Shown piece after piece: positions 1 through 64,000 of a stretch of DNA of 64,000 nt. Every line of letters begins with the position of its first letter. Position 1 is the stretch's first letter. Source of the stretch: Deltaproteobacteria bacterium (lineage in GTDB: Bacteria > Desulfobacterota > DSM-4660 > Desulfatiglandales > Desulfatiglandaceae); assembly GCA_019307815.1 (NCBI GenBank), contig JAFDIV010000009.1, forward strand, positions 1 through 64,000, given 5' to 3'. The translations under genes and the position numbers were made by a program. The notes under the pieces are model-generated. The model was not told where the DNA came from and searched no databases. It saw only the letters and a program-made list of their open reading frames with translations.

Positions 1-1
1 C

Positions 2-178
2 TCCATCAATATCATGGAGGCACAGATTACCGCTACAAGGCTGAAAACTGATCGCCCGGACCTGCTGATTCAACCACACTTAGGTCACATCAGATTCCTG
101 GAATTCAACAAGGCACAGGAGGCCATTGCCGAGGGATACAGGGAGGCTAGAGCATGCATATCCGCAAAATCGGGATAA
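2..178 (+). CDS. Patatin-like phospholipase, C-terminal end (partial)
   Basis: Only the last 58 codons lie inside the window; the reading frame is open from base 2 to a TAA at 176-178. The translated tail contains RPDLLIQPHLGHI followed by FLEFNKAQEAIAEGY. This matches the C-terminal segment of bacterial patatin-like (RssA/YchK type) lipid acyl hydrolases, where an aspartate-rich DVLI-P-hydrophobic segment precedes a helix ending in a GY motif. The catalytic GxSxG serine and DGG aspartate would lie upstream, outside the window. It overlaps the next gene by 25 bases, so the two are probably translated together. The family call rests on a short tail and is inferred. Confidence 0.6.
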   Translation, partial: SINIMEAQITATRLKTDRPDLLIQPHLGHIRFLEFNKAQEAIAEGYREARACISAKSG

Positions 179-1803
179 TAGGAAAGACATACCGTCATAT
201 CCAGCGCTACCGCCAGATTCTGACCGTACTTTTCAAGTATGGTTTTGGTGATCTGGTGCATACGCTGAAGATTGAGCAGTACCTGGAAATTGGTCTTCAG
301 ATGATCTCCCGCAAACGCAGAGAAAAGATAGAGACACTATCGCGGGCAGAGCGGGTGAGGATGGCAATGGAGGAACTCGGTCCCACCTTCATCAAGATGG
401 GCCAAATACTTTCGACTCGTCCTGATTTACTGCCAGTGGAATTCATCCAGGAACTAGGGAAGCTCCAAGATCATGTTCCGCCCTTTGAGTATGCCCAGGT
501 AAAGGATATTATTGAAAGGGAACTCGGAGTTCCCCTTGGCCAACTCTTCAAAGATTTCGAGGAAACTCCATTGGCTTCGGCATCAATCGGCCAGGTCCAT
601 CGGGCACGGCTTGTAGATGGGGATGTGGTGGTGGTAAAGGTTCAGAGGCCCGGCATCCGGAAGACCATTGAAGTGGATCTGGAGATCATGCTGCACCTTG
701 CCACCCTAATGGAAAGACATCTGAAGGCCATGGAAATCCACCGCCCCACCCGGATCGTGGAGGAATTTGCTAGGACCCTGGAAAAGGAACTTGACTATAC
801 AATTGAGGCGGCTCACACAGAGCGCTTTGCCATGCAGTTTATTGATGATACCACCGTTTATGTGCCCAAAATATACCGGGAGGCCACAACAAGCCGAGTG
901 CTTACCATGGAGTATGTAAGCGGTATCAAGGCCTCCGAGATCGCCCGGCTGGATGAAGCAGGCCTTGATAGACGCGAGATCGCCCGCCGGGGCTTTGACC
1001 TGATCATGAAGCAGGTCTTTGTTCATGGCTTCTTTCATGCCGATCCCCATCCGGGCAATATCTTTATTCTCCCCGGAAACGTCATCTGCTACCTGGATTT
1101 CGGCATGATGGGCCGCATCGGGCGTAAGAGCCGGGAGCACTTTGCCGACCTGATTATGAATATTGTGCGGCGGGATGAGCTAAAGGTTACCGATGCTTTA
1201 GTCAGGCTCACGATATCAGATGAAGAACCCAACCATAATGCCTTGGAAAGGGATGTGGCAGAATTTATAAACCAGCATTTTTATCGCCCATTGAAAGAAT
1301 TGGATCTCGGAAAGCTATTGCATCAGCTCCTGGAAATGGCCGCAAACCATCGCCTGACAGTTCCGCCGGATCTCTTTCTAATGATCAAGGCCCTTAGCAC
1401 AGCAGAAGGAGTCGGCAGGGTGCTGGACCCTGACTTTGACGCCACGGAGCGGGCCGCCCCATTTGTCCGGCGTATCCAGTTGCAGAGGCTTCATCCAAAA
1501 CGGGTAGCGGAAGACATATACGATTCGGGCTCCGATTTTCTCCATCTCATCAAGGAGATCCCCGGTGAACTACGCGAGATTCTCAAACAGGCCAGACAGG
1601 GCAGGGTAAAGATAGAATTTGAGCATCGCGGCCTTGAGCCCATGCTTTCCACCCACGACCGGATCAGCAACAGACTTGCATTTGCCATCGTGCTGGCATC
1701 CCTGATAATCGGTTCTTCTCTTATCGTCCTTTCAGGAATTCCTCCCAAATGGCATGGGATACCGGTTATTGGTCTAGCTTTGGCTGCTGTTCTCTACTAT
1801 TAG
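154..1803 (+). CDS. UbiB/AarF family atypical protein kinase (ABC1/ADCK)
   Basis: The 549-residue protein has the diagnostic features of the UbiB/ABC1/ADCK family. These are the KxGQ signature (residues 81-84, in GPTFIKMGQ), an alanine-rich nucleotide-binding loop in ASASIGQVHRA, and an ion-pair lysine in VVVKVQRPG. The catalytic loop is HADPHPGN near residue 295, and a DFG-like motif (YLDFGMMG) lies near 314. The last 40 residues form two hydrophobic helices, as in UbiB proteins that anchor to the inner membrane. In proteobacteria the family supports ubiquinone biosynthesis or lipid-quinone handling. In an anaerobe the quinone may be menaquinone, so the exact substrate is not certain. The start overlaps the upstream lipase end. 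A large shadow frame on the other strand is not a gene. Confidence 0.93.
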   Translation: MHIRKIGIIGKTYRHIQRYRQILTVLFKYGFGDLVHTLKIEQYLEIGLQMISRKRREKIETLSRAERVRMAMEELGPTFIKMGQILSTRPDLLPVEFIQELGKLQDHVPPFEYAQVKDIIERELGVPLGQLFKDFEETPLASASIGQVHRARLVDGDVVVVKVQRPGIRKTIEVDLEIMLHLATLMERHLKAMEIHRPTRIVEEFARTLEKELDYTIEAAHTERFAMQFIDDTTVYVPKIYREATTSRVLTMEYVSGIKASEIARLDEAGLDRREIARRGFDLIMKQVFVHGFFHADPHPGNIFILPGNVICYLDFGMMGRIGRKSREHFADLIMNIVRRDELKVTDALVRLTISDEEPNHNALERDVAEFINQHFYRPLKELDLGKLLHQLLEMAANHRLTVPPDLFLMIKALSTAEGVGRVLDPDFDATERAAPFVRRIQLQRLHPKRVAEDIYDSGSDFLHLIKEIPGELREILKQARQGRVKIEFEHRGLEPMLSTHDRISNRLAFAIVLASLIIGSSLIVLSGIPPKWHGIPVIGLALAAVLYY

Positions 1804-2015
1804 GCGGGGGAGCATGTAGAGACGGCGATGAAGGCTGTCGCAAACTGCTCCACGTGGAAAGGAGCAATCCTATTCTTAAATCATATACTTATACTTACCA
1901 ATAATGCCCCGAAACTCGCCTCGCCCCAAAGGGGAGCCCAGTATACGCTTCTAGAACGAGAAGGGAGGAGTCATCGACGACTGCTTCCTTTACAGGCCGA
2001 AATCAAGAAAAAACC

Positions 2016-2232
2016 ATGAATCCCTCAATAAGGCCAGAACATGTCGAGCATAACGACAACAGGGACCCCTTCATGGATTTGACCTGGGAGGACCTGGAGC
2101 GCCGGGCTGGAGGGCGCATCCTAACCCGGGGGAGAAAGTACCAAGTGCAGGGCCGCGTTTCAGAGCTCTCGAAGACCCATGCCGGCTCCCTCATCGCCTA
2201 GGTTCACGGATCAGAACGTTATGCCCCCAAAG
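2016..2232 (+). pseudogene. SWIM zinc-finger protein, N-terminal remnant
   Basis: From an ATG at 2016, or more likely 2073, the frame encodes MDLTWEDLERRAGGRILTRG and continues to GSLIA. A TAG at 2199-2201 follows, and reading through it gives VHGSERYAPK. This is the characteristic N-terminus of SWIM zinc-finger family proteins, where a tryptophan normally follows LIA; the TAG is one base from TGG. After base 2232 homology stops exactly at the first terminal base of the IS66 inverted repeat. The CxCxnCxH SWIM motif and the rest of the gene are absent. It is therefore broken twice, by a nonsense change and by truncation. The family call is from recalled N-terminal motif similarity. Confidence 0.6.
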
Positions 2233-2256
2233 GTAAGCGTCTAGCGAGCCCATCTT
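2233..2256 (+). repeat. IS66 terminal inverted repeat, left
   Basis: GTAAGCGTCTAG followed by CGAG and CCCATCTT. It pairs with the complement at 3391-3414, identical in 20 of 24 positions. It abuts the SWIM-finger gene remnant. Confidence 0.75.
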
Positions 2257-2484
2257 TTGTTCCGCCAAATGTGTGATAAGATAAGTTAACATGGGGGAAT
2301 GTTACGCCGAGTGTGGGCCTATGAGGGCCAGCCTATGGGCCGGGATGGAGCGCTTATCAACCAGGGACAATCAGACCATGGGAGTCTTTTGTCACAGGGA
2401 CCCACTTATCTGGGAGAAGCTCCCTTAGCTTGTTTAGGGGATGAGACATGATTCGGCGAAGGACATCATTGAGATACTCCTCTA

Positions 2485-2506
2485 CCTGGCTCGGTAGACA
2501 GGCAGG
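2485..2506. repeat. Micro-palindrome insertion 1 in IS66 transposase (22 bp)
   Basis: CCTGGC...GGCAGG lies between transposase codons for VN(P) and EEYLNDVL. Removal brings together the expected helix before the YLxDVL motif of IS66 TnpC. The exact edge is uncertain by one or two bases. Confidence 0.6.
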
Positions 2507-2588
2507 GATTAACATCACAGGCCTTGCATGATTCGATCAAGGAGTGATACAGGGCGGCAGCCTTTCCACCCCTCTCACTGCCGGCAAA

Positions 2589-2642
2589 CCCGCCTGACGG
2601 CCAACGCCTGCCTGACTGCGGACGGCAGGCAGGGCTGGCAGG
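2589..2642. repeat. Composite micro-palindrome insertion 2 in IS66 transposase (about 54 bp)
   Basis: The stretch contains several GCCTGCC/GGCAGGC units. On the minus strand it begins CCTGCC and ends GGCGGG. It separates the codons for KNWL from FAGSERGG, which are contiguous in IS66 transposases (NWLFAGS), so its limits can be set well. Its length suggests two or three units inserted side by side or within each other. Confidence 0.7.
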
Positions 2643-2763
2643 TAACCAGTTCTTCCTTCCCAGAGCAAAGGGGCCTTATGGCATTCTCTGCCGTGTTATT
2701 GTCAGGCTTCAGCCAACCATCATCCAGATACCGATACAACGCCTCCCTCTGATTCAGGGCATA

Positions 2764-2783
2764 CCCGCCTGCCAGCGGGCAGG
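2764..2783. repeat. Micro-palindrome insertion 3 in IS66 transposase (20 bp)
   Basis: CCCGCCTGCCAGCGGGCAGG on the plus strand. On the minus strand the flanking codons are GCG-ATC-AAC before and TAT-GCC-CTG-AAT-CAG after. Excision restores AINYALNQ, the expected conserved IS66 segment. The 20 bp is not a multiple of three, so the insertion shifts the frame. Confidence 0.8.
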
Positions 2784-3002
2784 GTTGATCGCCTTTCGCA
2801 GTGGCTCAGAGGGTGTTGTCTCAGGTACCAACTCCTCAAGCCTAGTGAATAATCGATCAATGATAGGCCTGGCATGGGTATTCCTGTAAGCACACCGCTC
2901 CTCTGGCCCCATGTCTTTGCACCCTGACTCCACCTTGTACAGTTGTGCAATACAACCCATGATCTCCGTGGCCTCCCGAGGTCTCGAGCTCACCGCTTCA
3001 TC

Positions 3003-3018
3003 CCTGCTTGCAGCAGGC
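3003..3018. repeat. Micro-palindrome insertion 4 in IS66 transposase (16 bp)
   Basis: CCTGCTTGCAGCAGGC interrupts the transposase between HARRKFL and DEAVSSRPREA. Removal restores a continuous reading across the HARRKF region. The two arms are imperfect complements. Confidence 0.7.
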
Positions 3019-3051
3019 AAGAAACTTCCGCCTGGCATGTACCCAGTAGCC

Positions 3052-3069
3052 TACCCGCCGAGGCAGGCA
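3052..3069. repeat. Micro-palindrome insertion 5 in IS66 transposase (about 18 bp, in frame)
   Basis: TACCCGCCGAGGCAGGCA lies between codons for GVIEA and GYWVHARRKF, adding about six residues without a frameshift. The core is the same GCCTGCC word found in the other inserts. Exact borders are inferred from the expected transposase sequence. Confidence 0.6.
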
Positions 3070-3129
3070 AGCTTCTATAACACCATCCCTTTGGAACAAC
3101 TCGTCATATCCACCATAGGCATCAGCATG

Positions 3130-3149
3130 CCTGCCTGACGTCAGGCAGG
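3130..3149. repeat. Micro-palindrome insertion 6 in IS66 transposase (20 bp, perfect palindrome)
   Basis: CCTGCCTGACGTCAGGCAGG is a perfect 20-bp palindrome. It sits between transposase codons for GDYRGYV and HADAYGGYDELF, a junction that is contiguous in IS66 proteins. It breaks the frame. Confidence 0.8.
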
Positions 3150-3390
3150 GACATAACCACGGTAATCACCAGGAAAATCAAGTGGCCGCCTCTTGCTCCT
3201 GTCAGGGGAAAAATCATATACCGCCAATGGGGTGGCCCAGGTCCACCTCTGACATACACCCAAAGCCTCCCCTTCTTCACCAATGATACTTTGCCAGTAG
3301 GTGAGTCTTTCTTCTCTTGTCACAACCGTCGCTCCTTTCTCTTTCATTAATATTCTCGGAGCAACGGTACCAGCTCACACCGGTCATGGG

Positions 3391-3414
3391 AAGATGGGTA
3401 GCCTAGACGCTTAC
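3391..3414 (-). repeat. IS66 terminal inverted repeat, right
   Basis: On the minus strand this reads GTAAGCGTCTAG, GCTA, CCCATCTT. Its first twelve bases are read in frame by the truncated cyclase gene as V-S-V-stop, so the IS end supplies the stop codon of the disrupted gene. Confidence 0.75.
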
Positions 3415-3834
3415 GTTGACAGCACCTTCATACTCATGAACTTTATGAATGAGGATCTCATAGACTTGATCCATAATATTGTAGGCTTCCTCACGGCCCA
3501 CCTTCTCGACAAGAGAGGTGAAGCCCTCCATGTCGCAAAACATTACAGTAACAAGTCTATGCTCCCCTTCAATTTTGCCCTTTTGGAGAATAATTTTTTC
3601 GGCCAGTCCTTTAGGAAGGTATCGCTGTATTTTTTCAATCTTCCAATCAAGAGGAACTGCTTTAGGTGTCAATTGAGTATGAGGGATGAATTTGTGGCCG
3701 CACTCGCCACAGAATTTGTAGGAGGGAGGGTTCTGGAAACCGCAGCTAGGGCAGATTTTATAAAGCTTTGAACCACACTCACCGCAGAACTTCTGTGTCT
3801 CGGGAGCCTCAGCCTGGCACTTGGGGCATTTCAT
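3415..3834 (-). pseudogene. Zinc-ribbon class III adenylate/guanylate cyclase, truncated by IS66 end
   Basis: The 140-codon fragment starts with two zinc ribbons: CPKCQ...FCGECG and CPSCGF...FCGECG. A linker, KIQRYLPKGLAEKI, follows. Next is the start of a class III nucleotide cyclase domain, HRLVTVMFCDMEGFTSLVE, with the first metal-binding aspartate in the FCDMEGFT motif. The protein stops after HEYEGAVN, where the inverted repeat of the IS66 remnant begins. Relatives continue with the rest of the cyclase domain and usually a large AAA/TPR region, all missing here. The ATG at 3834 and upstream region are intact, so the stub may still be transcribed, but it cannot be catalytic. Confidence 0.75.
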
Positions 3835-4498
3835 GAAAGGATGTCTCTTATGGGAGTGATGGTTGTAAAATGGTTTTCGGGACTAGTTTTTGCCTTGGTC
3901 TGACAGCTAATTGGCGCTTTTCTGCATAATTTATGCTCTCATTGAACCTCCTCTTTCGATCCGGCAAACTACTCAACACTGAAATCAATTTCTACCAATT
4001 CCTATTAGTCGGCCCTACTAAAAATCCGCCCCCTCGATCTCGAATATTTCACCCCATTCACCAACTCTGGCAACGCCCCGAACAAACCCCTTTCCTTACA
4101 AGGCACAAGGCCCTTTATCAAAGTTGACCAATCCTTTGATTATAGTTATAGCTTCATTAAGGAAGCATATAATGCCCACGCGAGTCATCCCAGACTAAAA
4201 AACAATATATCCCCAAATTTCTTTAGTGTCAATTAAATTGGCAAGTTAAGGAAGTTTTACAGAAACCAAACCAAGTTATTAGATTCACCTGGATGGATAG
4301 GGGAACCCTTCTTAACAGTTAATTCTCTTTGGGACTGACTCCAGAATGTTACTCCATTCTGGATCAGCTAGATTAACCAAGCAGCCTGTTGATCAGCTTA
4401 TCCCTATTGGCCAGCTCGATGAGTTTGTTATTTCATTTTTCTTGTGCTGGGCATTATAGCCTTTGAAAGGATAAGTACGTGGGTGTTTGAAGTGGAAG
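3835..4498. other. Gene-free AT-rich stretch
   Basis: About 660 bases with no reading frame showing recognisable protein features, no tRNA-like fold and no CCTGCC palindromes. It separates the IS66 island from the next intact gene. It may be eroded coding sequence, but nothing recognisable remains. Confidence 0.5.
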
Positions 4499-5377
4499 CT
4501 ATTTATCATCTGAAGGGTCAACAAGGTCCCCATAGAGCTCTTTTGCACATTCCGGGCATAAGCCATGGGTAAATTGGGCCTCTGAGTGTTCTTTGATATA
4601 TATTTCAATTTGGCTCCAGTAGCCTTTATCGTCCCTTATTTTCTTGCATTTTGCACAAATGGGAAGAAGGCCACTCAAAGTCTTGATCTCAGAAGAGGCC
4701 TTCTCCAGTTCTGCGATCTTGCTTTCCAGCTCCTGATTGACCTCGGCCACGGTTACTTTTTCTTTTTTAAGGAGCTCTTGAAGATAAAAGTTTCTGCGGG
4801 CTGAGAATTCTATGGAATAGCAGGCAAACATCCCCGCGATATTCGCCCCCACAAAGAAAAAATTGTTGTTCACAAACACAGAAAAAGGGGCCTTAATAAT
4901 ACAGCAGGCCACTATTTCATAAAGCACAACAATACCCCAACAGGTGATGGAGGCCCAAATGAAACGAGTCCTAAAAAAAGTATAGCCGAAGATAAAGACA
5001 AGGATTAGACCGGCATAATAGGAAAAATTAACCGGCTGAGGGGCTATAACGATCATGTAAATGATGCCTAATCCAGCCGACGAGATTATTAATACAAACG
5101 AGACCTGCCACCACTTTTTATAATTGGGGTGAAATGACATTAAGAAAAAAAATAAGATAAGCGGGCAAACAATAGCATAACGAATAAACCACGTGATTTG
5201 CTTGACTTCTGGCAATAACACCGCATCAAGTATGCCAAAGGCGGCGTAGAAGACCAAGCCCACCAGGAGTGAAACCCTTGTAATAGTCAGACAGTTCCTA
5301 AAGTAATACTTAAGGAAACGAGTTTCCAGTTGCTCGTCTTCTCCAACAAAGCGAAGGGTAAAAGGATTATACTCCAC
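4499..5377 (-). CDS. Multi-span membrane protein with C-terminal coiled coil and CxxC-KKIRDD tail
   Basis: Starts at GTG 5377, preceded by AGAGG eight bases upstream. Residues about 30-195 hold six hydrophobic helices, like a membrane sensor input module. Next comes a coiled coil (about 205-235), then IKTLSGLLPICAKCKKIRDD and GYWSQIEIYI, ending in CPECAKELYGDL. That tail, with two Cys pairs likely to bind a metal, is common in Desulfobacterota at the end of PAS or receiver proteins. Here there is no kinase, cyclase or methyl-accepting domain between the membrane part and the tail. It is probably a signalling protein; input and output are unknown. It stands alone. Confidence 0.7.
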   Translation of the reverse strand: MEYNPFTLRFVGEDEQLETRFLKYYFRNCLTITRVSLLVGLVFYAAFGILDAVLLPEVKQITWFIRYAIVCPLILFFFLMSFHPNYKKWWQVSFVLIISSAGLGIIYMIVIAPQPVNFSYYAGLILVFIFGYTFFRTRFIWASITCWGIVVLYEIVACCIIKAPFSVFVNNNFFFVGANIAGMFACYSIEFSARRNFYLQELLKKEKVTVAEVNQELESKIAELEKASSEIKTLSGLLPICAKCKKIRDDKGYWSQIEIYIKEHSEAQFTHGLCPECAKELYGDLVDPSDDK

Positions 5378-5522
5378 AAGATATACCTCTAACAGTATCA
5401 GTATATAAGGGGCACATCAAAACGGCTAAGGCCCCTCCACAAGAAAGAGGACTTCTTTACTACCTACTTGAAGCAAAATTTGCAAGTTTATGTTTGATAA
5501 ACCACAATAAATATACCGCCAT

Positions 5523-6617
5523 ATGCTCATGAAACATAAAATTCTGCGAAATATCATAAGATGCGACCTTCAAAAGGAATTACGAATAATTTTCATATTA
5601 TTGATCATCTTGTGTTGGTCCGCTCCGGCAAAGGCAAGGGAGGTCAAAATTGCCACTTACAACGTCCAAAACCTGTTTGATTTGACAAGAGACGGCACTG
5701 AATATGAAGAGTATATACCCGAAGGCCCGCTTGGATGGAACAAAAGAATCGCTGACATCAAGTACCGAAATATAGCCAGGGTAATAAAGGGCCTTTCCCC
5801 TGACATTATCGCGCTCGAGGAAGTGGAGTCAAGGAGGGCCCTCATATCCTTGCGCAGTGCGGTTCAACAAAAGGGCCTTGACTACCCTTATTTTGAAATC
5901 GCTGAGTCCAAGCCAAGCGCAGTAAAATGTGCAGTGCTTTCAACCTTCCCCATTATTTCCAAACGAGAAATCCGTGTGAAGAACGGGGCCCGCAGCATCC
6001 TTATGGTGAAGGTGGACATCGACGGGAAATCCTTGATCCTTTTCATCAACCACTGGAAATCCAAGCGTGGTCCTGAAAGCATGAGATTACCTTATGCCAA
6101 GGCCCTTCGAAGAGAAATAGACAAATTGTCTGTAGGAACGGATTTCATCGTGCTGGGAGATTTTAACTCAAATTACAATGAGTACCGCACCTTTCGGTAC
6201 AAGCCCCTGTTGAACGACACAAACGGCATCACGGGAATCAATCATATCTTGTGCACTATCAAGAACGGAAGGCTTGTGACCGAAAAGAGCCTGGTAGCGA
6301 TCCGCTCAAATAAATATTTGTACAACTTGTGGCTGGAGATCAGGCCGACCAGGCGCTGGTCATACAACCTATTCGGTAGAAAAGGCACTCCGGATAGCAT
6401 TATGGTTCCCTGGGCCCTTTACGATGACAAAGGAATATCCTATGTGGATAACTCTTTTGATAAGTTCACACCTCCCTACCTGTTTAGAAACCATGCCCTA
6501 TTCCAATGGCAAAGGGCCGAGAAAGGCAAGGGAAGACACCTGGGAATGGGGTATTCGGATCATCTGCCCATTTTTGCATGGTTTTCCACAGAACCGTTTC
6601 GGTTGAAAAGGAGATAA
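5523..6617 (+). CDS. Secreted endonuclease/exonuclease/phosphatase (DNase I-fold) family protein
   Basis: 364 residues with an N-terminal signal sequence or anchor (hydrophobic residues about 21-36, ending SAPAKA). The EEP superfamily motifs follow in order: ATYNVQNLF (Asn), ALEEVE (metal Glu), NHWKSKRG, GDFNSNYNE (catalytic Asp/Asn) and SDHLPIFAWF (His pair). The full motif set suggests an active metal-dependent phosphodiesterase exported to the periplasm. The substrate could be nucleic acid, a nucleotide or a phospholipid head group; the motifs do not distinguish these. It has no operon partner, and the upstream region lacks a strong ribosome site. Confidence is high for the fold and low for the substrate. 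Confidence 0.85.
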   Translation: MLMKHKILRNIIRCDLQKELRIIFILLIILCWSAPAKAREVKIATYNVQNLFDLTRDGTEYEEYIPEGPLGWNKRIADIKYRNIARVIKGLSPDIIALEEVESRRALISLRSAVQQKGLDYPYFEIAESKPSAVKCAVLSTFPIISKREIRVKNGARSILMVKVDIDGKSLILFINHWKSKRGPESMRLPYAKALRREIDKLSVGTDFIVLGDFNSNYNEYRTFRYKPLLNDTNGITGINHILCTIKNGRLVTEKSLVAIRSNKYLYNLWLEIRPTRRWSYNLFGRKGTPDSIMVPWALYDDKGISYVDNSFDKFTPPYLFRNHALFQWQRAEKGKGRHLGMGYSDHLPIFAWFSTEPFRLKRR

Positions 6618-6768
6618 CAGCTCCAATTAATCCCCCAAGCGCTACTGAACAGCTCAAGCCAATATCCATCAAATACCCCTTGTAACAAGCCATCCTTATC
6701 TAGTCCTCAACCAGAAATTATCATTACACCTTCCCATGCAAGGCCCTCAAAGATTTCTGAAAAAATAC

Positions 6769-6797
6769 TTGACACATGAAAAAAGAGGCAGTAAATT
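6769..6797 (+). promoter_or_regulatory. Sigma-70-type promoter of the GntR gene
   Basis: TTGACA at 6769-6774, a 17-base spacer, and TAAATT at 6792-6797. The spacing is ideal and the -35 box matches consensus. It lies 55 bases upstream of the regulator start. Confidence 0.55.
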
Positions 6798-6813
6798 GGT
6801 ATACCGTATACTA
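6798..6813 (+). promoter_or_regulatory. Probable GntR/FCD operator overlapping the transcription start
   Basis: GGTATACCGTATACTA contains GTATAC-C-GTATAC, a 13-base near-palindrome of the GT-n-AC type bound by FadR/FCD-family GntR proteins. It begins right after the -10 box, where a bound repressor would block initiation. The adjacent regulator gene makes autoregulation the simplest reading. This is inference from motif and position. Confidence 0.5.
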
Positions 6814-6852
6814 GAAAATTCCATAAAACCTTTGTAATTTAAGGTGGTTAGC

Positions 6853-7557
6853 ATGATTATTAAATATCCAAAATTGGTTATTAAAAATCCCACTTCCCTT
6901 AGAGAAAAGGTCTACAGAGTGGTAAGAGAGCATATTCTTAACGGCAAGATACCGGACGGAAGCCGAATAATTGAATCAAGGCTTGCAAAGGAGATTGGGG
7001 TTTCAAGGACCCCTGTCAGGGAGGCCCTCCATATGCTTGAAATGGAAGGGCTTCTTGAACCCATCCCGCGGGTCGGGTACACGGTGAGGAGGATCGACTG
7101 GGATGAGGTGGAGGAGATTTGTGAAATAAGAAAAGCAAATGAAGTTCTTGCTGGAAAATGGGCCATCGACAAAATAACCCACAAGCAGATAACTACCCTT
7201 GAGCAGAACATAAGATTATCTGAAGAGATCCTGAGAACTGGGAAGCTGAAGGCCATTGTTGACCTTGATGCCGAGTTTCACGAGATCATTGTCAAGGCCA
7301 GCGGAAGTCCCAGGCTCATTGAGCTGTGTCAACTTCTCAGAAGACATATGCTGAGATATCGGATAGAAGCAATGTACTTGCCTGAGGCAGTATCCAGGAC
7401 AATCGAGGGGCATAGGAGGATACTCCAATGCATCAAAAACAAAGACAAAAAAGGCGTTGAATCTGCAATTGAGGCACATCTTGATCAGGCAAGGGATGAT
7501 ATCAGGTACTATGCATTCGAGATACAGGACACAAAGGTCAAGGATACCAGATCATAG
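6853..7557 (+). CDS. GntR family transcriptional regulator, FCD (FadR) subfamily
   Basis: 234 residues. I chose ATG 6853 because AAGGTGG lies five bases upstream; an in-frame GTG at 6844 lacks that spacing. The N-terminal winged helix (about 15-80) shows SRLAKEIGVSRTPVREALHMLE, the GntR recognition-helix signature. The C-terminal all-helical FCD domain shows the metal/ligand set DAEFHEIIV, EGHRRIL and EAHLDQA. FCD regulators typically sense organic acids and repress a neighbouring catabolic operon. Here the downstream genes are a FAD oxidase and an Fe-S protein, consistent with control of oxidation of a hydroxy-acid or aromatic substrate. The ligand cannot be read from sequence. Confidence 0.9.
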   Translation: MIIKYPKLVIKNPTSLREKVYRVVREHILNGKIPDGSRIIESRLAKEIGVSRTPVREALHMLEMEGLLEPIPRVGYTVRRIDWDEVEEICEIRKANEVLAGKWAIDKITHKQITTLEQNIRLSEEILRTGKLKAIVDLDAEFHEIIVKASGSPRLIELCQLLRRHMLRYRIEAMYLPEAVSRTIEGHRRILQCIKNKDKKGVESAIEAHLDQARDDIRYYAFEIQDTKVKDTRS

Positions 7558-7727
7558 ATAGACCACATTAAATAGTGACCATCCACAAATAGCTGCAGAT
7601 GGGCGCTTTCAACACTTACCCCAGCCTATCGGCAGGCAGGCAAAAAATTTTTGATTTATGGATGGATACTAAATGAGGTGCAGGCAATATATTTAAAAAC
7701 AGATTTAAAAACTATTGGAGGATAGAT

Positions 7728-9200
7728 ATGGAAGAGTTGTTCAAGGCACTTTCCTCGGTGCTCCCTCCCGAAAGGGTAAGCTACGATGAGGTGGATCTGG
7801 CCGCATACGGCGCCGATTCTGCTATCCCCCCTGGGACTTCCGCATGCCCCATTGCAGCAGTAATGCCTCAGAGTCCTGAAGAAATGCAACACATTCTTCA
7901 AATAGCTGACAGGATGAGGGTCCCAGTAACACCTGTGGCTCGCGGGTCAAATATTGCAGGTCTGGCCGTCCCCGTCCAGGGAGGGATAGTGGTTGATCTA
8001 AGATTAATGAACAGAATTATCGAGGTGAACGAAGATAGCGCATATGCCTTGATAGAACCGGGGGTGACATTTCATGAACTCTCAAGGGCCTTGATGGAAA
8101 AGGGCTTTTTCTGCCATCTGCCCACCGCCTCTGGTGGCAGTAGCCCAACTGCCAACTACCTCATGAGACCCTCGGGCAACTATGCAGCCAGATGGGACCC
8201 TGATCCATTGCTCTCCCTTGAAGTGGCAACACCTAAAGCAGGCATAATAAGAACAGGTTCTGCTGCTTTTGAGGAAAATCTGTGGCGGGCCAGATATCAA
8301 TGCCTCCCTGACCTTACGGGGCTCTTTGCATGTTCCTATGGCACGCTTGGTATTGTAACAAAGGCATCGGTCAAGATTTTTCAAAGGGGAGAGGAAGAGA
8401 GGCTGCTTCTTATGGGTTTTGACAGTCTCCCACCTGCCCTTGAATACATGAAGAGGATAATCAGGGGAAACCTGGCAGAGAGCGTTACCTTCTGGACATG
8501 GGGGTGGAACCTGTTTCATGAAATGATGGTGTCAAAGAAAAAGGATATGCCCCAAGAGATGCTAAAACACGACCAGAAGACACCCCCTGAAGGAATTCCT
8601 TTTGGTATCGCCTCGGCAAGACTCAATGGTTACAGGGAAGTGGTGGAGGCCCAACAAAATGTGTGCATCAACATCGCTAGGGAGTTGGGCGGACAATACC
8701 TGGAAAACGAGATGGCAAAGGAACGGTTTCCAGGGTGCTATGAGTACCTACATTCCTATTTTGTCAAAGGCACGCTCCCCAAGCCTGGTGAAGAATCCCA
8801 GATAAGGGCAGGCCTGCACCTTCCGGGCTGTCTGGTTAGTGCCGAACCATCCAGCATTATAGCAATTGAAAAACACATGTGGGAACTTGCACAAAAGGAG
8901 TTCGAGCCCCCATATTTTTACAGGGTGCTTCCATATTCACATGCAAGGGAGTTCTTCTTCGCCTTTGTTGTGTATGTGACAGGGCCTATTCCTGATCAGC
9001 GTGTCTATATCCAGAAACTCAAGGGCATCTATGGCAACCTGTACAGAGAACTCCTTCACAAATATGGAGCAGTCATGTTCAGGTACCGCAAGGATCCGGG
9101 CTTTTTTGCCATGACCGGCAATTATGGTCAGCTATTGCGAAAAATCAAGGGAATCGTTGACCCGAATAATATAATGAACCCAGGGGTATTGCTATTTTAG
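7728..9200 (+). CDS. FAD-linked oxidase, VAO/PCMH (GlcD-like) family
   Basis: 490 residues. The N-terminal PCMH-type FAD domain has PVTPVARGSNIAGLAVPVQGG (pyrophosphate loop) and VVDLRLMNRIIEVN. It also has IEPGVTFHEL, then a GG-S-TANYL segment and LFACSYGTLGIVTKA. The C-terminal cap ends in DPNNIMNPGVLLF, typical of lactate/glycolate and vanillyl-alcohol oxidase families. Twelve bases separate it from the Fe-S protein gene, so they form an operon, as in GlcD-GlcF or LDH-type anaerobic dehydrogenases where the flavoprotein passes electrons to the Fe-S partner. Substrate is unassigned; a 2-hydroxy acid or a benzylic alcohol/cresol type compound fits the family. The GntR regulator upstream is likely its controller. 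Confidence 0.85.
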   Translation: MEELFKALSSVLPPERVSYDEVDLAAYGADSAIPPGTSACPIAAVMPQSPEEMQHILQIADRMRVPVTPVARGSNIAGLAVPVQGGIVVDLRLMNRIIEVNEDSAYALIEPGVTFHELSRALMEKGFFCHLPTASGGSSPTANYLMRPSGNYAARWDPDPLLSLEVATPKAGIIRTGSAAFEENLWRARYQCLPDLTGLFACSYGTLGIVTKASVKIFQRGEEERLLLMGFDSLPPALEYMKRIIRGNLAESVTFWTWGWNLFHEMMVSKKKDMPQEMLKHDQKTPPEGIPFGIASARLNGYREVVEAQQNVCINIARELGGQYLENEMAKERFPGCYEYLHSYFVKGTLPKPGEESQIRAGLHLPGCLVSAEPSSIIAIEKHMWELAQKEFEPPYFYRVLPYSHAREFFFAFVVYVTGPIPDQRVYIQKLKGIYGNLYRELLHKYGAVMFRYRKDPGFFAMTGNYGQLLRKIKGIVDPNNIMNPGVLLF

Positions 9201-9212
9201 GGAGGAGCGGAG

Positions 9213-10388
9213 ATGTCAGCAGAGGTATTCAGTCTTAGCAAGGGTCTTTATACTGCAGTTCACAAATGTATCAGGTGCGGGCAATGCGCATATGGAAAGG
9301 AAGAAGTGAACTATGAGATCATCTGCCCGGTTCACATGAACAGGCAATTTTTTACAAATACCGCAGGCGGCATCATGCAGATTGCCCGTGTTATTCATGA
9401 GGGAAAACTCAAGCCATCTGAAAGCCTGCGTGATTTGCTTTACCTATGTACTGGGTGTGAGGCCTGCGAAGTCAACTGCGGGGTTATAAGCGGGCAGGTC
9501 GAGGTAATTACCCTCATAAAAAGGTGGTTGAACAAAAGCGCAATCCCTTACAGAGAAGGGCACGAATTGCTCCTAAACAACCTCACCAAGACTAAAGCCC
9601 CATATGGTGATAGAATTGCAGACCGGCTAGAGTGGTTGGCAGGAGATGTAAAGAAAAATTTATCGAGCAAGCCCCATGTATTCTACTTTGTGGGGTGCGT
9701 ATCATCCTTTAGAGAGACGGAAATGGCGGTCTCATTCGTCAATATCTTGAAGAAGCTTGATATACCTTTCTCCTTGAGTAATGAAGAGTGGTGCTGTGGT
9801 GCTCCCCTTTATTATCTCGGCCTGATAGATAAATGCAAAGAGTGGGCAAGACATAATGTTGATTTGATAGAAAAGAGCGGGGCATCTGTGGCTGTTTTTA
9901 CATGTCCCACATGTAGCATGATCTTTAAGAAGTATTACTCGTCCTGGATAGGGGAAGAACTCCCATTTGACCTTATGCACATGAGTGAATTCGTGGAGCA
10001 ACTCATGAAGGAAGGGCAATTAAAATTCAAACATAAAATCGAAAAAAAAGTTATTTATCATGATCCATGCCATCTAGGTAGGGGACAAAAAATTTATGAT
10101 CCTCCAAGGAATATCCTTTCAGAAATTCCGGGTATCCAGATGGAAGAGTTCCGATTCAACAGGGAAAACAGTTTGTGTTGCGGGGGTGGAGGTCTTTTAC
10201 CCGCTGGATTTCCCCAGATAGCTGATTCCCTTGCGGAAAGACGAGCAAAAGAATCCATGGAAAAAAGTCCCTCAATGATTGTATCGTGCTGTCCCGGGTG
10301 CAAGGAGAGTCTCAAGCTGGGGGCGAAAAGATCAAGACTAAAGATAAAGGTCAAGGATCTTTCGGAGCTGATAGATGAGAGCCTTTAG
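9213..10388 (+). CDS. (Fe-S)-binding CCG-domain oxidoreductase subunit (GlcF/HdrD-like)
   Basis: 391 residues, with GGAGG upstream of ATG 9213. N-terminal ferredoxin-like motifs are CIRCGQC...CPVH and CTGCEACEVNCG, sufficient for two clusters. Two CCG domains follow: WCCGAPLYYLGL with CPTCSMIFKK, and HDPCHLGRG with LCCGGGGLLP. This is the architecture of GlcF, LutA/LldE and HdrD/B-type subunits that accept electrons from a flavoprotein and pass them to the quinone pool or a heterodisulfide-type site. It directly follows the FAD oxidase gene. There is no membrane segment, so membrane attachment would need another partner. The operon appears to end here. Confidence 0.88.
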   Translation: MSAEVFSLSKGLYTAVHKCIRCGQCAYGKEEVNYEIICPVHMNRQFFTNTAGGIMQIARVIHEGKLKPSESLRDLLYLCTGCEACEVNCGVISGQVEVITLIKRWLNKSAIPYREGHELLLNNLTKTKAPYGDRIADRLEWLAGDVKKNLSSKPHVFYFVGCVSSFRETEMAVSFVNILKKLDIPFSLSNEEWCCGAPLYYLGLIDKCKEWARHNVDLIEKSGASVAVFTCPTCSMIFKKYYSSWIGEELPFDLMHMSEFVEQLMKEGQLKFKHKIEKKVIYHDPCHLGRGQKIYDPPRNILSEIPGIQMEEFRFNRENSLCCGGGGLLPAGFPQIADSLAERRAKESMEKSPSMIVSCCPGCKESLKLGAKRSRLKIKVKDLSELIDESL

Positions 10389-10537
10389 TTAATGTCCATC
10401 CATACATCAAAGATTTCCGGATGGAGCGGTCAGCTATAAACAGTCAGCCTAAATGATCCTTTCGTGTTTCTACTGGTGCGTAAAGAGTCCGGGCCATCCA
10501 ACCTTTCAATACTCTCGCGAAATCCTATACCGGTCAT

Positions 10538-10935
10538 CTAATGAGCACCTTTGATGTTGAAGTGCATTTTAGAAATCCAGGTAATAGCCAGAAATGCCAG
10601 GCATAGTATTAAGGCGAATGCATTCTCTTTGAACACAGGAGAGAAAAAGAGAAAAAATCCCCTCTCTTTTACCAGAACAGGAAAGCTGGAAACGCAAAAA
10701 GGGATAACAAAAAACGGAAGGCCTGCCATTTATTGCTTTTACTAATCATACCCTTAAAGGAGGAAAACGCATTGAGGTTTAGGGCTAATCCAACTAGGAT
10801 GGCTATCCCTAAAGATCGTAGCCACAGTTCAACATCGCGTTCAAAATACTTACAGGCAAAATACACATACCATATTAGATAGCACCAAAGGACTTTCATT
10901 CCTTGAGATAAGTTCGACAGATACTGGATTATCAT
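10538..10935 (-). pseudogene. Small membrane protein, frameshifted at a T6 run
   Basis: Two adjacent minus-strand frames form one protein. The first (from 10935) reads through LSQGMKVLWCYLIWYVYFA, LRSLGIAILVGLALN and SNKWQAFRF. The second continues FVIPFCVSSFPVLVKERG to LILCLAFLAITWISKM. The switch is at the six-base homopolymer 10709-10714 (A6 on the plus strand); one more base would fuse the frames. The result, about 130 residues with three or four hydrophobic helices, resembles a small conserved membrane protein of unknown function. It may be a real mutation, a sequencing indel or slippage. It lies downstream of cinA on the same strand. Confidence 0.55.
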
Positions 10936-10965
10936 CTGGTTCCGCCCTTCAAATTGAAATTTTCT

Positions 10966-12213
10966 TTACTTACTACAGCCAAGATCCACTAGAGCAAGAC
11001 GTAGTGTGTTCAACCCGATCACGGAGCCACGCTGTTGCACCGTAGTCAGATCTCCTCCCATGTGCCACGAATAGGCCTTCTCCACTCCCTCCCCTACTGC
11101 TGCTGCACAGGCATCCACAAAAAACACCTCTGCTTCCCTACGGGGAAACCCCACCACAGCCAGGCCAACCCCATCCTGGCCCGCAGGCATCAGTCTTCTA
11201 GCAAGCTCAAGCGTGACCTCAAGGGAGGGAACCTCCAGTCCCTTGCCAAAGTCTTTAGATATTCCCTCTTTATGAGGGATGACTAGGGACTTCTCTATGG
11301 CATGGCAAGGGATTGCGTGAAGCCTCTGGGCCACCATGCCGGCGGTAAAGGTCTCAAGAATGGTCAATGAGAGGTTATGCTGCCCAAGTAGGAAGTCAAC
11401 CACACCTTCGAGGGTGTCGTCGTCAACCCCAAAGACCTTGTTCCCAAGCCGGGAGCGGATTTCCTGCTCAATAGGCTGGATAAGGGACCTGGCTTGCCCC
11501 GAGTCCTTTGCCTCAGCCGTAATTCGGATTTTTATCTCCCCAGGAGAGGCAAGGAGGCCAATCTTAGGGTTTTCAGAATGCCTTATGAGATCGCCTATTA
11601 TTGTGTCCACCTTGCTCTCACCAATACCAGCCACCTTCAAAACACGGGATGCCACCAAATGACCCTCAAGTCCGAATCGTCCCCTTATCCATGGGCCGAC
11701 CGCATTTTGCCATAGGTACTTCAGCTCCTTTGGGACTCCAGGGAGACAAATGATGGGCCTGCCCTTTACTTCCTTAATGAATCCAGGGGCTGTTCCCACC
11801 GGATTCTCAATAGCTTCGCTCCCCTTTGGCACAAAGGCCTGGCTCCTATTGGTCTCAGGCATTCGATAGCCATAACGCCTAAAAACTTCCTCAATTTGCT
11901 CCATCAGCTCCTGGCGGAATTCCAGCTCCACCCCGGCCACCGTGGCAACCACCTGGCGGGTAAGATCGTCCTTGGTAGGGCCCAGTCCCCCGGTTGTAAC
12001 CACCAGATCGCACCGTTCAAGGGCCCTTTTGAGCACCTCTGCCATTTCCTCGGCCTGATCCCCTACTGCGGTTCGAAAGCGAACATCCACTCCAATGCTG
12101 GCCAGTTCCCGGGCAAGGAAGGTGCTATTGGTGTCTTCAATTTGTCCGAGCAATAGCTCGCTGCCAATGGTTACGATTTCACAGCACGGCAGCCTATGGT
12201 TATTAATAGACAA
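10966..12213 (-). CDS. cinA: CinA family nucleotide-amidohydrolase/pyrophosphatase-like protein
   Basis: 415 residues. The N-terminal MoaB/MogA-like domain (about 1-170) has EIVTIGSELLLGQIEDTNS and VVTTGGLGPTKDDLTRQ, with the DDLT loop typical of CinA ADP-ribose pyrophosphatase. The middle KH-like part is normal. The C-terminal PncC domain normally carries AESCTGG for nicotinamide-mononucleotide deamidation. Here the aligned segment reads LETFTAGMVAQRL, without the active Ser-Cys or the Gly-Gly, so deamidase activity is doubtful. CinA serves NAD by-product recycling in bacteria. It is convergent with the FAD/Fe-S operon and has no tight operon partner except possibly the small membrane protein after it. 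Confidence 0.88.
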   Translation of the reverse strand: MSINNHRLPCCEIVTIGSELLLGQIEDTNSTFLARELASIGVDVRFRTAVGDQAEEMAEVLKRALERCDLVVTTGGLGPTKDDLTRQVVATVAGVELEFRQELMEQIEEVFRRYGYRMPETNRSQAFVPKGSEAIENPVGTAPGFIKEVKGRPIICLPGVPKELKYLWQNAVGPWIRGRFGLEGHLVASRVLKVAGIGESKVDTIIGDLIRHSENPKIGLLASPGEIKIRITAEAKDSGQARSLIQPIEQEIRSRLGNKVFGVDDDTLEGVVDFLLGQHNLSLTILETFTAGMVAQRLHAIPCHAIEKSLVIPHKEGISKDFGKGLEVPSLEVTLELARRLMPAGQDGVGLAVVGFPRREAEVFFVDACAAAVGEGVEKAYSWHMGGDLTTVQQRGSVIGLNTLRLALVDLGCSK

Positions 12214-12781
12214 AAAATACCGCCTCCTTTCGTATCTTATTGAAGGTCTTCCCCTATCCTAAATTGCCCTTTGGATCGCTACCTAGCGTCGGGAGGAATT
12301 ACGAGATCGGTTTCTGCTGGAGGCTAAGAATTAAAGGCCAAACACCTCCACCAGGAATTGCCAATTAAAAGAGACTCCTAACCAACAGGGATCGGAGGGC
12401 AACGGGATATTCCCAAAGCGGGCCTATTTTGTCCGTACGCTTTGCTACGGACTCCCCACCCTTGCGGGTGGGTCCCCGGTTTTGCCCCCGTAGCCAGCCT
12501 GCCTATAATTGTGCCATATGGCATTATCTGCTGCAGGCAGGGATGGTGAAGGGGGTAACCTGCCGCCGGCAGGAATCGGCAGACCTTGCCCGCCAGGATT
12601 GTGGCGGGAGATGAGCCAAGGATGACGTAGCTGACGTAGCGCCTGCCTGGCAGCAGACAGGGAGGGAATATCGCGTTGCCCGTAATGAGCCTACTAAGAT
12701 TCCCTGTTTGCCTTACAAATTACCCGAAAGTATATCGTTCCTGCCTGGCTGGCAGACAGGCGGGTAGGTTGCTGGCGGATG
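12214..12781. other. Gene-free stretch rich in GCCTGCC/GGCAGGC words and hairpins
   Basis: About 570 bases without a credible gene. An inverted repeat GTCCGTA...TACGGAC at 12431-12452 is followed by CCACCC...GGGTGG. Further on there are several copies of the short palindrome family: around 12497-12505, 12530-12541, 12562-12575, 12641-12663 and 12740-12766. The copies differ in loop and length. The region looks like a landing zone for this repeat family between cinA and the SH3 gene. Confidence 0.55.
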
Positions 12782-13459
12782 TCAGTAAATATAGCTTCTT
12801 CTTTTCTTCTGCTGTCTTCCAATAATAATACCAATAAGAAGTCCGCACAACAGCACGGATGCCCCCAAGGCAAACCATTTCTTTTTTTCCGAGTACCTGA
12901 ATTGGTTATTTTCTCGCCTCAATTCCTCAATAGTAGATTGATTCCGTTCAAGCTCCTCGCTTACCTCAGAGTATTTTTGTTTGAGTTTCAGATACTCGGA
13001 GGCCCCCTCACGCAGACTATTGTACCGCTTCGCAAGATCGCTTAGGGCCTTTTTTGTATCCCGGAGCTCAGTGCTGAGGCCTGCCTCGTTCTGTCTGGCC
13101 TCTGATAGCTGCCTCTGAATCAGTTCCAGTTTTTCTCTCAATCTCTTGTTCTCCGATTGTAGCGACTCGGCCTGTTTTTTCCACGGGAGCCTTTCTATCA
13201 GATATCTGGTCAAAACCCAACCTTCTGGAGCAGGGTCCCCTCGCCCCATAACCCTAACATGGGACCATTCCCCCTCTGTCTCAATAACTTCAAGGGCCTG
13301 ACCAGAAGAAAGAAGTGACACGATCCTATTCTCGGTGCTTGGCCCTGTCCTAAGGGTAATTTTAAAGGAATCAGTCACATATACTGTGGCCGCAAAACAA
13401 GGCCCAAAAAAGCCCATTACCCATAAAAGGGCCGTCATTAAAGGTAATATTTTTTTCAT
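12782..13459 (-). CDS. SH3-domain/coiled-coil membrane protein (TIGR04211-like)
   Basis: 225 residues. An N-terminal signal sequence ends near FAATVYVTD. A bacterial SH3 domain (about 25-95) shows ITLRTGPSTENRIVSLLSSG, LEVIETEGEWSHVRV and GWVLTRYL. A long coiled coil (about 100-195) follows, and a single C-terminal membrane helix GASVLLCGLLIGIIIG before a basic tail ending KKRRS. This order matches the YgiM/TIGR04211 family, inner-membrane proteins with a periplasmic SH3 domain of unclear role in envelope homeostasis. It is followed closely by nothing in the same operon; the upstream PEBP gene is 32 bases away on the same strand. Confidence 0.85.
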   Translation of the reverse strand: MKKILPLMTALLWVMGFFGPCFAATVYVTDSFKITLRTGPSTENRIVSLLSSGQALEVIETEGEWSHVRVMGRGDPAPEGWVLTRYLIERLPWKKQAESLQSENKRLREKLELIQRQLSEARQNEAGLSTELRDTKKALSDLAKRYNSLREGASEYLKLKQKYSEVSEELERNQSTIEELRRENNQFRYSEKKKWFALGASVLLCGLLIGIIIGRQQKKRRSYIY

Positions 13460-13491
13460 GGGATGGTTATCCTTTCATTTCACGATCAAGA

Positions 13492-14058
13492 TCACCGGCT
13501 GTATTTCCCCATCAGCTCCCCTTTGGCCAAAACATGTCCTTCCATTGCATCAAGCACCTGTGCCTTACTGGCCCCAGGCTTCAGGTTCAATGTCGTATCA
13601 AGGGCATAGACCTTGAAAAAATACCTGTGAGTCCCTCCCGGTGGGCAAGGCCCTCCATAGCCATAGTTTCTGAAGTCATTGATCCCATGTATGGCACCAT
13701 TATCAAGTGTAGGTTCGGAAGGAACTTTTTCAGGAAGCTCCTGGGTCTGGGGTGGAATGTTAAAGATGACCCAATGGACCCATGTGCCCATGGGAGCGTC
13801 TGGGTCGTCGCAGATCAAGGCAATACTTTTGGCATCCCTGGGTATACCTTCCCAGCGAAGTGGCGGCGATATGTCCTCGCCGTCGCAGGTGTACATAGCT
13901 GGAATCCGACCACCGTGTTCAAAGGCCGTGCTTGTTATTTTGATGTCCATGGCTCTCCCTCCTTTTGCAAAGCCCAAGGGCAAAATCACAAACAAGATAC
14001 AACACAACAAGGCCACTACCCATATAGATGTTGTTTTGGTAGATAGTACTTTGTTCAC
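13492..14058 (-). CDS. YbhB/YbcL family Raf-kinase-inhibitor-like (PEBP) protein, exported
   Basis: 188 residues with an N-terminal hydrophobic signal (VVALLCCILFVILPLGFA). The bacterial PEBP signatures follow: IPAMYTCDGEDISPPLRW, LICDDPDAPMGTWVHWVIFNIP and GPCPPGGTHRYFFKVYAL. The anion-binding pocket residues (Asp-Pro-Asp-Ala-Pro, His in HW, GPCPP) are all present. The biochemical role of bacterial YbhB proteins is not settled. The signal peptide suggests a periplasmic form. It sits 32 bases upstream of the SH3 gene, probably in the same transcript. A long antisense frame here is a shadow of the coding sequence. Confidence 0.9.
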   Translation of the reverse strand: MNKVLSTKTTSIWVVALLCCILFVILPLGFAKGGRAMDIKITSTAFEHGGRIPAMYTCDGEDISPPLRWEGIPRDAKSIALICDDPDAPMGTWVHWVIFNIPPQTQELPEKVPSEPTLDNGAIHGINDFRNYGYGGPCPPGGTHRYFFKVYALDTTLNLKPGASKAQVLDAMEGHVLAKGELMGKYSR

Positions 14059-14282
14059 CCAATCACCCCCTCACCCTCTACCCGCCTACTAATCATAGCA
14101 GGCAAGCCCCTCTACCCAGGCCGGAAGAGGGAATCAAAGGTAGCCATATACCGAGGCACAAAAAACTATCAAATTAAAGCCCCATCCCTCCCCTAGGAGA
14201 AACGGGGCGACCATTCTCATTACAAAACCACTTCTCTCCCCAATAAGGAGGGATATAAATGCCCCTCGGCTGTGAATTGAAC

Positions 14283-14741
14283 TTATCTGGCACGGCTCGA
14301 TTTGTCAATATGGGCCTTTATTTTTCTAATTACTCGGATATCGGAAATCCTTGTGTGTGGGTACTGGCCGTTCTTGTTTTTCTCTAAATATTTGACCATA
14401 TCCCAAATGGTATTCAGCGCACATGTCACTCCCACCAGTGCTTCCATCTCTACTCCTGTTCTGGCCTGAGCTTTTACAAAACACCTTGCCTCCACAGCTT
14501 TATCAACAATTTCAAAGCTGATTTGAACGGTATCCAACGGGATCTGGTGACAATGGGGGATCAAGATATGAGTCAATTTCGCCGCATTCATTCCGGCCAC
14601 TTCGGCCACCAAAAAGGGATCCCCTTTCTTTATGCGACCAGCCTTTATAGCTGCCATAGTAGGCCCTGAAAGGTGTATTTTTCCAGCGGCCTCAGCTTCA
14701 CGTAATACCACGGGTTTTTCCGACACATCAACCATTCCCAT
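14283..14741 (-). CDS. moaC: Cyclic pyranopterin monophosphate synthase
   Basis: 152 residues. MoaC converts the MoaA product to cyclic pyranopterin monophosphate in molybdopterin synthesis. The signatures MVDVSEKP, AAIKAGRIKKGD, AAKLTHILIPHCHQIPL and TGVEMEALVGVTCALNTIWDMVKY are clear. The C-terminal part differs from the E. coli type: KNGQYPHTRISDIRVIRKIK replaces the short linker and the GGKSG end. This is a recognised alternative form in anaerobes and archaea, to my knowledge. The moaE-like gene lies 58 bases upstream on the same strand, so both serve molybdenum or tungsten cofactor synthesis. Confidence 0.93.
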   Translation of the reverse strand: MGMVDVSEKPVVLREAEAAGKIHLSGPTMAAIKAGRIKKGDPFLVAEVAGMNAAKLTHILIPHCHQIPLDTVQISFEIVDKAVEARCFVKAQARTGVEMEALVGVTCALNTIWDMVKYLEKNKNGQYPHTRISDIRVIRKIKAHIDKSSRAR

Positions 14742-14799
14742 ATTATACTCTCCTGAACAAAAGCCCTTGTTTCACTTGCCTAAGGTTTGTGGCGGCGAA

Positions 14800-15159
14800 C
14801 TATTCTGCAAAGATTTCCTTTTTCTTGCTCGCTTCCTTTTTTACGCGATCCACCGCCTCTATGAGCGCAGGAAAAACATGCTCCCTTGTATCTCCTCCCA
14901 CTGCCACTGCCATGACTTCCTCGCCCACGGACAATGTGCCCGAGTTATATTCAATAATTACATCAATAATTCCGTCTAATATCTTGGTTTCACTAATGAT
15001 AAGATTAATCTTTTCCGGGTCAAAATCCACCTTCATTCCTTTCACGGCCCTGCCATCAAGGGAGTTTTCCCGTACAATGCCAAGGTGGGTGGCAATCATG
15101 CCCATTTTTTTATAATCCGGGTGTGCTTTCATCTGTTCAACTGCCTTTTGAATCAGCAT
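14800..15159 (-). CDS. MoaE-like molybdopterin synthase large-subunit homologue
   Basis: 119 residues. GMIATHLGIVRENSLDGRAVKGM followed by a strand and IIDVIIEYNSGTLSVGEEVMAVAVGG resembles the MoaE core, and REHVFPALIEAVDRVKKE matches the helix before the catalytic lysine. The canonical PIWKKE end is replaced by SKKKEIFAE, and the usual second arginine-rich loop is altered. It may therefore be a diverged MoaE or a paralogue without MoaD interaction. It directly follows hemA (3 bases) and precedes moaC, so it is co-transcribed with cofactor genes. No moaD is in the window. Confidence 0.65.
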   Translation of the reverse strand: MLIQKAVEQMKAHPDYKKMGMIATHLGIVRENSLDGRAVKGMKVDFDPEKINLIISETKILDGIIDVIIEYNSGTLSVGEEVMAVAVGGDTREHVFPALIEAVDRVKKEASKKKEIFAE

Positions 15160-15162
15160 CCC

Positions 15163-16446
15163 TTACTCCTTTTGCCCATTATCATCCAACCTGAAAAGTT
15201 TTCTGGTAATATCCAAATAGGTGGGAAGTGTTGATCTCCCTGCCTTTCCCTTTAGGAATAGAATCGGATCATTCAGGATCTTTTCCACGATGGACCTGCT
15301 CAGCCTCAAGACCGCCTCCCTTTGTGTGGGGTTCAACGAGGAGATCAAGGCATTGCTCCTGCTCAGTTCGCTCTGCACAATGGCTTCTGCCTTTTCTCGT
15401 AAGGCCACAAGGGTTGGGACAACCGCCAGTGTCTTGAGCCACTTTTCGAACTTTACCACCTCTTCTTCGACGATTCTCTCTGCCTTGGCTGCCTCCAACT
15501 GACGCTGTGCCAGATTTGACTCTGTGATTCCCCTCAAATCGTCGATGTCATAGAGGTAAACATTCTCCAGGTCATTGACCTTTGGATCAATATCCCGGGG
15601 GACTGCAATATCAATGAAAAATAGGGGGCGATTTCGCCTCTTTCTCAGACACCCCTTGACCATGTCCCTTGTGATCACCACTTCTGGAGAAGCAGTAGAG
15701 CTCAAGACAATGTCTACTTCCAAGAGCTGGAGGGGAATCTCCTCCAATGATACGGGCGTGCCGTCAAACTGTTGGGAGACCTCCACTGCCCTTTCAAATG
15801 TACGGTTAGCCACGGTCATGGTGGTAACGCCGTTATTCATGAAATGCCTGCCTGCAAGTTCGGCCATTTCACCTGCCCCGATGAGAAGGACCTTTTTCCC
15901 TCGCAACTCGTGAAAGATCTTCTTGGCTAGCTCAACAGCGGCATAGCTTATGGAAACTGCGGCCTCACTGATCCCTGTTTCGGTTCGCACCCTCTTGGCC
16001 ACGTGAAAGGCCCGGTGCATAAGTCGGTTTATAATGACCCCTGAGGTCTTCTCCCTTGTGGCTTCTACATAGGCGGACTTTATCTGCCCTAATATTTGGG
16101 GTTCGCCAACCACCATGGAATCCAGGCTTGAGGCCACTCGAAACACGTGGCGCACCGCCTCCATGTCTTCGTAACTGTATAGGTGGTCAGAAAATATCTC
16201 CCGTGGCAAATTCCCCAGACCTGCCATAAGTGAAATGACCGTATCCAATGCCCTATCTTTGTCATCCGTGACCACAAGGGCCTCCACCCGGTTACACGTG
16301 GATAAAAAGAACGCCTCCTTTATACTATTGGAGCTCCTCATACGGTTGAGTGCCTTTTTGCTGTTCATGGGGTCACCGGCAAGGCACTCCCTCAGCTCTA
16401 CAGGGGCTGTCTGGTGATTCATGCCTATATTCAAAATAGTACTCAT
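15163..16446 (-). CDS. hemA: Glutamyl-tRNA reductase
   Basis: 427 residues from ATG 16446, chosen over an upstream in-frame start because of AGGGA close by and the family start MSTILNIGMNHQTAPVELRE. HemA reduces glutamyl-tRNA(Glu) to glutamate-1-semialdehyde, the first step of C5 tetrapyrrole synthesis. The nucleophile Cys51 is in FFLSTCNRVEAL, and the NADPH domain has KKVLLIGAGEMAELAGRH. The specificity segment is SSLDSMVVGEPQILGQIKSAY. The C-terminal dimerisation helix is present. It lies 5 bases downstream of the ccsA/hemX gene, an arrangement also known from Bacillus hemX-hemA. Confidence 0.97.
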   Translation of the reverse strand: MSTILNIGMNHQTAPVELRECLAGDPMNSKKALNRMRSSNSIKEAFFLSTCNRVEALVVTDDKDRALDTVISLMAGLGNLPREIFSDHLYSYEDMEAVRHVFRVASSLDSMVVGEPQILGQIKSAYVEATREKTSGVIINRLMHRAFHVAKRVRTETGISEAAVSISYAAVELAKKIFHELRGKKVLLIGAGEMAELAGRHFMNNGVTTMTVANRTFERAVEVSQQFDGTPVSLEEIPLQLLEVDIVLSSTASPEVVITRDMVKGCLRKRRNRPLFFIDIAVPRDIDPKVNDLENVYLYDIDDLRGITESNLAQRQLEAAKAERIVEEEVVKFEKWLKTLAVVPTLVALREKAEAIVQSELSRSNALISSLNPTQREAVLRLSRSIVEKILNDPILFLKGKAGRSTLPTYLDITRKLFRLDDNGQKE

Positions 16447-16451
16447 ATTCC

Positions 16452-17282
16452 CTAACGAGCTCCCAAACTGCTGAAGCTGTGATACCCCCCCATCCAAATG
16501 CTTACCCCAAAAAACGTGAAAAGTAACATTCCAAAACAAATAATGGACATAATCGCGGCCTTTCTACCCCGCCATCCCACTGCAAGGCGCTCGTGCAACA
16601 GGGCTGCATAGAAAAGCCAAGTAATTAAAGACCATACCTCCTTTGGATCCCACTGCCAGTATGATCCCAAGGCCAATTGGGCGTAAATTGACCCTGTTAT
16701 CATGCCAATAGTCATGAAGGGGAAACCATATACCAAGGAATAGTAGCTCACTGAATCCAGTGTGGCCAGGGAGGGGAGTCTCCTGTAGATCAGCCCCAGA
16801 TGTTTGTTCTTTATCTCTCTTTCCTGGATAAGATACATGACTGCTGCAAGAAATGTAATAGCAAGCAGACCGTTTCCCAGAAAAATAGATATGATATGCA
16901 TGATAAGCCATGTACTCTTAAACACGGGCTTTACGGGGGTGGTAAGCCACGGCATGGCCGAGGAAATAATCATCAAAAAGGCAGCCAGCGGTGCGGCAAA
17001 GGAGCCGAGAATCATAAGCCCAAATTTTTTGTGAAAAACCAAATATATCAAAACAATAGACCAGGAAAAAAAGGACAGCGATGACTTTAAGTTCAAGACA
17101 GGAATAGTGCCTAGGGCATAGGCCCTGCTCCCTATAAACACGGTATGGCAAACGAACCCTGCCAACAGAAACCAATACGAGGTTCTGAACACCCATTTTT
17201 GTTGGTTTACAACATAGACAATGAATCCGCCTGTGGCGATGAGGTAAAGAAGCAAGGCAGCATAAAAAAAGAAAAAGGCCAT
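16452..17282 (-). CDS. CcsA/HemX-type cytochrome c assembly protein
   Basis: 276 residues from ATG 17282, with GAGTGAGG seven bases upstream; an alternative GTG at 17294 overlaps the preceding stop. Eight hydrophobic helices span most of the protein. The haem-handling tryptophan-rich segment is GSYWQWDPKEVWSLITWL, with a His in LLHERL, and another His in the WLIMHIISIFLGNG helix. CcsA (ResC) proteins of system II present haem for cytochrome c maturation. The short form next to hemA is often called HemX and may modulate HemA level. Both readings are open. It lies in a tetrapyrrole operon with the siroheme dehydrogenase gene upstream. Confidence 0.88.
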   Translation of the reverse strand: MAFFFFYAALLLYLIATGGFIVYVVNQQKWVFRTSYWFLLAGFVCHTVFIGSRAYALGTIPVLNLKSSLSFFSWSIVLIYLVFHKKFGLMILGSFAAPLAAFLMIISSAMPWLTTPVKPVFKSTWLIMHIISIFLGNGLLAITFLAAVMYLIQEREIKNKHLGLIYRRLPSLATLDSVSYYSLVYGFPFMTIGMITGSIYAQLALGSYWQWDPKEVWSLITWLFYAALLHERLAVGWRGRKAAIMSIICFGMLLFTFFGVSIWMGGYHSFSSLGAR

Positions 17283-17290
17283 GGCATTCC

Positions 17291-18019
17291 TCACTCAGAG
17301 ATAAACTCGCTCATGTCCAGATCCAGATCAATATCCTGGGGTAATATCTCAGTTAACCTCTTTATAACCCTATTCCACTCCCTACTGGCAATGGCCTCCA
17401 GCATATCCGAGTCCACAAGGGCATGGAATATCTTGCTGTTGGTGTTTTGGGGCAATCCAGCAGAAAGGACGGCCTTGCGCACCTTTCCCATAATTTCCAG
17501 GAAAATGGCATAAGACTGGTCAAATCGTTCCTCTAATTCCTGCCGGATTCTTTTGGCCAAAGCAGGACTCTTTCCAGAAGTGGAAATGGCTATCACAAGA
17601 TCTCCCCTTTTGACTACCGAGGGCACTATGAAGCTACAATCCTCCGGCTGATCAACCGCGTTCACGAGGATGTTCCTCTGCCTCGCCTTTATGCTGATAG
17701 CACGGTTTACCTCTGGATCGTCCGTAGCAGCAATAACCAGCGTGATTCCTTCCAATGCCTCCTCATGGAAATGGGAACCGGCAAATCGAATGGAACCATT
17801 TTCGATCAATAATTTAAGTTTGTCAGACAATTTCTTGGAAATTATATGGATTTCCGACCCACATTCCAAAAGACCCTTTACCTTTCGCTCCGCCACTTCC
17901 CCTCCCCCCACCACGAGCACCCTCTTTCCCCGCATGTCTACAAAAACAGGATAGTACCTCATCCTGGTTGAGTCCGTATCCATATCTCCCTTGCCCCCAT
18001 CAAAGGCCCCTTTAATCAT
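17291..18019 (-). CDS. Precorrin-2 dehydrogenase/sirohydrochlorin ferrochelatase (Met8p-like)
   Basis: 242 residues. The N-terminal Rossmann segment RGKRVLVVGGGEVAERKVKGLL, then IAATDDPEVNRAIS, NILVNAVDQPEDCSFIVPSV and GDLVIAISTSGKSPALAKRIR match the CysG N-terminal/Met8p family. That enzyme oxidises precorrin-2 and inserts iron to give siroheme. The catalytic aspartate is in NAVDQPEDCSF. Siroheme is needed by dissimilatory sulfite reductase and as haem precursor in sulfate reducers. It may start at ATG 18019 (ATGA overlap with the radical SAM gene) or ATG 17986, which has AAGGGAG upstream. No uroporphyrinogen methylase domain is fused. Confidence 0.92.
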   Translation of the reverse strand: MIKGAFDGGKGDMDTDSTRMRYYPVFVDMRGKRVLVVGGGEVAERKVKGLLECGSEIHIISKKLSDKLKLLIENGSIRFAGSHFHEEALEGITLVIAATDDPEVNRAISIKARQRNILVNAVDQPEDCSFIVPSVVKRGDLVIAISTSGKSPALAKRIRQELEERFDQSYAIFLEIMGKVRKAVLSAGLPQNTNSKIFHALVDSDMLEAIASREWNRVIKRLTEILPQDIDLDLDMSEFISE

Positions 18020-19176
18020 ACATACCGATCCACCATTTCAGTGATAAGGGCCTCTACGCCCGCTGGGCCTTTCTTGGCCTGGATGTCCTGAATGAGATTC
18101 TTGATTTTTTGATAAGTGATGGGATCACGCATCAGGTCATCGGTGGAGCGATATGCCCCTCCCCTTCTTCCCACACGGTAAATGAGACGTTCTTCTTCGG
18201 GGAGTTCCTGATACTTACGAATCACATCCAGCATCTTTTCCTTGTCTTCGGGCAGTTTTCCGGTTACCTCCTCAAGTAAGTTCATGATGTGATCACTAGT
18301 AACCGTGCTTGTTATTCCGTCCAGGTTCTCAATAAATAGCTTGATCTCTTCAGCCAACATATCATCAGTTTGCATGGTGAAGCTTCCGTCTTTCAATTTC
18401 TGATACAGGGGTACCCGATCAGGTACTCTCAGGCTTCTAAGCCGAATAAAATGAGGATTGATCTGATTGAGTACCTTGGCCGTCTCAATGGCATGTTCCC
18501 GCCACATGTCCTGACCACCCAGCCCTGGCATCACATATTCGGAAAGTTCCATTCCCGCCTCTATGACCTTCCGGCCGGCCTCGATATGTTGGGCGGCACT
18601 CACCCCCTTCTTCATGAACTTGAGAATAGGGTCATAGCCGCTCTCCAGCCCGATATGGACCCTATCCAGGCCCGCTTCTCTGATTTTTCTCAGGGATTCA
18701 ACTGACTTGCGAACCACAGTACGGGATCGGGAATAGGTGGTCACCCGGGTGATCTCTGGAAACTTCTCCCGAAGGAAGCTCAGGACTTCCACCAGGTCCG
18801 CTGTTTTCATAACCAGATTATCAGCATCCTGCAAAAAACACGAACCCGTGCCATAATACATCCACATGGCCACACTTCTGTACGACTCGCTATAATCTGC
18901 ATGCCCGAAAATATAGCTGATAACTTGATCGTCGACCTCGCCCCGACACCCCAGTTTCCAGGATAATGCCTTGATATCATTGGCCATATCCCTGGCAGCC
19001 TGGATATCCCTCTTGATCTCTTCTACGGTTCGAAGCGAGAATTTTCGCTTTTTATATACAGGACAAAAAAGGCATTGGTTCCAAGGGCAGTTTCTTGTAA
19101 ACCGAAGTAGTAGGCTCCTTGCCTCATTGGGTGGCCGGATAGGGCCTTGCTCAAACGTGAGCGTCTGTCCATTCAT
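18016..19176 (-). CDS. Radical SAM protein of unknown substrate
   Basis: 386 residues from ATG 19176, which has AAGGAG ten bases upstream; the longer frame adds an unlikely leader. The [4Fe-4S] site is CPWNQCLFC, a Cx3Cx2C variant as CxxNxCxFC, preceded by SLLLRFTRN. VHIGLESGYDPILKFMKKGV and AGMELSEYVMPGLGGQ are typical later barrel strands of the coproporphyrinogen-oxidase-like/Elp3-like radical SAM group. No SPASM or B12 domain is visible. It overlaps the siroheme gene by 4 bases, so it may act on a tetrapyrrole, but the link is positional only. It is the first gene of the hemA operon. Confidence 0.8.
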   Translation of the reverse strand: MNGQTLTFEQGPIRPPNEARSLLLRFTRNCPWNQCLFCPVYKKRKFSLRTVEEIKRDIQAARDMANDIKALSWKLGCRGEVDDQVISYIFGHADYSESYRSVAMWMYYGTGSCFLQDADNLVMKTADLVEVLSFLREKFPEITRVTTYSRSRTVVRKSVESLRKIREAGLDRVHIGLESGYDPILKFMKKGVSAAQHIEAGRKVIEAGMELSEYVMPGLGGQDMWREHAIETAKVLNQINPHFIRLRSLRVPDRVPLYQKLKDGSFTMQTDDMLAEEIKLFIENLDGITSTVTSDHIMNLLEEVTGKLPEDKEKMLDVIRKYQELPEEERLIYRVGRRGGAYRSTDDLMRDPITYQKIKNLIQDIQAKKGPAGVEALITEMVDRYV

Positions 19177-19353
19177 ATACTCAACACTCCTTAGGTTGGT
19201 CTTTTCCTTAACATCCACCCTTTTCAAAAGAAATGGAGTCAGCCTTGTATTTTCATTGTATCTCAAAAAACAAAGAGAATATCAACTCATATACATTTTG
19301 CAGCCCACATACCCCCTTCCTTGGGGCTGTGTGAAAGCTCTGATTTTGGCTTA

Positions 19354-19467
19354 TGTGTCATTTCGAGCCTGCCTGCTGCAGGCAGGCGAAGCGAAAAATC
19401 TTTTGTTATCCAGTACTTGCTGGTTCAGGATTCCTCGGCTTACGCCTCGGAATGACCTTATGACACA
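19354..19467. repeat. Dispersed repeat with perfect 8-bp terminal inverted repeats
   Basis: TGTGTCAT at 19354-19361 and ATGACACA at 19460-19467 are exact inverted copies. Next to them, TTTCGAG plus CGAAGCGAAAAATC on the left and GATTCCTCGGCTTACGCCTC on the right form an imperfect inverted repeat. Elements of the type TCATTTCGAGCGAAGCGAAAAATC are widespread in Desulfobacterota and other uncultured bacteria, from memory. The copy is interrupted by a 19-bp micro-palindrome. Confidence 0.65.
19368..19386. repeat. Micro-palindrome (19 bp) inserted in the dispersed repeat
   Basis: CCTGCCTGCTGCAGGCAGG has two perfect 9-base arms around one T. It splits the word CGAG-CGAAGCG. Excision restores the continuous CGAGCGAAGCGAAAAATC of the surrounding repeat. 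Confidence 0.75.
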
Positions 19468-19543
19468 GTTTATCGATGAGGGGAATAGTCGTAAAGTTGT
19501 AATAGTTCAAGGTCGATCACAAAAGTAAGGGGGCAGATAAGGT

Positions 19544-21160
19544 ATGAGGCCAGCAACGGATACTGGGGGACAGAAAAAGAGATCTGATCCAGGGCGCTCA
19601 ACCCTTGACTTCCTGGTGCGCCGAATCCAGCACACAGCAGATCTACCGGCCTTCTCCAAAATCATTATGGAGATTAATGAAAAGACCTCTCCTTCAAGTG
19701 CAAATTATGCATCCGCATCAGAATTGGCCAATACGATCCTAAAAGACTACTCTTTGACAAATAAGCTTCTCCGCCTCGTTAACTCCGCCTATTACGGTCA
19801 AACAGCAGGCAAGGTCACCACTGTAAGCCGTGCAGTTGTCATCCTAGGGTTCGAGCAGGTTCGCATGGCAGCGTCTTCAATCTTGTTGTTTGAACATCTT
19901 CAAGACAAGTCATCCAGCAAAGCATTAAAGGAAGAGGCTATCAATGCACTAATGGGGGGGCTGATCGCTAGAGAGATCAGTGCACTCACAGGGTTTGCAG
20001 AGGTGGAAGAGGCCTTCATTTGCTCCATGCTACATAATCTTGGCAAGATTCTTGTCATCTTTTACCTGCCGGAAGAATATGAGCGTATAGAATCCTTGAA
20101 ATCCAAAAAGGAAATTGATGAACGGCTTGCCTCTCGAGCGGTCTTGGGCTTGTCATACACGGCCCTCGGCAGAGGAATAGCCAAGAGCTGGAAGTTCCCG
20201 GAAAAGATCCTTCACTCCATGGGAGACCTCCCAAAAGGGAAAGTCGGCCCTGCAAAATCAGAAGAAGACGCCCTTTTAAAGCTATCATGCCTTTCCAATG
20301 AGATCTGCCACCTCTTTAAGGCCCAGGAAACACTAGATGTGCAAGAAGAATTGACCGAGCTCATGGGGAGATATGGGGCATGTCTTCCGCTTGCAAAGGA
20401 ACAACTGGATACTGCATTGAACTCTGCTATTGAAAAAATCAACCAATATTCTGAAATACTTGAAGTCTCTACGTCTGATAGTCCCCTGATCGGCCGGCTG
20501 TATTCCTATTCGAAAAAATCTTTACCGATCCCTGAAGGCGACACAATTGAAATCGTGCCTTCAGGTAAGGAAGAACGCAAAAAGGAGGGCCTGGAGATCG
20601 AAAACAGGTTCTTTTTCACGCCTGAAAGCGGACCGGAGCAGCCCGACAGCCTTTTGATTGCCGGTATAGAGGAAGTGAGTGCCCTTCTTCTAGGAGGCCA
20701 GGGGCTAAGAGACGTACTCACCGCAATCCTTGAGACGATGTACAGGGGATTCTGTTTCCATAGGGTCCTTCTCTGCCTTGCCAACAAGGCCCACACCAAG
20801 ATGGTTGCCCGGTTTGGCTTTGGCCCGGACATTGGGGAACTGATGAAGGGATTTCGATTTCCCATCACCAAAGGGAGAGATATATTCAATCTCGCCGTGG
20901 AAATAGGAAAAGACATCAGAATAGATGACACGCATAGTCCCCGGGTTGCCAAACGGATCCCACAGTGGTACCGGAGGACTGTTTTTGCCAGGGCATTTGT
21001 TATCTTTCCCGTGGTGATCGATGGAAAAACCGTTGGAATGTTTTATGCGGATAGGGAAAAACCGGGAAAGGTAATAGATGATCTTCTCTTGGATTATATG
21101 AGGACTTTACGCAATCAAGCTACCCTCGCCATAATGCGACATTACTCCCCCTTGCACTAG
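19544..21160 (+). CDS. HDOD-GAF signalling protein
   Basis: 538 residues. An HDOD domain (about 20-270) shows DLPAFSKIIMEINEKTS, ANTILKDYSLTNKLLRLVNSAYYG, VSRAVVILGFEQVRMAA and CSMLHNLGKILVIFYLPEEY. Here the HD-type metal site is partly degenerate (MLHNLGK), as usual for HDOD. A GAF domain (about 370-535) has GFCFHRVLLCLANK and IFPVVIDGKTVGMFYAD. HDOD proteins regulate stress or signalling without phosphodiesterase activity; the GAF part probably senses a small molecule. It is monocistronic, with a weak AAGGGGG ribosome site. Confidence 0.88.
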   Translation: MRPATDTGGQKKRSDPGRSTLDFLVRRIQHTADLPAFSKIIMEINEKTSPSSANYASASELANTILKDYSLTNKLLRLVNSAYYGQTAGKVTTVSRAVVILGFEQVRMAASSILLFEHLQDKSSSKALKEEAINALMGGLIAREISALTGFAEVEEAFICSMLHNLGKILVIFYLPEEYERIESLKSKKEIDERLASRAVLGLSYTALGRGIAKSWKFPEKILHSMGDLPKGKVGPAKSEEDALLKLSCLSNEICHLFKAQETLDVQEELTELMGRYGACLPLAKEQLDTALNSAIEKINQYSEILEVSTSDSPLIGRLYSYSKKSLPIPEGDTIEIVPSGKEERKKEGLEIENRFFFTPESGPEQPDSLLIAGIEEVSALLLGGQGLRDVLTAILETMYRGFCFHRVLLCLANKAHTKMVARFGFGPDIGELMKGFRFPITKGRDIFNLAVEIGKDIRIDDTHSPRVAKRIPQWYRRTVFARAFVIFPVVIDGKTVGMFYADREKPGKVIDDLLLDYMRTLRNQATLAIMRHYSPLH

Positions 21161-21360
21161 TCCCCAACCTCCTACTATTGACACCCTAGAATCTGAAGAC
21201 CTTGTTTGCTTGCAGGTTAATGCCTCATATCTCCATTGACTTCCGATGCTCAAAGTTATTATCTATGTAATGTGAAGGGCCGAGATGACACCAGGGGACT
21301 GAGTGCCTGGTCCGCAATAAATAAAAAAGAACAAGGACAAACAAGACACAAGGAGATCTG

Positions 21361-22863
21361 ATGAAATACGAAGACTTTCCAAAAGAGATTCAACCTTACT
21401 TGTACCCAAAACCTCAGGGCCATATGGCCTATGTATGCTTAGGGTGCGACGGGGAGTTTGACATATCTCAGCTCCTATACACCTGCCCAAACTGCGGAAA
21501 CGTCTTATTACTTGTTGATAAAAATACCTCTCATCTGGAGGCCATTGACGGAAAAACATGGCAGCGCATCTTTGACTATCGAAGGATGCTCAATGATCCG
21601 CCGTTGAAGGGCATCTTCAGGTATTACGAATTCATTGCACCTGTAATACCCCTTGACCTGATTATCTATCTAGGCGAAGGACACACACCCCTTGTTAAGG
21701 CCAATCAAGGCCTTATCAAAGAAACAGGAGTAGAGTTCTTTTTCAAAAATGATGGTCTTAATCCCAGCGCCTCCTTTAAGGACCGGGGAATGGCATGCGC
21801 CCTGAGCTATATCCACTACCTAGCCAAAGAAAAGAACATCTCTGACCTCATCGCCATCTGTGCCTCCACAGGCGATACATCCGCATCCGCCGCCCTTTAC
21901 GCCGCTTACCTTAAGGATATCGTGAAGTCGGTAGTGCTTCTTCCCAAAGGGAAGGTTACTCCCCAACAACTGTCTCAACCGCTTGGCAGTGGCGCCAAGG
22001 TCCTGGAGATCGCGGGCGTGTTCGATGACTGCATGAAGGTAGTGGAGCACCTGGCCGAGCAGTACAATGTGGCCCTGCTCAATTCCAAGAATAGCTGGAG
22101 AATCCTGGGGCAAGAGTCCTTTTCTTTTGAAATTGCCCAGGACTTTGATTATGAGGTGGGCGATAAAGCGGTGGTGGTCCCCATTGGAAATGCGGGCAAT
22201 ATCACGGCTGTAATAAGTGGCTTCCTCAAGTTTTTCAGGGCTGGCATCATAGACAAATTACCCAAAATCATAGGCGTCCAATCCGAGCATGCAGATCCCG
22301 TTTATAGGTACTACCTAGAGCAGGCACCTGAGCGCCGCTCATTCAAACCAGTAGCAGTCAAGCCCAGCGTGGCCCAGGCAGCCATGATCGGCAACCCTGT
22401 GTCCATGCCCAGGGTTATCCGGCTTGTGGAGGAATATAATAGGGAGGCAGGTCAAAAACAGGTGTTTGTGGTCCAGGTCACAGAGCAGGAAATTATGGAT
22501 TCCATGCTCATTGCCAACCGCAATGGCCATATCGTGTGCACCCAAGGTGGAGAATCTTTGGCAGGTTTTCGCAGGGCCATTGATATGGGGTATGTGGGGA
22601 GTGCAGAGATCGGGGTTCTGGACTCAACGGCCCACATGCTAAAGTTTGCCGTATTTCAAGACATGTACTTTAATGATGCATTTGATCCCCAATTCCATAT
22701 TACACCCAGACCCGAGCTTCAAAACGCCCCCATTGAGGTGAAACCAGAGGGGCTAGACACATTTCCTGCGCCAGACAAACTACTTCATGGGGAGGAAATA
22801 GATAAATTTGTCAAGGAAACGGCCAAGGAGATCGCCAGAATACTTGGATTAGAGCAAAAATAA
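21361..22863 (+). CDS. thrC: Threonine synthase
   Basis: 500 residues. Threonine synthase is a PLP enzyme converting O-phosphohomoserine to threonine. The N-terminal Cys pairs CLGCDGEF and CPNCGN make a rubredoxin-like zinc ribbon, common in the longer family members. The PLP lysine is in NPSASFKDRGM near residue 140, and the phosphate-binding glycine loop is PIGNAGNITA. AICASTGDTSASAALYAAYL is the threonine synthase signature following the lysine. The C-terminal domain is complete. The downstream rlmH gene shares one base (TAATG), so both are co-transcribed. Confidence 0.95.
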   Translation: MKYEDFPKEIQPYLYPKPQGHMAYVCLGCDGEFDISQLLYTCPNCGNVLLLVDKNTSHLEAIDGKTWQRIFDYRRMLNDPPLKGIFRYYEFIAPVIPLDLIIYLGEGHTPLVKANQGLIKETGVEFFFKNDGLNPSASFKDRGMACALSYIHYLAKEKNISDLIAICASTGDTSASAALYAAYLKDIVKSVVLLPKGKVTPQQLSQPLGSGAKVLEIAGVFDDCMKVVEHLAEQYNVALLNSKNSWRILGQESFSFEIAQDFDYEVGDKAVVVPIGNAGNITAVISGFLKFFRAGIIDKLPKIIGVQSEHADPVYRYYLEQAPERRSFKPVAVKPSVAQAAMIGNPVSMPRVIRLVEEYNREAGQKQVFVVQVTEQEIMDSMLIANRNGHIVCTQGGESLAGFRRAIDMGYVGSAEIGVLDSTAHMLKFAVFQDMYFNDAFDPQFHITPRPELQNAPIEVKPEGLDTFPAPDKLLHGEEIDKFVKETAKEIARILGLEQK

Positions 22864-23342
22864 TGGGTGCCGCTCATAAGATAAAAATAATCGTGGTGGA
22901 CAGAACACGTCTGCCCTTTTTAAAAGAAGGGCAAGATTTGTACCTGGAAAGGCTTTCCAGGTATGCCAGTATCCAATGGATTGAGATTAAACCTACCCCT
23001 ATTAAGAAGGGGGTTCCGCCCCAGCATGTGTTGGACGAAGAGGCAAAGGCTATATACAAGAAAATTAAGCCAGATGACTATGTGATCGCCATGGACAAAG
23101 GGGGAACCATTTACACTTCAGAGCAGTTCGCTCAACATCTGGGGCAATTGATCCAACACGGGCGTAGCGTCTTATTTTTGATAGGCGGGCCTTTAGGAAT
23201 AGCAAAGGAACTACTAGAGACGGCTCACGAAAAGATTTCCATCTCCTCCATGACCTTCACACACGAATGGTGCAGGGTGTTACTTCTTGAGCAAATCTAC
23301 AGGGCCTTCACCATATTACGAGGTGAAAAATATCATAAATAG
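22863..23342 (+). CDS. rlmH: 23S rRNA (pseudouridine-1915 N3)-methyltransferase
   Basis: 159 residues, the usual family length. RlmH is a SPOUT/knotted-fold methyltransferase acting on 70S ribosomes. Signatures are YVIAMDKGGTIYTSEQFA, LFLIGGPLGIAKELL and, at the end, SISSMTFTHEWCRVLLLEQIYRAFTILRGEKYHK (split here by features: SAM knot, catalytic His and C-terminal YHK). The start overlaps the thrC stop by one base. It converges with the response-regulator gene, 13 bases away. Confidence 0.95.
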   Translation: MGAAHKIKIIVVDRTRLPFLKEGQDLYLERLSRYASIQWIEIKPTPIKKGVPPQHVLDEEAKAIYKKIKPDDYVIAMDKGGTIYTSEQFAQHLGQLIQHGRSVLFLIGGPLGIAKELLETAHEKISISSMTFTHEWCRVLLLEQIYRAFTILRGEKYHK

Positions 23343-23355
23343 GTGGTGATTTCCG

Positions 23356-23739
23356 CTAGTCCCCTATTTCGGAATCTGGCTCTGTACTTGCTTCGAGGGC
23401 CATGGCAATCTTGCTCTTGAGCTCAGTCAAATCAAAGGACTTGATCACATAGAAGTCAGCGGCAATGGATTTCATGTCTTCCTTGAAGGTATCGTAGGCA
23501 GTACATAACACAACCGGGAGGTTATAGAATTTGTTTCTTATGTCCTGGAGTAAATCCAGGCCATTGTAGTCAACCATCTTGATGTCCAGAACCACCAAAT
23601 CCGGCTTTTCTTCCTCAATTCTCTCAAGGAGCTTATAACCACTGTCTGCAGTAATGACCTCATAGCCTGCCTCACTGAGCTCTTCAGAATAAAGATAACG
23701 GATATGCTCTTCGTCGTCCACGATGAGGATCTTTGCCAT
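23356..23739 (-). CDS. Single-domain response regulator (CheY-like receiver)
   Basis: 127 residues consisting only of a receiver domain: KILIVDDEEHIRYLYSEEL (acidic pair), LVVLDIKMVDYNGLDLL (phospho-Asp) and VVLCTAYDTFKED (switch Thr). The usual switch lysine region reads FYVIKSFDLTELK, where KS replaces the common KP. There is no output domain. GGAG lies seven bases before ATG 23739. The partner kinase is not adjacent; the only histidine-kinase-like gene nearby is absent, so its partner is remote. Confidence 0.92.
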   Translation of the reverse strand: MAKILIVDDEEHIRYLYSEELSEAGYEVITADSGYKLLERIEEEKPDLVVLDIKMVDYNGLDLLQDIRNKFYNLPVVLCTAYDTFKEDMKSIAADFYVIKSFDLTELKSKIAMALEASTEPDSEIGD

Positions 23740-23908
23740 ATCGGATTCTCCTATATATCCATTAAGGCCGGAGTAAAATAACCCATACTCCTGATTCCAT
23801 TACACCGACTATTTTGCAAACACAGGTCCCATCCTTTGAAAGGGCCCCTACTCTTCACACCATCTTTTAGCATACAAAAAACCTCACCCCTTTGCAAACA
23901 TTATGAGT

Positions 23909-24760
23909 CTATTCGTATGTATAAAATCCCCTGCCCGACTTCTGCCCCAGCCATCCAGCATCAACATACTTTCGCAAAAGAGGGCATGGACGATATTTGT
24001 CATCTCCTAATCCCTTGTGTAGAACCTCCATGATGGCCAGGCATGTGTCCAGCCCGATCAGGTCTGCCAGTGCAAGGGGGCCCATGGGATGGTTCATACC
24101 CAGTTTCATGACCTTATCAATATCTTCTGCGCTCCCAACCCCCTCGAAAAGGGCATAGACTGCCTCATTGATCATGGGCATGAGAATGCGATTACTAATA
24201 AAACCCGGGAAATCATTTGCAGGAACCGGAACCTTTCCCATTTTCTCGGCCAAAGTGCGTGTAACCTGGTATGTTTCCTCACTCGTGGCCAGGCCTTTTA
24301 TGATTTCAACAAGTTTCATGACAGGTACAGGATTCATGAAATGCATGCCAATGACATTTTCCGGCCGTTTAGTGGCCGAAGCTATCTTTGTAATGGATAT
24401 GGACGAGGTATTGGAACTGAGGATAACCCCTTCTTTGCAGTAATCATCCAACTGCTTGAAAACGTTTAGTTTCACCTCCTCATTTTCCACAATGGCCTCG
24501 ACCACAAAATCGGCCTTAGCCATGTCCTGGAGGGAAGTGGACCCCTCAATTCTTCCCAATATTTCCTTTACCTCCTGTTCTGTAAGCTTGCCCTTTTTGG
24601 CCATCCTTCCAAGACTTTTTTCGATAGTAGCAAATCCCTTTTCCACAAATGCATCCTGAACATCATTCATGATCACCGTCAGCCCGCATGCAGCTCCCAC
24701 CTGAGCTATGCCTGAGCCCATCTGTCCAGCACCTACGACTCCCAATGTCTTAATTTCCAT
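23909..24760 (-). CDS. hbd: 3-hydroxybutyryl-CoA dehydrogenase
   Basis: 283 residues with a strong GGAGGTGA ribosome site. Enzyme of beta-oxidation/butyrate metabolism that interconverts 3-hydroxyacyl-CoA and acetoacetyl-CoA with NAD(H). The dinucleotide loop is [34 protein letters not shown] precedes the catalytic His in [18 protein letters not shown]. The C-terminal [19 protein letters not shown] and [18 protein letters not shown] complete the family pattern. The acetoacetyl-CoA synthetase gene at 45.3 kb acts on a metabolite one step away. It stands alone here. Confidence 0.95.
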
Positions 24761-25324
24761 CTGGTCACCTCCAGCTTATCTAGTTCCCAGCCATAAATCA
24801 GAGGATTCATGACTGGAGCCATTAGCGGCATGAAGTATCTTTGCAGTTTCTACATTGAATAGAGGAAAAACACAACTGGAAATTATATGCCTCCACATAT
24901 GGGCTCCCACGCTGTTAATGCAAAATAGCTCCCTTTGTTTTGTTCCCCACTTCCATGGATATTGACAACAGGCAAAGTGCTTTGCAAGAATACCTAATCC
25001 GGACAAAGCGGAAATGGCAAAGGTCAAAGATCAAATGTCGAAGAAAAAAGCGACTCGCCCCGCGCTGTATACAAGCCCCTTCTAACCAGCGGGCAGGCGG
25101 GTATCAGTGCTCAGCCCTCAGCTATGAGTTCAAGATTGTCTGCCATTAAAGATTCATTTGACATTGATTTGACATTTGGATTTTGGCATTTGGCATTAAA
25201 TACGATGACACAAAAAATTCTTTACGCATTCTAAATACAAACTTAGTAATAAGGCACTAACTTTTAGTGATACGAAAACTTTCGATTTATGAACTGATAC
25301 TATCTTGATCTGGAGTTGCATCCT
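24761..25324. other. Divergent gene-free region
   Basis: About 560 bases between hbd and the thymidylate synthase gene, which point away from each other. It holds an incomplete CCTGCC-type repeat unit at 25079-25098 (GCGGGCAGGCGGG) and AT-rich sequence before 25310. No small gene was recognised. Promoters for both neighbours are expected, but I could not place them with confidence. Confidence 0.45.
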
Positions 25325-26020
25325 ATGAAATTGGAATTCATTGAAGCAAGGGACCTCCCTGACGCGTGGTTTCAATGTGTTTACCGGATTCTGGACTCAG
25401 GCCGTGACTACGTCATCGACAGAGGGAGCTATAAAGGACAAAAACGCCTGGAATTCGACTACGTGACCATCCATATTAAGTATCCGGGCGTTAGACCCCT
25501 GCTGCCGGACATCCCCCCCTCTCTAGGCGTACCCAACCCTGTAGCTGAGGGCTACTTGGAAGAGTACCTCCCTTATCTGATGACATCAGCAAAGCAGCCG
25601 GGAGAGGACTACACTTATGGCCAATATCTGGAGCACCAGATTGCAGAGGTTATCCGCATGTACAAGGAAGATGGCTATGGCACCAACCAGGCCTATATGA
25701 CCGTTGGTGATCCCCAGTCCATCTACCTGAAGGACCCCCCATGCCTGCGAGGAATAGATACTCGGATAAGGGATGGCAAGCTCCACTTTGTTGTCTATTT
25801 CCGCTCCTGGGACCTCTGGAATGGGTTTCCGGCAAATCTGGGGGCCATTCAATTGCTGAAAGAGTATATGGCCTCTAGCATTGGGGTGGAGGACGGTGAA
25901 ATCATAGCCGCAAGCAAAGGGCTTCATCTGTACGACTATGTGTGGGAGCTGGCAAAGCTGAGAACTATGCGTCAGAACCCTTCTGCACTCAATTCCGCTG
26001 AAGGTTGCGATGAAAACTGA
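25325..26020 (+). CDS. Thymidylate synthase, methanogen-like (small) type
   Basis: 231 residues from ATG 25325, nine bases after GGAG. Shorter than ThyA of E. coli (264), it resembles the archaeal MJ0511-type thymidylate synthase. Key segments are DSGRDYVIDRGSYKG, then DPPCLRG with the putative nucleophile Cys near residue 140. VVYFRSWDLWNGFPANLGAIQ follows, matching the dUMP-binding R-S-x-D...G-x-P-x-N pattern, and SKGLHLYDYVWEL holds the H-x-Y nucleotide contacts. The methyl donor in this type is less certain than for ThyA. It overlaps rlmN by 11 bases. Confidence 0.8.
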   Translation: MKLEFIEARDLPDAWFQCVYRILDSGRDYVIDRGSYKGQKRLEFDYVTIHIKYPGVRPLLPDIPPSLGVPNPVAEGYLEEYLPYLMTSAKQPGEDYTYGQYLEHQIAEVIRMYKEDGYGTNQAYMTVGDPQSIYLKDPPCLRGIDTRIRDGKLHFVVYFRSWDLWNGFPANLGAIQLLKEYMASSIGVEDGEIIAASKGLHLYDYVWELAKLRTMRQNPSALNSAEGCDEN

Positions 26021-27074
26021 TTCCTTGACCTCAAACTCTTCCATAGGTCTCAAAGGATTGGACTTGGCTGAAACCGAGGCCTGGGCCCAGAGCCAGGGCC
26101 TTCCTGCCTATCGTGGCCGTCAAATCAGGCGCTGGATATTCACTAAGGGCGCCCACTCTTTTGAGCAAATGACGGACCTGCCAAAGACCCTAAGACAAAC
26201 CCTGGCCAAAAGCGTCACACTAAACCACCTGGAGACAGTGGACATCCTTAAGTCCAGGGACGGCACCAAGAAGTTTATCTTTCGACTGCATGATGGGCTA
26301 TTAATCGAATCGGTCCTGATTCCTGAACGAGACCACCTGACCCTTTGCATATCCTCACAAGTAGGATGTGCCATAGGCTGCCGTTTCTGCCTTACTGGGG
26401 CTCGCGGCCTCAAGAGAAATCTAAGCACTGCGGAAATTGTCGATCAAGTCGTCCAGGTCAGGTCGACTCTTCCTGAACCTGAACACCTTAAGAATATCGT
26501 GCTCATGGGAATGGGTGAACCGCTTGCCAACTATCATAATGTAATTAAGGCCCTCGGCAACTTAACCCGGGAAGACGGCATGAATTTTTCCAATAGAAGG
26601 GTTACCCTGTCCACATCAGGCCTGGTACCTGAAATGGAGAAATTAGGGCAGGATATTACGGTTAATTTAGCCGTGTCTCTAAATGCCACGGACGACAAGA
26701 CACGTAGCTTTCTGATGCCAATTAACGATAGGTATCCTATTGCTGCTCTGATCCAGGCCTGCAAGGCATTCCCACTGCCCAACAGGCGCATGATCACGTT
26801 TGAATATATTTTGATCAAAGGGATAAACGACTCCCTTGAAGACGCACAAAGACTCGTAAAACTCTTGAAAGGCCTTAGGGCCAAAGTGAACCTAATACCC
26901 TTCAACCCACATCCAGGGGTGGACTTTAGACCTAGTCCCATGGAAAGGATTCTTCAGTTCCAAGAAGTCCTCACAGGAGATTACCTCACGGCAATCATCC
27001 GCAAGAGCAAGGGACCTGACATCATGGCTGCCTGCGGCCAGTTGGGTGGGTCAAGCAATAGGGGAATCCAGTAG
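26010..27074 (+). CDS. rlmN: 23S rRNA/tRNA (adenine-C2)-methyltransferase
   Basis: 354 residues. RlmN methylates A2503 of 23S rRNA and A37 of some tRNAs by a radical SAM mechanism through a methyl-cysteine. The cluster cysteines are C120, C124 and C127 in SQVGCAIGCRFCLTG. The methyl-accepting Cys is in GPDIMAACGQLGG near the C-terminus. VLMGMGEPLANY and VTLSTSGLVPEM are SAM-site strands. The start lies within the upstream thymidylate synthase gene, so the two are translationally coupled. The next gene is 180 bases on. Confidence 0.96.
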   Translation: MKTDSLTSNSSIGLKGLDLAETEAWAQSQGLPAYRGRQIRRWIFTKGAHSFEQMTDLPKTLRQTLAKSVTLNHLETVDILKSRDGTKKFIFRLHDGLLIESVLIPERDHLTLCISSQVGCAIGCRFCLTGARGLKRNLSTAEIVDQVVQVRSTLPEPEHLKNIVLMGMGEPLANYHNVIKALGNLTREDGMNFSNRRVTLSTSGLVPEMEKLGQDITVNLAVSLNATDDKTRSFLMPINDRYPIAALIQACKAFPLPNRRMITFEYILIKGINDSLEDAQRLVKLLKGLRAKVNLIPFNPHPGVDFRPSPMERILQFQEVLTGDYLTAIIRKSKGPDIMAACGQLGGSSNRGIQ

Positions 27075-27253
27075 TAAGAAAGCGGCGCCCATGGCATTGG
27101 CCAGAGGGATATAGTAAAAGGGGGAGGCCCTTATGTGTGGGAAGAGAAAAATATTTTACTTGCCAGAAAATTTTATCATGGTATTTTAAAAATTTAACTT
27201 TTGATGGCTAAAAGATAATTTAGATTTCCTGATAGATAATATCTGGTTTTTGG

Positions 27254-27643
27254 ATGAGGCTTATGGATCTTCTGGATTTTGACAAGGGTGACGGACTGTT
27301 GCCCGCCATCGTGCAGGACCATGATTCCGGCGAGGTATTGATGCTCGCTTATATGAACCGTGAGGCATGGGAAAAGACCATTGAAACAGGCGAAGCACAC
27401 TTTTGGAGCCGTTCAAGGCAGGAACTCTGGCACAAAGGAGGGACATCCGGCCACGTCCAACGCATAAAGGAGATCCGTATTGACTGCGATAACGATACCA
27501 TCTTGCTCAAGGTGGAACAGGTGGGAGGGGCTGCCTGCCATACCGGCTTCCGAAGTTGCTTTCATAAGCGGGTAGAAAGAAATGGGCAAGTGGTTATAAG
27601 TGGAGAAAAGGTCTTTGATCCCAAAAAGGTGTATGGAAAATGA
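27254..27643 (+). CDS. hisI: Phosphoribosyl-AMP cyclohydrolase
   Basis: 129 residues. HisI catalyses the third step of histidine synthesis. Signatures are [28 protein letters not shown] and, later, [16 protein letters not shown] with the zinc Cys residues in [17 protein letters not shown]. It is a standalone cyclohydrolase; no HisE domain is fused. Its stop overlaps the hisG start by 4 bases. Other his genes are not in the window. Confidence 0.96.
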
Positions 27644-28512
27644 AAAAACTGAGACTGGGCATACCCAAGGGCAGCTTACAAAATGCCACCATTAATCTGT
27701 TCGAGAAATCAGGCTGGAAAATTTCTGTGAATTCCAGGAGTTACTTTCCTGATATTAATGACAGTACCATTGAATGCAGTCTTTGCCGAGCCCAAGAAAT
27801 GTCTCGATATGTGGAAAGGGGCACCTTTGATGCAGGGCTGACAGGCAGAGACTGGATTGAGGAAAATGAATCAGATGTATACGTGGTGGGCGATCTTGTC
27901 TACTCAAAGGTAAGCCAAAACCCGGCCAAATGGGTCTTGGCTGTACCTGCGAACTCCAACATAAAAAGGCTGGAAGACCTCCAAGGCAAAAAGATCGCCA
28001 CCGAGCTTGTCAATTTTACCAAACGATATTTCAGGGAGAGAAATATCCAGGTGGAGGTGGAATTTTCGTGGGGAGCCACTGAGGCCAAGGTGGTTTCAGG
28101 GCTGGCCGATGCCATTGTTGAGGTGACTGAAACCGGAAGCACCATAAAGGCCCACGGTCTGAAGATTATCCATGAACTGATGCAAACAAACCCCCAGTTT
28201 ATTGCCAATAAAGATTCTTACAATGACAAGTGGAAAAGGGAAAAGATCGAGCAAATTTATCTGCTCCTCCAAGGGGCACTGAAGGCAGAGAACATGGTTG
28301 GCCTCAAGATGAATGTGCCTGAAGACAGGATGGAGGAAGTGGTGGCTATCCTTCCCAGTCTGAACGCGCCAACCATTGCAGGGCTTTACAATTCCAAATG
28401 GCTATCCGTAGAAGTGGTGGTGGACTCAAGTATTGTAAGGGATCTTATCCCCCGATTAATGCAAGCAGGGGCCGAAGGAATCATAGAATATGCCCTTAAT
28501 AAGGTGATATGA
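27640..28512 (+). CDS. hisG: ATP phosphoribosyltransferase, long form
   Basis: 290 residues, the long HisG type. It performs the first, feedback-inhibited step of histidine synthesis. The catalytic part shows [29 protein letters not shown] and the PRPP loop [17 protein letters not shown]. The last 75 residues form the ACT-like regulatory domain of the long form, so no HisZ is needed. Histidine inhibition is thus expected to act on this chain. It starts inside hisI and ends on the ATGA shared with the TPR gene. Confidence 0.96.
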
Positions 28513-29276
28513 TGAAGACATATATCCGATACATGTGGATCTTTTTGCTCATTTGCATGCTTTTTCCGGCATGTGCCCAAGATAAGGCGATACTTAAGAA
28601 AAAGGCCCGGGCCAAGGAATCACTTGGCAATTCCCTTATAATGGATGGGAGATTAGAAGCAGGCCTTAAAGAATTGCTTGAAGGCGAAAAACTAGACCCT
28701 GAAAACCCCGAGATTCAAAACTCCCTGGCCCTGGCCTATAGGGATTTGGGGCGGTTTGAGGAGGCTATTGCCCATTTCAATCGCGCCTTGGAGCTAAGGC
28801 CCAATTATCCAGAAGCAATCAACAACCTTGGCACAGTATATCTGCTGATGAAACGATACGACGATGCAATTCCCCTATTCAAAAGGGCCGCCAAGCATAT
28901 TCTTTACCGCACCCCCTATATAGCCTATACAAACCTGGGCTATGTGTATCATGTAAAAGGCGACTATGAAAGGGCCATCCTTTATTATAAAAAGGCAGTA
29001 GAGAAGTTCCCTGGCTACAGCATCGCTTACGACAATATGGGTCTGGCCTATGAAAAGCTGAAAAAATGGGACGAGGCCGTCGAGTCTTACAAAAAGGCTA
29101 TTCAGCATGCGCCGGGGGCCCCTGTACCCCACCTTCATTTGGCCAAGGTCTACCTCACGCTGGACCTGAAAAAGGAGGCTGCCCAAGAGCTACTGGAGAC
29201 CATCAAGGCAGACAAAGCAGGCCCTTATGGCAAAGAAGCCCAAAGGCTCTTGGAAGGCCTTAGGATCAAGAAATAG
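28509..29276 (+). CDS. TPR-repeat lipoprotein (PilW/PilF-like)
   Basis: 255 residues. The N-terminus, [22 protein letters not shown], looks like a lipoprotein signal with Cys at the end of a lipobox-like FPAC. About six TPR units follow (residues 30-245), with repeats such as [22 protein letters not shown] and [21 protein letters not shown]. The type IV pilus pilotin PilF/PilW has the same layout. It could equally be a general envelope scaffold; there are no pil genes nearby. It is coupled to hisG by ATGA overlap and lies 34 bases before the aminotransferase. Confidence 0.8.
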
Positions 29277-29310
29277 GCAGGTATGTTCAGCTCATCCAGA
29301 AAGGTTATAC

Positions 29311-30486
29311 ATGTACGATAATAGCACCCATCAAGGACTGGAAAAAAAGATAACCAAACGGGCCCTTGATATCCAACCCTTTATTGTTATGGATGTCATG
29401 GAAAAGGCCCTTGAGCTCCAAAAACAGGGCCATCATGTTGTTCACTTGGAAATAGGAGAGCCGGATCTACCCACACCCCAATGCATCTGTAAGTCCGGCT
29501 GCTTGGCCATGGAAAAGGGATACACTCACTATACCCACAGTCTGGGGATTTTGGAGCTCAGGCAGGCCATTTGTAATCACTACCAAGAAAAATACGGCGT
29601 GGAGGTTACGCCTGATCAGGTATTGGTTACATCGGGCACTTCCCCGGCGTTGCTTCTCATCTTTTCAGCCTTACTGGAAACGGGCGATCAGATTATCATG
29701 TCTGATCCCCATTACCCCTGCTATCCCAATTATGTGAATTTTTTGGGAGCCGAACCTGTATTCATAAAAGTTTACGAAGAAGAGGGTTTTCAACTGGACC
29801 CTGATGAAATCCGCAGGCACTTGTCGCCCAAGGTGAAGGCCATTCTCATAAATTCTCCTTCCAACCCAACAGGTACTTTACTTTCCCCTGAAAAGATGAA
29901 GGCCATTGCCCGACTCGGAGTGCCGGTCATTTCAGATGAAATCTATCATGGCCTGGTTTACGGCGAAAAGGAGCATTCCATCCTGGAGTTTACAAAGGAT
30001 GCCTTCGTCCTCAATGGGTTCTCCAAGCTGTATGCCATGACCGGCTGGCGCCTTGGCTATGTGATTGCCCCTCATGCCTTTGTGAGACCTTTGCAAAAGA
30101 TGCAGCAAAATTTCATAATCTCTGCCAGCAGTATCTCCCAGTGGGCTGCCATAACAGCGCTCAAGGAGGCCCATGAAGATGTCAGACGAATGTGGAATAC
30201 ATACAATGAACGTCGCAAGTACATGGTCTCTAGGCTGAAAGACCTTGGCTTTGGACTGGCCACAGAACCCCAAGGCGCTTTTTACGTCTTTGCAAACGCC
30301 AAGCATCTTTCTTCCAAATCCTATGAACTGGCCTTTGAGATACTTGAAAAGGCCCATGTGGGTGTAGCTCCAGGAATTGATTTTGGTGAAAATGGGGAAG
30401 GATATCTCAGGTTTTCATATGCCAATTCTCTTGAAAACATCCGGGAAGGACTTGACCGTATTGAGAATTATCTTAGACAGAGATAA
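29311..30486 (+). CDS. PLP-dependent aminotransferase, class I/II
   Basis: 391 residues from ATG 29311 (AAAGG six bases upstream); a longer frame would run into the TPR gene. Fold type I signs: VVHLEIGEPDLPTPQ, LVTSGTSPALLLIF, INSPSNPTGTLL, the Schiff-base lysine in VLNGFSKLYAMTGWRLGYV and the C-terminal arginine in GYLRFSYANSLENIREGL. This group includes aspartate, alanine and aromatic aminotransferases; substrate cannot be fixed from motifs. Its place after hisG would also fit a histidinol-phosphate role, but the sequence looks closer to the AspAT/AlaC group. Confidence 0.85.
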   Translation: MYDNSTHQGLEKKITKRALDIQPFIVMDVMEKALELQKQGHHVVHLEIGEPDLPTPQCICKSGCLAMEKGYTHYTHSLGILELRQAICNHYQEKYGVEVTPDQVLVTSGTSPALLLIFSALLETGDQIIMSDPHYPCYPNYVNFLGAEPVFIKVYEEEGFQLDPDEIRRHLSPKVKAILINSPSNPTGTLLSPEKMKAIARLGVPVISDEIYHGLVYGEKEHSILEFTKDAFVLNGFSKLYAMTGWRLGYVIAPHAFVRPLQKMQQNFIISASSISQWAAITALKEAHEDVRRMWNTYNERRKYMVSRLKDLGFGLATEPQGAFYVFANAKHLSSKSYELAFEILEKAHVGVAPGIDFGENGEGYLRFSYANSLENIREGLDRIENYLRQR

Positions 30487-30536
30487 AGGAAAGAGCACTT
30501 GGGGAATCTAATACGTCAAAGCCTATTAGGCCGTAT

Positions 30537-31118
30537 ATGCAAGCCTCTTTCATCACAAGCGCATTTAGTCCCAATGAATACCCCCCTGCTGACCGCCCTG
30601 AAATAGCCTTTGCGGGCAGGTCAAATGTGGGCAAATCCTCTCTTTTGAACACGCTTGCGAATCGAAGGCGCCTGGCTGTCACCAGTTCAAGACCTGGCAG
30701 GACTCAGTCTATCAACTTTTTCTCCATTGGAAAGGACCTCTATTTTGTGGATCTCCCAGGTTATGGGTACGCAAAGGTCCCTTTGAAGATAAGAAAGTCG
30801 TGGGGAAAAATGGTAGAGACCTACCTTCGTGAACGGCCCAACCTAAAAGGAGTTGTACTTCTACTGGATATACGCCGAGAGCCAGGCAGCGATGATCTCA
30901 ACCTCCTGGAATGGCTACGGCATTATCACATACCGGCCCTAGTAGTCTTGACGAAATCCGACAAGCTTTCTCGGCATCAGACACTCACTAAAGCAAACAA
31001 AATAGCCCAAAGTCTTCACGACCTGATCCAGGAAAAACCCCTCCTGTTCTCGGCCCGCACTGGTCTGGGAAAAGAAGAACTCTGGGAACTCATCCATAGG
31101 CTGGTCAATACACACTAG
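30537..31118 (+). CDS. engB: Ribosome biogenesis GTP-binding protein YihA/YsxC
   Basis: 193 residues, family-typical length. EngB is an essential GTPase of 50S assembly. G1 is GRSNVGKSSLLN (27-38), G2 is TSSRPGRTQSINFF, G3 is DLPGYGYAKV near 72, G4 is TKSDKL near 141, and G5 is FSARTGLGK. It follows the aminotransferase at 50 bases and ends 12 bases before the converging NtrX-like gene. The start at ATG 30537 has no strong ribosome site. Confidence 0.95.
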   Translation: MQASFITSAFSPNEYPPADRPEIAFAGRSNVGKSSLLNTLANRRRLAVTSSRPGRTQSINFFSIGKDLYFVDLPGYGYAKVPLKIRKSWGKMVETYLRERPNLKGVVLLLDIRREPGSDDLNLLEWLRHYHIPALVVLTKSDKLSRHQTLTKANKIAQSLHDLIQEKPLLFSARTGLGKEELWELIHRLVNTH

Positions 31119-31130
31119 TGTATTTCTAAA

Positions 31131-32495
31131 CTATCTTGCCTCTTCGAGCCCGTAGCTCTTAATCTTCTTATGAAGGTTGCTTCTCTCGATCCCAATTGCT
31201 TCAGCGGTTTGGGAGATGTTCCAGTTATATTGGCGGAGCTTGTTTTCCAGAAAGGTCTTTTCAAATTGGCGCTTTGCCTCTTTCAGGGAGTCACTATATA
31301 GGGCAGATGTCAAGTCTTCTCTTCCTTCAGCAGACTTGTTGTATGGAGGGGGAATATCCTTGGCTTCGATAATCTTTCGTGGGTTCATGATCATCATACG
31401 TTCCACAAGGTTCTTGAGTTCTCTCACGTTTCCCGGCCATGAATAGCCCTTAAGAACCGCAATGGCGCCCTCACTGAAGATCTTGGGCTCTACATTGGCA
31501 GCCAGACAAAACTCCTGGATGAATTCTTCCACAAGCTCCGGGATATCTTCGACCCGTTCTCGCAGGGGTGGTACCCGCAGTGGGATCACATTAAGCCGAA
31601 AGTAAAGATCCTCCCGAAAGGTCCCCTTTTCAATCTCTGCCTCTAGATCCTTGTTGGTGGCCGCGATTACCCTCACATCCACCTTGATGGTTCGGCTCCC
31701 TCCCACTCGCTCAAATTTTTGTTCTTGCAAGATCCGAAGTGTCTTGGACTGGGCCTTCAAACTCATGTCACCGATTTCGTCAAGGAAAATGGTCCCCTCG
31801 TGAGCCAGGTCGAACTTACCCTTCCGCATGGTGGACGCACCGGTAAAGGCCCCCTTTTCATGCCCAAAAAGTTCACTCTCGATCAGTTCCTCGGGAATCG
31901 CCGCGCAATTGACCTCCACCATTGGCTTGTGGCTTCTCTTACTCAATCGATGGATCATGCGGGCAACCAGCTCCTTGCCCGTGCCATTTTCGCCGGAAAT
32001 CAGGACCCATGCATCCGTGGGAGCCACCGTCCTGATCTGTCTCTTCAGCTCGGTAATGGCCGGGCTATGGCCGGTGATCTCATATTTCCCTTTGTCCTTT
32101 TCCTTCAGGAGAGTGATCTCTTGTTCAAGACTGTGATAATCCAAGGCGTTGTTAATGGTAAGAAGGAGCTTTTCAAGGGAAAGGGGCTTTTCAATGAAAT
32201 CATATGCCCCCAACTTTGTGGCCTTAACTGCGGTTTCAATGGTCCCATGACCAGACATCATGACCACCTGAATATGGGGGCTAATCTCTCTTATCTTTAC
32301 TAGCGTCTCAATACCGTCCATGTCAGGCATCCAGATATCCAGAAGCACCAGATCGGGCATGCTCTCCTCAATCTTGGCCAATGCCTCCGGTCCGCTCCGG
32401 GCACAGATCACCTCGAATCCTTCATCTGAAAGGATCCCCTCCAGAGATTGAAGGATACTCTGTTCGTCGTCTACAACAAGAATGGTTCTGCCCAT
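31131..32495 (-). CDS. NtrX-like sigma-54-dependent response regulator
   Basis: 454 residues from ATG 32495 (GGGA seven bases upstream); the upstream ATG at 32516 overlaps lpxB. An N-terminal receiver (phospho-Asp in LVLLDIWMPDMDG) is followed by an AAA+ module. The latter has GENGTGKELVARMIH (Walker A), ELFGHEKGAFTGAS (sigma-54 contact loop), GTIFLDEIGDMS (Walker B) and a Fis-type helix-turn-helix in NWNISQTAEAIGIERSNLHKKI. The last is close to the NtrX subgroup. It activates sigma-54 promoters after phosphorylation. No kinase is adjacent, and it is the last gene of the envelope cluster, overlapping or abutting lpxB. Confidence 0.92.
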   Translation of the reverse strand: MGRTILVVDDEQSILQSLEGILSDEGFEVICARSGPEALAKIEESMPDLVLLDIWMPDMDGIETLVKIREISPHIQVVMMSGHGTIETAVKATKLGAYDFIEKPLSLEKLLLTINNALDYHSLEQEITLLKEKDKGKYEITGHSPAITELKRQIRTVAPTDAWVLISGENGTGKELVARMIHRLSKRSHKPMVEVNCAAIPEELIESELFGHEKGAFTGASTMRKGKFDLAHEGTIFLDEIGDMSLKAQSKTLRILQEQKFERVGGSRTIKVDVRVIAATNKDLEAEIEKGTFREDLYFRLNVIPLRVPPLRERVEDIPELVEEFIQEFCLAANVEPKIFSEGAIAVLKGYSWPGNVRELKNLVERMMIMNPRKIIEAKDIPPPYNKSAEGREDLTSALYSDSLKEAKRQFEKTFLENKLRQYNWNISQTAEAIGIERSNLHKKIKSYGLEEAR

Positions 32496-32505
32496 GTAAC
32501 CGTCC

Positions 32506-33759
32506 CTAGTCCTCATGGGAAATGGACACTTGGCTTCGCTCCATCATCCCCATGGCAATTTGAGCAGCCCTCCGGGAGGCCCCTCCAGAGCCCAACCTAT
32601 CCCGAACCCTGTAAAGCCCCTGGATCATGTTTTCTCTATGTTCTCTATCTTCAATCAGGTCTAGAACATGATCTGCTAGATTCTTGGGAAAGACATCCTC
32701 CTGAATTAATTCAGGTACCACTTCATAGCCTGCCACCAGGTTGACTAAACAAATATGTCGAACCTTTACCACCCGTTTAGCCACAAAAAATGACAAGGGC
32801 GACACCTTATAGGCAACAACCATGGGGACCCCCATGATGGCCGCCTCCAATGTGGCGGTCCCTGAGGCCACCATAGCACAATCACAAATGGCCAGGAGCT
32901 CATAAATATTTCCCTGGGATACCCTAATATCTATCTTCGCCCCATCAGTAGCAGATTTGATCCATGCAGTATCTGCTGTGGGAGCCAGAGGAAGTACGCA
33001 GCCAAGAGAAGGAAACCTCTCTGACAAGATCTCTGCCGCCTTGATCATGGCTGGCAGAAGGCCCTTTATCTCCTGTTCTCTACTACCTGGCAATATTCCG
33101 ATGATGGGGCTGTGGCCCTCTAGGCCCAGGGCCTTGCGCACTTTAATCGTATCAATTTTCCCCGGAATTGCATCGAGCAAGGGGTGGCCCACATAATCTA
33201 CCTGCACCCCCATTTCTCGGTAAAAATCCTGCTCGAAGGGAAGTATGCACACCATGCGATCCACTCGTGCGGCGATTTTCCTCACCCTGCCTGACCTCCA
33301 TGCCCAAACCTGGGGGCTGATATAGTAGAGCACAGGAATCCCGTGTTTTTTGGCCTGAGCAGCCAAGCGCAAATTGAATTCAGGATAATCTATAAGAATT
33401 AATAATGAGGGTCTTTGCTTACGAAGGATCTTCTTGAGGCCAAAATAGGCCCTTACGATTTTACCCGCCTTTCCCAGAACTTCACTCAAACCCACAACGG
33501 CCGTATCCTTGGAGGGCACGATGGTCTTAACACCCGCAGCCTCCAATCGAGGCCCTCCTATACCCACAAAGGAAACATCAGGGGCAATCTCCCTTATGGC
33601 CTTTACCAGATTCGAACCGTGCAAATCACCGGAGGCCTCCCCTGCCACAATAACAACGAGCCTATTATCACGGAATTCAACAGATTGCTTGAAAATATTT
33701 ACACCCCCGCTCAATCTGTTCCATGATACTCTGGGCGACCCATAGTGCCCGTTTTCCAT
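32506..33759 (-). CDS. lpxB: Lipid-A-disaccharide synthase
   Basis: LpxB (GT19) joins UDP-2,3-diacylglucosamine and lipid X to make the lipid A disaccharide. VVIVAGEASGDLHGSNLVKAI, FVGIGGPRLEAAGV, GIPVLYYISPQVWAWR, DYVGHPLLD, GILPGSREQEIKGLLPAM and GTATLEAAIMGVPMVVAYK are all diagnostic. The conserved start falls close to the stop of the Gfo/Idh gene at 33677. No ATG lies there; ATG 33759 or TTG 33714 would overlap the upstream gene, so the start is uncertain and 33759 is a choice. It is in the lipid A operon. Confidence 0.95.
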   Translation of the reverse strand: MENGHYGSPRVSWNRLSGGVNIFKQSVEFRDNRLVVIVAGEASGDLHGSNLVKAIREIAPDVSFVGIGGPRLEAAGVKTIVPSKDTAVVGLSEVLGKAGKIVRAYFGLKKILRKQRPSLLILIDYPEFNLRLAAQAKKHGIPVLYYISPQVWAWRSGRVRKIAARVDRMVCILPFEQDFYREMGVQVDYVGHPLLDAIPGKIDTIKVRKALGLEGHSPIIGILPGSREQEIKGLLPAMIKAAEILSERFPSLGCVLPLAPTADTAWIKSATDGAKIDIRVSQGNIYELLAICDCAMVASGTATLEAAIMGVPMVVAYKVSPLSFFVAKRVVKVRHICLVNLVAGYEVVPELIQEDVFPKNLADHVLDLIEDREHRENMIQGLYRVRDRLGSGGASRRAAQIAMGMMERSQVSISHED

Positions 33760-34642
33760 CCTCGCCCGGGACTTCAGGATCTTGTCCGTGAATAATGGCA
33801 CTTAGAAAGGAGCGGAGCTGTGCTGCCAGTGGATCGCTATCAGGAAATTGCATCTTGTTGCTCACAATCTGAGGAAACCCTTCTGGTCCAAGCCTCTCCT
33901 GATCCAGTCTTGTAACACCAAGCTCTCTTTTTACAAAATCTACCGAAAGGTACGCATCGGGCTGAAAAATACGCAGCTTTCTGATGGTCTGGTTTGACAC
34001 CCTGCTTGCTGTAAGATTTGCAACTGTTCCGTTTTCAAAAATGATCCTAACGTTGGCTATGTCTGTCTTCCCTGTAATCACAGACATTCCCACCGAGTGT
34101 AGCTCCTTAATCTGTGCAGGGACCACATGAAGGATAATATCCAGGTCATGAATCATGAGGTCAAGGACCACATCCACATCGGTCCCCCTTGGGGTGAAGA
34201 GGTTCAGACGATGTGATTCAATAAAAACCGGATCCGCAAGAAGGGGTACCATCTTCCTCACAGCCGGATTGAACCGCTCAATATGGCCCACTTGGAAAAT
34301 CAGGCCTTTTTCCCTGGCTACCCTGATAAGCTCCTCGGCCTCTTCCACTCCCTGGGTAATGGGTTTTTCAACAAGCAAATGGACATCATGGGCCAATACA
34401 TCCCGCGCCACGGAAAAATGGTCTTTTGTGGGCACGGCCACACTTACCGCATCCACTTTATGCAATATATCGTGATGACTGAAGTAGGCTTCTGTATCAT
34501 ACCGCCGCGCCATATCCCGCGCCCTTTGGTGGTCAATATCCACAACTCCCACCAACTCGGCCTCAGGCAAGGACACATATTTCTGTGCGTGATATTCGCC
34601 CACGTGTCCCACACCTATTACTGCCACACGCACCTTTTTCAA
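33677..34642 (-). CDS. Gfo/Idh/MocA family oxidoreductase (possibly UDP-GlcNAc 3-dehydrogenase)
   Basis: 321 residues. NAD(P) loop VAVIGVGHVGEYHAQKY, then VSVAVPTKDHFSVA and the family lysine in LLVEKPITQGVEEAEEL. FQVGHIERFNP and DVVLDLMIHDLDIILHVV complete the C-terminal sugar site. It lies between lpxI and lpxB, overlapping both. In Acidithiobacillus and Leptospira, GnnA from this superfamily oxidises the 3-OH of UDP-GlcNAc so GnnB can make a 3-amino sugar for N-linked lipid A acyl chains. The position here suggests the same, but no GnnB aminotransferase is in the operon, so this is inference. Confidence 0.75.
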   Translation of the reverse strand: MKKVRVAVIGVGHVGEYHAQKYVSLPEAELVGVVDIDHQRARDMARRYDTEAYFSHHDILHKVDAVSVAVPTKDHFSVARDVLAHDVHLLVEKPITQGVEEAEELIRVAREKGLIFQVGHIERFNPAVRKMVPLLADPVFIESHRLNLFTPRGTDVDVVLDLMIHDLDIILHVVPAQIKELHSVGMSVITGKTDIANVRIIFENGTVANLTASRVSNQTIRKLRIFQPDAYLSVDFVKRELGVTRLDQERLGPEGFPQIVSNKMQFPDSDPLAAQLRSFLSAIIHGQDPEVPGEDGKRALWVAQSIMEQIERGCKYFQAIC

Positions 34643-35472
34643 TCCCGCATTTCCTCCTGGTCCAGTGAATAAATGGAGATCCCTTTCTGATTGGCATAAT
34701 CAAGCATTTTCTCCTTATCGAACATGAGGGTCTTATGTGCTTCAATGGCCAATACCGCGGCATTTACTTGTGCCATCACCTGCACCGTGCCAAGGCCAAC
34801 CGCGGGCACATCAAAGCGGAGATCCTGCCCAGGCTTGCTAACCTTCACCACCACGGCCCTCTCTTTTGCAAGTTTTCCACCCCTCAGTATTGTCTGATCC
34901 GTTCCTTCAATGGCCTCTAGTGCCACAACAGTTTTCTGCCTTACCACCACACATTGGCCAATATCCAATCTGCCAAGCTCCTTGGCCACCCTCCATCCCA
35001 CCTCAATATCCTTCACCTCCTCCCTTGTGGGTTTCCTCCGGGTAAGGCATCCGGCTGGAGCCAGCAGCTCAGGTAGGCAATGGGTGGAGCTGATAACCTC
35101 GATCCCTTCTTGCTCAAGCTCCCTAGCCACGGCCCTCAATATGTCGTCATCATGAAAAATGGCCAATTTGGTCATGACCGCTAGGCCTTTTAGATCAGGC
35201 CGAACATTTTCAAACATTTTACGCTTGGTGATGGAGCCAGCCATGAGGGCCTGTCGTGCACCGTTTTCCTTAAGGGTTCGCAACAGTTGCCCAAATTGAC
35301 CAAGTTTGATCCACTTAATTTTATCCACTCTGTTTTCAAGATCAGGTTCTGTCTCACCCTGGTGGGCTACAGCCACCACTTCATAGCCCATTCTTCTTGC
35401 AGAGTCAGCCACCAATAAGGGGAATTGGCCTCCCCCGGCTATCAGACCCAGCACCTTATCTTTCCCTGACAA
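34639..35472 (-). CDS. lpxI: UDP-2,3-diacylglucosamine pyrophosphatase, LpxI type
   Basis: About 278 residues. LpxI releases UMP to make lipid X, replacing LpxH. LGLIAGGGQFPLLVADSARR, HQGETEPDL, IKLGQFGQLLRTLKENGARQALMAG and DDDILRAVARELEQEG match the DUF1009 family. EGTDQTILRGG and KPGQDLRFDVPAVGLGTV complete the C-terminal catalytic domain. Start candidates are TTG 35526, TTG 35472 or GTG 35454; GTG 35454 has AGGGA eight bases upstream and begins right before LGLIAGGG. The 3' end overlaps the Gfo/Idh gene by 4 bases. Confidence 0.93.
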   Translation of the reverse strand: MSGKDKVLGLIAGGGQFPLLVADSARRMGYEVVAVAHQGETEPDLENRVDKIKWIKLGQFGQLLRTLKENGARQALMAGSITKRKMFENVRPDLKGLAVMTKLAIFHDDDILRAVARELEQEGIEVISSTHCLPELLAPAGCLTRRKPTREEVKDIEVGWRVAKELGRLDIGQCVVVRQKTVVALEAIEGTDQTILRGGKLAKERAVVVKVSKPGQDLRFDVPAVGLGTVQVMAQVNAAVLAIEAHKTLMFDKEKMLDYANQKGISIYSLDQEEMRD

Positions 35473-35551
35473 GGCATCACCTTTCGTATAACCTTGTATT
35501 GCGGGACCATCCTTTCCCACAGTCAACAGTCAACCGTGAAGGGTAATTGCG

Positions 35552-36325
35552 CTATCTCAATATACCCCTTTTTGAGCCGTTAAAGAAGTTCAACAAGATT
35601 TCCAGCTCCGGGAAAGGTGTCAGCTCTCTCTTCACCTGTGCGATTCCTTCACTGAACCGCCTATTTTCCCGCCAGATGATCCGATAGGCCCGTTTGAGCC
35701 CATCAATGGCCTCTTGCGAAAATCCCATTCGGGCCAAACCTTTTCGGTTGATCCCATATAGCCTTGCCCTTGGTCCAGCAGTCATCATGAAGGGGGGGAC
35801 GTCCCTGTCAATTCCGGATTTTGCGCCCAAAAAGGCATAGGCCCCAATGCGCACAAATTGATGCACAGCCACAAGGCCACCCAATATGGCATGGTCCCCT
35901 ATGGTGATGTGCCCGCCCAAGGTAGCTACATTGGACATTATGACCCAATCACCTAAAACACAATCATGGGCAATGTGGGCATAGGCCATGATGTAATTGT
36001 GGTTGCCTATGACTGTTTGCCATTGCTCCTTGGTAGTGGCCCGGTTTATGGTCACGTATTCACGAATTATATTATCATTTCCAATGATAAGCCGGGTATC
36101 TTCTCCTCGGTAACCAATATCCTGGGGCGGCGTTCCTATAGAGGAAAATGGATAAATCTTATTCCTCTCGCCTATCTCTGTATGGCCCTCAATAACCACA
36201 TGAGCGCCGATAGTAGTATCACGGCCTATCTTTACATGATCTCCAATTGAGCTGTAAGGGCCTATTTTCACCCCTTCGGCCAGCTCAGCCTTGGGGCTTA
36301 CTACTGCTGACGGATGAATCTCCAT
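35552..36325 (-). CDS. lpxA: UDP-N-acetylglucosamine acyltransferase
   Basis: 258 residues from ATG 36325, with AAGGAAG five bases upstream and the family start MEIHPSAVVSPKAELAEGV. LpxA adds a 3-hydroxyacyl chain to UDP-GlcNAc, first step of lipid A. Left-handed beta-helix hexapeptides fill residues 3-180, with the catalytic His in MAYAHIAHDCVLGD. RARLYGINRKGLARMGFS is the C-terminal helical part. If the neighbouring Gfo/Idh acts as GnnA, this LpxA could prefer the 3-amino substrate. Confidence 0.96.
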   Translation of the reverse strand: MEIHPSAVVSPKAELAEGVKIGPYSSIGDHVKIGRDTTIGAHVVIEGHTEIGERNKIYPFSSIGTPPQDIGYRGEDTRLIIGNDNIIREYVTINRATTKEQWQTVIGNHNYIMAYAHIAHDCVLGDWVIMSNVATLGGHITIGDHAILGGLVAVHQFVRIGAYAFLGAKSGIDRDVPPFMMTAGPRARLYGINRKGLARMGFSQEAIDGLKRAYRIIWRENRRFSEGIAQVKRELTPFPELEILLNFFNGSKRGILR

Positions 36326-36407
36326 TGCTTCTTCCTTTATATCTTGGGAAACCTTTTCTATTGTCACACCCTGTCTCCTGCAAGGCACTGAACAGTAAAA
36401 TATGTTT

Positions 36408-36854
36408 TTATCCTATGGAAGCAGTAATCTCAGCTTCTGCCACAAGGTCTCGGCCCACAAAGGCCTTTCCCGCCATCTTCCACACCCGTGATCCCGTCCT
36501 AAGGGCCTCCAGTTCAAACCGTATTTGATCTCCTGGAATTACGGGGCGTCTAAATTTTACCTTGTCCATAGCCATAAAATAGATATTGGCCTCTCCCTCC
36601 TCTTCCATGGCCCCTGGCACGGATAGCCTGGCAAGGACCCCGCCAACTTGAGCCATGGCCTCCACAATAAGCACCCCTGGCATGATTGGATTACCCGGGA
36701 AATGGCCTTGGAAAAAGGGCTCATTGGCTGTAACATTCTTTATCCCAACGACCCTCTTTCCCTTTTCCATCTCTATGATGCGATCCACCAAAAGAAATGG
36801 ATAGCGATGTGGTAATATTTGAATGATCTCTTTGTAATTCAAGGGGGGTTCCAT
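36408..36854 (-). CDS. fabZ: 3-hydroxyacyl-ACP dehydratase
   Basis: 148 residues from ATG 36854, eight bases after AAGGAGG. FabZ dehydrates 3-hydroxyacyl-ACP and competes with LpxA/LpxD for that substrate. The hot-dog-fold catalytic His is in [13 protein letters not shown] and the Glu in [27 protein letters not shown] lies between them. The longer frame upstream would run into lpxD and is rejected. Its place between lpxD and lpxA is the classic arrangement. Confidence 0.97.
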
Positions 36855-36858
36855 ATAA

Positions 36859-37896
36859 TCATTCCTCCTTGTCCAAGCGCTCCTCCAATAAGGCAGCCTT
36901 TTTCTCCAGTTGTCTGATTCGCTCATAGAGCTCGGGTAACTTGCTCACCATACTCATACTCTTCAGCCAGCGTCGATGTGGTATGGTCGGAGTGCCGGAA
37001 ACAATCTCTCCGGGCGGTATGGACTTGGCCACACCCGACTGGGAACCGATCATGGCGCCGTCACCGATATTTAAATGGTCTGAAATACCAACCTGTCCTC
37101 CTATGATCACCTGGTTCCCTATGGTCACACTTCCTGAAATTCCCGCCTGAGCCACAATGATGGTATTTTCCCCCACGATCACATTATGGGCGATTTGTAC
37201 GAGGTTATCGATCTTAACCCCTTTCTGTATCCAAGTCCTCCCGAAGGTAGCCCTATCCACACAACAATTTGCACCGATTTCCACCTGATCATCGATTTGC
37301 ACGCATCCCATTTGGGGTATCTTGATGGAAACACCCTCGTCTTGGACAAACCCGAATCCATCGCTACCAATCACCGTACCCGCGTGTATAATCACCTGGG
37401 CGCCGATAAGACAGTTATCAAGGATCGTTACATTGGGATAAATAATTGTTTTTGGCCCGACTTTTACGCCCTTACCAATATATACACCCGGGAAAAGCAC
37501 CACCTCTTCGCCAATATCAGCCCCTTCACCAACATAAACAAAAGGATATATGGAAACGCCCTTTCCAATAGTGGCGCTGTCATGAATAAAAGACCGCTCA
37601 CTAATGCCTGGATACCTGGGCACTGCAGGGGCAAACAGATGAGCAAGCTTAGCATAGGCAAGCTCAGGGTCTTTAACCACGATCTGTGGACCTTTAAAAT
37701 GTACACTTTTTTCTCGCACAAGTAATGCCTTGGCCTGCGTGGCTTCGACCAAATGTTTATAACGGGGATCAAAGAAAAAAGAGATATCCTCAGCCGAGGC
37801 TTGCTCCAAGGAATTGAGGCCCCTTACCCTAACACTTGGCTCCCCCAGCAGTTGTCCATTTACAAGGGTTGCAATTTCGCCAAGAGTAAAATCCAT
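36859..37896 (-). CDS. lpxD: UDP-3-O-(3-hydroxyacyl)glucosamine N-acyltransferase
   Basis: 345 residues. LpxD adds the second primary acyl chain to the glucosamine nitrogen. The N-terminal uridine-binding domain reads TLGEIATLVNGQLLGEPSVRVRGL and DISFFFDPRYKHLV. Beta-helix repeats cover 100-300, with catalytic His in LVQIAHNVIVGEN. The C-terminal helix EERLDKEE ends 4 bases before the fabZ start. All family features are present and the length is normal. Confidence 0.96.
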   Translation of the reverse strand: MDFTLGEIATLVNGQLLGEPSVRVRGLNSLEQASAEDISFFFDPRYKHLVEATQAKALLVREKSVHFKGPQIVVKDPELAYAKLAHLFAPAVPRYPGISERSFIHDSATIGKGVSIYPFVYVGEGADIGEEVVLFPGVYIGKGVKVGPKTIIYPNVTILDNCLIGAQVIIHAGTVIGSDGFGFVQDEGVSIKIPQMGCVQIDDQVEIGANCCVDRATFGRTWIQKGVKIDNLVQIAHNVIVGENTIIVAQAGISGSVTIGNQVIIGGQVGISDHLNIGDGAMIGSQSGVAKSIPPGEIVSGTPTIPHRRWLKSMSMVSKLPELYERIRQLEKKAALLEERLDKEE

Positions 37897-38078
37897 GGCT
37901 ATCGGCCCTCTCCACCTTTCTGGTAACTAGCACGTGCCAAAAAAATTGTTATTCTCAAATAGGAGCGATCAGCCCTCAGCCCTGCCTGCCGTCAGGCAAG
38001 TCTCAGCAAAAACGACGAAACAACAAGTCACTAAGTTGACCGCTGATACCGGACAAAATGTTGATCTCTGCTCAGACA
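37897..38078. other. Spacer between ompH and lpxD with one micro-palindrome
   Basis: The 182-bp gap holds TGCCTGCCGTCAGGCA at 37983-37998, a TGCCTG/CAGGCA hairpin of the same CCTGCC family. The next bases resemble AT-rich tail sequence. In-operon hairpins can affect mRNA stability. Confidence 0.5.
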
Positions 38079-38609
38079 CTATTTCGTACTTCCTTTCATC
38101 TTATCATAAGCCGCTACCACCTGGTCTGTAATGTCAATAGAGTCTTTATAATAGACAAGTCCGAGGGTTCGTCTCTCTAGAATGATGGTATAGCCCTGGG
38201 TCTTGCCGATCTTTTCTACGATTTTTTCGATTTCCTTACCCACCATGCGCTTGGCGTCCTGCTCGGCCTCCTTCATCTCCTGGCTAAATTCATTGTAAAG
38301 ATACTTATAGTATCTTTTCTTCCTTTCCAATTCCCTTCGTTTATCCTCTTTAGCATCCAGGCTCAGCATGAGGCTTTGCTTTTTCAGCTCTTCTTCCAAT
38401 TTCATAACTTCTTTTTTCTCTGCATCCAATTTTTTCTTGAGATTCTCGAACTTCCTTTCTAGCTTCAGTTTGATCCTCTGAAATGCTACAGACTTCTGCT
38501 GAAACTTTTCCATATCAATCAGCCCGATCTTACAAACCTGATCTGCTGCAAAAGTCTGGCCAACTCCTAGAAACATCACGGTCAAAATCAGCAAAAGAAT
38601 CTTCTTCAT
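38079..38609 (-). CDS. ompH: OmpH/Skp family periplasmic chaperone
   Basis: 176 residues. Signal peptide MKKILLLILTVMFLGVGQTF with A-A cleavage near 22. A long helical hairpin (about 45-140), rich in KxxLExxK, forms the tentacle arms of Skp, with the trimerisation core in VCKIGLIDMEKFQQKS and TIILERRTLGLVYY. Skp holds unfolded outer-membrane proteins for delivery to BamA, whose gene is 65 bases upstream. It is followed by lpxD on the same strand, the same order as E. coli bamA-skp-lpxD. Confidence 0.93.
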   Translation of the reverse strand: MKKILLLILTVMFLGVGQTFAADQVCKIGLIDMEKFQQKSVAFQRIKLKLERKFENLKKKLDAEKKEVMKLEEELKKQSLMLSLDAKEDKRRELERKKRYYKYLYNEFSQEMKEAEQDAKRMVGKEIEKIVEKIGKTQGYTIILERRTLGLVYYKDSIDITDQVVAAYDKMKGSTK

Positions 38610-38674
38610 CCTTACCTCCTTTACCCATTAGATACCCACAGGCAAGGCCTTGGGATTCTGTCCTTCAGGCTATT

Positions 38675-41338
38675 TTAGAAAATACCGCCTATAGAAAATT
38701 CCCAGTTTCCTGACGGTTCCCCTTTCTTTCGACTCAACACCTTTCCGTATTCAAGGCGAAGTGGCCCAATGGGGGAATACCATCTTATTCCTAAGCCTAC
38801 AGACCTTTTGATACCACTGAAGCTATAACTCTCATCCTTTTCATACACATTTCCCATATCAAAAAAGAAAACCCCGATAACACCTGCATCCTTGAGCAGT
38901 GGAAAACGATACTCAAAATTGTAAATCATCATCTTTTCGCCACCGATCCGATCCCCTGTTTCAGGCTCTCTAGGAGAGATAGATGCATAGTTAAATCCCC
39001 GCACCGTGTTCAAACCGCCAATACGAAACTTTTGGTAAACGGGCAGCTTTCCGCCTGAGCGGCGCGTCACATAGCCCCATCTGCCCTGGGCCATAAATAC
39101 AGTATCCCACCAAAGCGGGAAAAACCACCCTGATCGAGCCAGGTATTTATTAAAATACACGTCTCCGCCCAAGATGCCCCCGGCATACTCGAACGAAAAA
39201 CTGTTTACAGATCCACTGGTGGTATTCCAGAATCGGTCCCTGGTATCGCGCTTGATAAGGAAAGTCATGCTACTGGTCACATTTCTCCCTATCATCTCTT
39301 TAATCTCCAAGGCAGCTGTGTCCGCCACATCCGTGATATTTGCGCGGTCAAAGGCATAGGTTATGGAACCCCGTGTATATTCGTCAATTCCTAATGGAAA
39401 TCCAATTCCAAGTTCACCTCCAATGCTGTCCTTGGTGTATTCGTCATATTCCCTTTTCCACTTATAAATATCGATATCCGCAGAGATCGGCTTGTCAAAC
39501 AGCCAAGGTTCTACAAAACGGATATCGTACTCATTGGACTTGGACCCAATATTTGCCCTTGCACTAATTCTTTGGCCCCGGCCCAAGAAATTATTCTCGG
39601 CAATCTGCACCATACCCATAAGCTTGTCCACAGAGCTGTATCCGACCCCAAAGCTAAAACTCCCGGTGGGCCTTTCCTTCACATTAATATCCAGGACCAT
39701 TGTATCTTCCCGATTTCCTTTACGGGGCTTGATATCCACATTCTCAAAATAGCCAAGCCGGTTCAGATTCCACATGCTCTTGCGCAGGGCCTTTCCGTTA
39801 AAATAGTCCCCTTCGGCAACCTTTAGCTCCCTTCTAATGACCTTATCCCTTGTCACCGTATTGCCGGCAATATTGATTCTCTCAAATTTGACCTTAGGCC
39901 CTTTAGAGATCTTGTATGTGAGATCTACCGTATGGGTTTTCTCGTTCTCGTGGATCCTGGGCTTGATCTCAACATACGCATATCCTTCCTCTGAATAGAG
40001 GTCTTTCAAATTCAAGACATCCTTCCTTACTGTCTCGCGGTTGAAGAACTTCTCGTGGGAGATCTTCACCTGCTTGAGTAATTCATCCTCCTTTTTAATC
40101 AAATCTCCCTCTATTGAAACCCTGCCAACCTTGTACTGCGCCCCTTCGTGTACCTCTATAGAGATAAAAAGCCCTTCACCCTTCTTATACGTTATCTTGG
40201 GTGAACCTACCTTTGCCTTAATAAACCCGTGATTATGGTAAAAGGCATTAATCTTTTGTATATCGAACTCAAGTTTCTTCTTATCCAGATACCCGGACTT
40301 GGTAATCCAGGAAAAGATCCCTTTCTCCTGGGTCTTCATTAGGTCTTTGAGGTCATCGTCACTGAATCTCTTATTGCCCACAAACTCTATCTTTTTTACG
40401 TATACCTTCTCATTTTCTTGAATATCATATCTCAACAAAACCTCATTGTTGGGAAGGGGTTCCACACTGGACTTGATTTCAACGCCATAGTAACCCTTTT
40501 GACGATAATAATCTTTAAGCCTATTCACACTCTGTTTTACCTCATAGGGATTGTAGATGGAATACAGGCTTACCCCAATTTCCTTCTTCAAATCATCTTC
40601 ATCCACATGCTTATTGCCATTAAAGACGATTCTACCAATAGAAGGCTTTTCAGTGACACGAAAAACCACTGTTTTTCCGGTGGGAGCATCTTCGGTCTCG
40701 ATCTTTACATCTTTGAAAAAGCCCATTTTATAAACGCTGCGCAAATCCTGGTCTAGCTGGTCATAGTCCAGGGCATCTCCCTTCTTGGTATTGATCACTG
40801 ACAGGATGGCGTCTGATTCTATCCTCCTGTTGCCTATTACTTTGACTGCATATACCTGAACATACCCGCTTATCATATTCCTTATACTCTTGGCCACACG
40901 CCGGATAACATCGCCCAGCTTATCAACATCTTCGGCCACCATATACACATACAATGGGGCCTTTTCTCCGGTGATATCCAAGATGCTTATGTCTATGCTA
41001 ACCTTGGGGCCAATTTGCGTTGCACTTCCCCGTACGAGCCATCTGGCACCCAACTCTTTTACCAGCTCCTGAATTTGAGTGGGCGGGATCACACCCAGTA
41101 TGCGTTGATTTATCAAAGAGGTATCCACCACTGGCAGATCCATTTCTGCCAAACGCTTGCTTAACATCTCTTGAAGAGAGATTTTAAGCTCTGCTATTGG
41201 CCTAGGTCCATATATAGAAAAGGGAAGCACGGCAACCTTGTCATCCTTCGCAGCCTCGACACCGGTACCAGTCAACGCCAACCATGACATCACCAATACT
41301 AGACCAATCAAACCCAAACGGTAAAAGGACCATTTCAT
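38675..41338 (-). CDS. bamA: Outer membrane protein assembly factor BamA
   Basis: 887 residues from ATG 41338 with AAAGGGTG upstream; a longer frame would enter lolD. The signal peptide ends near GVEAAKDD. An unusual periplasmic segment of about 150 residues (AVLPFSIYGPRPIAELKIS to VDKLGDVIRRVAKSIRN) precedes five POTRA domains. The first POTRA begins VYAVKVIGNRRIESDAIL. A 16-strand barrel follows with the lid-loop motif VRGFNYASISP and a terminal Phe in EFSIGGIF. The extra segment resembles a TolB/FlgT-like alpha-beta fold. BamA inserts beta-barrel proteins and lies with its chaperone gene ompH. Confidence 0.95.
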   Translation of the reverse strand: MKWSFYRLGLIGLVLVMSWLALTGTGVEAAKDDKVAVLPFSIYGPRPIAELKISLQEMLSKRLAEMDLPVVDTSLINQRILGVIPPTQIQELVKELGARWLVRGSATQIGPKVSIDISILDITGEKAPLYVYMVAEDVDKLGDVIRRVAKSIRNMISGYVQVYAVKVIGNRRIESDAILSVINTKKGDALDYDQLDQDLRSVYKMGFFKDVKIETEDAPTGKTVVFRVTEKPSIGRIVFNGNKHVDEDDLKKEIGVSLYSIYNPYEVKQSVNRLKDYYRQKGYYGVEIKSSVEPLPNNEVLLRYDIQENEKVYVKKIEFVGNKRFSDDDLKDLMKTQEKGIFSWITKSGYLDKKKLEFDIQKINAFYHNHGFIKAKVGSPKITYKKGEGLFISIEVHEGAQYKVGRVSIEGDLIKKEDELLKQVKISHEKFFNRETVRKDVLNLKDLYSEEGYAYVEIKPRIHENEKTHTVDLTYKISKGPKVKFERINIAGNTVTRDKVIRRELKVAEGDYFNGKALRKSMWNLNRLGYFENVDIKPRKGNREDTMVLDINVKERPTGSFSFGVGYSSVDKLMGMVQIAENNFLGRGQRISARANIGSKSNEYDIRFVEPWLFDKPISADIDIYKWKREYDEYTKDSIGGELGIGFPLGIDEYTRGSITYAFDRANITDVADTAALEIKEMIGRNVTSSMTFLIKRDTRDRFWNTTSGSVNSFSFEYAGGILGGDVYFNKYLARSGWFFPLWWDTVFMAQGRWGYVTRRSGGKLPVYQKFRIGGLNTVRGFNYASISPREPETGDRIGGEKMMIYNFEYRFPLLKDAGVIGVFFFDMGNVYEKDESYSFSGIKRSVGLGIRWYSPIGPLRLEYGKVLSRKKGEPSGNWEFSIGGIF

Positions 41339-41381
41339 GGCACCCTTTGTAACTCTTTCTTGCGCTGATTTCTCCCCCACG

Positions 41382-42092
41382 TTACTGAACTCTCCCGCCA
41401 ACAATCTCCATCTTCCTGGACATTTGTGCCGCAAGACTCTGGTTGTGGGTTGCAACCACCATACTTATCCCTTCCTCCTCATTTAACTTCATGAGCAAGC
41501 CTGCCACCTCTTTACCTGTAAACCAATCTAGATTGCCCGTGGGTTCATCAGCCAGGATCAGTTTAGGCTTCATCACCAGGGCCCGGGCAATGGCCACCCT
41601 CTGCTGCTCACCTCCGGACAACTCCCCTGATTGATGAGACAGACGCCGTTCTAACCCCACCTTCTCCAGTACCTCTTTGGCCATAGCCATGGCTTCCTGC
41701 TTAGCGTACCTGGCAATCAAAGCGGGCATCATGACGTTTTCCAGGGCTGTCAGCTCAGGAAGCAGATGATGAAATTGGAACACGAATCCAATGTCCTGAT
41801 TCCTGATTCTGCATAGCTCATGTTCCTGTAGCGAATAGAGATTCTTGCCCAAAAATTTCACAACCCCTTCTGTTGGTGGCTCCAGACTTCCCATGATATT
41901 TAGGAGTGTGGATTTCCCCACCCCTGAGGCACCCACAATTGCAACGCTTTCTCCTTCTTTCACCTTCAGGGACACACCCCTCAAGACCTCTATCACATTG
42001 CCATGATGCTCAAAGCTCTTGTGCACATCCTCAAGGACCATCAAAAAAGGTCCCTGACCGGTTTCCTTGTGCATATCAGATCCATTATTCAT
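41382..42092 (-). CDS. lolD: Lipoprotein-releasing ABC transporter ATPase LolD
   Basis: 236 residues. Walker A GASGVGKSTLLNIMG, Q-loop in FVFQFHHLLPELTALENV, signature GELSGGEQQRVAIARALV and Walker B KLILADEPTGNLDW. The FQFHHLLPEF/L pattern is typical of LolD/MacB ATPases. It energises release of lipoproteins from the inner membrane. The start at ATG 42092 overlaps the lolC stop by 8 bases, so both subunits are coupled. Downstream is bamA on the same transcript. Confidence 0.95.
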   Translation of the reverse strand: MNNGSDMHKETGQGPFLMVLEDVHKSFEHHGNVIEVLRGVSLKVKEGESVAIVGASGVGKSTLLNIMGSLEPPTEGVVKFLGKNLYSLQEHELCRIRNQDIGFVFQFHHLLPELTALENVMMPALIARYAKQEAMAMAKEVLEKVGLERRLSHQSGELSGGEQQRVAIARALVMKPKLILADEPTGNLDWFTGKEVAGLLMKLNEEEGISMVVATHNQSLAAQMSRKMEIVGGRVQ

Positions 42093-43308
42093 AACGCAAA
42101 GCTTCCACAGGGTTCACTTTGGATGCATGCCAAGAAGGATACAGGGTTGCCAGAAAGGAAATCCCAAGGGCTGCAATAGCAACAACAGCTACATCCCCCC
42201 ACTGAACCTTCACAGGTAATGTGGAGATATAGTAGACATCAGAGGGCAGTTTGATAAACTGATATTTTGCCAGCAAGTGGCAGAGGCCAAGCCCTGAACA
42301 GAGCCCAATCAGCGTCCCCAAAACCCCCACAAAAACTCCCTGGAAAATAAATATGGTCATAATGCTCTTTGCAGAGGCACCCATGGCCCTCAAGATTGCC
42401 ACCTCTTTTGTCTTTTCCATGACCAGCATAATGAGCGTACTGATGATGTTAAGGGCCCCAACAAGCACAATCATGGTCAAGATCACGAACATGGTAATCT
42501 TTTCCAGCTTTAGGGCAGAAAAGAGGTTTCGGTTCATGATCTTCCAATCCTTTGTCCAGTAGGGATATCCAAGCGCCTCCTGTATCCTTTTGGCCACCTT
42601 GTCAGAGCTATACACATCCTTTACATTTACTTCCAGGCCTGTGACCTTATTGCCCAGGCCCAAAAACGACTGGGCTTCTGTCAATGATATGTAAATCATT
42701 GAGGCATCATACTCGTACATCCCCGAATCAAACAGGCCCACAATGGTAAACTTTTTTGAGTTGGGCACACGTCCCAATGGGGTCAACTTTCCCTCAGGTG
42801 ATATCACAGTCACGATATCGCCCGGATGTGCTGCAATTTGTTTTGCAAGCTCAGCCCCTATAATAAGAGGCGGTGGCGACATCTTTTCGGCCAAAGAGGT
42901 CATTGATCCCATCTTAACCATGCGATTCAGAAAGCTGACAATGTGTCGATTCCCTGGATCAACGCCTCTTAATATGGCTCCTGATGCGTTTCCTAAATGG
43001 CTGACCATGACCTGGGCATATATGAAGGGGGCTGAGGCCACCACCCCTTCAACCTTTTCCACAGACCGCTGAACCTTTTCATGTCCTTCAAAAGGTCCAC
43101 CGTAACTCAACACGAGCACATGGGAATTTACCCCAAGGATCTTGGACATGAGATCGGCCCTGAACCCATTCATTACAGAGAGCACAACCACCAGCGACAT
43201 GACCCCTACCATCACTCCAAGGACTGAAATGACGGTAATCACGGAAATGAACGCCTGCTTCCGCTTGGCTCTCAGGTATCGTAGTCCCAGGAAAAGTTCG
43301 AAGAACAT
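42085..43308 (-). CDS. lolC: Lipoprotein-releasing ABC permease LolC/LolE family
   Basis: 407 residues with four membrane helices (about 22-48, 275-300, 320-345 and 375-400), and a large periplasmic domain between the first and second. ISVITVISVLGVMVGVMSLVVVLSVMNGF marks the first helix, while LVMEKTKEVAILRAMGAS is the conserved FtsX-core coupling segment. A single subunit is present, so a LolF-like homodimer or a remote LolE is possible. It follows lysS at 8 bases. Confidence 0.93.
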   Translation of the reverse strand: MFFELFLGLRYLRAKRKQAFISVITVISVLGVMVGVMSLVVVLSVMNGFRADLMSKILGVNSHVLVLSYGGPFEGHEKVQRSVEKVEGVVASAPFIYAQVMVSHLGNASGAILRGVDPGNRHIVSFLNRMVKMGSMTSLAEKMSPPPLIIGAELAKQIAAHPGDIVTVISPEGKLTPLGRVPNSKKFTIVGLFDSGMYEYDASMIYISLTEAQSFLGLGNKVTGLEVNVKDVYSSDKVAKRIQEALGYPYWTKDWKIMNRNLFSALKLEKITMFVILTMIVLVGALNIISTLIMLVMEKTKEVAILRAMGASAKSIMTIFIFQGVFVGVLGTLIGLCSGLGLCHLLAKYQFIKLPSDVYYISTLPVKVQWGDVAVVAIAALGISFLATLYPSWHASKVNPVEALRYE

Positions 43309-43315
43309 GGGAGAG

Positions 43316-44800
43316 TTAATCCTGCCTTGATCTCATATGAGGGAAAAGGATGACATCCCTAATAGAAGGGGAGTTTGTCAACAGCATCACCACCCGATCG
43401 ATCCCTATGCCTTCACCCGCTGTAGGGGGCATGCCGTATTCCAGGGCGGTCAAAAAGTCCTCATCCATGAACTGGGCCTCTTCATCGCCTGCCTCTCTCA
43501 GGGCCGCCTGTGCCTTGAACCTCTCCCTTTGATCCACGGGATCATTGAGCTCATTAAAGGCATTGGCAATCTCGCGGCCTCCAATGAACAGCTCAAAGCG
43601 GTCTGTCATATCTGGGTTGTCGTCATTCCGGCGCGACAAGGGCGAGACATCTGCTGGATACCCTACAACGAATGTTGGCTGGATCAAGTGCGGTTCAACC
43701 AGATGGTCAAAGAGCTTTGTAAGGATCTTACCATGGCTTTCACGGGATATAACACCAATGCCCTGTGCCTGGGCAAACTCTGTGGCCTTAGTTCTATCTG
43801 AAAACACGGCCTCCTCAACCCCTCCAATCTCTTTTAGGGCCTCCAATAGACCTATCCTTTTCCAAGGGGTTTTCATATCGATCACATTTCCCTGGTACTC
43901 GATCTGGCCCTTGCCAAAAATATTATTGACCACCTGATTAAACAATTCTTCAGTCAATTGCATCAGGTCTTCATACGTGGCATAGGCCATATAAAACTCC
44001 AGCATGGTAAACTCCGGATTATGCTTAATGGAGATACCCTCATTTCTGAAATTGCGGTTGATTTCAAAAACCCTTTCAAAGCCCCCCACCACAAGCCGCT
44101 TTAAATAGAGTTCAGGGGCTACGCGCAAGTAAAGGTCCATACCCAAGGCGTTATGATACGTCTTGAAAGGCCTGGCCGTTGCCCCTCCTGGTATGGGCTG
44201 CATCATGGGTGTTTCCACCTCCAAGAATCCCTTGTCAATGAAGAATTCACGGAAGGCCTGGACAATTTTGCTCCGAACTACGAACACATCTCGCACATGG
44301 TCGTTGACAATAAGATCCAGATACCGCTGTCGATATCTGGTCTCCACGTCTGTAAGGCCATGCCATTTCTCTGGCAACGGCCTAATGGCTTTGCAAAGGA
44401 GGGCCACTTCATCGGCCAGGATCGTTAATTCGCCTGTGCGCGTTCTAAACAAGACGCCCCTCAATCCAATAAAATCCCCAATATCCATCAACTTGAATAT
44501 CTTAAAGGGCTCCTCCCCGATTTTATCCTTCCGAACATACACCTGGATCTTGCCCGAGCCGTCCTTAATGTGCAGGAAAGACGCCTTTCCAAAATCCCTG
44601 AGGGCCATAATCCGACCGGCCAGTACCACCTCTTTTTTCTCTTGCTCCAGCCTTTCCTGGTCCCAATCCCCATAAGCGGACCAGACAGCAGAGATGGTTG
44701 ACCCAGGCCGAAAGCCTGTAGGGTAGGGATTTACTCCCATAGCCCTGAGCTTTTCCGCCTTTTGAAGTCTCTCCTCTATTAGGTGTGATCTCTTTTCCAT
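43316..44800 (-). CDS. lysS: Lysyl-tRNA synthetase, class II
   Basis: 494 residues from ATG 44800, seven bases after GGAAAG; the upstream ATG at 44860 adds an unlikely leader. N-terminal OB-fold (anticodon binding) with [19 protein letters not shown], followed by class II motifs: motif 1 near [21 protein letters not shown], motif 2 [20 protein letters not shown], and motif 3 [28 protein letters not shown] is LysS-specific. It is the first gene of the minus-strand envelope operon. Confidence 0.97.
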
Positions 44801-45256
44801 AACAGCACTTTCCAATTCAAAACCAGGCGTTGCCCATATGCCCAGTTTGAATAATTGCATAAAAATTCTAATAAATTAAACGTATGCTTGTAGAACAATT
44901 AAAGGCCTTAGTCAAGGCAAAACCACAGAGGCCAGCCCTTCCCAAACCTCTGATTGATCACCTAAATAAATGTGCGGCACACTACCCACTCTGCATATCC
45001 TGAGCGCCGAGACTATTAATCAAGGCCATAGAAATCCTTTGCAATCATAGGGATTTGATGCTATAGAGCCCACAGAAAGTACAGGTCTTCCTGTCCTTAC
45101 CTACTGGGCAATAGGTACAATACAAAGATATAACTTATTACGCTGATAAATCTATCTTTAGCACACACGTCGCCTGGGGGCGGCATTGGAAAAAAGGCCT
45201 CCTGTACCAGGGCGTGGCCTGAGGAATCTGCAATTTAGTGAAAGGGGGAGGAAAAG
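44801..45256. promoter_or_regulatory. Divergent region between lysS and aacS
   Basis: 455 bases with no gene recognised. It must carry promoters for both divergent units. An inverted repeat TACCTA (45098-45103) ... TAGGTA (45112-45117) could be an operator for aacS. No tRNA or riboswitch shape was noticed. Confidence 0.4.
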
Positions 45257-47215
45257 ATGGGAAAGAAACTATGGGAGCCTTCTGAGGAATGGATGAAAAG
45301 CTCCATTATGTACAAATTCATGATGTATATAAATGAGAAGTATAACAAACAGTTCAATGAATATGAGGAGCTTTATCAGTGGTCCATAGACAACATTCCT
45401 GAGTTTTGGGCCTCCCTTTGGGACTATGCCGACATCATACATTCCCGTTCCTATGAACAGGTGGTGGATGATCCCACCAAGATGCCGGGGGCTCACTGGT
45501 TTGTTGGGGCCGAGCTCAATTTTGCTGAAAACCTGCTTCGCTACAGGGACGACCAGATTGCTCTCATATTCAAGGGCGAGGCCATGGAAACCACCCGGAA
45601 GACGACCTACAAACAGCTTTACGACGAAGTTGCCAGGCTTGCCAAATCCCTAAGAGAACTAGGGGTGAGTCCCGGAGATCGTGTGGTAGGGTTCATGCCC
45701 AATATGCCAGAGACCATAGTGGCCATGCTCGCTGCCACGAGTATAGGGGCCATCTGGTCCTCCTGTTCGCCTGACTTCGGGATAAAAGGGGTTCTGGATC
45801 GATTCGGTCAAATCCAGCCCAAAGTACTATTTACTGCGAACGGCTACTCCTTTAAAGGAAGGCAATTCGACTCCCTTGGCCGCATCTCAGATGTCCTTAA
45901 GCAGCTCCCATCCACAGAGAAGGTCATCGTGGTGCCTTACACTGAGCCCGAACCAGATATCTCTAAGGTGCCCAATGCCGTATATTACGACGAGTTTAAG
46001 GCATCCGAGTCAGGTCTGGAGGTCCAATTTGAACAGCTCCCATTTGAACACCCCCTTTATATCATGTATTCCTCGGGCACCACAGGCCTTCCCAAGTGTA
46101 TGGTCCAAAGCGCCGGTGGAATCCTGGTCCATCATATAAAGGAACTCATGCTCCATACGGACCTCAAAAGGGATGATACTATCTTCTATTTCACAACATG
46201 TGGTTGGATGATGTGGAATTGGCTTACCAGCTCCCTTGCCCTTGGGGCCACTTTGGTTCTGTTCGACGGCAACCCCTTTTATCCTGACCCCGGAGCCCTT
46301 TGGAAACTCGCCCAGGATGAAAAAATCAGCATCTTTGGAACCAGTGCCGGATACATCAGCGCTCTTATGAATGAAGGCGTAAGGCCTGGGAAGACCTACG
46401 ACCTCTCCCCTCTGAGGACCGTATTGTCCACGGGCTCCCCCCTTTCCATAGAAGGGTTTGAATATATATACAAAGAAGTTAAGGAGGACCTTCAGCTATC
46501 CTCCATTTCAGGTGGTACTGACCTGAACGGCTGCTTTGCCTTGGGCTGTCCTTTGAAACCCGTGTATGCAGGAGAACTCCAGTGCAGAGGGCTTGCCATG
46601 AAGGTGGAGGCTTATGATGAAAACGGAAAGCCAGTAATTAATAAGCAGGGAGAGCTGGTTTGCAGCGCCCCGTTTCCTTCAATGCCCATCTACTTTTGGA
46701 ATGACCCGGAGGGGAAAAAATACCATTCAGCCTATTTCGACGTTTACCCGGGCGTGTGGCGCCATGGGGACTTCATTGAAATCAATGAGCGGGGGGGCGT
46801 AGTCATCTATGGCCGCTCTGATGCAACACTGAATCCCGGTGGCGTACGTATTGGCACAGCGGAAATCTACAGACAAGTGGAGCAACTGGAAGAAATTGAA
46901 GACAGTATCGTAGTCGGGCAAGACTGGAAAAATGACGTTAGGGTGGTCCTCTTTGTGAAGATGGCCCCAGGATTCGAACTCACAGAGGAGCTTAAAAAGA
47001 AAATACGCAATACAATACGGACCAATGCCTCGCCAAGGCATGTCCCGGCCAAGATCATTTCTGTGCCTGATATCCCCTATACCCTGAACATGAAAAAGGT
47101 GGAGCTGGCCGTGAAAAACGTGATTCATAACAGGCCTGTGGTGAACAAGGATGCCTTGCGAAATCCCGAGGCATTGGAATATTACGCCAACCTAAAAGAA
47201 CTGCAGGAAGATTAA
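45257..47215 (+). CDS. aacS: Acetoacetyl-CoA synthetase
   Basis: 652 residues, with GGGGGAGGAAAAG upstream. Acyl-CoA synthetase of the ANL family activating acetoacetate. The AMP-binding loop YSSGTTGLPKCMVQSAGG sits near residue 270; WMMWNWLTSSLALGATLVLFDGNPF and SISGGTDLNGCFALGCPLKPV are AacS-type signatures. YGRSDATLNPGGVRIGTAEIYRQVEQ and the catalytic lysine in TLNMKKVELAVK complete the C-terminal lid. It would feed ketone bodies or acetoacetate into C4-CoA metabolism together with hbd. Confidence 0.93.
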   Translation: MGKKLWEPSEEWMKSSIMYKFMMYINEKYNKQFNEYEELYQWSIDNIPEFWASLWDYADIIHSRSYEQVVDDPTKMPGAHWFVGAELNFAENLLRYRDDQIALIFKGEAMETTRKTTYKQLYDEVARLAKSLRELGVSPGDRVVGFMPNMPETIVAMLAATSIGAIWSSCSPDFGIKGVLDRFGQIQPKVLFTANGYSFKGRQFDSLGRISDVLKQLPSTEKVIVVPYTEPEPDISKVPNAVYYDEFKASESGLEVQFEQLPFEHPLYIMYSSGTTGLPKCMVQSAGGILVHHIKELMLHTDLKRDDTIFYFTTCGWMMWNWLTSSLALGATLVLFDGNPFYPDPGALWKLAQDEKISIFGTSAGYISALMNEGVRPGKTYDLSPLRTVLSTGSPLSIEGFEYIYKEVKEDLQLSSISGGTDLNGCFALGCPLKPVYAGELQCRGLAMKVEAYDENGKPVINKQGELVCSAPFPSMPIYFWNDPEGKKYHSAYFDVYPGVWRHGDFIEINERGGVVIYGRSDATLNPGGVRIGTAEIYRQVEQLEEIEDSIVVGQDWKNDVRVVLFVKMAPGFELTEELKKKIRNTIRTNASPRHVPAKIISVPDIPYTLNMKKVELAVKNVIHNRPVVNKDALRNPEALEYYANLKELQED

Positions 47216-47287
47216 TGAAATTTGGCCCGGTGGCCCACAGCCTCGGCCGTCGGGGGAAAACCTAAATTGGAGGTCTGCCTTCAGAAC

Positions 47288-48343
47288 ATGGCTGGTAGCT
47301 TTGGAAATTCCGAGGGTATTATCTTTCCCCACGGACGTGTCCATGAGGCGGAGCTGAAAAATCTTTCCCTACTATTTCACGTCATCCGCATAGGTATGCC
47401 CTGGCATATGGACCCCACTCCATGGATGAGTCAACTGCAACAGAGAGGCCAATTACAAATTCATCGCCCTTCTGAAGACCTCCTTTTTGACGAGACCCTC
47501 AAGAACTTGCTGAAAGAGGCCAAAACCTGGCTTGACATGAATAGACAGGGCTCCTTTTCTTCTTTCTTGAAGGCAGTTGTTGCCACTGGCAGTGCTGAGG
47601 AAGACCGATGGAAAATCAGCCAGGCCATCAAGGAGATGGGCAAATCTCTGTTGCCGCAAGCACACTCCGAAGGGTTGTACCAGCAACTTTTGCTCCACCT
47701 TTACCAGGAATCAGAAGAAAACCGCAAAAGCGCAAAACGGGCATTAGACCATATTGAGAACTCGCCTTCCCCTTTATCCGAAGCCCTTGGCGAGGAAGCC
47801 CCCTCTCCAGCCCTTGGAACCGGGTTTGATGTAAGGGAATTATCCCTTCCGGTTAATGAGGCCAACCTGCAAGAAATCCTTGAAGCGTGGACAGAACTGT
47901 TTGGCCCCATTTTGTCCTCATGTGAGATAGCATTAACGTTGGACCACAATATTCTCAACTACCTGGTAGAACAATTTGAAGAAGCGGCCAACCAGGACAT
48001 TAAATCGGCCCAACCCCTTAAGGTCCATTCATTCGAGCTTCCAGACTGCTCCATGGTCCCTTGGGACGAGCTAACCGCACCAGAAGGGGACAAAAGGCCT
48101 GGAAAAGAGGTTGCGCAATTATTTTCAGAAGAGGTTTTAATGGGCCTTGTTGGAGACGGGATGACAACTACGGACAGCATGATCCGGCTCAATGAGTATA
48201 TACACAGTACTCTTCCTGTTGACCTGCCGAGGAATATTCAATTAAGCCTGGCAAGGCTTTTGCCCTTGGACCCCGATGCCTTCGGTAATAAGGCGTTTCT
48301 GGCCCGTTTTTCCGGCAAGGCACTCATGCATATAGAGATATGA
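47288..48343 (+). CDS. Protein of unknown function
   Basis: 351 residues from ATG 47288; TTG 47222 would also be in frame and the start is not settled because no ribosome site fits. Mostly helical, without membrane segments. The N-terminal HGRVHEAELKNLSLLFHVIRIGMPW has a tryptophan-histidine cluster, and MIRLNEYIHSTLPVDLPRNI lies near the end. I do not recognise a family. It follows aacS within 7-70 bases on the same strand, so it may be transcribed with it. No enzyme motif is visible. Confidence 0.6.
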   Translation: MAGSFGNSEGIIFPHGRVHEAELKNLSLLFHVIRIGMPWHMDPTPWMSQLQQRGQLQIHRPSEDLLFDETLKNLLKEAKTWLDMNRQGSFSSFLKAVVATGSAEEDRWKISQAIKEMGKSLLPQAHSEGLYQQLLLHLYQESEENRKSAKRALDHIENSPSPLSEALGEEAPSPALGTGFDVRELSLPVNEANLQEILEAWTELFGPILSSCEIALTLDHNILNYLVEQFEEAANQDIKSAQPLKVHSFELPDCSMVPWDELTAPEGDKRPGKEVAQLFSEEVLMGLVGDGMTTTDSMIRLNEYIHSTLPVDLPRNIQLSLARLLPLDPDAFGNKAFLARFSGKALMHIEI

Positions 48344-48492
48344 CAGTTTTTTATGACCGAAAATTCCTCTTTCTTGTCCCCCCACTTTGTGCTAGTTGAC
48401 ACGGCTGCCTTATAAAACTATATAGGAAGTCATATTATCTTGAAGCTAGTTTGATATTTCCCCAGCCAAAATAGGCCCAAGGAGGCTGTATT

Positions 48493-48666
48493 ATGAGCAT
48501 AAGCAAGGAGTTGTTGGAAATATTGGCATGCCCCAAATGTAAGGGCGAGATCAAACTCAATGACTCGGGCGATGGCCTTATCTGTGAAAACTGCCGGCTC
48601 CTATACGAGATCCGGGACGGTATTCCCATCATGCTTATTGATGAAGCAAAGCCGCTTAACCCATGA
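48493..48666 (+). CDS. Trm112/YcaR-like zinc-ribbon peptide
   Basis: 57 residues, ATG 48493, with AAGGAGG eight bases upstream. It starts with LLEILACPKCKGEIKL and has CENCRLLYEIRDGIPIMLIDEA. The two Cys pairs and the Y-x-I-xDGIP-x-ML end match the UPF0434/Trm112 family. These bacterial homologues (YcaR) often neighbour lpxK in enterobacteria, and here it precedes an LpxL-like gene. Eukaryotic Trm112 activates methyltransferases; the bacterial role is less clear. Confidence 0.88.
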   Translation: MSISKELLEILACPKCKGEIKLNDSGDGLICENCRLLYEIRDGIPIMLIDEAKPLNP

Positions 48667-48739
48667 ATTTGGCCTTCCTGGCTCGTGTCCCTTAAAAAGG
48701 AAAATCTGTCAGACAAATACGTGAGTGTGATATTGCACG

Positions 48740-49666
48740 ATGACCATCATTTCAAAAATCCCCCAGCGCCTGATTCTCAACATGGGCAAGGTCTTGGGCT
48801 CCACTGCCTACCTCATAGATCATCGGCATAGGCGGATTGTCCGCCGGAATCTTCGATTCGCTTACCCAAATGCAGATGATCATTCAGTGAAAAAACTGTC
48901 CCGGGCCGTGTTTCAAAATGCGGCCATCTCTTTTTTGGAAATCCTCCAAATGTCTCGGCTGTCCGCCGACGATATATTAAAAAGAGTTCACCTGACAGGA
49001 AGGCAATATCTGCTGGAAGCCAAAAGGAACAAAAAAGGATCTATCGTCATATCTGCTCACTTTGGAAATTGGGAAATGGCACATATCTTTGGCTCCTGTT
49101 ACTTAAATGAGCCTCTCGTTTTGGTGGCACGAAGGATACAACCAGGTATTATAAATGAATGGCTCAACAGGCTGAGGAGCCGATTTGGTAGTGTGGTACT
49201 AGACAAGGCCTCCGCTTTGCCTAAAATGATCCGGGCATTGCGTAATGGCCGGATCTTGGGAATCCTCATTGACCAGGGCACCTTGCTCTCTGACGGCGTG
49301 GAGGTGGCCTTCTTCGGGAAAAAGACAAATGCCACGCCAGCTGCAGCCATATTAGCCAGACGATACGGCAGCCCTGTAATCCCCGTGTTCTGTGTACGAC
49401 GCAAGGATGGAGCCCTGGAAGTTATTGCTCAGCCCCCTCTCCAGTTGCAAAAAACAGAAGATTACCAGACGGACATCCAAGCAAATACCCAGAGGATGAT
49501 GGATGCCATCGAACAGATGATTCGCACACATCCGGAGCAGTGGTTTTGGTTTCACAAAAGATGGAAAAGACACCATCCCTATCTCTACCCCGAAGACCTT
49601 GCAAGGAGAAAAAAGAAGAAGGCAAAGAAGAAGGCCCAACTTCAAAAAGGGCCTATCCCTCGTTAA
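48740..49666 (+). CDS. Lysophospholipid/lipid A acyltransferase (LpxL/HtrB family)
   Basis: 308 residues. The catalytic HxxxxE motif is in ISAHFGNWEMAH near residue 106, and LVARRIQPGIINEWLNRLRSRFG, GILIDQGTLLSDGVEVAFFGK and WFWFHKRWK are typical LpxL/M family signatures. The C-terminus is unusually lysine-rich (RRKKKKAKKKAQ). It adds a secondary acyl chain to Kdo-lipid A, probably lauroyl or myristoyl. It opens the plus-strand LPS cluster. The next glycosyltransferase starts 37 bases downstream. Confidence 0.88.
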   Translation: MTIISKIPQRLILNMGKVLGSTAYLIDHRHRRIVRRNLRFAYPNADDHSVKKLSRAVFQNAAISFLEILQMSRLSADDILKRVHLTGRQYLLEAKRNKKGSIVISAHFGNWEMAHIFGSCYLNEPLVLVARRIQPGIINEWLNRLRSRFGSVVLDKASALPKMIRALRNGRILGILIDQGTLLSDGVEVAFFGKKTNATPAAAILARRYGSPVIPVFCVRRKDGALEVIAQPPLQLQKTEDYQTDIQANTQRMMDAIEQMIRTHPEQWFWFHKRWKRHHPYLYPEDLARRKKKKAKKKAQLQKGPIPR

Positions 49667-49703
49667 CGCCCTCTCATATCAAATTCCTCAGGCCTGGTCG
49701 GAA

Positions 49704-50792
49704 ATGGATAGCAGTACATTTGATTCTCTTCATATCATCGGCAGCACACAAGTTGGAGGCGCAGAGCGTTTCTTTTCAAGACTCATAGGCGTACTCGTGG
49801 AAAAAGGCCATAGAGCTGCCGCAGTTTATCGGCCCAAAAGCCCACTAAGGGATTTGTTGGATTCAGAGATTGACCACTTTCACGTGGCCATGAGAAACGG
49901 CTGGGACATTTTGTCCTTGTGGGCCATTCGAAGGCTCATAGTCAAGACAAATCCGGTGATTGTGCAAACATACATGGGCAGGGCGACCCGTCTCACCCGT
50001 ATTCCCTCTTCTTCAAGGGCAATCCATGTGGCACGGCTGGGAGGCTTTTACAAGATTAAGGGGTATTATGAGCATGCCCATGCCTGGGTCGGTAATACAA
50101 AGGGTATATGCGATTACCTCATAAGATCAGGCATGGACCCAGATCGGGTATTCCATATCGGAAACTTCGTGGAAATCCCCTCTCCCAAGCCATCAGAGGT
50201 GTTACGAACAATTCGAGGTAATCTGCAACTCCCTGAAGATGCAATAATAATTTTTTCCCTGGGAAGGTTTATCCCAAAAAAAGGGTTTCAAGACCTGATC
50301 CAGTCCCTTCGTCTTGTTCCCAAGGAAATAAACGGAAGGCCCATTTACCTTGTTATCGCAGGAGATGGGCCTCTAAGAGACCGTCTAGAAGCAGCTGCCC
50401 AGGATCTAGGGATTGCCCATCGGATCCGATGGGTGGGCTGGCAAGATGATCCAAGCCCCTTTTATGAGCTGGCTCATATATTTGTATGTCCTTCCAGAGA
50501 GGAACCCTTGGGGAACGTGGTATTGGAGGCCTGGTCGCACAGGCTACCCGTAATCGCCACAAGGACACCAGGCCCGTTGGAACTCATAAAAGAGGGAAAA
50601 AACGGCCTCCTAGTGCCAATAGGGGAACCGGAAAAACTCGCACAGTGTCTGACCAGCCTGCTTCATGAGGATAAGGCAAGCTGGCTGGGCCTCGGCTCTA
50701 ATGGCCTAAAAACGTTGATGGCCTCCCATAGTAAAGAAAGTGTTGTAAATGCCTATCTAAGTATGTATGAAAAACTCCGGAGATTACATTAA
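49704..50792 (+). CDS. Glycosyltransferase family 4 (LPS core)
   Basis: 362 residues from ATG 49704; a longer frame from 49599 would overlap the acyltransferase gene extensively. GT-B fold with IIGSTQVGGAERFFSRLIGVL at the acceptor side, FSLGRFIPKKGFQDLIQSL at the second domain start, and the nucleotide-sugar pocket in FVCPSREEPLGNVVLEAWSHRLPVIA (EX7E as EPLGNVVLE). Retaining transferases of this family add hexoses to LPS core. The donor and acceptor cannot be read. Confidence 0.85.
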   Translation: MDSSTFDSLHIIGSTQVGGAERFFSRLIGVLVEKGHRAAAVYRPKSPLRDLLDSEIDHFHVAMRNGWDILSLWAIRRLIVKTNPVIVQTYMGRATRLTRIPSSSRAIHVARLGGFYKIKGYYEHAHAWVGNTKGICDYLIRSGMDPDRVFHIGNFVEIPSPKPSEVLRTIRGNLQLPEDAIIIFSLGRFIPKKGFQDLIQSLRLVPKEINGRPIYLVIAGDGPLRDRLEAAAQDLGIAHRIRWVGWQDDPSPFYELAHIFVCPSREEPLGNVVLEAWSHRLPVIATRTPGPLELIKEGKNGLLVPIGEPEKLAQCLTSLLHEDKASWLGLGSNGLKTLMASHSKESVVNAYLSMYEKLRRLH

Positions 50793-50821
50793 TAAACACA
50801 ATAATTATACAGACAGGGATA

Positions 50822-51880
50822 GTGTCAAAAAGAGAAAGAAAAAAAATCCTCATCATTCGTCCAAGCTCCATTGGCGATGTGGTTATGGCCTCGCCCATGT
50901 TAACGGTGCTAAAAACCGCCTATCCCGATGCCCATATTGCATGGCTTCTGGATCCTGGAGCAATAGACCTTTTGCGTGATCATCCCTTACTGGATGAGAT
51001 CATGCTCTGGGACAAACAGAAATGGAAGGACTTGTGGAAATCAGGTAGGATCATTACGCTGCTAAGTGATATGATTCGTTTTAGCAAAAACTTGCGTTCC
51101 AGAAACTTTGACTTGGCTCTTGAAGCGCAGGGCCTTTTGAGAAGCAGGATCTTGGCCTGGCTTTCTGGTGCCCGGGAGCGGATAGGGTTTGAGTCCAAGG
51201 AGCCGGGCGATTTTTTGATGACAAAAGTCATCTCTCGCGGCCCCAGTAACAAACAGATGAGCTCTGAATACTACCACATGATGAAGGAAATCGGCCTCGC
51301 TCCCCAAAAGCCCTTTTGTCCATCTCTAGCCATCCCTGAAGATTCTGTCCAAAAAGCCCGGGCCAAGCTGGCCCGGGCTGGCATCAATAATAGGTACGCC
51401 CTACTTTGCCCTTTTACCACCCGCCCCCAGAAACACTGGTTCAACGATAGATGGGCTGCTCTTGCAGCCGAGCTGAAACAGCGTTTTGCACTGTCCAGCA
51501 TCTTGATGGGAGGTCCTGGTGACCAAGAAGAGGGGAAGAAGATTGAAAAACTTTCCCAAGGGGAGGCCTTGAATCTTGCAGGGCAGACCACGCTGGGGGA
51601 GGCCATGGCCATGGTCAAAAACGCCTCCCTGCTCGTGGGTGTGGATACCGGCCTCACGCACATGGGTGCTGCGTTTAATGTCCCCACTGTGGCCCTTTTT
51701 GGCGCCACATGCCCCTATCTTCATACCCAAAGGACCAGCTTTGCCGTTGTTTACCACAAGCTCGACTGCTCTCCCTGCAAAAGGAGACCCACATGCCAAG
51801 GGGAATTTACCTGTATGAAACGGATAACTGTCCAGGAAGTCCTGGACACAGCCCGGAAAATAGGTGAGCGTGTTTCATGA
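50822..51880 (+). CDS. Glycosyltransferase family 9 (lipopolysaccharide heptosyltransferase)
   Basis: 352 residues from GTG 50822 (AGGGAT upstream). Family GT9 signs: ILIIRPSSIGDVVMASPML near the start, DLALEAQGLLRSRILAWLSG, LCPFTTRPQKHWFNDRWAAL, and the donor site LLVGVDTGLTHMGAAFNVPTVALFG. The CPYLHTQRTSFAVVYHKLDCSPC tail has Cys pairs common to WaaF/WaaC. It transfers heptose from ADP-heptose to the inner core, consistent with gmhB nearby. It overlaps the next gene by 4 bases. Confidence 0.9.
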   Translation: MSKRERKKILIIRPSSIGDVVMASPMLTVLKTAYPDAHIAWLLDPGAIDLLRDHPLLDEIMLWDKQKWKDLWKSGRIITLLSDMIRFSKNLRSRNFDLALEAQGLLRSRILAWLSGARERIGFESKEPGDFLMTKVISRGPSNKQMSSEYYHMMKEIGLAPQKPFCPSLAIPEDSVQKARAKLARAGINNRYALLCPFTTRPQKHWFNDRWAALAAELKQRFALSSILMGGPGDQEEGKKIEKLSQGEALNLAGQTTLGEAMAMVKNASLLVGVDTGLTHMGAAFNVPTVALFGATCPYLHTQRTSFAVVYHKLDCSPCKRRPTCQGEFTCMKRITVQEVLDTARKIGERVS

Positions 51881-52977
51881 AATCCCTGAAGATCCTTCAC
51901 ATAGAAACAGGACGGCATCTATATGGGGGGGCGCTGCAGGTGCTGTATCTCATGAGGGGCCTTAAGGAGACGGGCCACAGCAATGTATTGGTATGTGTAA
52001 AGGGGAGTGAGATAGGAAGACAGAGTAAAGCACTTGCAGCGGTTTACGATATCCCGATGATGGGGGAGCTGGATATCGCCTTTTTCCTACGGCTGGTGCG
52101 CATCGTGGCCCGTGAAAAACCTGATATGATACATGTCCACAGCCGCAAGGGGGCTGATCTGTGGGGGGGCATCAGCGCAAAACTGACCAAGACAAGATCC
52201 ATAATTACCCGGCGTGTGGATAACCCAGAGGTCCCATGGATAGCAAGGGCCAAGTACCGCCTCTATAACAGGGTGATTACCATATCTGAAGGGATTCGGC
52301 AGGTTCTCATCCGGGAGGGAATCCCCCGAGAGAAAATCACATGCATTCCCAGCGCAATAGACTATGATAAGTATTCAAAGCAATGTGATAAGTCCTGGTT
52401 CTGCCGCGAGTTTTCCATCCCTCCTGATCATAAGGCCGTGGGGATGGTCGCCCAGTTTATACCCCGCAAGGGACATGGATATCTCATAGAAGCCATACCC
52501 AAGATCTTGGAGGATTGCCCCAACACCCGATTTCTTTTCTTTGGTAAAGGTCCGCTAAGGTCTAAAATTGAGCAACTATGTATTGACAAAGGTCTGTCCC
52601 ATAATATCCATTTTGCCGGGTTCCGCACGGATTTGCACCGGATCTATCCGTGCTTAGATGTCCTGGCCCACCCTGCTACGATGGAAGGGCTAGGTGTATC
52701 CTTGTTGGAGGCAGTAGCTGCGGGCGTACCTATTGTGGCATTTAGGGCAGGAGGGATTCCAGAGGTGGTAATGAACGGAATAAACGGCTATCTCGTCCCA
52801 GTGGGTGACAGTGCCATGTTGGCACAGGCAATCATATCCCTGCTAAAGGACCAAGATAAAGCCCATCTGTTTGCCCGTACCGGGCAGGAAATGGTTCGAT
52901 CGAGCTTTTCCTTAGAGCAAATGATAAAAAGGAATATGGAAGCCTATTGGGAAGTAATGTCTAGCTGTTCTCAATGA
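51877..52977 (+). CDS. Glycosyltransferase family 4
   Basis: 366 residues. KILHIETGRHLYGGALQVLYL at the acceptor domain, PDMIHVHSRKGADLWGG, VGMVAQFIPRKGHGYLIEAI and the EX7E donor motif in HPATMEGLGVSLLEAVAAGVPIVAFRAGG. Relatives act in LPS core or O-antigen assembly on the cytoplasmic face. Start ATG 51877 shares ATGA with the heptosyltransferase stop. Confidence 0.88.
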   Translation: MKSLKILHIETGRHLYGGALQVLYLMRGLKETGHSNVLVCVKGSEIGRQSKALAAVYDIPMMGELDIAFFLRLVRIVAREKPDMIHVHSRKGADLWGGISAKLTKTRSIITRRVDNPEVPWIARAKYRLYNRVITISEGIRQVLIREGIPREKITCIPSAIDYDKYSKQCDKSWFCREFSIPPDHKAVGMVAQFIPRKGHGYLIEAIPKILEDCPNTRFLFFGKGPLRSKIEQLCIDKGLSHNIHFAGFRTDLHRIYPCLDVLAHPATMEGLGVSLLEAVAAGVPIVAFRAGGIPEVVMNGINGYLVPVGDSAMLAQAIISLLKDQDKAHLFARTGQEMVRSSFSLEQMIKRNMEAYWEVMSSCSQ

Positions 52978-53219
52978 GATATTTGTTCAATTTTTCCTGG
53001 CCCCACCATCAATATTGGGGTATCATTCGCCTCCAAAATTCTTCCTTGTTTCACCACTAATATACTTTGTAGGAGGCTCTATCGAACCGCGGAGATGGGC
53101 TGGAGACTATTTCTTGAGCACCTCATAGGCTTGGGGAAAAGGGTTGTCAGTATTCATAAGGAACCTCTATCCTTAAAAGATGGGTAAACGGCCGTTTGGC
53201 TTGCCACAACCGGTGAACA

Positions 53220-54389
53220 ATGAATAAAGAGTTTGTTCTCACTCTCTTTTCATGTGACGCAAGTGAAAAAACAGGATGGGGAAGATTTACCCGTGAGTTC
53301 TGTCTTGCACTCCATAATGAAAGCGTTCCGTTTGAACTGCATTTACCCAAAACCATATCGGTTGATTCATCCCTGCCCTTTTGGAAGCATGTCCGCCTTG
53401 ACCTGCCACCGATGTTTTTGTCTATCGGGAAGCGATGGTGGAGGAGCATCTATTTATGGCGGGAGAGCCGTCGAATTAAGATTCTAGGCAACATTATCCA
53501 TAGCCTTATCGAATTTCCCTATGGAGTAGTCGCTTACTGGACTGCCTGTCGTTATGGACTTCCATTTGGATTGACAGTTCACGGGACCTATGCTGTTGAG
53601 CCTCTTCGCCGGTTCCCAGACCGGTGGCTTTATAAAAGGGCTCTGAAGAATGCCAAATTCGTAACCGCTGTGAGCAAATTCACAGCACAACGCCTGGTCA
53701 ATGTCCTCGGATTTGCCCCCCCCTTGACAGTTATCCCTAATGGAGTCAATTTTTCCCTCTTCGCCGAATCAAAAGAAAACCCTAAAAAGGGTAAAGGTGT
53801 CCCAACTATTGCCAGCTCCCAAGAAATTATTCTGTGTGTTGGTGCTCTAAAACCGCGGAAAGGAATTACTACCCTGTTAGAAGCCTTTGCTAAGATCGCT
53901 CAACAAGCTCCTAGCGCCCATCTCATTATTGTGGGCTTCGGGAACAAACACCCATACCTTCAAATGGCAGAGGGATTGGGGATAGGCAATCGGGTCACCT
54001 TGCTAAACAACCTAACTGACCAAGATCTAATTAGACTTTATAGAGAATGCAAGGTTTTTGCCTTGCTGCCCCGAGAAGACAGGAGGGGTCATTTTGAAGG
54101 ATTTGGCTTGGTATATTTGGAAGCCAATTCTTGTGGAAAGCCGGTTGTGGGAACCTTCTCTGGAGGAGTCCCTGATGCTGTTTTGGATGGGGTCACCGGC
54201 TTTTTAGTGCCCCCCGATAATCCAGAAAAGGCGGCAGAAGCTATCTTGAAGTTACTCCGTGATGAAAAACTTCGGCAGGATATGGGCCAAGCAGGTAGGA
54301 AGTGGGCTCAAGAACATGATTGGCCTCGGATCATAGACCGCTATTTTCGGGCATATGAAAGGGTTATGGAACAAAATCGGAAGGAGTAA
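53220..54389 (+). CDS. Glycosyltransferase family 4
   Basis: 389 residues. The N-terminal domain reads FVLTLFSCDASEKTGWGRFTREFCL (a DxSxxTGxGxxT-like acceptor loop), with SLIEFPYGVVAYWTA. The C-terminal domain has LCVGALKPRKGITTLLEAF and donor motif EGFGLVYLEANSCGKPVVGTFSGGVP. It starts 242 bases after the previous gene, so it may have its own promoter. The O-antigen ligase gene begins 4 bases after its stop, which couples them. Confidence 0.86.
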   Translation: MNKEFVLTLFSCDASEKTGWGRFTREFCLALHNESVPFELHLPKTISVDSSLPFWKHVRLDLPPMFLSIGKRWWRSIYLWRESRRIKILGNIIHSLIEFPYGVVAYWTACRYGLPFGLTVHGTYAVEPLRRFPDRWLYKRALKNAKFVTAVSKFTAQRLVNVLGFAPPLTVIPNGVNFSLFAESKENPKKGKGVPTIASSQEIILCVGALKPRKGITTLLEAFAKIAQQAPSAHLIIVGFGNKHPYLQMAEGLGIGNRVTLLNNLTDQDLIRLYRECKVFALLPREDRRGHFEGFGLVYLEANSCGKPVVGTFSGGVPDAVLDGVTGFLVPPDNPEKAAEAILKLLRDEKLRQDMGQAGRKWAQEHDWPRIIDRYFRAYERVMEQNRKE

Positions 54390-54392
54390 TAC

Positions 54393-55718
54393 ATGCTGAA
54401 AGTCAGTTCATTGAAAACATTTACCCGGGCCAAAGGTCAAGCCAAGAATTGGATAGAATGGATCTTTTGTCTTTTCATAGTCTCGTTTTTTTCGCTTTCT
54501 GCTGTGATACCTGGTGGGGCAACCCGATTCTTTCATCTCCTAGTTGCAGCCTCTCTGTTTTTCCCTCTCCTACAACATACTGATTTGCCGAAAAGTAAAA
54601 TAAAATTGATCACCTTTGGTTTTCTCCTCTATATCTTGAGTGCGCTCCTGAGCCTGGTTAATACCAGCAACTGGCACACAGGAGACTGGGGATTCGGGCG
54701 ATATTACCGATTCCTTTTCATAGTTCCAGTCATTATATTCACAATCAAGGCCCGTTTGTCAGCTTATAGGGCCTTACTCGTGGGGGCCCTCATTGGTTCG
54801 GCTATTATGGCATTTTTTTCATTTTACCAAATGGATGTTCTCAAGGCATTAAGAGTGGGGCTGGGAAAATCCCTCAACCCAAATCGATACGGTGAAATTG
54901 GTTTTGTCAATTCAATAATAATCGCCATTGCTCTCTTTAGATTCCCTCTGAAGACCTACTTCAGGGTTATGCTATTATGCGGATTTGCTCTTAGTATTTT
55001 TGCAGGGCTTTCCTCTGGGTCTCGAGGGGCCTTTTTGGCATTTATTGCAACGTGTGGTTTTTTGACCTGGGAGTTGACTGATCGCTTCTCAAAAAAAAGG
55101 CGCGCTGCCTTTCTAGGCCTTGTCGGTCTCATTTCTATGGGATTCTTTGCTGCTTTGCTGTCCATTTCCCCTTTCTGGAAACAACATCTTTCCAGACTTC
55201 TAGTTGAACCTAAAGAATATTTCTCTCATAACTACGATATTGAGCACTCTTCCATACACGTTCGGATGGCCCTGGCTCAAGGTGGTCTTCTTATTTGGAA
55301 AAACCATCCTTTTATCGGAACAGGGCTGGGCGATGTAGCCCATGATATGAGGGAACTTGTTCGGGAAGGGCAATTGCCCGTAAATATGACTTGGGGGAGA
55401 CTGCACAATTCATATATAGATGTCTTGGCCAAATCTGGCCTAATCGGCTTTTTCTGCTTCTTGATCGGGGTCTTATTCTTACCATTCAGAATGTTCTATC
55501 AGGCCTACAGTGAACTGCCCCGCTATCCGGCAAAAACATGTGCCTCATTGTCCGGCATGGCGGTCATCATCTTTTTTGCTGTAGATGCCGGGGCTAGCTC
55601 GTGTTTTTTCAACAAAGGCGTTCTGGTCTTTCTAATTTCCATCGCCCTCCTATTGGGTATTTCACTTCGGCCCGAGAGTCGCCTCCTGGGCCCAAACACT
55701 GTGGAAAATCCAGGTTGA
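54393..55718 (+). CDS. O-antigen ligase/polymerase family (WaaL-like) membrane protein
   Basis: 441 residues with about eleven hydrophobic helices. The large periplasmic loop contains RLHNSYIDVLAKSGLIGFF, the Wzy_C/WaaL motif with the H-N-x-Y/F segment, and SGSRGAFLAF upstream. WaaL joins undecaprenyl-linked O-antigen to lipid A-core; Wzy polymerises it. Both share this domain, so which of the two is not decided. It is in the centre of the glycosyltransferase cluster. Confidence 0.87.
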   Translation: MLKVSSLKTFTRAKGQAKNWIEWIFCLFIVSFFSLSAVIPGGATRFFHLLVAASLFFPLLQHTDLPKSKIKLITFGFLLYILSALLSLVNTSNWHTGDWGFGRYYRFLFIVPVIIFTIKARLSAYRALLVGALIGSAIMAFFSFYQMDVLKALRVGLGKSLNPNRYGEIGFVNSIIIAIALFRFPLKTYFRVMLLCGFALSIFAGLSSGSRGAFLAFIATCGFLTWELTDRFSKKRRAAFLGLVGLISMGFFAALLSISPFWKQHLSRLLVEPKEYFSHNYDIEHSSIHVRMALAQGGLLIWKNHPFIGTGLGDVAHDMRELVREGQLPVNMTWGRLHNSYIDVLAKSGLIGFFCFLIGVLFLPFRMFYQAYSELPRYPAKTCASLSGMAVIIFFAVDAGASSCFFNKGVLVFLISIALLLGISLRPESRLLGPNTVENPG

Positions 55719-55772
55719 TCTTTTAAAGAAATTTAGCCCATATTACTGTTTAAGGTTGAGGATACTTTAGCT

Positions 55773-56885
55773 TTGACTAATCCTATACAAGTGAGCAAAA
55801 ATATTTTCAATTTAGCCTATATCAGCCGAAGCCGTCTGCATCGAAACAGGGCCAACCTTATACAAACACTTCATACAGTCTCAGCACTTGAACAAGCGGG
55901 AATACATGTGACACTTTTTCTTCCCCCCTGGAAAAGGAAATGCAACTTACAAGAAAGATTAAGGGAGCTAGGTATCCAGAGAAACTTGGATATCAGGGCA
56001 AGCCGCTCTTTACATTCCCGCTGGAAAATATGGCCTTTTATCTTGTTTCATAAATCCACCCTCTCACAAGCCGATGCGGTTTTTACCCGCTCACCGGAAG
56101 TGAGCATAATCCTTTCCAGGGCCAACTTACCCCATTATCTGGAGATTCATGAAGTCAAACAACTGGCAAACAAAAATTTACTCCACCCTATTATTGAAGC
56201 TTACAATGGGGGCATAATAAAGTGGCTCCTCCCCATCAGCCAATCCGCTGCCCGCGGACTCGTAGAGGCAGGCGCTGCTAAGGATCGTATCCTGGTGAAT
56301 CCTTGCGGTGTGGATATCCGAGCGTTTCAAGGCGTCCCTCCACTTGACCCGAAACGCCTTACCTTTCCGCGCATATTACACGCTGGCCGCATCGGGCCCA
56401 AGAGAGGATCGGACATCCTGAAAGAAATAGCCAAAAAAAAACTAGCCCAGTTGTTACTGGTAGGGGAAGTAGAAAAGGACTTTTTATCTCACCCTTTTGT
56501 CAAGGTTTCTCCCCACGTGCCACATGCCAAAATCCCACAGCTCTACGCAAGCTGCGAGATCGTACTGTTACCCTACCAGAGAACCACACCAACCAGCGAT
56601 TCCATGAGCCCTTTAAAGCTCTTTGAAGCAATGGCAGCAGGAAGGCCTATTATCGCAAGCGACCTACCCCCCTTGAGGGAAATCCTTGAGCATGAAAAAA
56701 CCGCCTTACTGGTGGAGCCTGAAAATATTGAGGCATGGATAAGGGCCATAGAAACCCTAAAAAACGACCCTGCATTGGCCTTACGCCTCTCCAATACCCT
56801 CCGTCAAGAGGCTCATCGGTATAGCTGGGAAGCCCGTGCACAAAGGATCGCTTCACTTCTAAAATCCGATACCAACCTTATATAA
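55773..56885 (+). CDS. Glycosyltransferase family 4
   Basis: 370 residues from TTG 55773; an in-frame GTG at 55791 is also possible. The N-terminus FNLAYISRSRLHRNRANLIQTLH is followed by PHYLEIHEVKQ and the second-domain start RILHAGRIGPKRGSDILKEI. The donor site is SPLKLFEAMAAGRPIIASDLPPLRE, with the first Glu of the EX7E motif replaced by the S-P-L-K-L-F-E form common in GT4. Role inferred from the cluster. Confidence 0.83.
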   Translation: MTNPIQVSKNIFNLAYISRSRLHRNRANLIQTLHTVSALEQAGIHVTLFLPPWKRKCNLQERLRELGIQRNLDIRASRSLHSRWKIWPFILFHKSTLSQADAVFTRSPEVSIILSRANLPHYLEIHEVKQLANKNLLHPIIEAYNGGIIKWLLPISQSAARGLVEAGAAKDRILVNPCGVDIRAFQGVPPLDPKRLTFPRILHAGRIGPKRGSDILKEIAKKKLAQLLLVGEVEKDFLSHPFVKVSPHVPHAKIPQLYASCEIVLLPYQRTTPTSDSMSPLKLFEAMAAGRPIIASDLPPLREILEHEKTALLVEPENIEAWIRAIETLKNDPALALRLSNTLRQEAHRYSWEARAQRIASLLKSDTNLI

Positions 56886-57021
56886 GGAACTCTAACGGTA
56901 TTCCAATCCTCTATTAATTGACCAGAAGCACTTGCAGACTTTTAACTTGACATATGTTTGGAAATTGATGGTATTTCTTAAGGTAATGTAATCTAAGGAA
57001 AACAGGTTTAATAAGTTCACA

Positions 57022-58149
57022 GTGAAACACAAGATCAATCATAGGACCAAGGGGGTAGATATTACATTTTACGGGTTCCGGGGTGGACCAGGAGGAATAA
57101 GCCTTACCCTCATAAGCCTTATGAATGAGCTGGCTTCATCAGGGCATAGAATCCACCTGGTTTTGCACAATGGAAGCATACCAGAAAGAAAACATGTTCA
57201 CCCTGCCATAAAGCAGATAGAACTCCCAAATGGAAAACTGATAAAACGGGCTAAGGCCCTTTCTTCCTACTTAGCGGAGTTCAGACCCAAGGCTGTGATC
57301 TCAGTTCGAGAACCAGGTAACAGGGCCTTGACCGGTGCCCGCTTGCTGTGCAAAGGAAAAGTAAAGGCTGGCTTTAGGGTTGGAATGCCAATTAGTATTG
57401 CTCTAGCCAGAAGGAGCCCCATCAAGAGATTCCTCCGCCGCCAATCCATCAAATTTTGCTACAACAAGGCGGATATAATCATTGCAAACCACTCCGCCGT
57501 AGCCGAAGATATTGCCCTCATCACGGGCATACCTCTAGATAACATCCGTGTCATCCCAAACGGTACTGTCTCGGAATTTCTTTATGAACAGGCCAAGGAG
57601 GAACCCGACCACCCCTGGCTTAAGAAAAAGGATTGTCCGGTGATTCTTGGGATAGGCAGGCTTGCTAAACAAAAGGATTTTTATACCCTAATTCGAGCCT
57701 TTCACATTGTTCGAAGGCAGTTGGATGCCAAACTCATCATTCTTGGCGAAGGGAAGGAGCGTCCAGTGCTGCTCTCCCTTATCCATCAACTGGGTCTTAA
57801 GGATAGTGTTGATTTGTACGGACATGTAGAAAATCCCTACTCCTTTTTAAATAGAGCAGATCTCTTTGTTCTGTCTTCGGCCTGGGAGGGCCTCCCCAAT
57901 GCCTTGATTGAGGCCATGGCCCTCGGAATCCCTTCTGTGGCAACTGATTGCAAGAGCGGGCCTCGGGAAATCCTCGAAAATGGCCGATTTGGTGTTCTTG
58001 TTCCAGTAAGGGATGAAAAGGCGATGGGGGAGGCTATCCTCAATACGCTCTCAGATCCTCCAGACCCTGACTTTATAAGATCAGGCGCCTCGCGCTACAG
58101 GGCAAGTGTCTGCGCTCAAAAGTATCTGGAGGTCTTGGACCTTGCCTGA
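57022..58149 (+). CDS. Glycosyltransferase family 4, tandem paralogue A
   Basis: 375 residues from GTG 57022. YGFRGGPGGISLTLISLMNELA, KAVISVREPGNRALTGARLL, IIANHSAVAEDIALITGIPLDNIRVIPNG and donor motif SSAWEGLPNALIEAMALGIPSVATDC with GPREILENGRFGVLVP. The next two genes share the same landmarks, including DHPWL/F before the second domain. It is the most diverged of the three. It overlaps the next gene by 8 bases if that starts at TTG 58142. Confidence 0.85.
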   Translation: MKHKINHRTKGVDITFYGFRGGPGGISLTLISLMNELASSGHRIHLVLHNGSIPERKHVHPAIKQIELPNGKLIKRAKALSSYLAEFRPKAVISVREPGNRALTGARLLCKGKVKAGFRVGMPISIALARRSPIKRFLRRQSIKFCYNKADIIIANHSAVAEDIALITGIPLDNIRVIPNGTVSEFLYEQAKEEPDHPWLKKKDCPVILGIGRLAKQKDFYTLIRAFHIVRRQLDAKLIILGEGKERPVLLSLIHQLGLKDSVDLYGHVENPYSFLNRADLFVLSSAWEGLPNALIEAMALGIPSVATDCKSGPREILENGRFGVLVPVRDEKAMGEAILNTLSDPPDPDFIRSGASRYRASVCAQKYLEVLDLA

Positions 58150-59245
58150 AACTCTCGCCATTTTTCTTGCCACTTCAGGCCACAGCGGGGTAGATCGGGT
58201 GATGGGCAACCTCATCCGAGAGCTTTCCTCGCGTGGACTAGCCGTGGATTTATTGCGGATTAAGGGCCATGGTCCTTACCTGCCAGATACCCTTCCCTTG
58301 GTCAGGAAAATAGAGCTTTCCACCTCCCACGTAAACAGTGCCTTGATCCCCCTAGTGCGTTATCTAAAGCAAGAGGCCCCACCCGTGATCCTCACTGATA
58401 AAGACCGGGTAAATCGTATTGCACTGCTGGCTCGGCGCATAGCAAACGTGCCCACAAGGGTTGCCATAAGAGTGGGAACAACAGTTTCCCAGAATCTTGC
58501 ACGCAGGGGCTGGCTCCACCGAACAATGCAGTATTTCTCCATTCGGCATTTTTACCCCTGGGCAGACACCATCATTGTTCCCTCCCGCGGAGCTGCTGAG
58601 GACTTGGCCCGTATTGCCCGCTTACCTGTGCATCATATAAAGGTGCTCCCCAGTCCCGTAGTTGGTCCGGAACTAGATCGGTTATCGCAAGAGGTACCAG
58701 ATCACCCCTGGTTTCGGGAAACATCTCCACCTATCATCCTTGGGGTGGGTGAACTGTGTGCACGAAAGGATTTCGCCACATTGATCCGGGCGTTTGCAAA
58801 GATACGGTCTGAGAGGCCCTGCCGTCTTGTCATATTGGGCGAAGGCCGAAAGCGCAGCGAACTGCAGCGCCTTGCCGCAGATCTGGGGATAGGTGATGAG
58901 GTCTCCCTGCCCGGGTTTGTGCCCAATCCCTACGCCTTCATGAAAAGGGCTACCCTTTTTGTGCTCTCATCCAACTGCGAGGGCGCACCCGTTGTCCTAA
59001 TAGAGTCATTGGCCCTGGGTCTGCCTGCCGTGTCCACAGACTGCCCCAGTGGTCCTCGAGAGATTCTTCAGGATGGACGAATCGGTCCCCTTGTTCCCAT
59101 TGGGGATAACGAAGCCCTTGCCAGAGCCATCAACGCTACCCTTGACAATCCCCCTGATCCCGCGCTATTGAGATTCGCTGCTACGCCTTACTCGGTGAAG
59201 GAAAGTGCGGATCGTTATCTGGCGGCCCTTGGCTTACTGCCCTAG
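58142..59245 (+). CDS. Glycosyltransferase family 4, tandem paralogue B
   Basis: 367 residues from TTG 58142, nine bases after GGAGG; an upstream GTG at 58106 would overlap the previous gene by 44 bases. SGHSGVDRVMGNLIRELSS, LTDKDRVNRIALLARRIANVPTRVAIRVGTT, DHPWFRETSPPIILGVGELCARKDFATLIRAF and donor motif SSNCEGAPVVLIESLALGLPAVSTDC. It is close to paralogue C. Differences in the EX7E region (NCEGAPVVLIE) suggest a different donor or reduced activity. Confidence 0.85.
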   Translation: MPETLAIFLATSGHSGVDRVMGNLIRELSSRGLAVDLLRIKGHGPYLPDTLPLVRKIELSTSHVNSALIPLVRYLKQEAPPVILTDKDRVNRIALLARRIANVPTRVAIRVGTTVSQNLARRGWLHRTMQYFSIRHFYPWADTIIVPSRGAAEDLARIARLPVHHIKVLPSPVVGPELDRLSQEVPDHPWFRETSPPIILGVGELCARKDFATLIRAFAKIRSERPCRLVILGEGRKRSELQRLAADLGIGDEVSLPGFVPNPYAFMKRATLFVLSSNCEGAPVVLIESLALGLPAVSTDCPSGPREILQDGRIGPLVPIGDNEALARAINATLDNPPDPALLRFAATPYSVKESADRYLAALGLLP

Positions 59246-59264
59246 TCATCTTGGGAGGTCTTTG

Positions 59265-60452
59265 GTGAGCAACTCCACTCCATTCAAAAAACCACACCCT
59301 GTCAAAGAATCCCGACCGCGAATCGGCATTTATGTTTCCTTTTCCGGCCAAGGGGGCGTGGAACGCATGATGCTCAATCTGGCCCAAGGCCTTTTATCAT
59401 TGGGATGCATGGTGGACCTTATAACCGTAAAAACAAAAAGCACTTACCTTGCCTCAGTCCCTGCAGGGGTTCGTCAAATAAATCTAAGAGCTTCTCATAC
59501 CTTTGGGAGTCTCCTTCCCCTCGCACAATACCTTCGCAGAGAACGCCCCTCGGCCCTCCTAGCAGCTAAAGACCGGGCGAACCTTGTTGCTGTTGCGGCC
59601 CGCCGTCTTGTGCGGGTGCCTACACGGCTAGTGGTCAGGATGGGTACCACTGTGTCCGCTGCCTTAGAAGGAAAGCGGCCCTTGAAAGAAAGGTTCTGGT
59701 ATTTGAGAATGCGGATTTTCTATCCCGGTGCCGATGCTGTTGTGGCCGTTTCAAAGGGAGTGGCAGAAGATCTTATCGCCAATGCCAAGCTCTCTCCTTC
59801 TCTTATCCATGCTATTCCTAATCCCGTGATTACACCTCATCTTTTTTCCATGGCTGAGGAGCCTCTGGACCACCCCTGGTTCAGGGCCGGGGGCCCGCCC
59901 GTGATCCTGGGTATAGGCAGGCTCACTAGACAGAAAGACTTTCCAAGCTTGATCATGGCATTTGCCAAGGCGCGCGCGTCAGTGTCTTGCCGGCTGGTTA
60001 TTCTAGGAGAGGGGCAAGACCGTCCCAAGCTTGAGGCGCTTGCCACAAGCCTAGGAGTTGGCTCGGACATATGGCTCCCTGGCTTTGTTCAGAACCCTTA
60101 TTCATATCTAAAAAGGGCAGCCCTGTTTGTGCTTTCATCTGCCTGGGAAGGCTCTCCCAATGCCTTAACCGAGGCCTTGGCACTGGGTACCCCCGTGGTT
60201 TCCACAGATTGCCCTAACGGCCCTAGAGAAATCTTACAAGGAGGACGCTTCGGTCCTCTTGTGCCTGTTGGGGATGTGAACGCCATGGCCCGGGCCATGC
60301 TGGACACCCTGGCAAGGCCCTTAGAAAAATCATTTCTCAAATCAGCCGTCAATGCGTATACTATGGAACAAAGCAGTAGGCGCTATCTAGAGGTATTGCT
60401 GGGAAGGGTTAGCCAAGACAGGTACGACGCTGAAAAATATCCTGGTTCCTAA
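59265..60452 (+). CDS. Glycosyltransferase family 4, tandem paralogue C
   Basis: 395 residues from GTG 59265, five bases after GGAGG; the longer frame from 59205 overlaps paralogue B. SGQGGVERMMLNLAQGLLS, LAAKDRANLVAVAARRLVRVPTRLVVRMGTT, DHPWFRAGGPPVILGIGRLTRQKDFPSLI and SSAWEGSPNALTEALALGTPVVSTDC with GPREILQGGRFGPLVPVGD. Near-identical landmark order to B shows tandem duplication. GT4 role in O-antigen inferred. Confidence 0.86.
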   Translation: MSNSTPFKKPHPVKESRPRIGIYVSFSGQGGVERMMLNLAQGLLSLGCMVDLITVKTKSTYLASVPAGVRQINLRASHTFGSLLPLAQYLRRERPSALLAAKDRANLVAVAARRLVRVPTRLVVRMGTTVSAALEGKRPLKERFWYLRMRIFYPGADAVVAVSKGVAEDLIANAKLSPSLIHAIPNPVITPHLFSMAEEPLDHPWFRAGGPPVILGIGRLTRQKDFPSLIMAFAKARASVSCRLVILGEGQDRPKLEALATSLGVGSDIWLPGFVQNPYSYLKRAALFVLSSAWEGSPNALTEALALGTPVVSTDCPNGPREILQGGRFGPLVPVGDVNAMARAMLDTLARPLEKSFLKSAVNAYTMEQSSRRYLEVLLGRVSQDRYDAEKYPGS

Positions 60453-60476
60453 ACCACTGAGGGACACATTCCGATT

Positions 60477-61133
60477 ATGCTTATTTCCCTAAAGTATAAA
60501 TTCCTGTTCGTACATATTGCAAAGACCGGTGGCACCAGCATCCGTGCAGCACTGCGGTGGTATAAGTGGAAGGATCCCTATCGAATCCCCTTTTTCCTAT
60601 GCAGCCGGATAAGTGCCCTTTTCGGTCATCGGCTTGCATGCAAGATCCCCCGCCACGCCAAGATCATCACGGCCTATGAAATGCTTCCCAGAGAGCTGTT
60701 CAATGAGCTTTTCAAATTTGCATTTGTCCGAAACCCTTGGGATTTGCAGGTGAGTTCCTATCATCACATCAAGAGAGAAAGGCCCCATTTGCTCAAAGGT
60801 ATCCATGATTTTGAATCATTCCTGCGTTGGAAATTGGACCCAAGCCGGCCTTATCATTACATCATTGATACGTCCATGGAGCTTCAGTACGACTATCTCA
60901 TTGATTTGGATGGTAATGTAATTGTGGATTTTATTGGAAGGTATGAGCAGCTGGAAGATGACTTTAATGAGGCGTGCCGAAGAATTGGTATTCGCCCACC
61001 CAAGCTGCCCCACAAGAGGAGAGCTAGAGATCGCCTGGATTATCGGGAGTACTATACAGAAGAGACCGCTGAACTTATTGCCCAGCGCTTTAAAAAAGAT
61101 ATTGAGATGCTTGGTTATTCATTCGATGGTTAG
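60477..61133 (+). CDS. Sulfotransferase family protein
   Basis: 218 residues. The PAPS 5'-phosphosulfate-binding loop appears as LFVHIAKTGGTSIRAAL, and the 3'-phosphate site as FAFVRNPWDLQVSSYHH. The later RYEQLEDDFNEACRRIG matches the helix of the sulfotransferase-2 (carbohydrate) family. It would sulfate a sugar, probably in the LPS or a capsule made by the adjoining glycosyltransferases. It ends the plus-strand cluster, 25 bases after paralogue C. Confidence 0.82.
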   Translation: MLISLKYKFLFVHIAKTGGTSIRAALRWYKWKDPYRIPFFLCSRISALFGHRLACKIPRHAKIITAYEMLPRELFNELFKFAFVRNPWDLQVSSYHHIKRERPHLLKGIHDFESFLRWKLDPSRPYHYIIDTSMELQYDYLIDLDGNVIVDFIGRYEQLEDDFNEACRRIGIRPPKLPHKRRARDRLDYREYYTEETAELIAQRFKKDIEMLGYSFDG

Positions 61134-61166
61134 CGATGGTGTACCCATCCTACTCTACCAGGGCCT

Positions 61167-61742
61167 TTACTCGCCCGTTATGCCCAAAATCCAATTGACC
61201 CCGTCCAGAAGATCTGCGGCAATATAGGCTGGGTTAACACGTTTTCGTGGAAGGACATACTCCAGCTCACCTAACCCGTATCCGGTCTTGACCAAAACTC
61301 CTGGCATCCCCGCGTGTTCGGCCATCTCCAAGTCAGAGCACGTGTCCCCGATAACATAAGACCTCTGGATATCAATGGGTAACTGCCCACAAGCGCGTTC
61401 AATAAGGCCTGTGCCTGGTTTTCTGCAGTCACATGTTACGGCATACTCAGAGACCACGCCGCTTGGGTGATGTGGGCAGTAGAAAATGGCATCCAAGCGC
61501 GCTCCCTGCTTCGATAACTGCTCCACCATCAATTCATTAATCCGGAGCACAAGTGATTCAGGAAAATACCCCCTCGCCACCCCAGACTGATTGGACACTA
61601 CTATAACGAAAAAATGGTTCTCATTGAGCAGCCGAATGGCCTCTGCTACCCCTGGCAGAAGGACAAAACGGCTCGGATGGTTGATGTAGCCCATTTGTTC
61701 ATTAATCGTTCCATCGCGATCAACAAAGACAGCAGGCCTCAT
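61167..61742 (-). CDS. gmhB: D-glycero-beta-D-manno-heptose-1,7-bisphosphate 7-phosphatase
   Basis: 191 residues from ATG 61742. HAD motif I FVDRDGTINE, motif II VSNQSGVARG, and the zinc loop YCPHHP...CDCRKPGTG with motif III lysine. GDTCSDLEMAEHAG supplies motif IV. GmhB dephosphorylates heptose bisphosphate on the way to ADP-heptose, the donor for the heptosyltransferase at 50.8 kb. It follows lpxK by 7 bases. Confidence 0.94.
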   Translation of the reverse strand: MRPAVFVDRDGTINEQMGYINHPSRFVLLPGVAEAIRLLNENHFFVIVVSNQSGVARGYFPESLVLRINELMVEQLSKQGARLDAIFYCPHHPSGVVSEYAVTCDCRKPGTGLIERACGQLPIDIQRSYVIGDTCSDLEMAEHAGMPGVLVKTGYGLGELEYVLPRKRVNPAYIAADLLDGVNWILGITGE

Positions 61743-61749
61743 TGTGCTC

Positions 61750-62871
61750 TCACTCCTCATGCTCACCCAAATCTTCGATTACCTGTATTGCGCGTTTGTT
61801 GATCAAAGAAAACAATTGAGGCCCTTGGGCCCCCAATGAAAATCTGATACTAACATACCCGGCTTGCAAAAAATCAGGACCAAAATCTTTGAGCCTAACC
61901 CAGTCCTTCTCTGTGGTGATCAACAAGTCAGCTTTCAGAGTAATAGCCTTTTCCCTAAGGCTCTCAATCTCCTCTTTCTGGAAACGATGATGATCTTTGA
62001 ATTTCCTAAAATAGATAACTTCCGCGCCAAGAGACAGCAAGGTATGCCTAAAGGCCTCGGGCTTACCTATTCCTGCAAAACCTATCACCCTTTTCCCGCT
62101 CAGATAGCTTGCTTCATGAACCAAATCCCTTGCAGGAATTACTACCTTATCCGCAACATGCTGCGCTACAAACAGGGGAATTTGAGGGAACATTTTCTTC
62201 ATCTGAAACTCGGATCTCTTGCACTCCGCCCCCTGCTCCCATCTCGTCAGCACAATCGCTTGGCATCTCTTTATTTCATGGACCGGCTCCCGGAGAATTC
62301 CCCGGGGCAGCAGATGCCCATTTCCAAAAGGATCAAGCGAGTCCACAAGCACAAGATCAAAATCACGCTTGAGCCTCAGGTGCTGAAATCCGTCATCCAG
62401 AATAAAAAAATTGGAACCGAATTTTTCCGCTGCATACTGTCCCCCAAGGTACCGCTTCCTGGCAACGATCACGGGCACACCTTCTAGCCTCCGGGCCACT
62501 AAATAAGCCTCATCTCCGCATTCCCGCCACCCTACCTTCACTTCCGCACCATCTGTTACTTCCAAGAACTCGTCCCCATAAGCACCACCGTATCCCCTAG
62601 TAAGCACACAAACATTATAGCCTTGGCCTTGTGCCCATTGGGCAAACATGATCACTGCTGGTGTCTTACCAGTCCCGCCCGCAGTGAGGTTCCCGACACT
62701 CAAGACAAAGCCGCGCAGTGACCTTTGTCCCAACACGCCCAAACTATATGCCTTGGCCCTGGCCTTAATCCCAAGCCCGTAAAGAAATGACAAAAAGGCA
62801 AGAAGCATGGAGAAGGGAAACCGGGACAACCGTCCCTGCAAAGAGCCCCAATCCAACTGAAAAGGGCCCAT
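61750..62871 (-). CDS. lpxK: Tetraacyldisaccharide 4'-kinase
   Basis: 373 residues from ATG 62871, which overlaps the waaA stop by one base (TGATG). LpxK makes lipid IVA. The N-terminal amphipathic/hydrophobic helix (LAFLSFLYGLGIKARA) is followed by a P-loop in VGNLTAGGTGKTPAV, DDGFQHLRLKRDFDLVLVD and LITTEKDWVRLK. Order waaA-lpxK-gmhB groups late lipid A steps. Confidence 0.95.
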   Translation of the reverse strand: MGPFQLDWGSLQGRLSRFPFSMLLAFLSFLYGLGIKARAKAYSLGVLGQRSLRGFVLSVGNLTAGGTGKTPAVIMFAQWAQGQGYNVCVLTRGYGGAYGDEFLEVTDGAEVKVGWRECGDEAYLVARRLEGVPVIVARKRYLGGQYAAEKFGSNFFILDDGFQHLRLKRDFDLVLVDSLDPFGNGHLLPRGILREPVHEIKRCQAIVLTRWEQGAECKRSEFQMKKMFPQIPLFVAQHVADKVVIPARDLVHEASYLSGKRVIGFAGIGKPEAFRHTLLSLGAEVIYFRKFKDHHRFQKEEIESLREKAITLKADLLITTEKDWVRLKDFGPDFLQAGYVSIRFSLGAQGPQLFSLINKRAIQVIEDLGEHEE

Positions 62872-64000
62872 CAGGCTGCATCTCCTCTTGGGTGCAGGCA
62901 ACTTTCTATATATCCCATGACCCGATCCAGGGCTCCTTGGTTGTTCATGACAAATCTCTGTGCCGCCTTGCCCATCTCAACTCGTGTGTTGCTGTCTCCA
63001 AGGAGCTTATCTATTGCCTCAAAGAGGTCTTTGTAGTTCCTTATTCTAACTCCGCCCCCGGATTCCACTAAGCCCTGAGCCATCCAGGCAAAATTCTCCG
63101 TATGAGGGCCAAAGAGAACTGGCACACCAAAACTAGCCGGCTCAAGCAGATTATGCCCCCCAAAGGGGATAAGGCTTCCCCCAACAAAACTTATATGGCC
63201 AATGCCATAAATTCTCCCAAGCTCTCCTACACTATCCAATATGATTACGTCCGGCCGGTGAACATCGCCATTTGCCTGAGACCTCAGAACACAACTCCTC
63301 CCCCTTGCCCTTACCAAATCAAATAATCGCCGCGACTCTTCGATTTTTCTGGGAGCCAGAATTAAGACAAGGTTAGGGTATCCTTCTTGAAGGTTAAAAA
63401 AGACATCCAGAATCTGCTCAGATTCTTCGCCGTGAGTACTGCCTGCTACCCAAACTATTGTATGTTGGGACAGCCCGAACAAATTAATCCAATACGCCTT
63501 TTCCTGGGTTTCCATAGGTGCCCATGTTCGGTCAAACTTAATATTTCCAACTGCTACCACCTTTTGGGCAGGTACTCCTATATGCAACAATCTCTCACGG
63601 TCCTGTTCTGTCTGCATCAGGCAAAATCCCAAATCTCTAAAAAGCCTGCGGGCCAGAAAAGGTGCTCTCTTGTATGTTTTGAATGTGCCTTCTGATATTC
63701 TGCCGTTTATAAGAAGGCTTTCAACGCCTTTTGCTCTCAGAAGGCTTAATAGACCTGGCCAAAGATCCGTCTCTATGAGCAAGAAAACCCTGGGCTTCAA
63801 ATACCTTATCATCCGGACAGTGGCCCACCAAAAATCCAGTGGCATGGCTAAAATGGCACGGGCCATTCCATCCAGTTCTTTACGTGCAAGGTCCAAGCCT
63901 TGCACGGTAGTTGCACTAAACACCAAATCTTTGTCGGGATACTCACCGCTGACTCTGCGGACCAAAGGGATAGCAGATATCACCTCTCCTACTGAAAGGG
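62871..64000 (-). CDS. waaA: 3-deoxy-D-manno-octulosonic acid transferase (partial, 5' end outside window)
   Basis: The frame is open to the window end; the visible part is 375 codons against about 425 for the family. The first visible residues LSVGEVISAIPLVRRVSGEYPD match the GT30 N-terminal HALSVGE segment. ATTVQGLDLARKELDG, VFLLIETDLWPGLLSLLRAKGV, NGRISEGTFKTYKR, GNIKFDRTWAP, VWVAGSTHGEES and SFVGGSLIPFGGHNLLEPASFGVPVLFGP follow. WaaA adds Kdo to lipid IVA. It is coupled to lpxK. Confidence 0.95.
   Translation of the reverse strand, partial: LSVGEVISAIPLVRRVSGEYPDKDLVFSATTVQGLDLARKELDGMARAILAMPLDFWWATVRMIRYLKPRVFLLIETDLWPGLLSLLRAKGVESLLINGRISEGTFKTYKRAPFLARRLFRDLGFCLMQTEQDRERLLHIGVPAQKVVAVGNIKFDRTWAPMETQEKAYWINLFGLSQHTIVWVAGSTHGEESEQILDVFFNLQEGYPNLVLILAPRKIEESRRLFDLVRARGRSCVLRSQANGDVHRPDVIILDSVGELGRIYGIGHISFVGGSLIPFGGHNLLEPASFGVPVLFGPHTENFAWMAQGLVESGGGVRIRNYKDLFEAIDKLLGDSNTRVEMGKAAQRFVMNNQGALDRVMGYIESCLHPRGDAA

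Follow-up and report, generated by a model that had tools for sequence, protein, structure and literature searches.

The window, i.e., the entire 64,000-nucleotide stretch of DNA analysed here, carries on its forward strand a compact gene of the thymidylate synthase (TS) fold, which belongs to a distinct lineage (hereafter clade A) and runs directly into rlmN. The residue counts given with the features below refer to 198 unique sequences among 209 TS-like rows from clade-A-type loci; 83 of these 209 rows were placed in clade A by a quick tree and the remainder were assigned by locus.

25312–25315, + strand: GGAG, a possible ribosome-binding site 9 bases 5' of the ATG, as read from the sequence
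25325–26020, + strand: clade-A TS gene, 231 codons (231 amino acids), ATG at 25325, TGA at 26018–26020
25685–25690, + strand: codons of Asn121-Gln122, the clade-A signature at the Arg-pair site (both residues in 196/198)
25742–25744, + strand: codon of the catalytic Cys140 in a PPC motif (Cys in 198/198)
25802–25813, + strand: codons of Arg160-Ser161-Trp162-Asp163, the RSxD motif (R and S in 198/198, D in 197/198)
25835–25837, + strand: codon of Asn171 (Asn in 197/198; Asp in one, the second TS-like frame of viral locus L126)
25925–25933, + strand: codons of His201-x-Tyr203 (His and Tyr in 198/198 each)
26010–27074, + strand: rlmN, encoding a dual-specificity RNA methyltransferase (TIGR00048 match) and overlapping the TS gene

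The overlap reported in the first-pass annotation of this DNA was borne out: the TS stop codon ends at 26020 and rlmN starts at 26010, so that the two genes share exactly 11 bases (26010–26020). The downstream gene is an ordinary rlmN above the curated cut-off (TIGR00048, 398.5 bits versus 290). Among 200 loci examined, 12 featured an rlmN-like frame. The open frames of TS and rlmN overlap in eight of the 200 (including the window), all from families f1 and f2; a further f1 locus has a gap of 773 bases, two loci from other families show gaps of 1.3–1.4 kb, and in one locus the rlmN-like frame lies 5 kb off on the opposite strand. Direct adjacency was hence seen only in the family and order of the window and consequently carries little information on TS function, which led us to reject a functional tie between TS and rlmN.

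The best NCBIfam match of the 231-residue protein is TIGR03283 (thy_syn_methano; 90.5 bits, E-value 9.6e-26), with residues 5–207 aligned to positions 2–198, i.e., to nearly the whole profile. The cut-off of 174.55 is not reached, the score amounting to about half of it, and is passed by none of the 297 genomes of the window's phylum in our sample. PF00303 is passed (38.1 bits versus a cut-off of 24.3) by a match spanning residues 110–226. ThyA models align the protein only from about residue 104 onward, and the classical ones stay below their cut-offs (TIGR03284, 32.8 versus 108.35 bits; PRK01827 models, 30.1–38.3 versus 325–405 bits); PF02511 (ThyX) gave no match to the window protein. Sequence matches in the PDB are TS by name, both among the best 60 of 121 listed, except for three chains called ORF70, and among the best 60 of 141 listed for the family alignment, and in both lists they cover the C-terminal half only. 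Based on the TIGR03283 E-value, the PF00303 score and the predicted fold, the TS assignment is far above chance.

This fold was predicted by an AF2 monomer model, for which 55 aligned sequences served as input; the model displays a TS fold with a mean pLDDT of 92.6 and a pTM of 0.88. Ranked by Foldseek E-value, TS chains take places 1 and 2 and the phage dCMP hydroxylase AfhB places 3 and 6. By VIA-align Z, AfhB comes first (9iqu, 24.4; 9iqc with FAD, 23.9), followed by MilA at about 21–21.5 (5jnh, 21.5) and by ThyA structures at about 19–20 (192–195 residues, rmsd 2.0–2.3), and the first rank of the compact AfhB by Z may partly be due to its size. Curated score, fold and catalytic residues together establish membership in the thymidylate synthase superfamily.

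The catalytic residues are kept, as is to be expected of the TS proposed in the first-pass annotation: the whole site (Cys, Arg-Ser, Asp, Asn, His and Tyr) is present in 196 of the 198 unique clade-A sequences. We take Cys140 to be the TS catalytic Cys, the RSxD motif to form the phosphate and pterin side, and Asn171 to be the uracil-reading Asn of TS. Cytosine-specific TS relatives have Asp at the base-reading position; this AfhB/MilA-type Asp is absent from the window protein, which has Asn. The Asn121-Gln122 pair presumably occupies the position of R126/R127 of E. coli TS, which reach the phosphate from the partner subunit. Asn121 and Gln122 are each found in 197/198 clade-A sequences. In the 54 non-clade-A rows of the alignment (137 rows, 83 of them clade A), column 121 holds Arg in 51 and Lys in 3, and column 122 holds Arg or Lys in 48 and Ala, Ser or Gln in six archaeal rows. 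Other basic residues are conserved throughout clade A, namely Arg41 (198/198), Arg142 (194/198) and Lys198 (196/198). In the alignment, the window protein has no counterpart to the Glu58 segment or the C-terminal segment of ThyA. Since these two segments and the Arg pair, whose roles we assign from E. coli TS, are without counterpart, substrate and cofactor binding must differ from ThyA. PDB titles list L. casei TS structures of R178T, R179T and the double mutant, and loss of the Arg pair is thus at least compatible with the TS fold. Such Arg-pair mutants are reported to stay active.

Phylogenetically, clade A forms a group of its own. A quick tree of 137 rows united 83 of them in clade A with a support of 99; by origin, 45 of these rows belong to the window's phylum, 22 are viral, 12 come from Omnitrophota, 3 from Bacillota and 1 from an archaeon. 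A careful tree of 59 rows, 31 of them clade A, gave support values of 100/97 for clade A and 100/100 for ThyA. In the careful tree, the ThyA rows, which served as outgroup, stand apart with all other groups on the far side. Both trees separate clade A from the archaeal references, which stem from one archaeal phylum (42 of 80 genomes matched, 3 of 80 over the TIGR03283 cut-off) and do not include Methanocaldococcus itself. The "methanogen-like" label of the first-pass annotation consequently holds in part: in profile, the protein resembles the methanogen type more closely than bacterial ThyA and does not group with ThyA, but it remains below the TIGR03283 cut-off and falls outside the archaeal group, in a separate clade. 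The shared N-terminal half and the scores favour the archaeal TS as the nearer relative of clade A, although, with long branches in the tree and ThyA as outgroup, the branching order of clade A, archaeal TS and ThyA is tentative. Viral and bacterial rows are intermixed, with 14 changes of the viral label in the quick tree, which suggests transfer.

Clade A is widespread. Within GTDB genomes, at least 577 stretches encode a relative. The 80 loci kept form a sample shaped by the query alignment and by its patterns; judging by their titles, 67 come from Omnitrophota, 3 from Bacillota and 1 from an archaeon. Contigs labelled viral in their collection contributed 169 stretches, of which again 80 loci were kept. 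Plasmid records gave 1 and 22 matches and phage records 316, all below 60% identity. From 40 of the 80 viral loci, 159 adjacent frames were chosen and 116 of them scanned with Pfam, revealing two thymidylate kinases, two NDK, DNA polymerase, RecA and one ribonucleotide reductase; the thymidylate kinase genes lie directly upstream of the viral TS in L146 and L172. A second TS-like frame shares a viral locus with TS in L126 (1486–2253) and also in L127; the L126 frame reads Asp where the base is recognised and carries Arg at 122, and it may encode a cytidine-nucleotide enzyme beside the TS. Transfer of a putative thyA, with no type named, has been described for Patescibacteria (PMC12455944).

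In our sample of 297 genomes from the window's phylum, 102 had TIGR03283 matches. Three with classical ThyA (PF00303 >370 bits) and three odd or partial cases (G025, G030 and G094) were set aside, and the remaining 96 were typed by hit table, using frame length and profile range: 69 are clade A, six B type (about 300 residues), 20 C type (about 500 residues) and one other. Of the 69 clade-A genomes, 46 were read as sequence and the others by hit table. The expectation of the first-pass annotation that a small-type TS would be unusual in bacteria was therefore not upheld, given these 69 of 297 genomes, the prevalence of Omnitrophota among the kept loci and the occurrence on viral contigs.

ThyX is encoded by 188 of the 297 genomes and classical ThyA by three. 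The TIGR03283-type genomes mostly lack ThyX (81/96; Fisher p 6e-33, kinship ignored), and so do those of clade A (59/69), with ThyX present in 178 of the 228 others (Fisher p 9e-22, kinship ignored). At the family level, 35 families have one of these TS, 66 have ThyX and 12 have both. Families f18, f23 and f31 each comprise one clade-A genome without ThyX beside 7, 1 and 6 ThyX-only genomes, respectively, the clade-A genome of f31 being a single contig listed as 100% complete; f91 shows the same swap pattern with a C-type gene. Clade A thus appears to take the place of ThyX or ThyA in many anaerobes. It need not be the only TS of a genome, as ThyX accompanies it in 10 of the 69 phylum genomes and, among the 26 clade-A genomes to which 26 of the 80 kept GTDB loci led, in 9. 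An earlier COG-based count assigned ThyA to 11 and ThyX to 17 of 28 deltaproteobacteria (PMC5954106); because classical ThyA is found in only 3 of 297 genomes here, versus 11 of 28 there, the former number may hold clade-A or C-type genes counted as ThyA.

For the window's own genome, the first-pass annotation had proposed a search for thyA, thyX and dihydrofolate reductase (DHFR). The assembly is 98% complete, and profile searches detected neither ThyX nor classical ThyA nor a FolA-type DHFR in it; the one PF00303 match is the sole TS candidate found. With 75 contigs and 5.34% contamination, these absences are strong, yet not final. The TS gene is single in this genome and probably essential.

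Separately, none of the TS kinds searched for had a match in 24 of the 297 genomes, some of which are listed as 98–100% complete, and thymidine kinase exceeded its cut-off in only one of these 24. G208 and G252 of the window's order, as well as locus L282, lacked matches to ThyA, ThyX, clade-A TS and thymidine kinase, with DHFR and MCH present; thymidine kinase is thereby ruled out as an explanation for G208 and G252, and among the frames of at least 120 codons around the DHFR gene of G208 no TS was recognised.

The missing DHFR extends further. FolA (PF00186) occurs in 21 of the 297 phylum genomes: in all three with classical ThyA, in none of the 69 clade-A and six B-type genomes, in 3 of 20 C-type genomes and in 13 of 188 with ThyX. 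The 26 genomes reached through kept GTDB loci, some of which are also in the phylum set, likewise yielded no FolA match. The difference between classical ThyA (3/3) and the TIGR03283 types (3/96) has a Fisher p of 1e-4, with very few ThyA genomes underlying it. The absence of FolA hence reaches well beyond clade A, and the unusual part is a TS-fold enzyme without FolA. Many bacteria are without recognisable DHFR, and most of those use ThyX rather than ThyA, although some DHFR activity is still required in them (PMC1971073). The same source names a fusion of DHFR to FolP in Helicobacter pylori (PMC1971073); the single FolP-type match in the window's genome (302 bits), in contrast, is a 282-codon frame which we judged unfused, located between ftsH- and coaX-like frames (named by eye).

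Besides FolP, the genome encodes FTHFS (720 bits); in the window's order, 9 of 10 clade-A genomes had a match to it, G070 being the exception. The methanopterin marker MCH had no match in the window's genome or in any of these ten. Moreover, 75 loci, chiefly from Omnitrophota, were not assigned to the phylum of the window, and in 30 of them genes of one cluster lie about 5 kb upstream of the TS; the one representative scanned with Pfam is a pterin-binding (DHPS) protein. Tetrahydrofolate is thus the probable C1 carrier, given FTHFS and FolP, the lack of an MCH match and these DHPS-type neighbours of the TS. Methanopterin is disfavoured, and the non-folate pterin considered in the first-pass annotation finds no support in the window's genome.

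We therefore consider it likely that the gene encodes a working TS converting dUMP to dTMP, and that it represents a distinct lineage replacing ThyX or ThyA in many anaerobes and also present on viral contigs. This view draws on the fold, the conserved site, the clade, the distribution and the lack of matches to known rivals and to the FolA partner. The product would most likely be dTMP, favoured by the thymidylate kinase adjoining the viral TS in L146 and L172, with folate most likely serving as carrier and as source of the hydride. Judging from the conserved residues, Cys140 would attack C6 of dUMP; Asn171, His201 and Tyr203 would hold base and sugar, and the phosphate would be held by Arg160-Ser161, with Arg41, Arg142 or Lys198 substituting for the missing Arg pair. 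5,10-Methylene-tetrahydrofolate would then donate the C1 unit and most likely also the hydride, leaving dihydrofolate to a reductase different from FolA.

The absence of FolA from clade-A genomes (0/69 and 0/26) sits badly with ordinary ThyA chemistry, all three classical ThyA genomes having FolA. It could be accounted for by a TS which does not oxidise the tetrahydropterin, i.e., which takes the methylene group from folate and electrons from another donor (flavin, ferredoxin or NADPH), a strategy that ThyX follows with a different fold. The missing Glu58 segment and closing C-terminus would fit such an enzyme, as would the FAD-bound TS-fold enzyme (9iqc, Z 23.9) among the nearest folds by Z. 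However, FolA is rare across the phylum (21/297) and absent from 175 of 188 ThyX genomes, so that another dihydrofolate reductase may serve all of them, and the best PDB sequence matches are TS, the 60 of 141 listed including no AfhB. We therefore regard a non-oxidising mechanism as rather unlikely. Doubtful, too, is the wider picture that would follow, namely a third mechanistic class of TS, which uses the tetrahydrofolate methylene group and another electron donor without forming dihydrofolate, and which has spread among anaerobes and viruses and replaced ThyX several times.

Far less probable is a nucleotide hydroxymethylase or hydroxylase of the TS fold (dCMP or CMP type) instead of a TS: AfhB and MilA do lead the ranking by Z and viral copies exist, but 197 of 198 sequences read the base with Asn, as in uracil-specific TS, no TS candidate other than clade A was found in many genomes, and two viral copies adjoin thymidylate kinase. 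Acquisition of a methanogen-type TS from archaea, using tetrahydromethanopterin or another modified pterin, would agree with TIGR03283 as best NCBIfam match over nearly the whole profile, but was rejected as highly improbable in view of the score below cut-off, the separate clade (100/97), and FTHFS and FolP alongside 0/10 MCH matches in the order.

If our preferred reading of clade A as a folate-dependent TS is confirmed, several consequences follow. The synthesis of dTMP is essential and usually described as relying on ThyA or ThyX, yet many anaerobes appear to use neither in its classical form and instead have a divergent TS that lacks the phosphate-binding Arg pair and has no FolA beside it. 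Confirmation would supply a step missing from metabolic models of these anaerobes and of Omnitrophota, allow the old question of folate metabolism without DHFR to be tested on a single small enzyme, and identify a viral metabolic gene. A search of the open PMC literature, mostly by title and abstract, returned no description of the lineage, and clade A is apparently an undescribed TS branch. For the related enzymes, experimental work on archaeal TS is stated not to have been followed up (PMC9931769), and the biochemistry of methanogen ThyA is described as much less known (PMC9012536).

Further TS-like types were met alongside clade A. The C type (e.g., L011, L016, L002 and L006), counted in 20 of 297 genomes by hit table, combines an MtrA-like region (weak matches), a TS domain and a subsequent PF14251 domain (PterinBD-DUF4346) in the three proteins scanned; for DUF4346, no paper was found in the open PMC literature. 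The site residues Asp, His and Tyr are replaced in 16 of 17 C-type rows, yet 18 of the 20 genomes lack ThyX. The archaeal phylum searched likewise has such long frames, of about 500 codons. In G162, G187 and G211, a second diverged TS-like gene accompanies the C type, with a weak DHFR match (about 54 bits). The B type (L003, L005, L007, L010, L013 and L014; about 300 residues) keeps the Arg pair and forms its own branch in both trees, and three of its six genomes also have ThyX. Small archaeal TS relatives (L206, L208, L213–L217, L219 and L222) have Gly, Ser or Ala in place of the catalytic Cys, which is replaced in 9 of 10 archaeal small rows, depending on the alignment. Finally, a 449-codon frame with a divergent TS domain (L039) was found in G025, a genome which also has ThyX.

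Compared with known systems, clade A shares with the methanogen-type TS (TIGR03283) a compact TS without the ThyA C-terminus, the N-terminal half, RSxD, Asn and, as seen in archaeal fusion-type rows, mostly Cys, His and Tyr. It differs in scoring about half of the cut-off, in forming its own clade and in having Asn-Gln instead of the Arg pair, and the host of the window's gene has folate genes and no MCH match. With classical ThyA (PF00303, TIGR03284), it has the fold (Z about 20) and the catalytic residues in common, whereas sequence profile similarity of the window protein is confined to the C-terminal half and the Arg pair, the Glu58 segment, the C-terminus and the FolA partner are lacking in clade A. 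ThyX (PF02511) probably catalyses the same metabolic step and swaps with clade A between genomes of a family, but is a different protein family, to which the window protein has no match. The nearest solved folds by Z are AfhB of phage HY126 (9iqu and 9iqc), which is of similar length (chains of 217 and 234 residues) and absent from the best 60 of 141 PDB sequence matches listed for the clade-A family, and the CMP hydroxymethylase MilA (5jnh); according to their PDB titles both act on cytidine nucleotides, whereas clade A features the uracil-type Asn.
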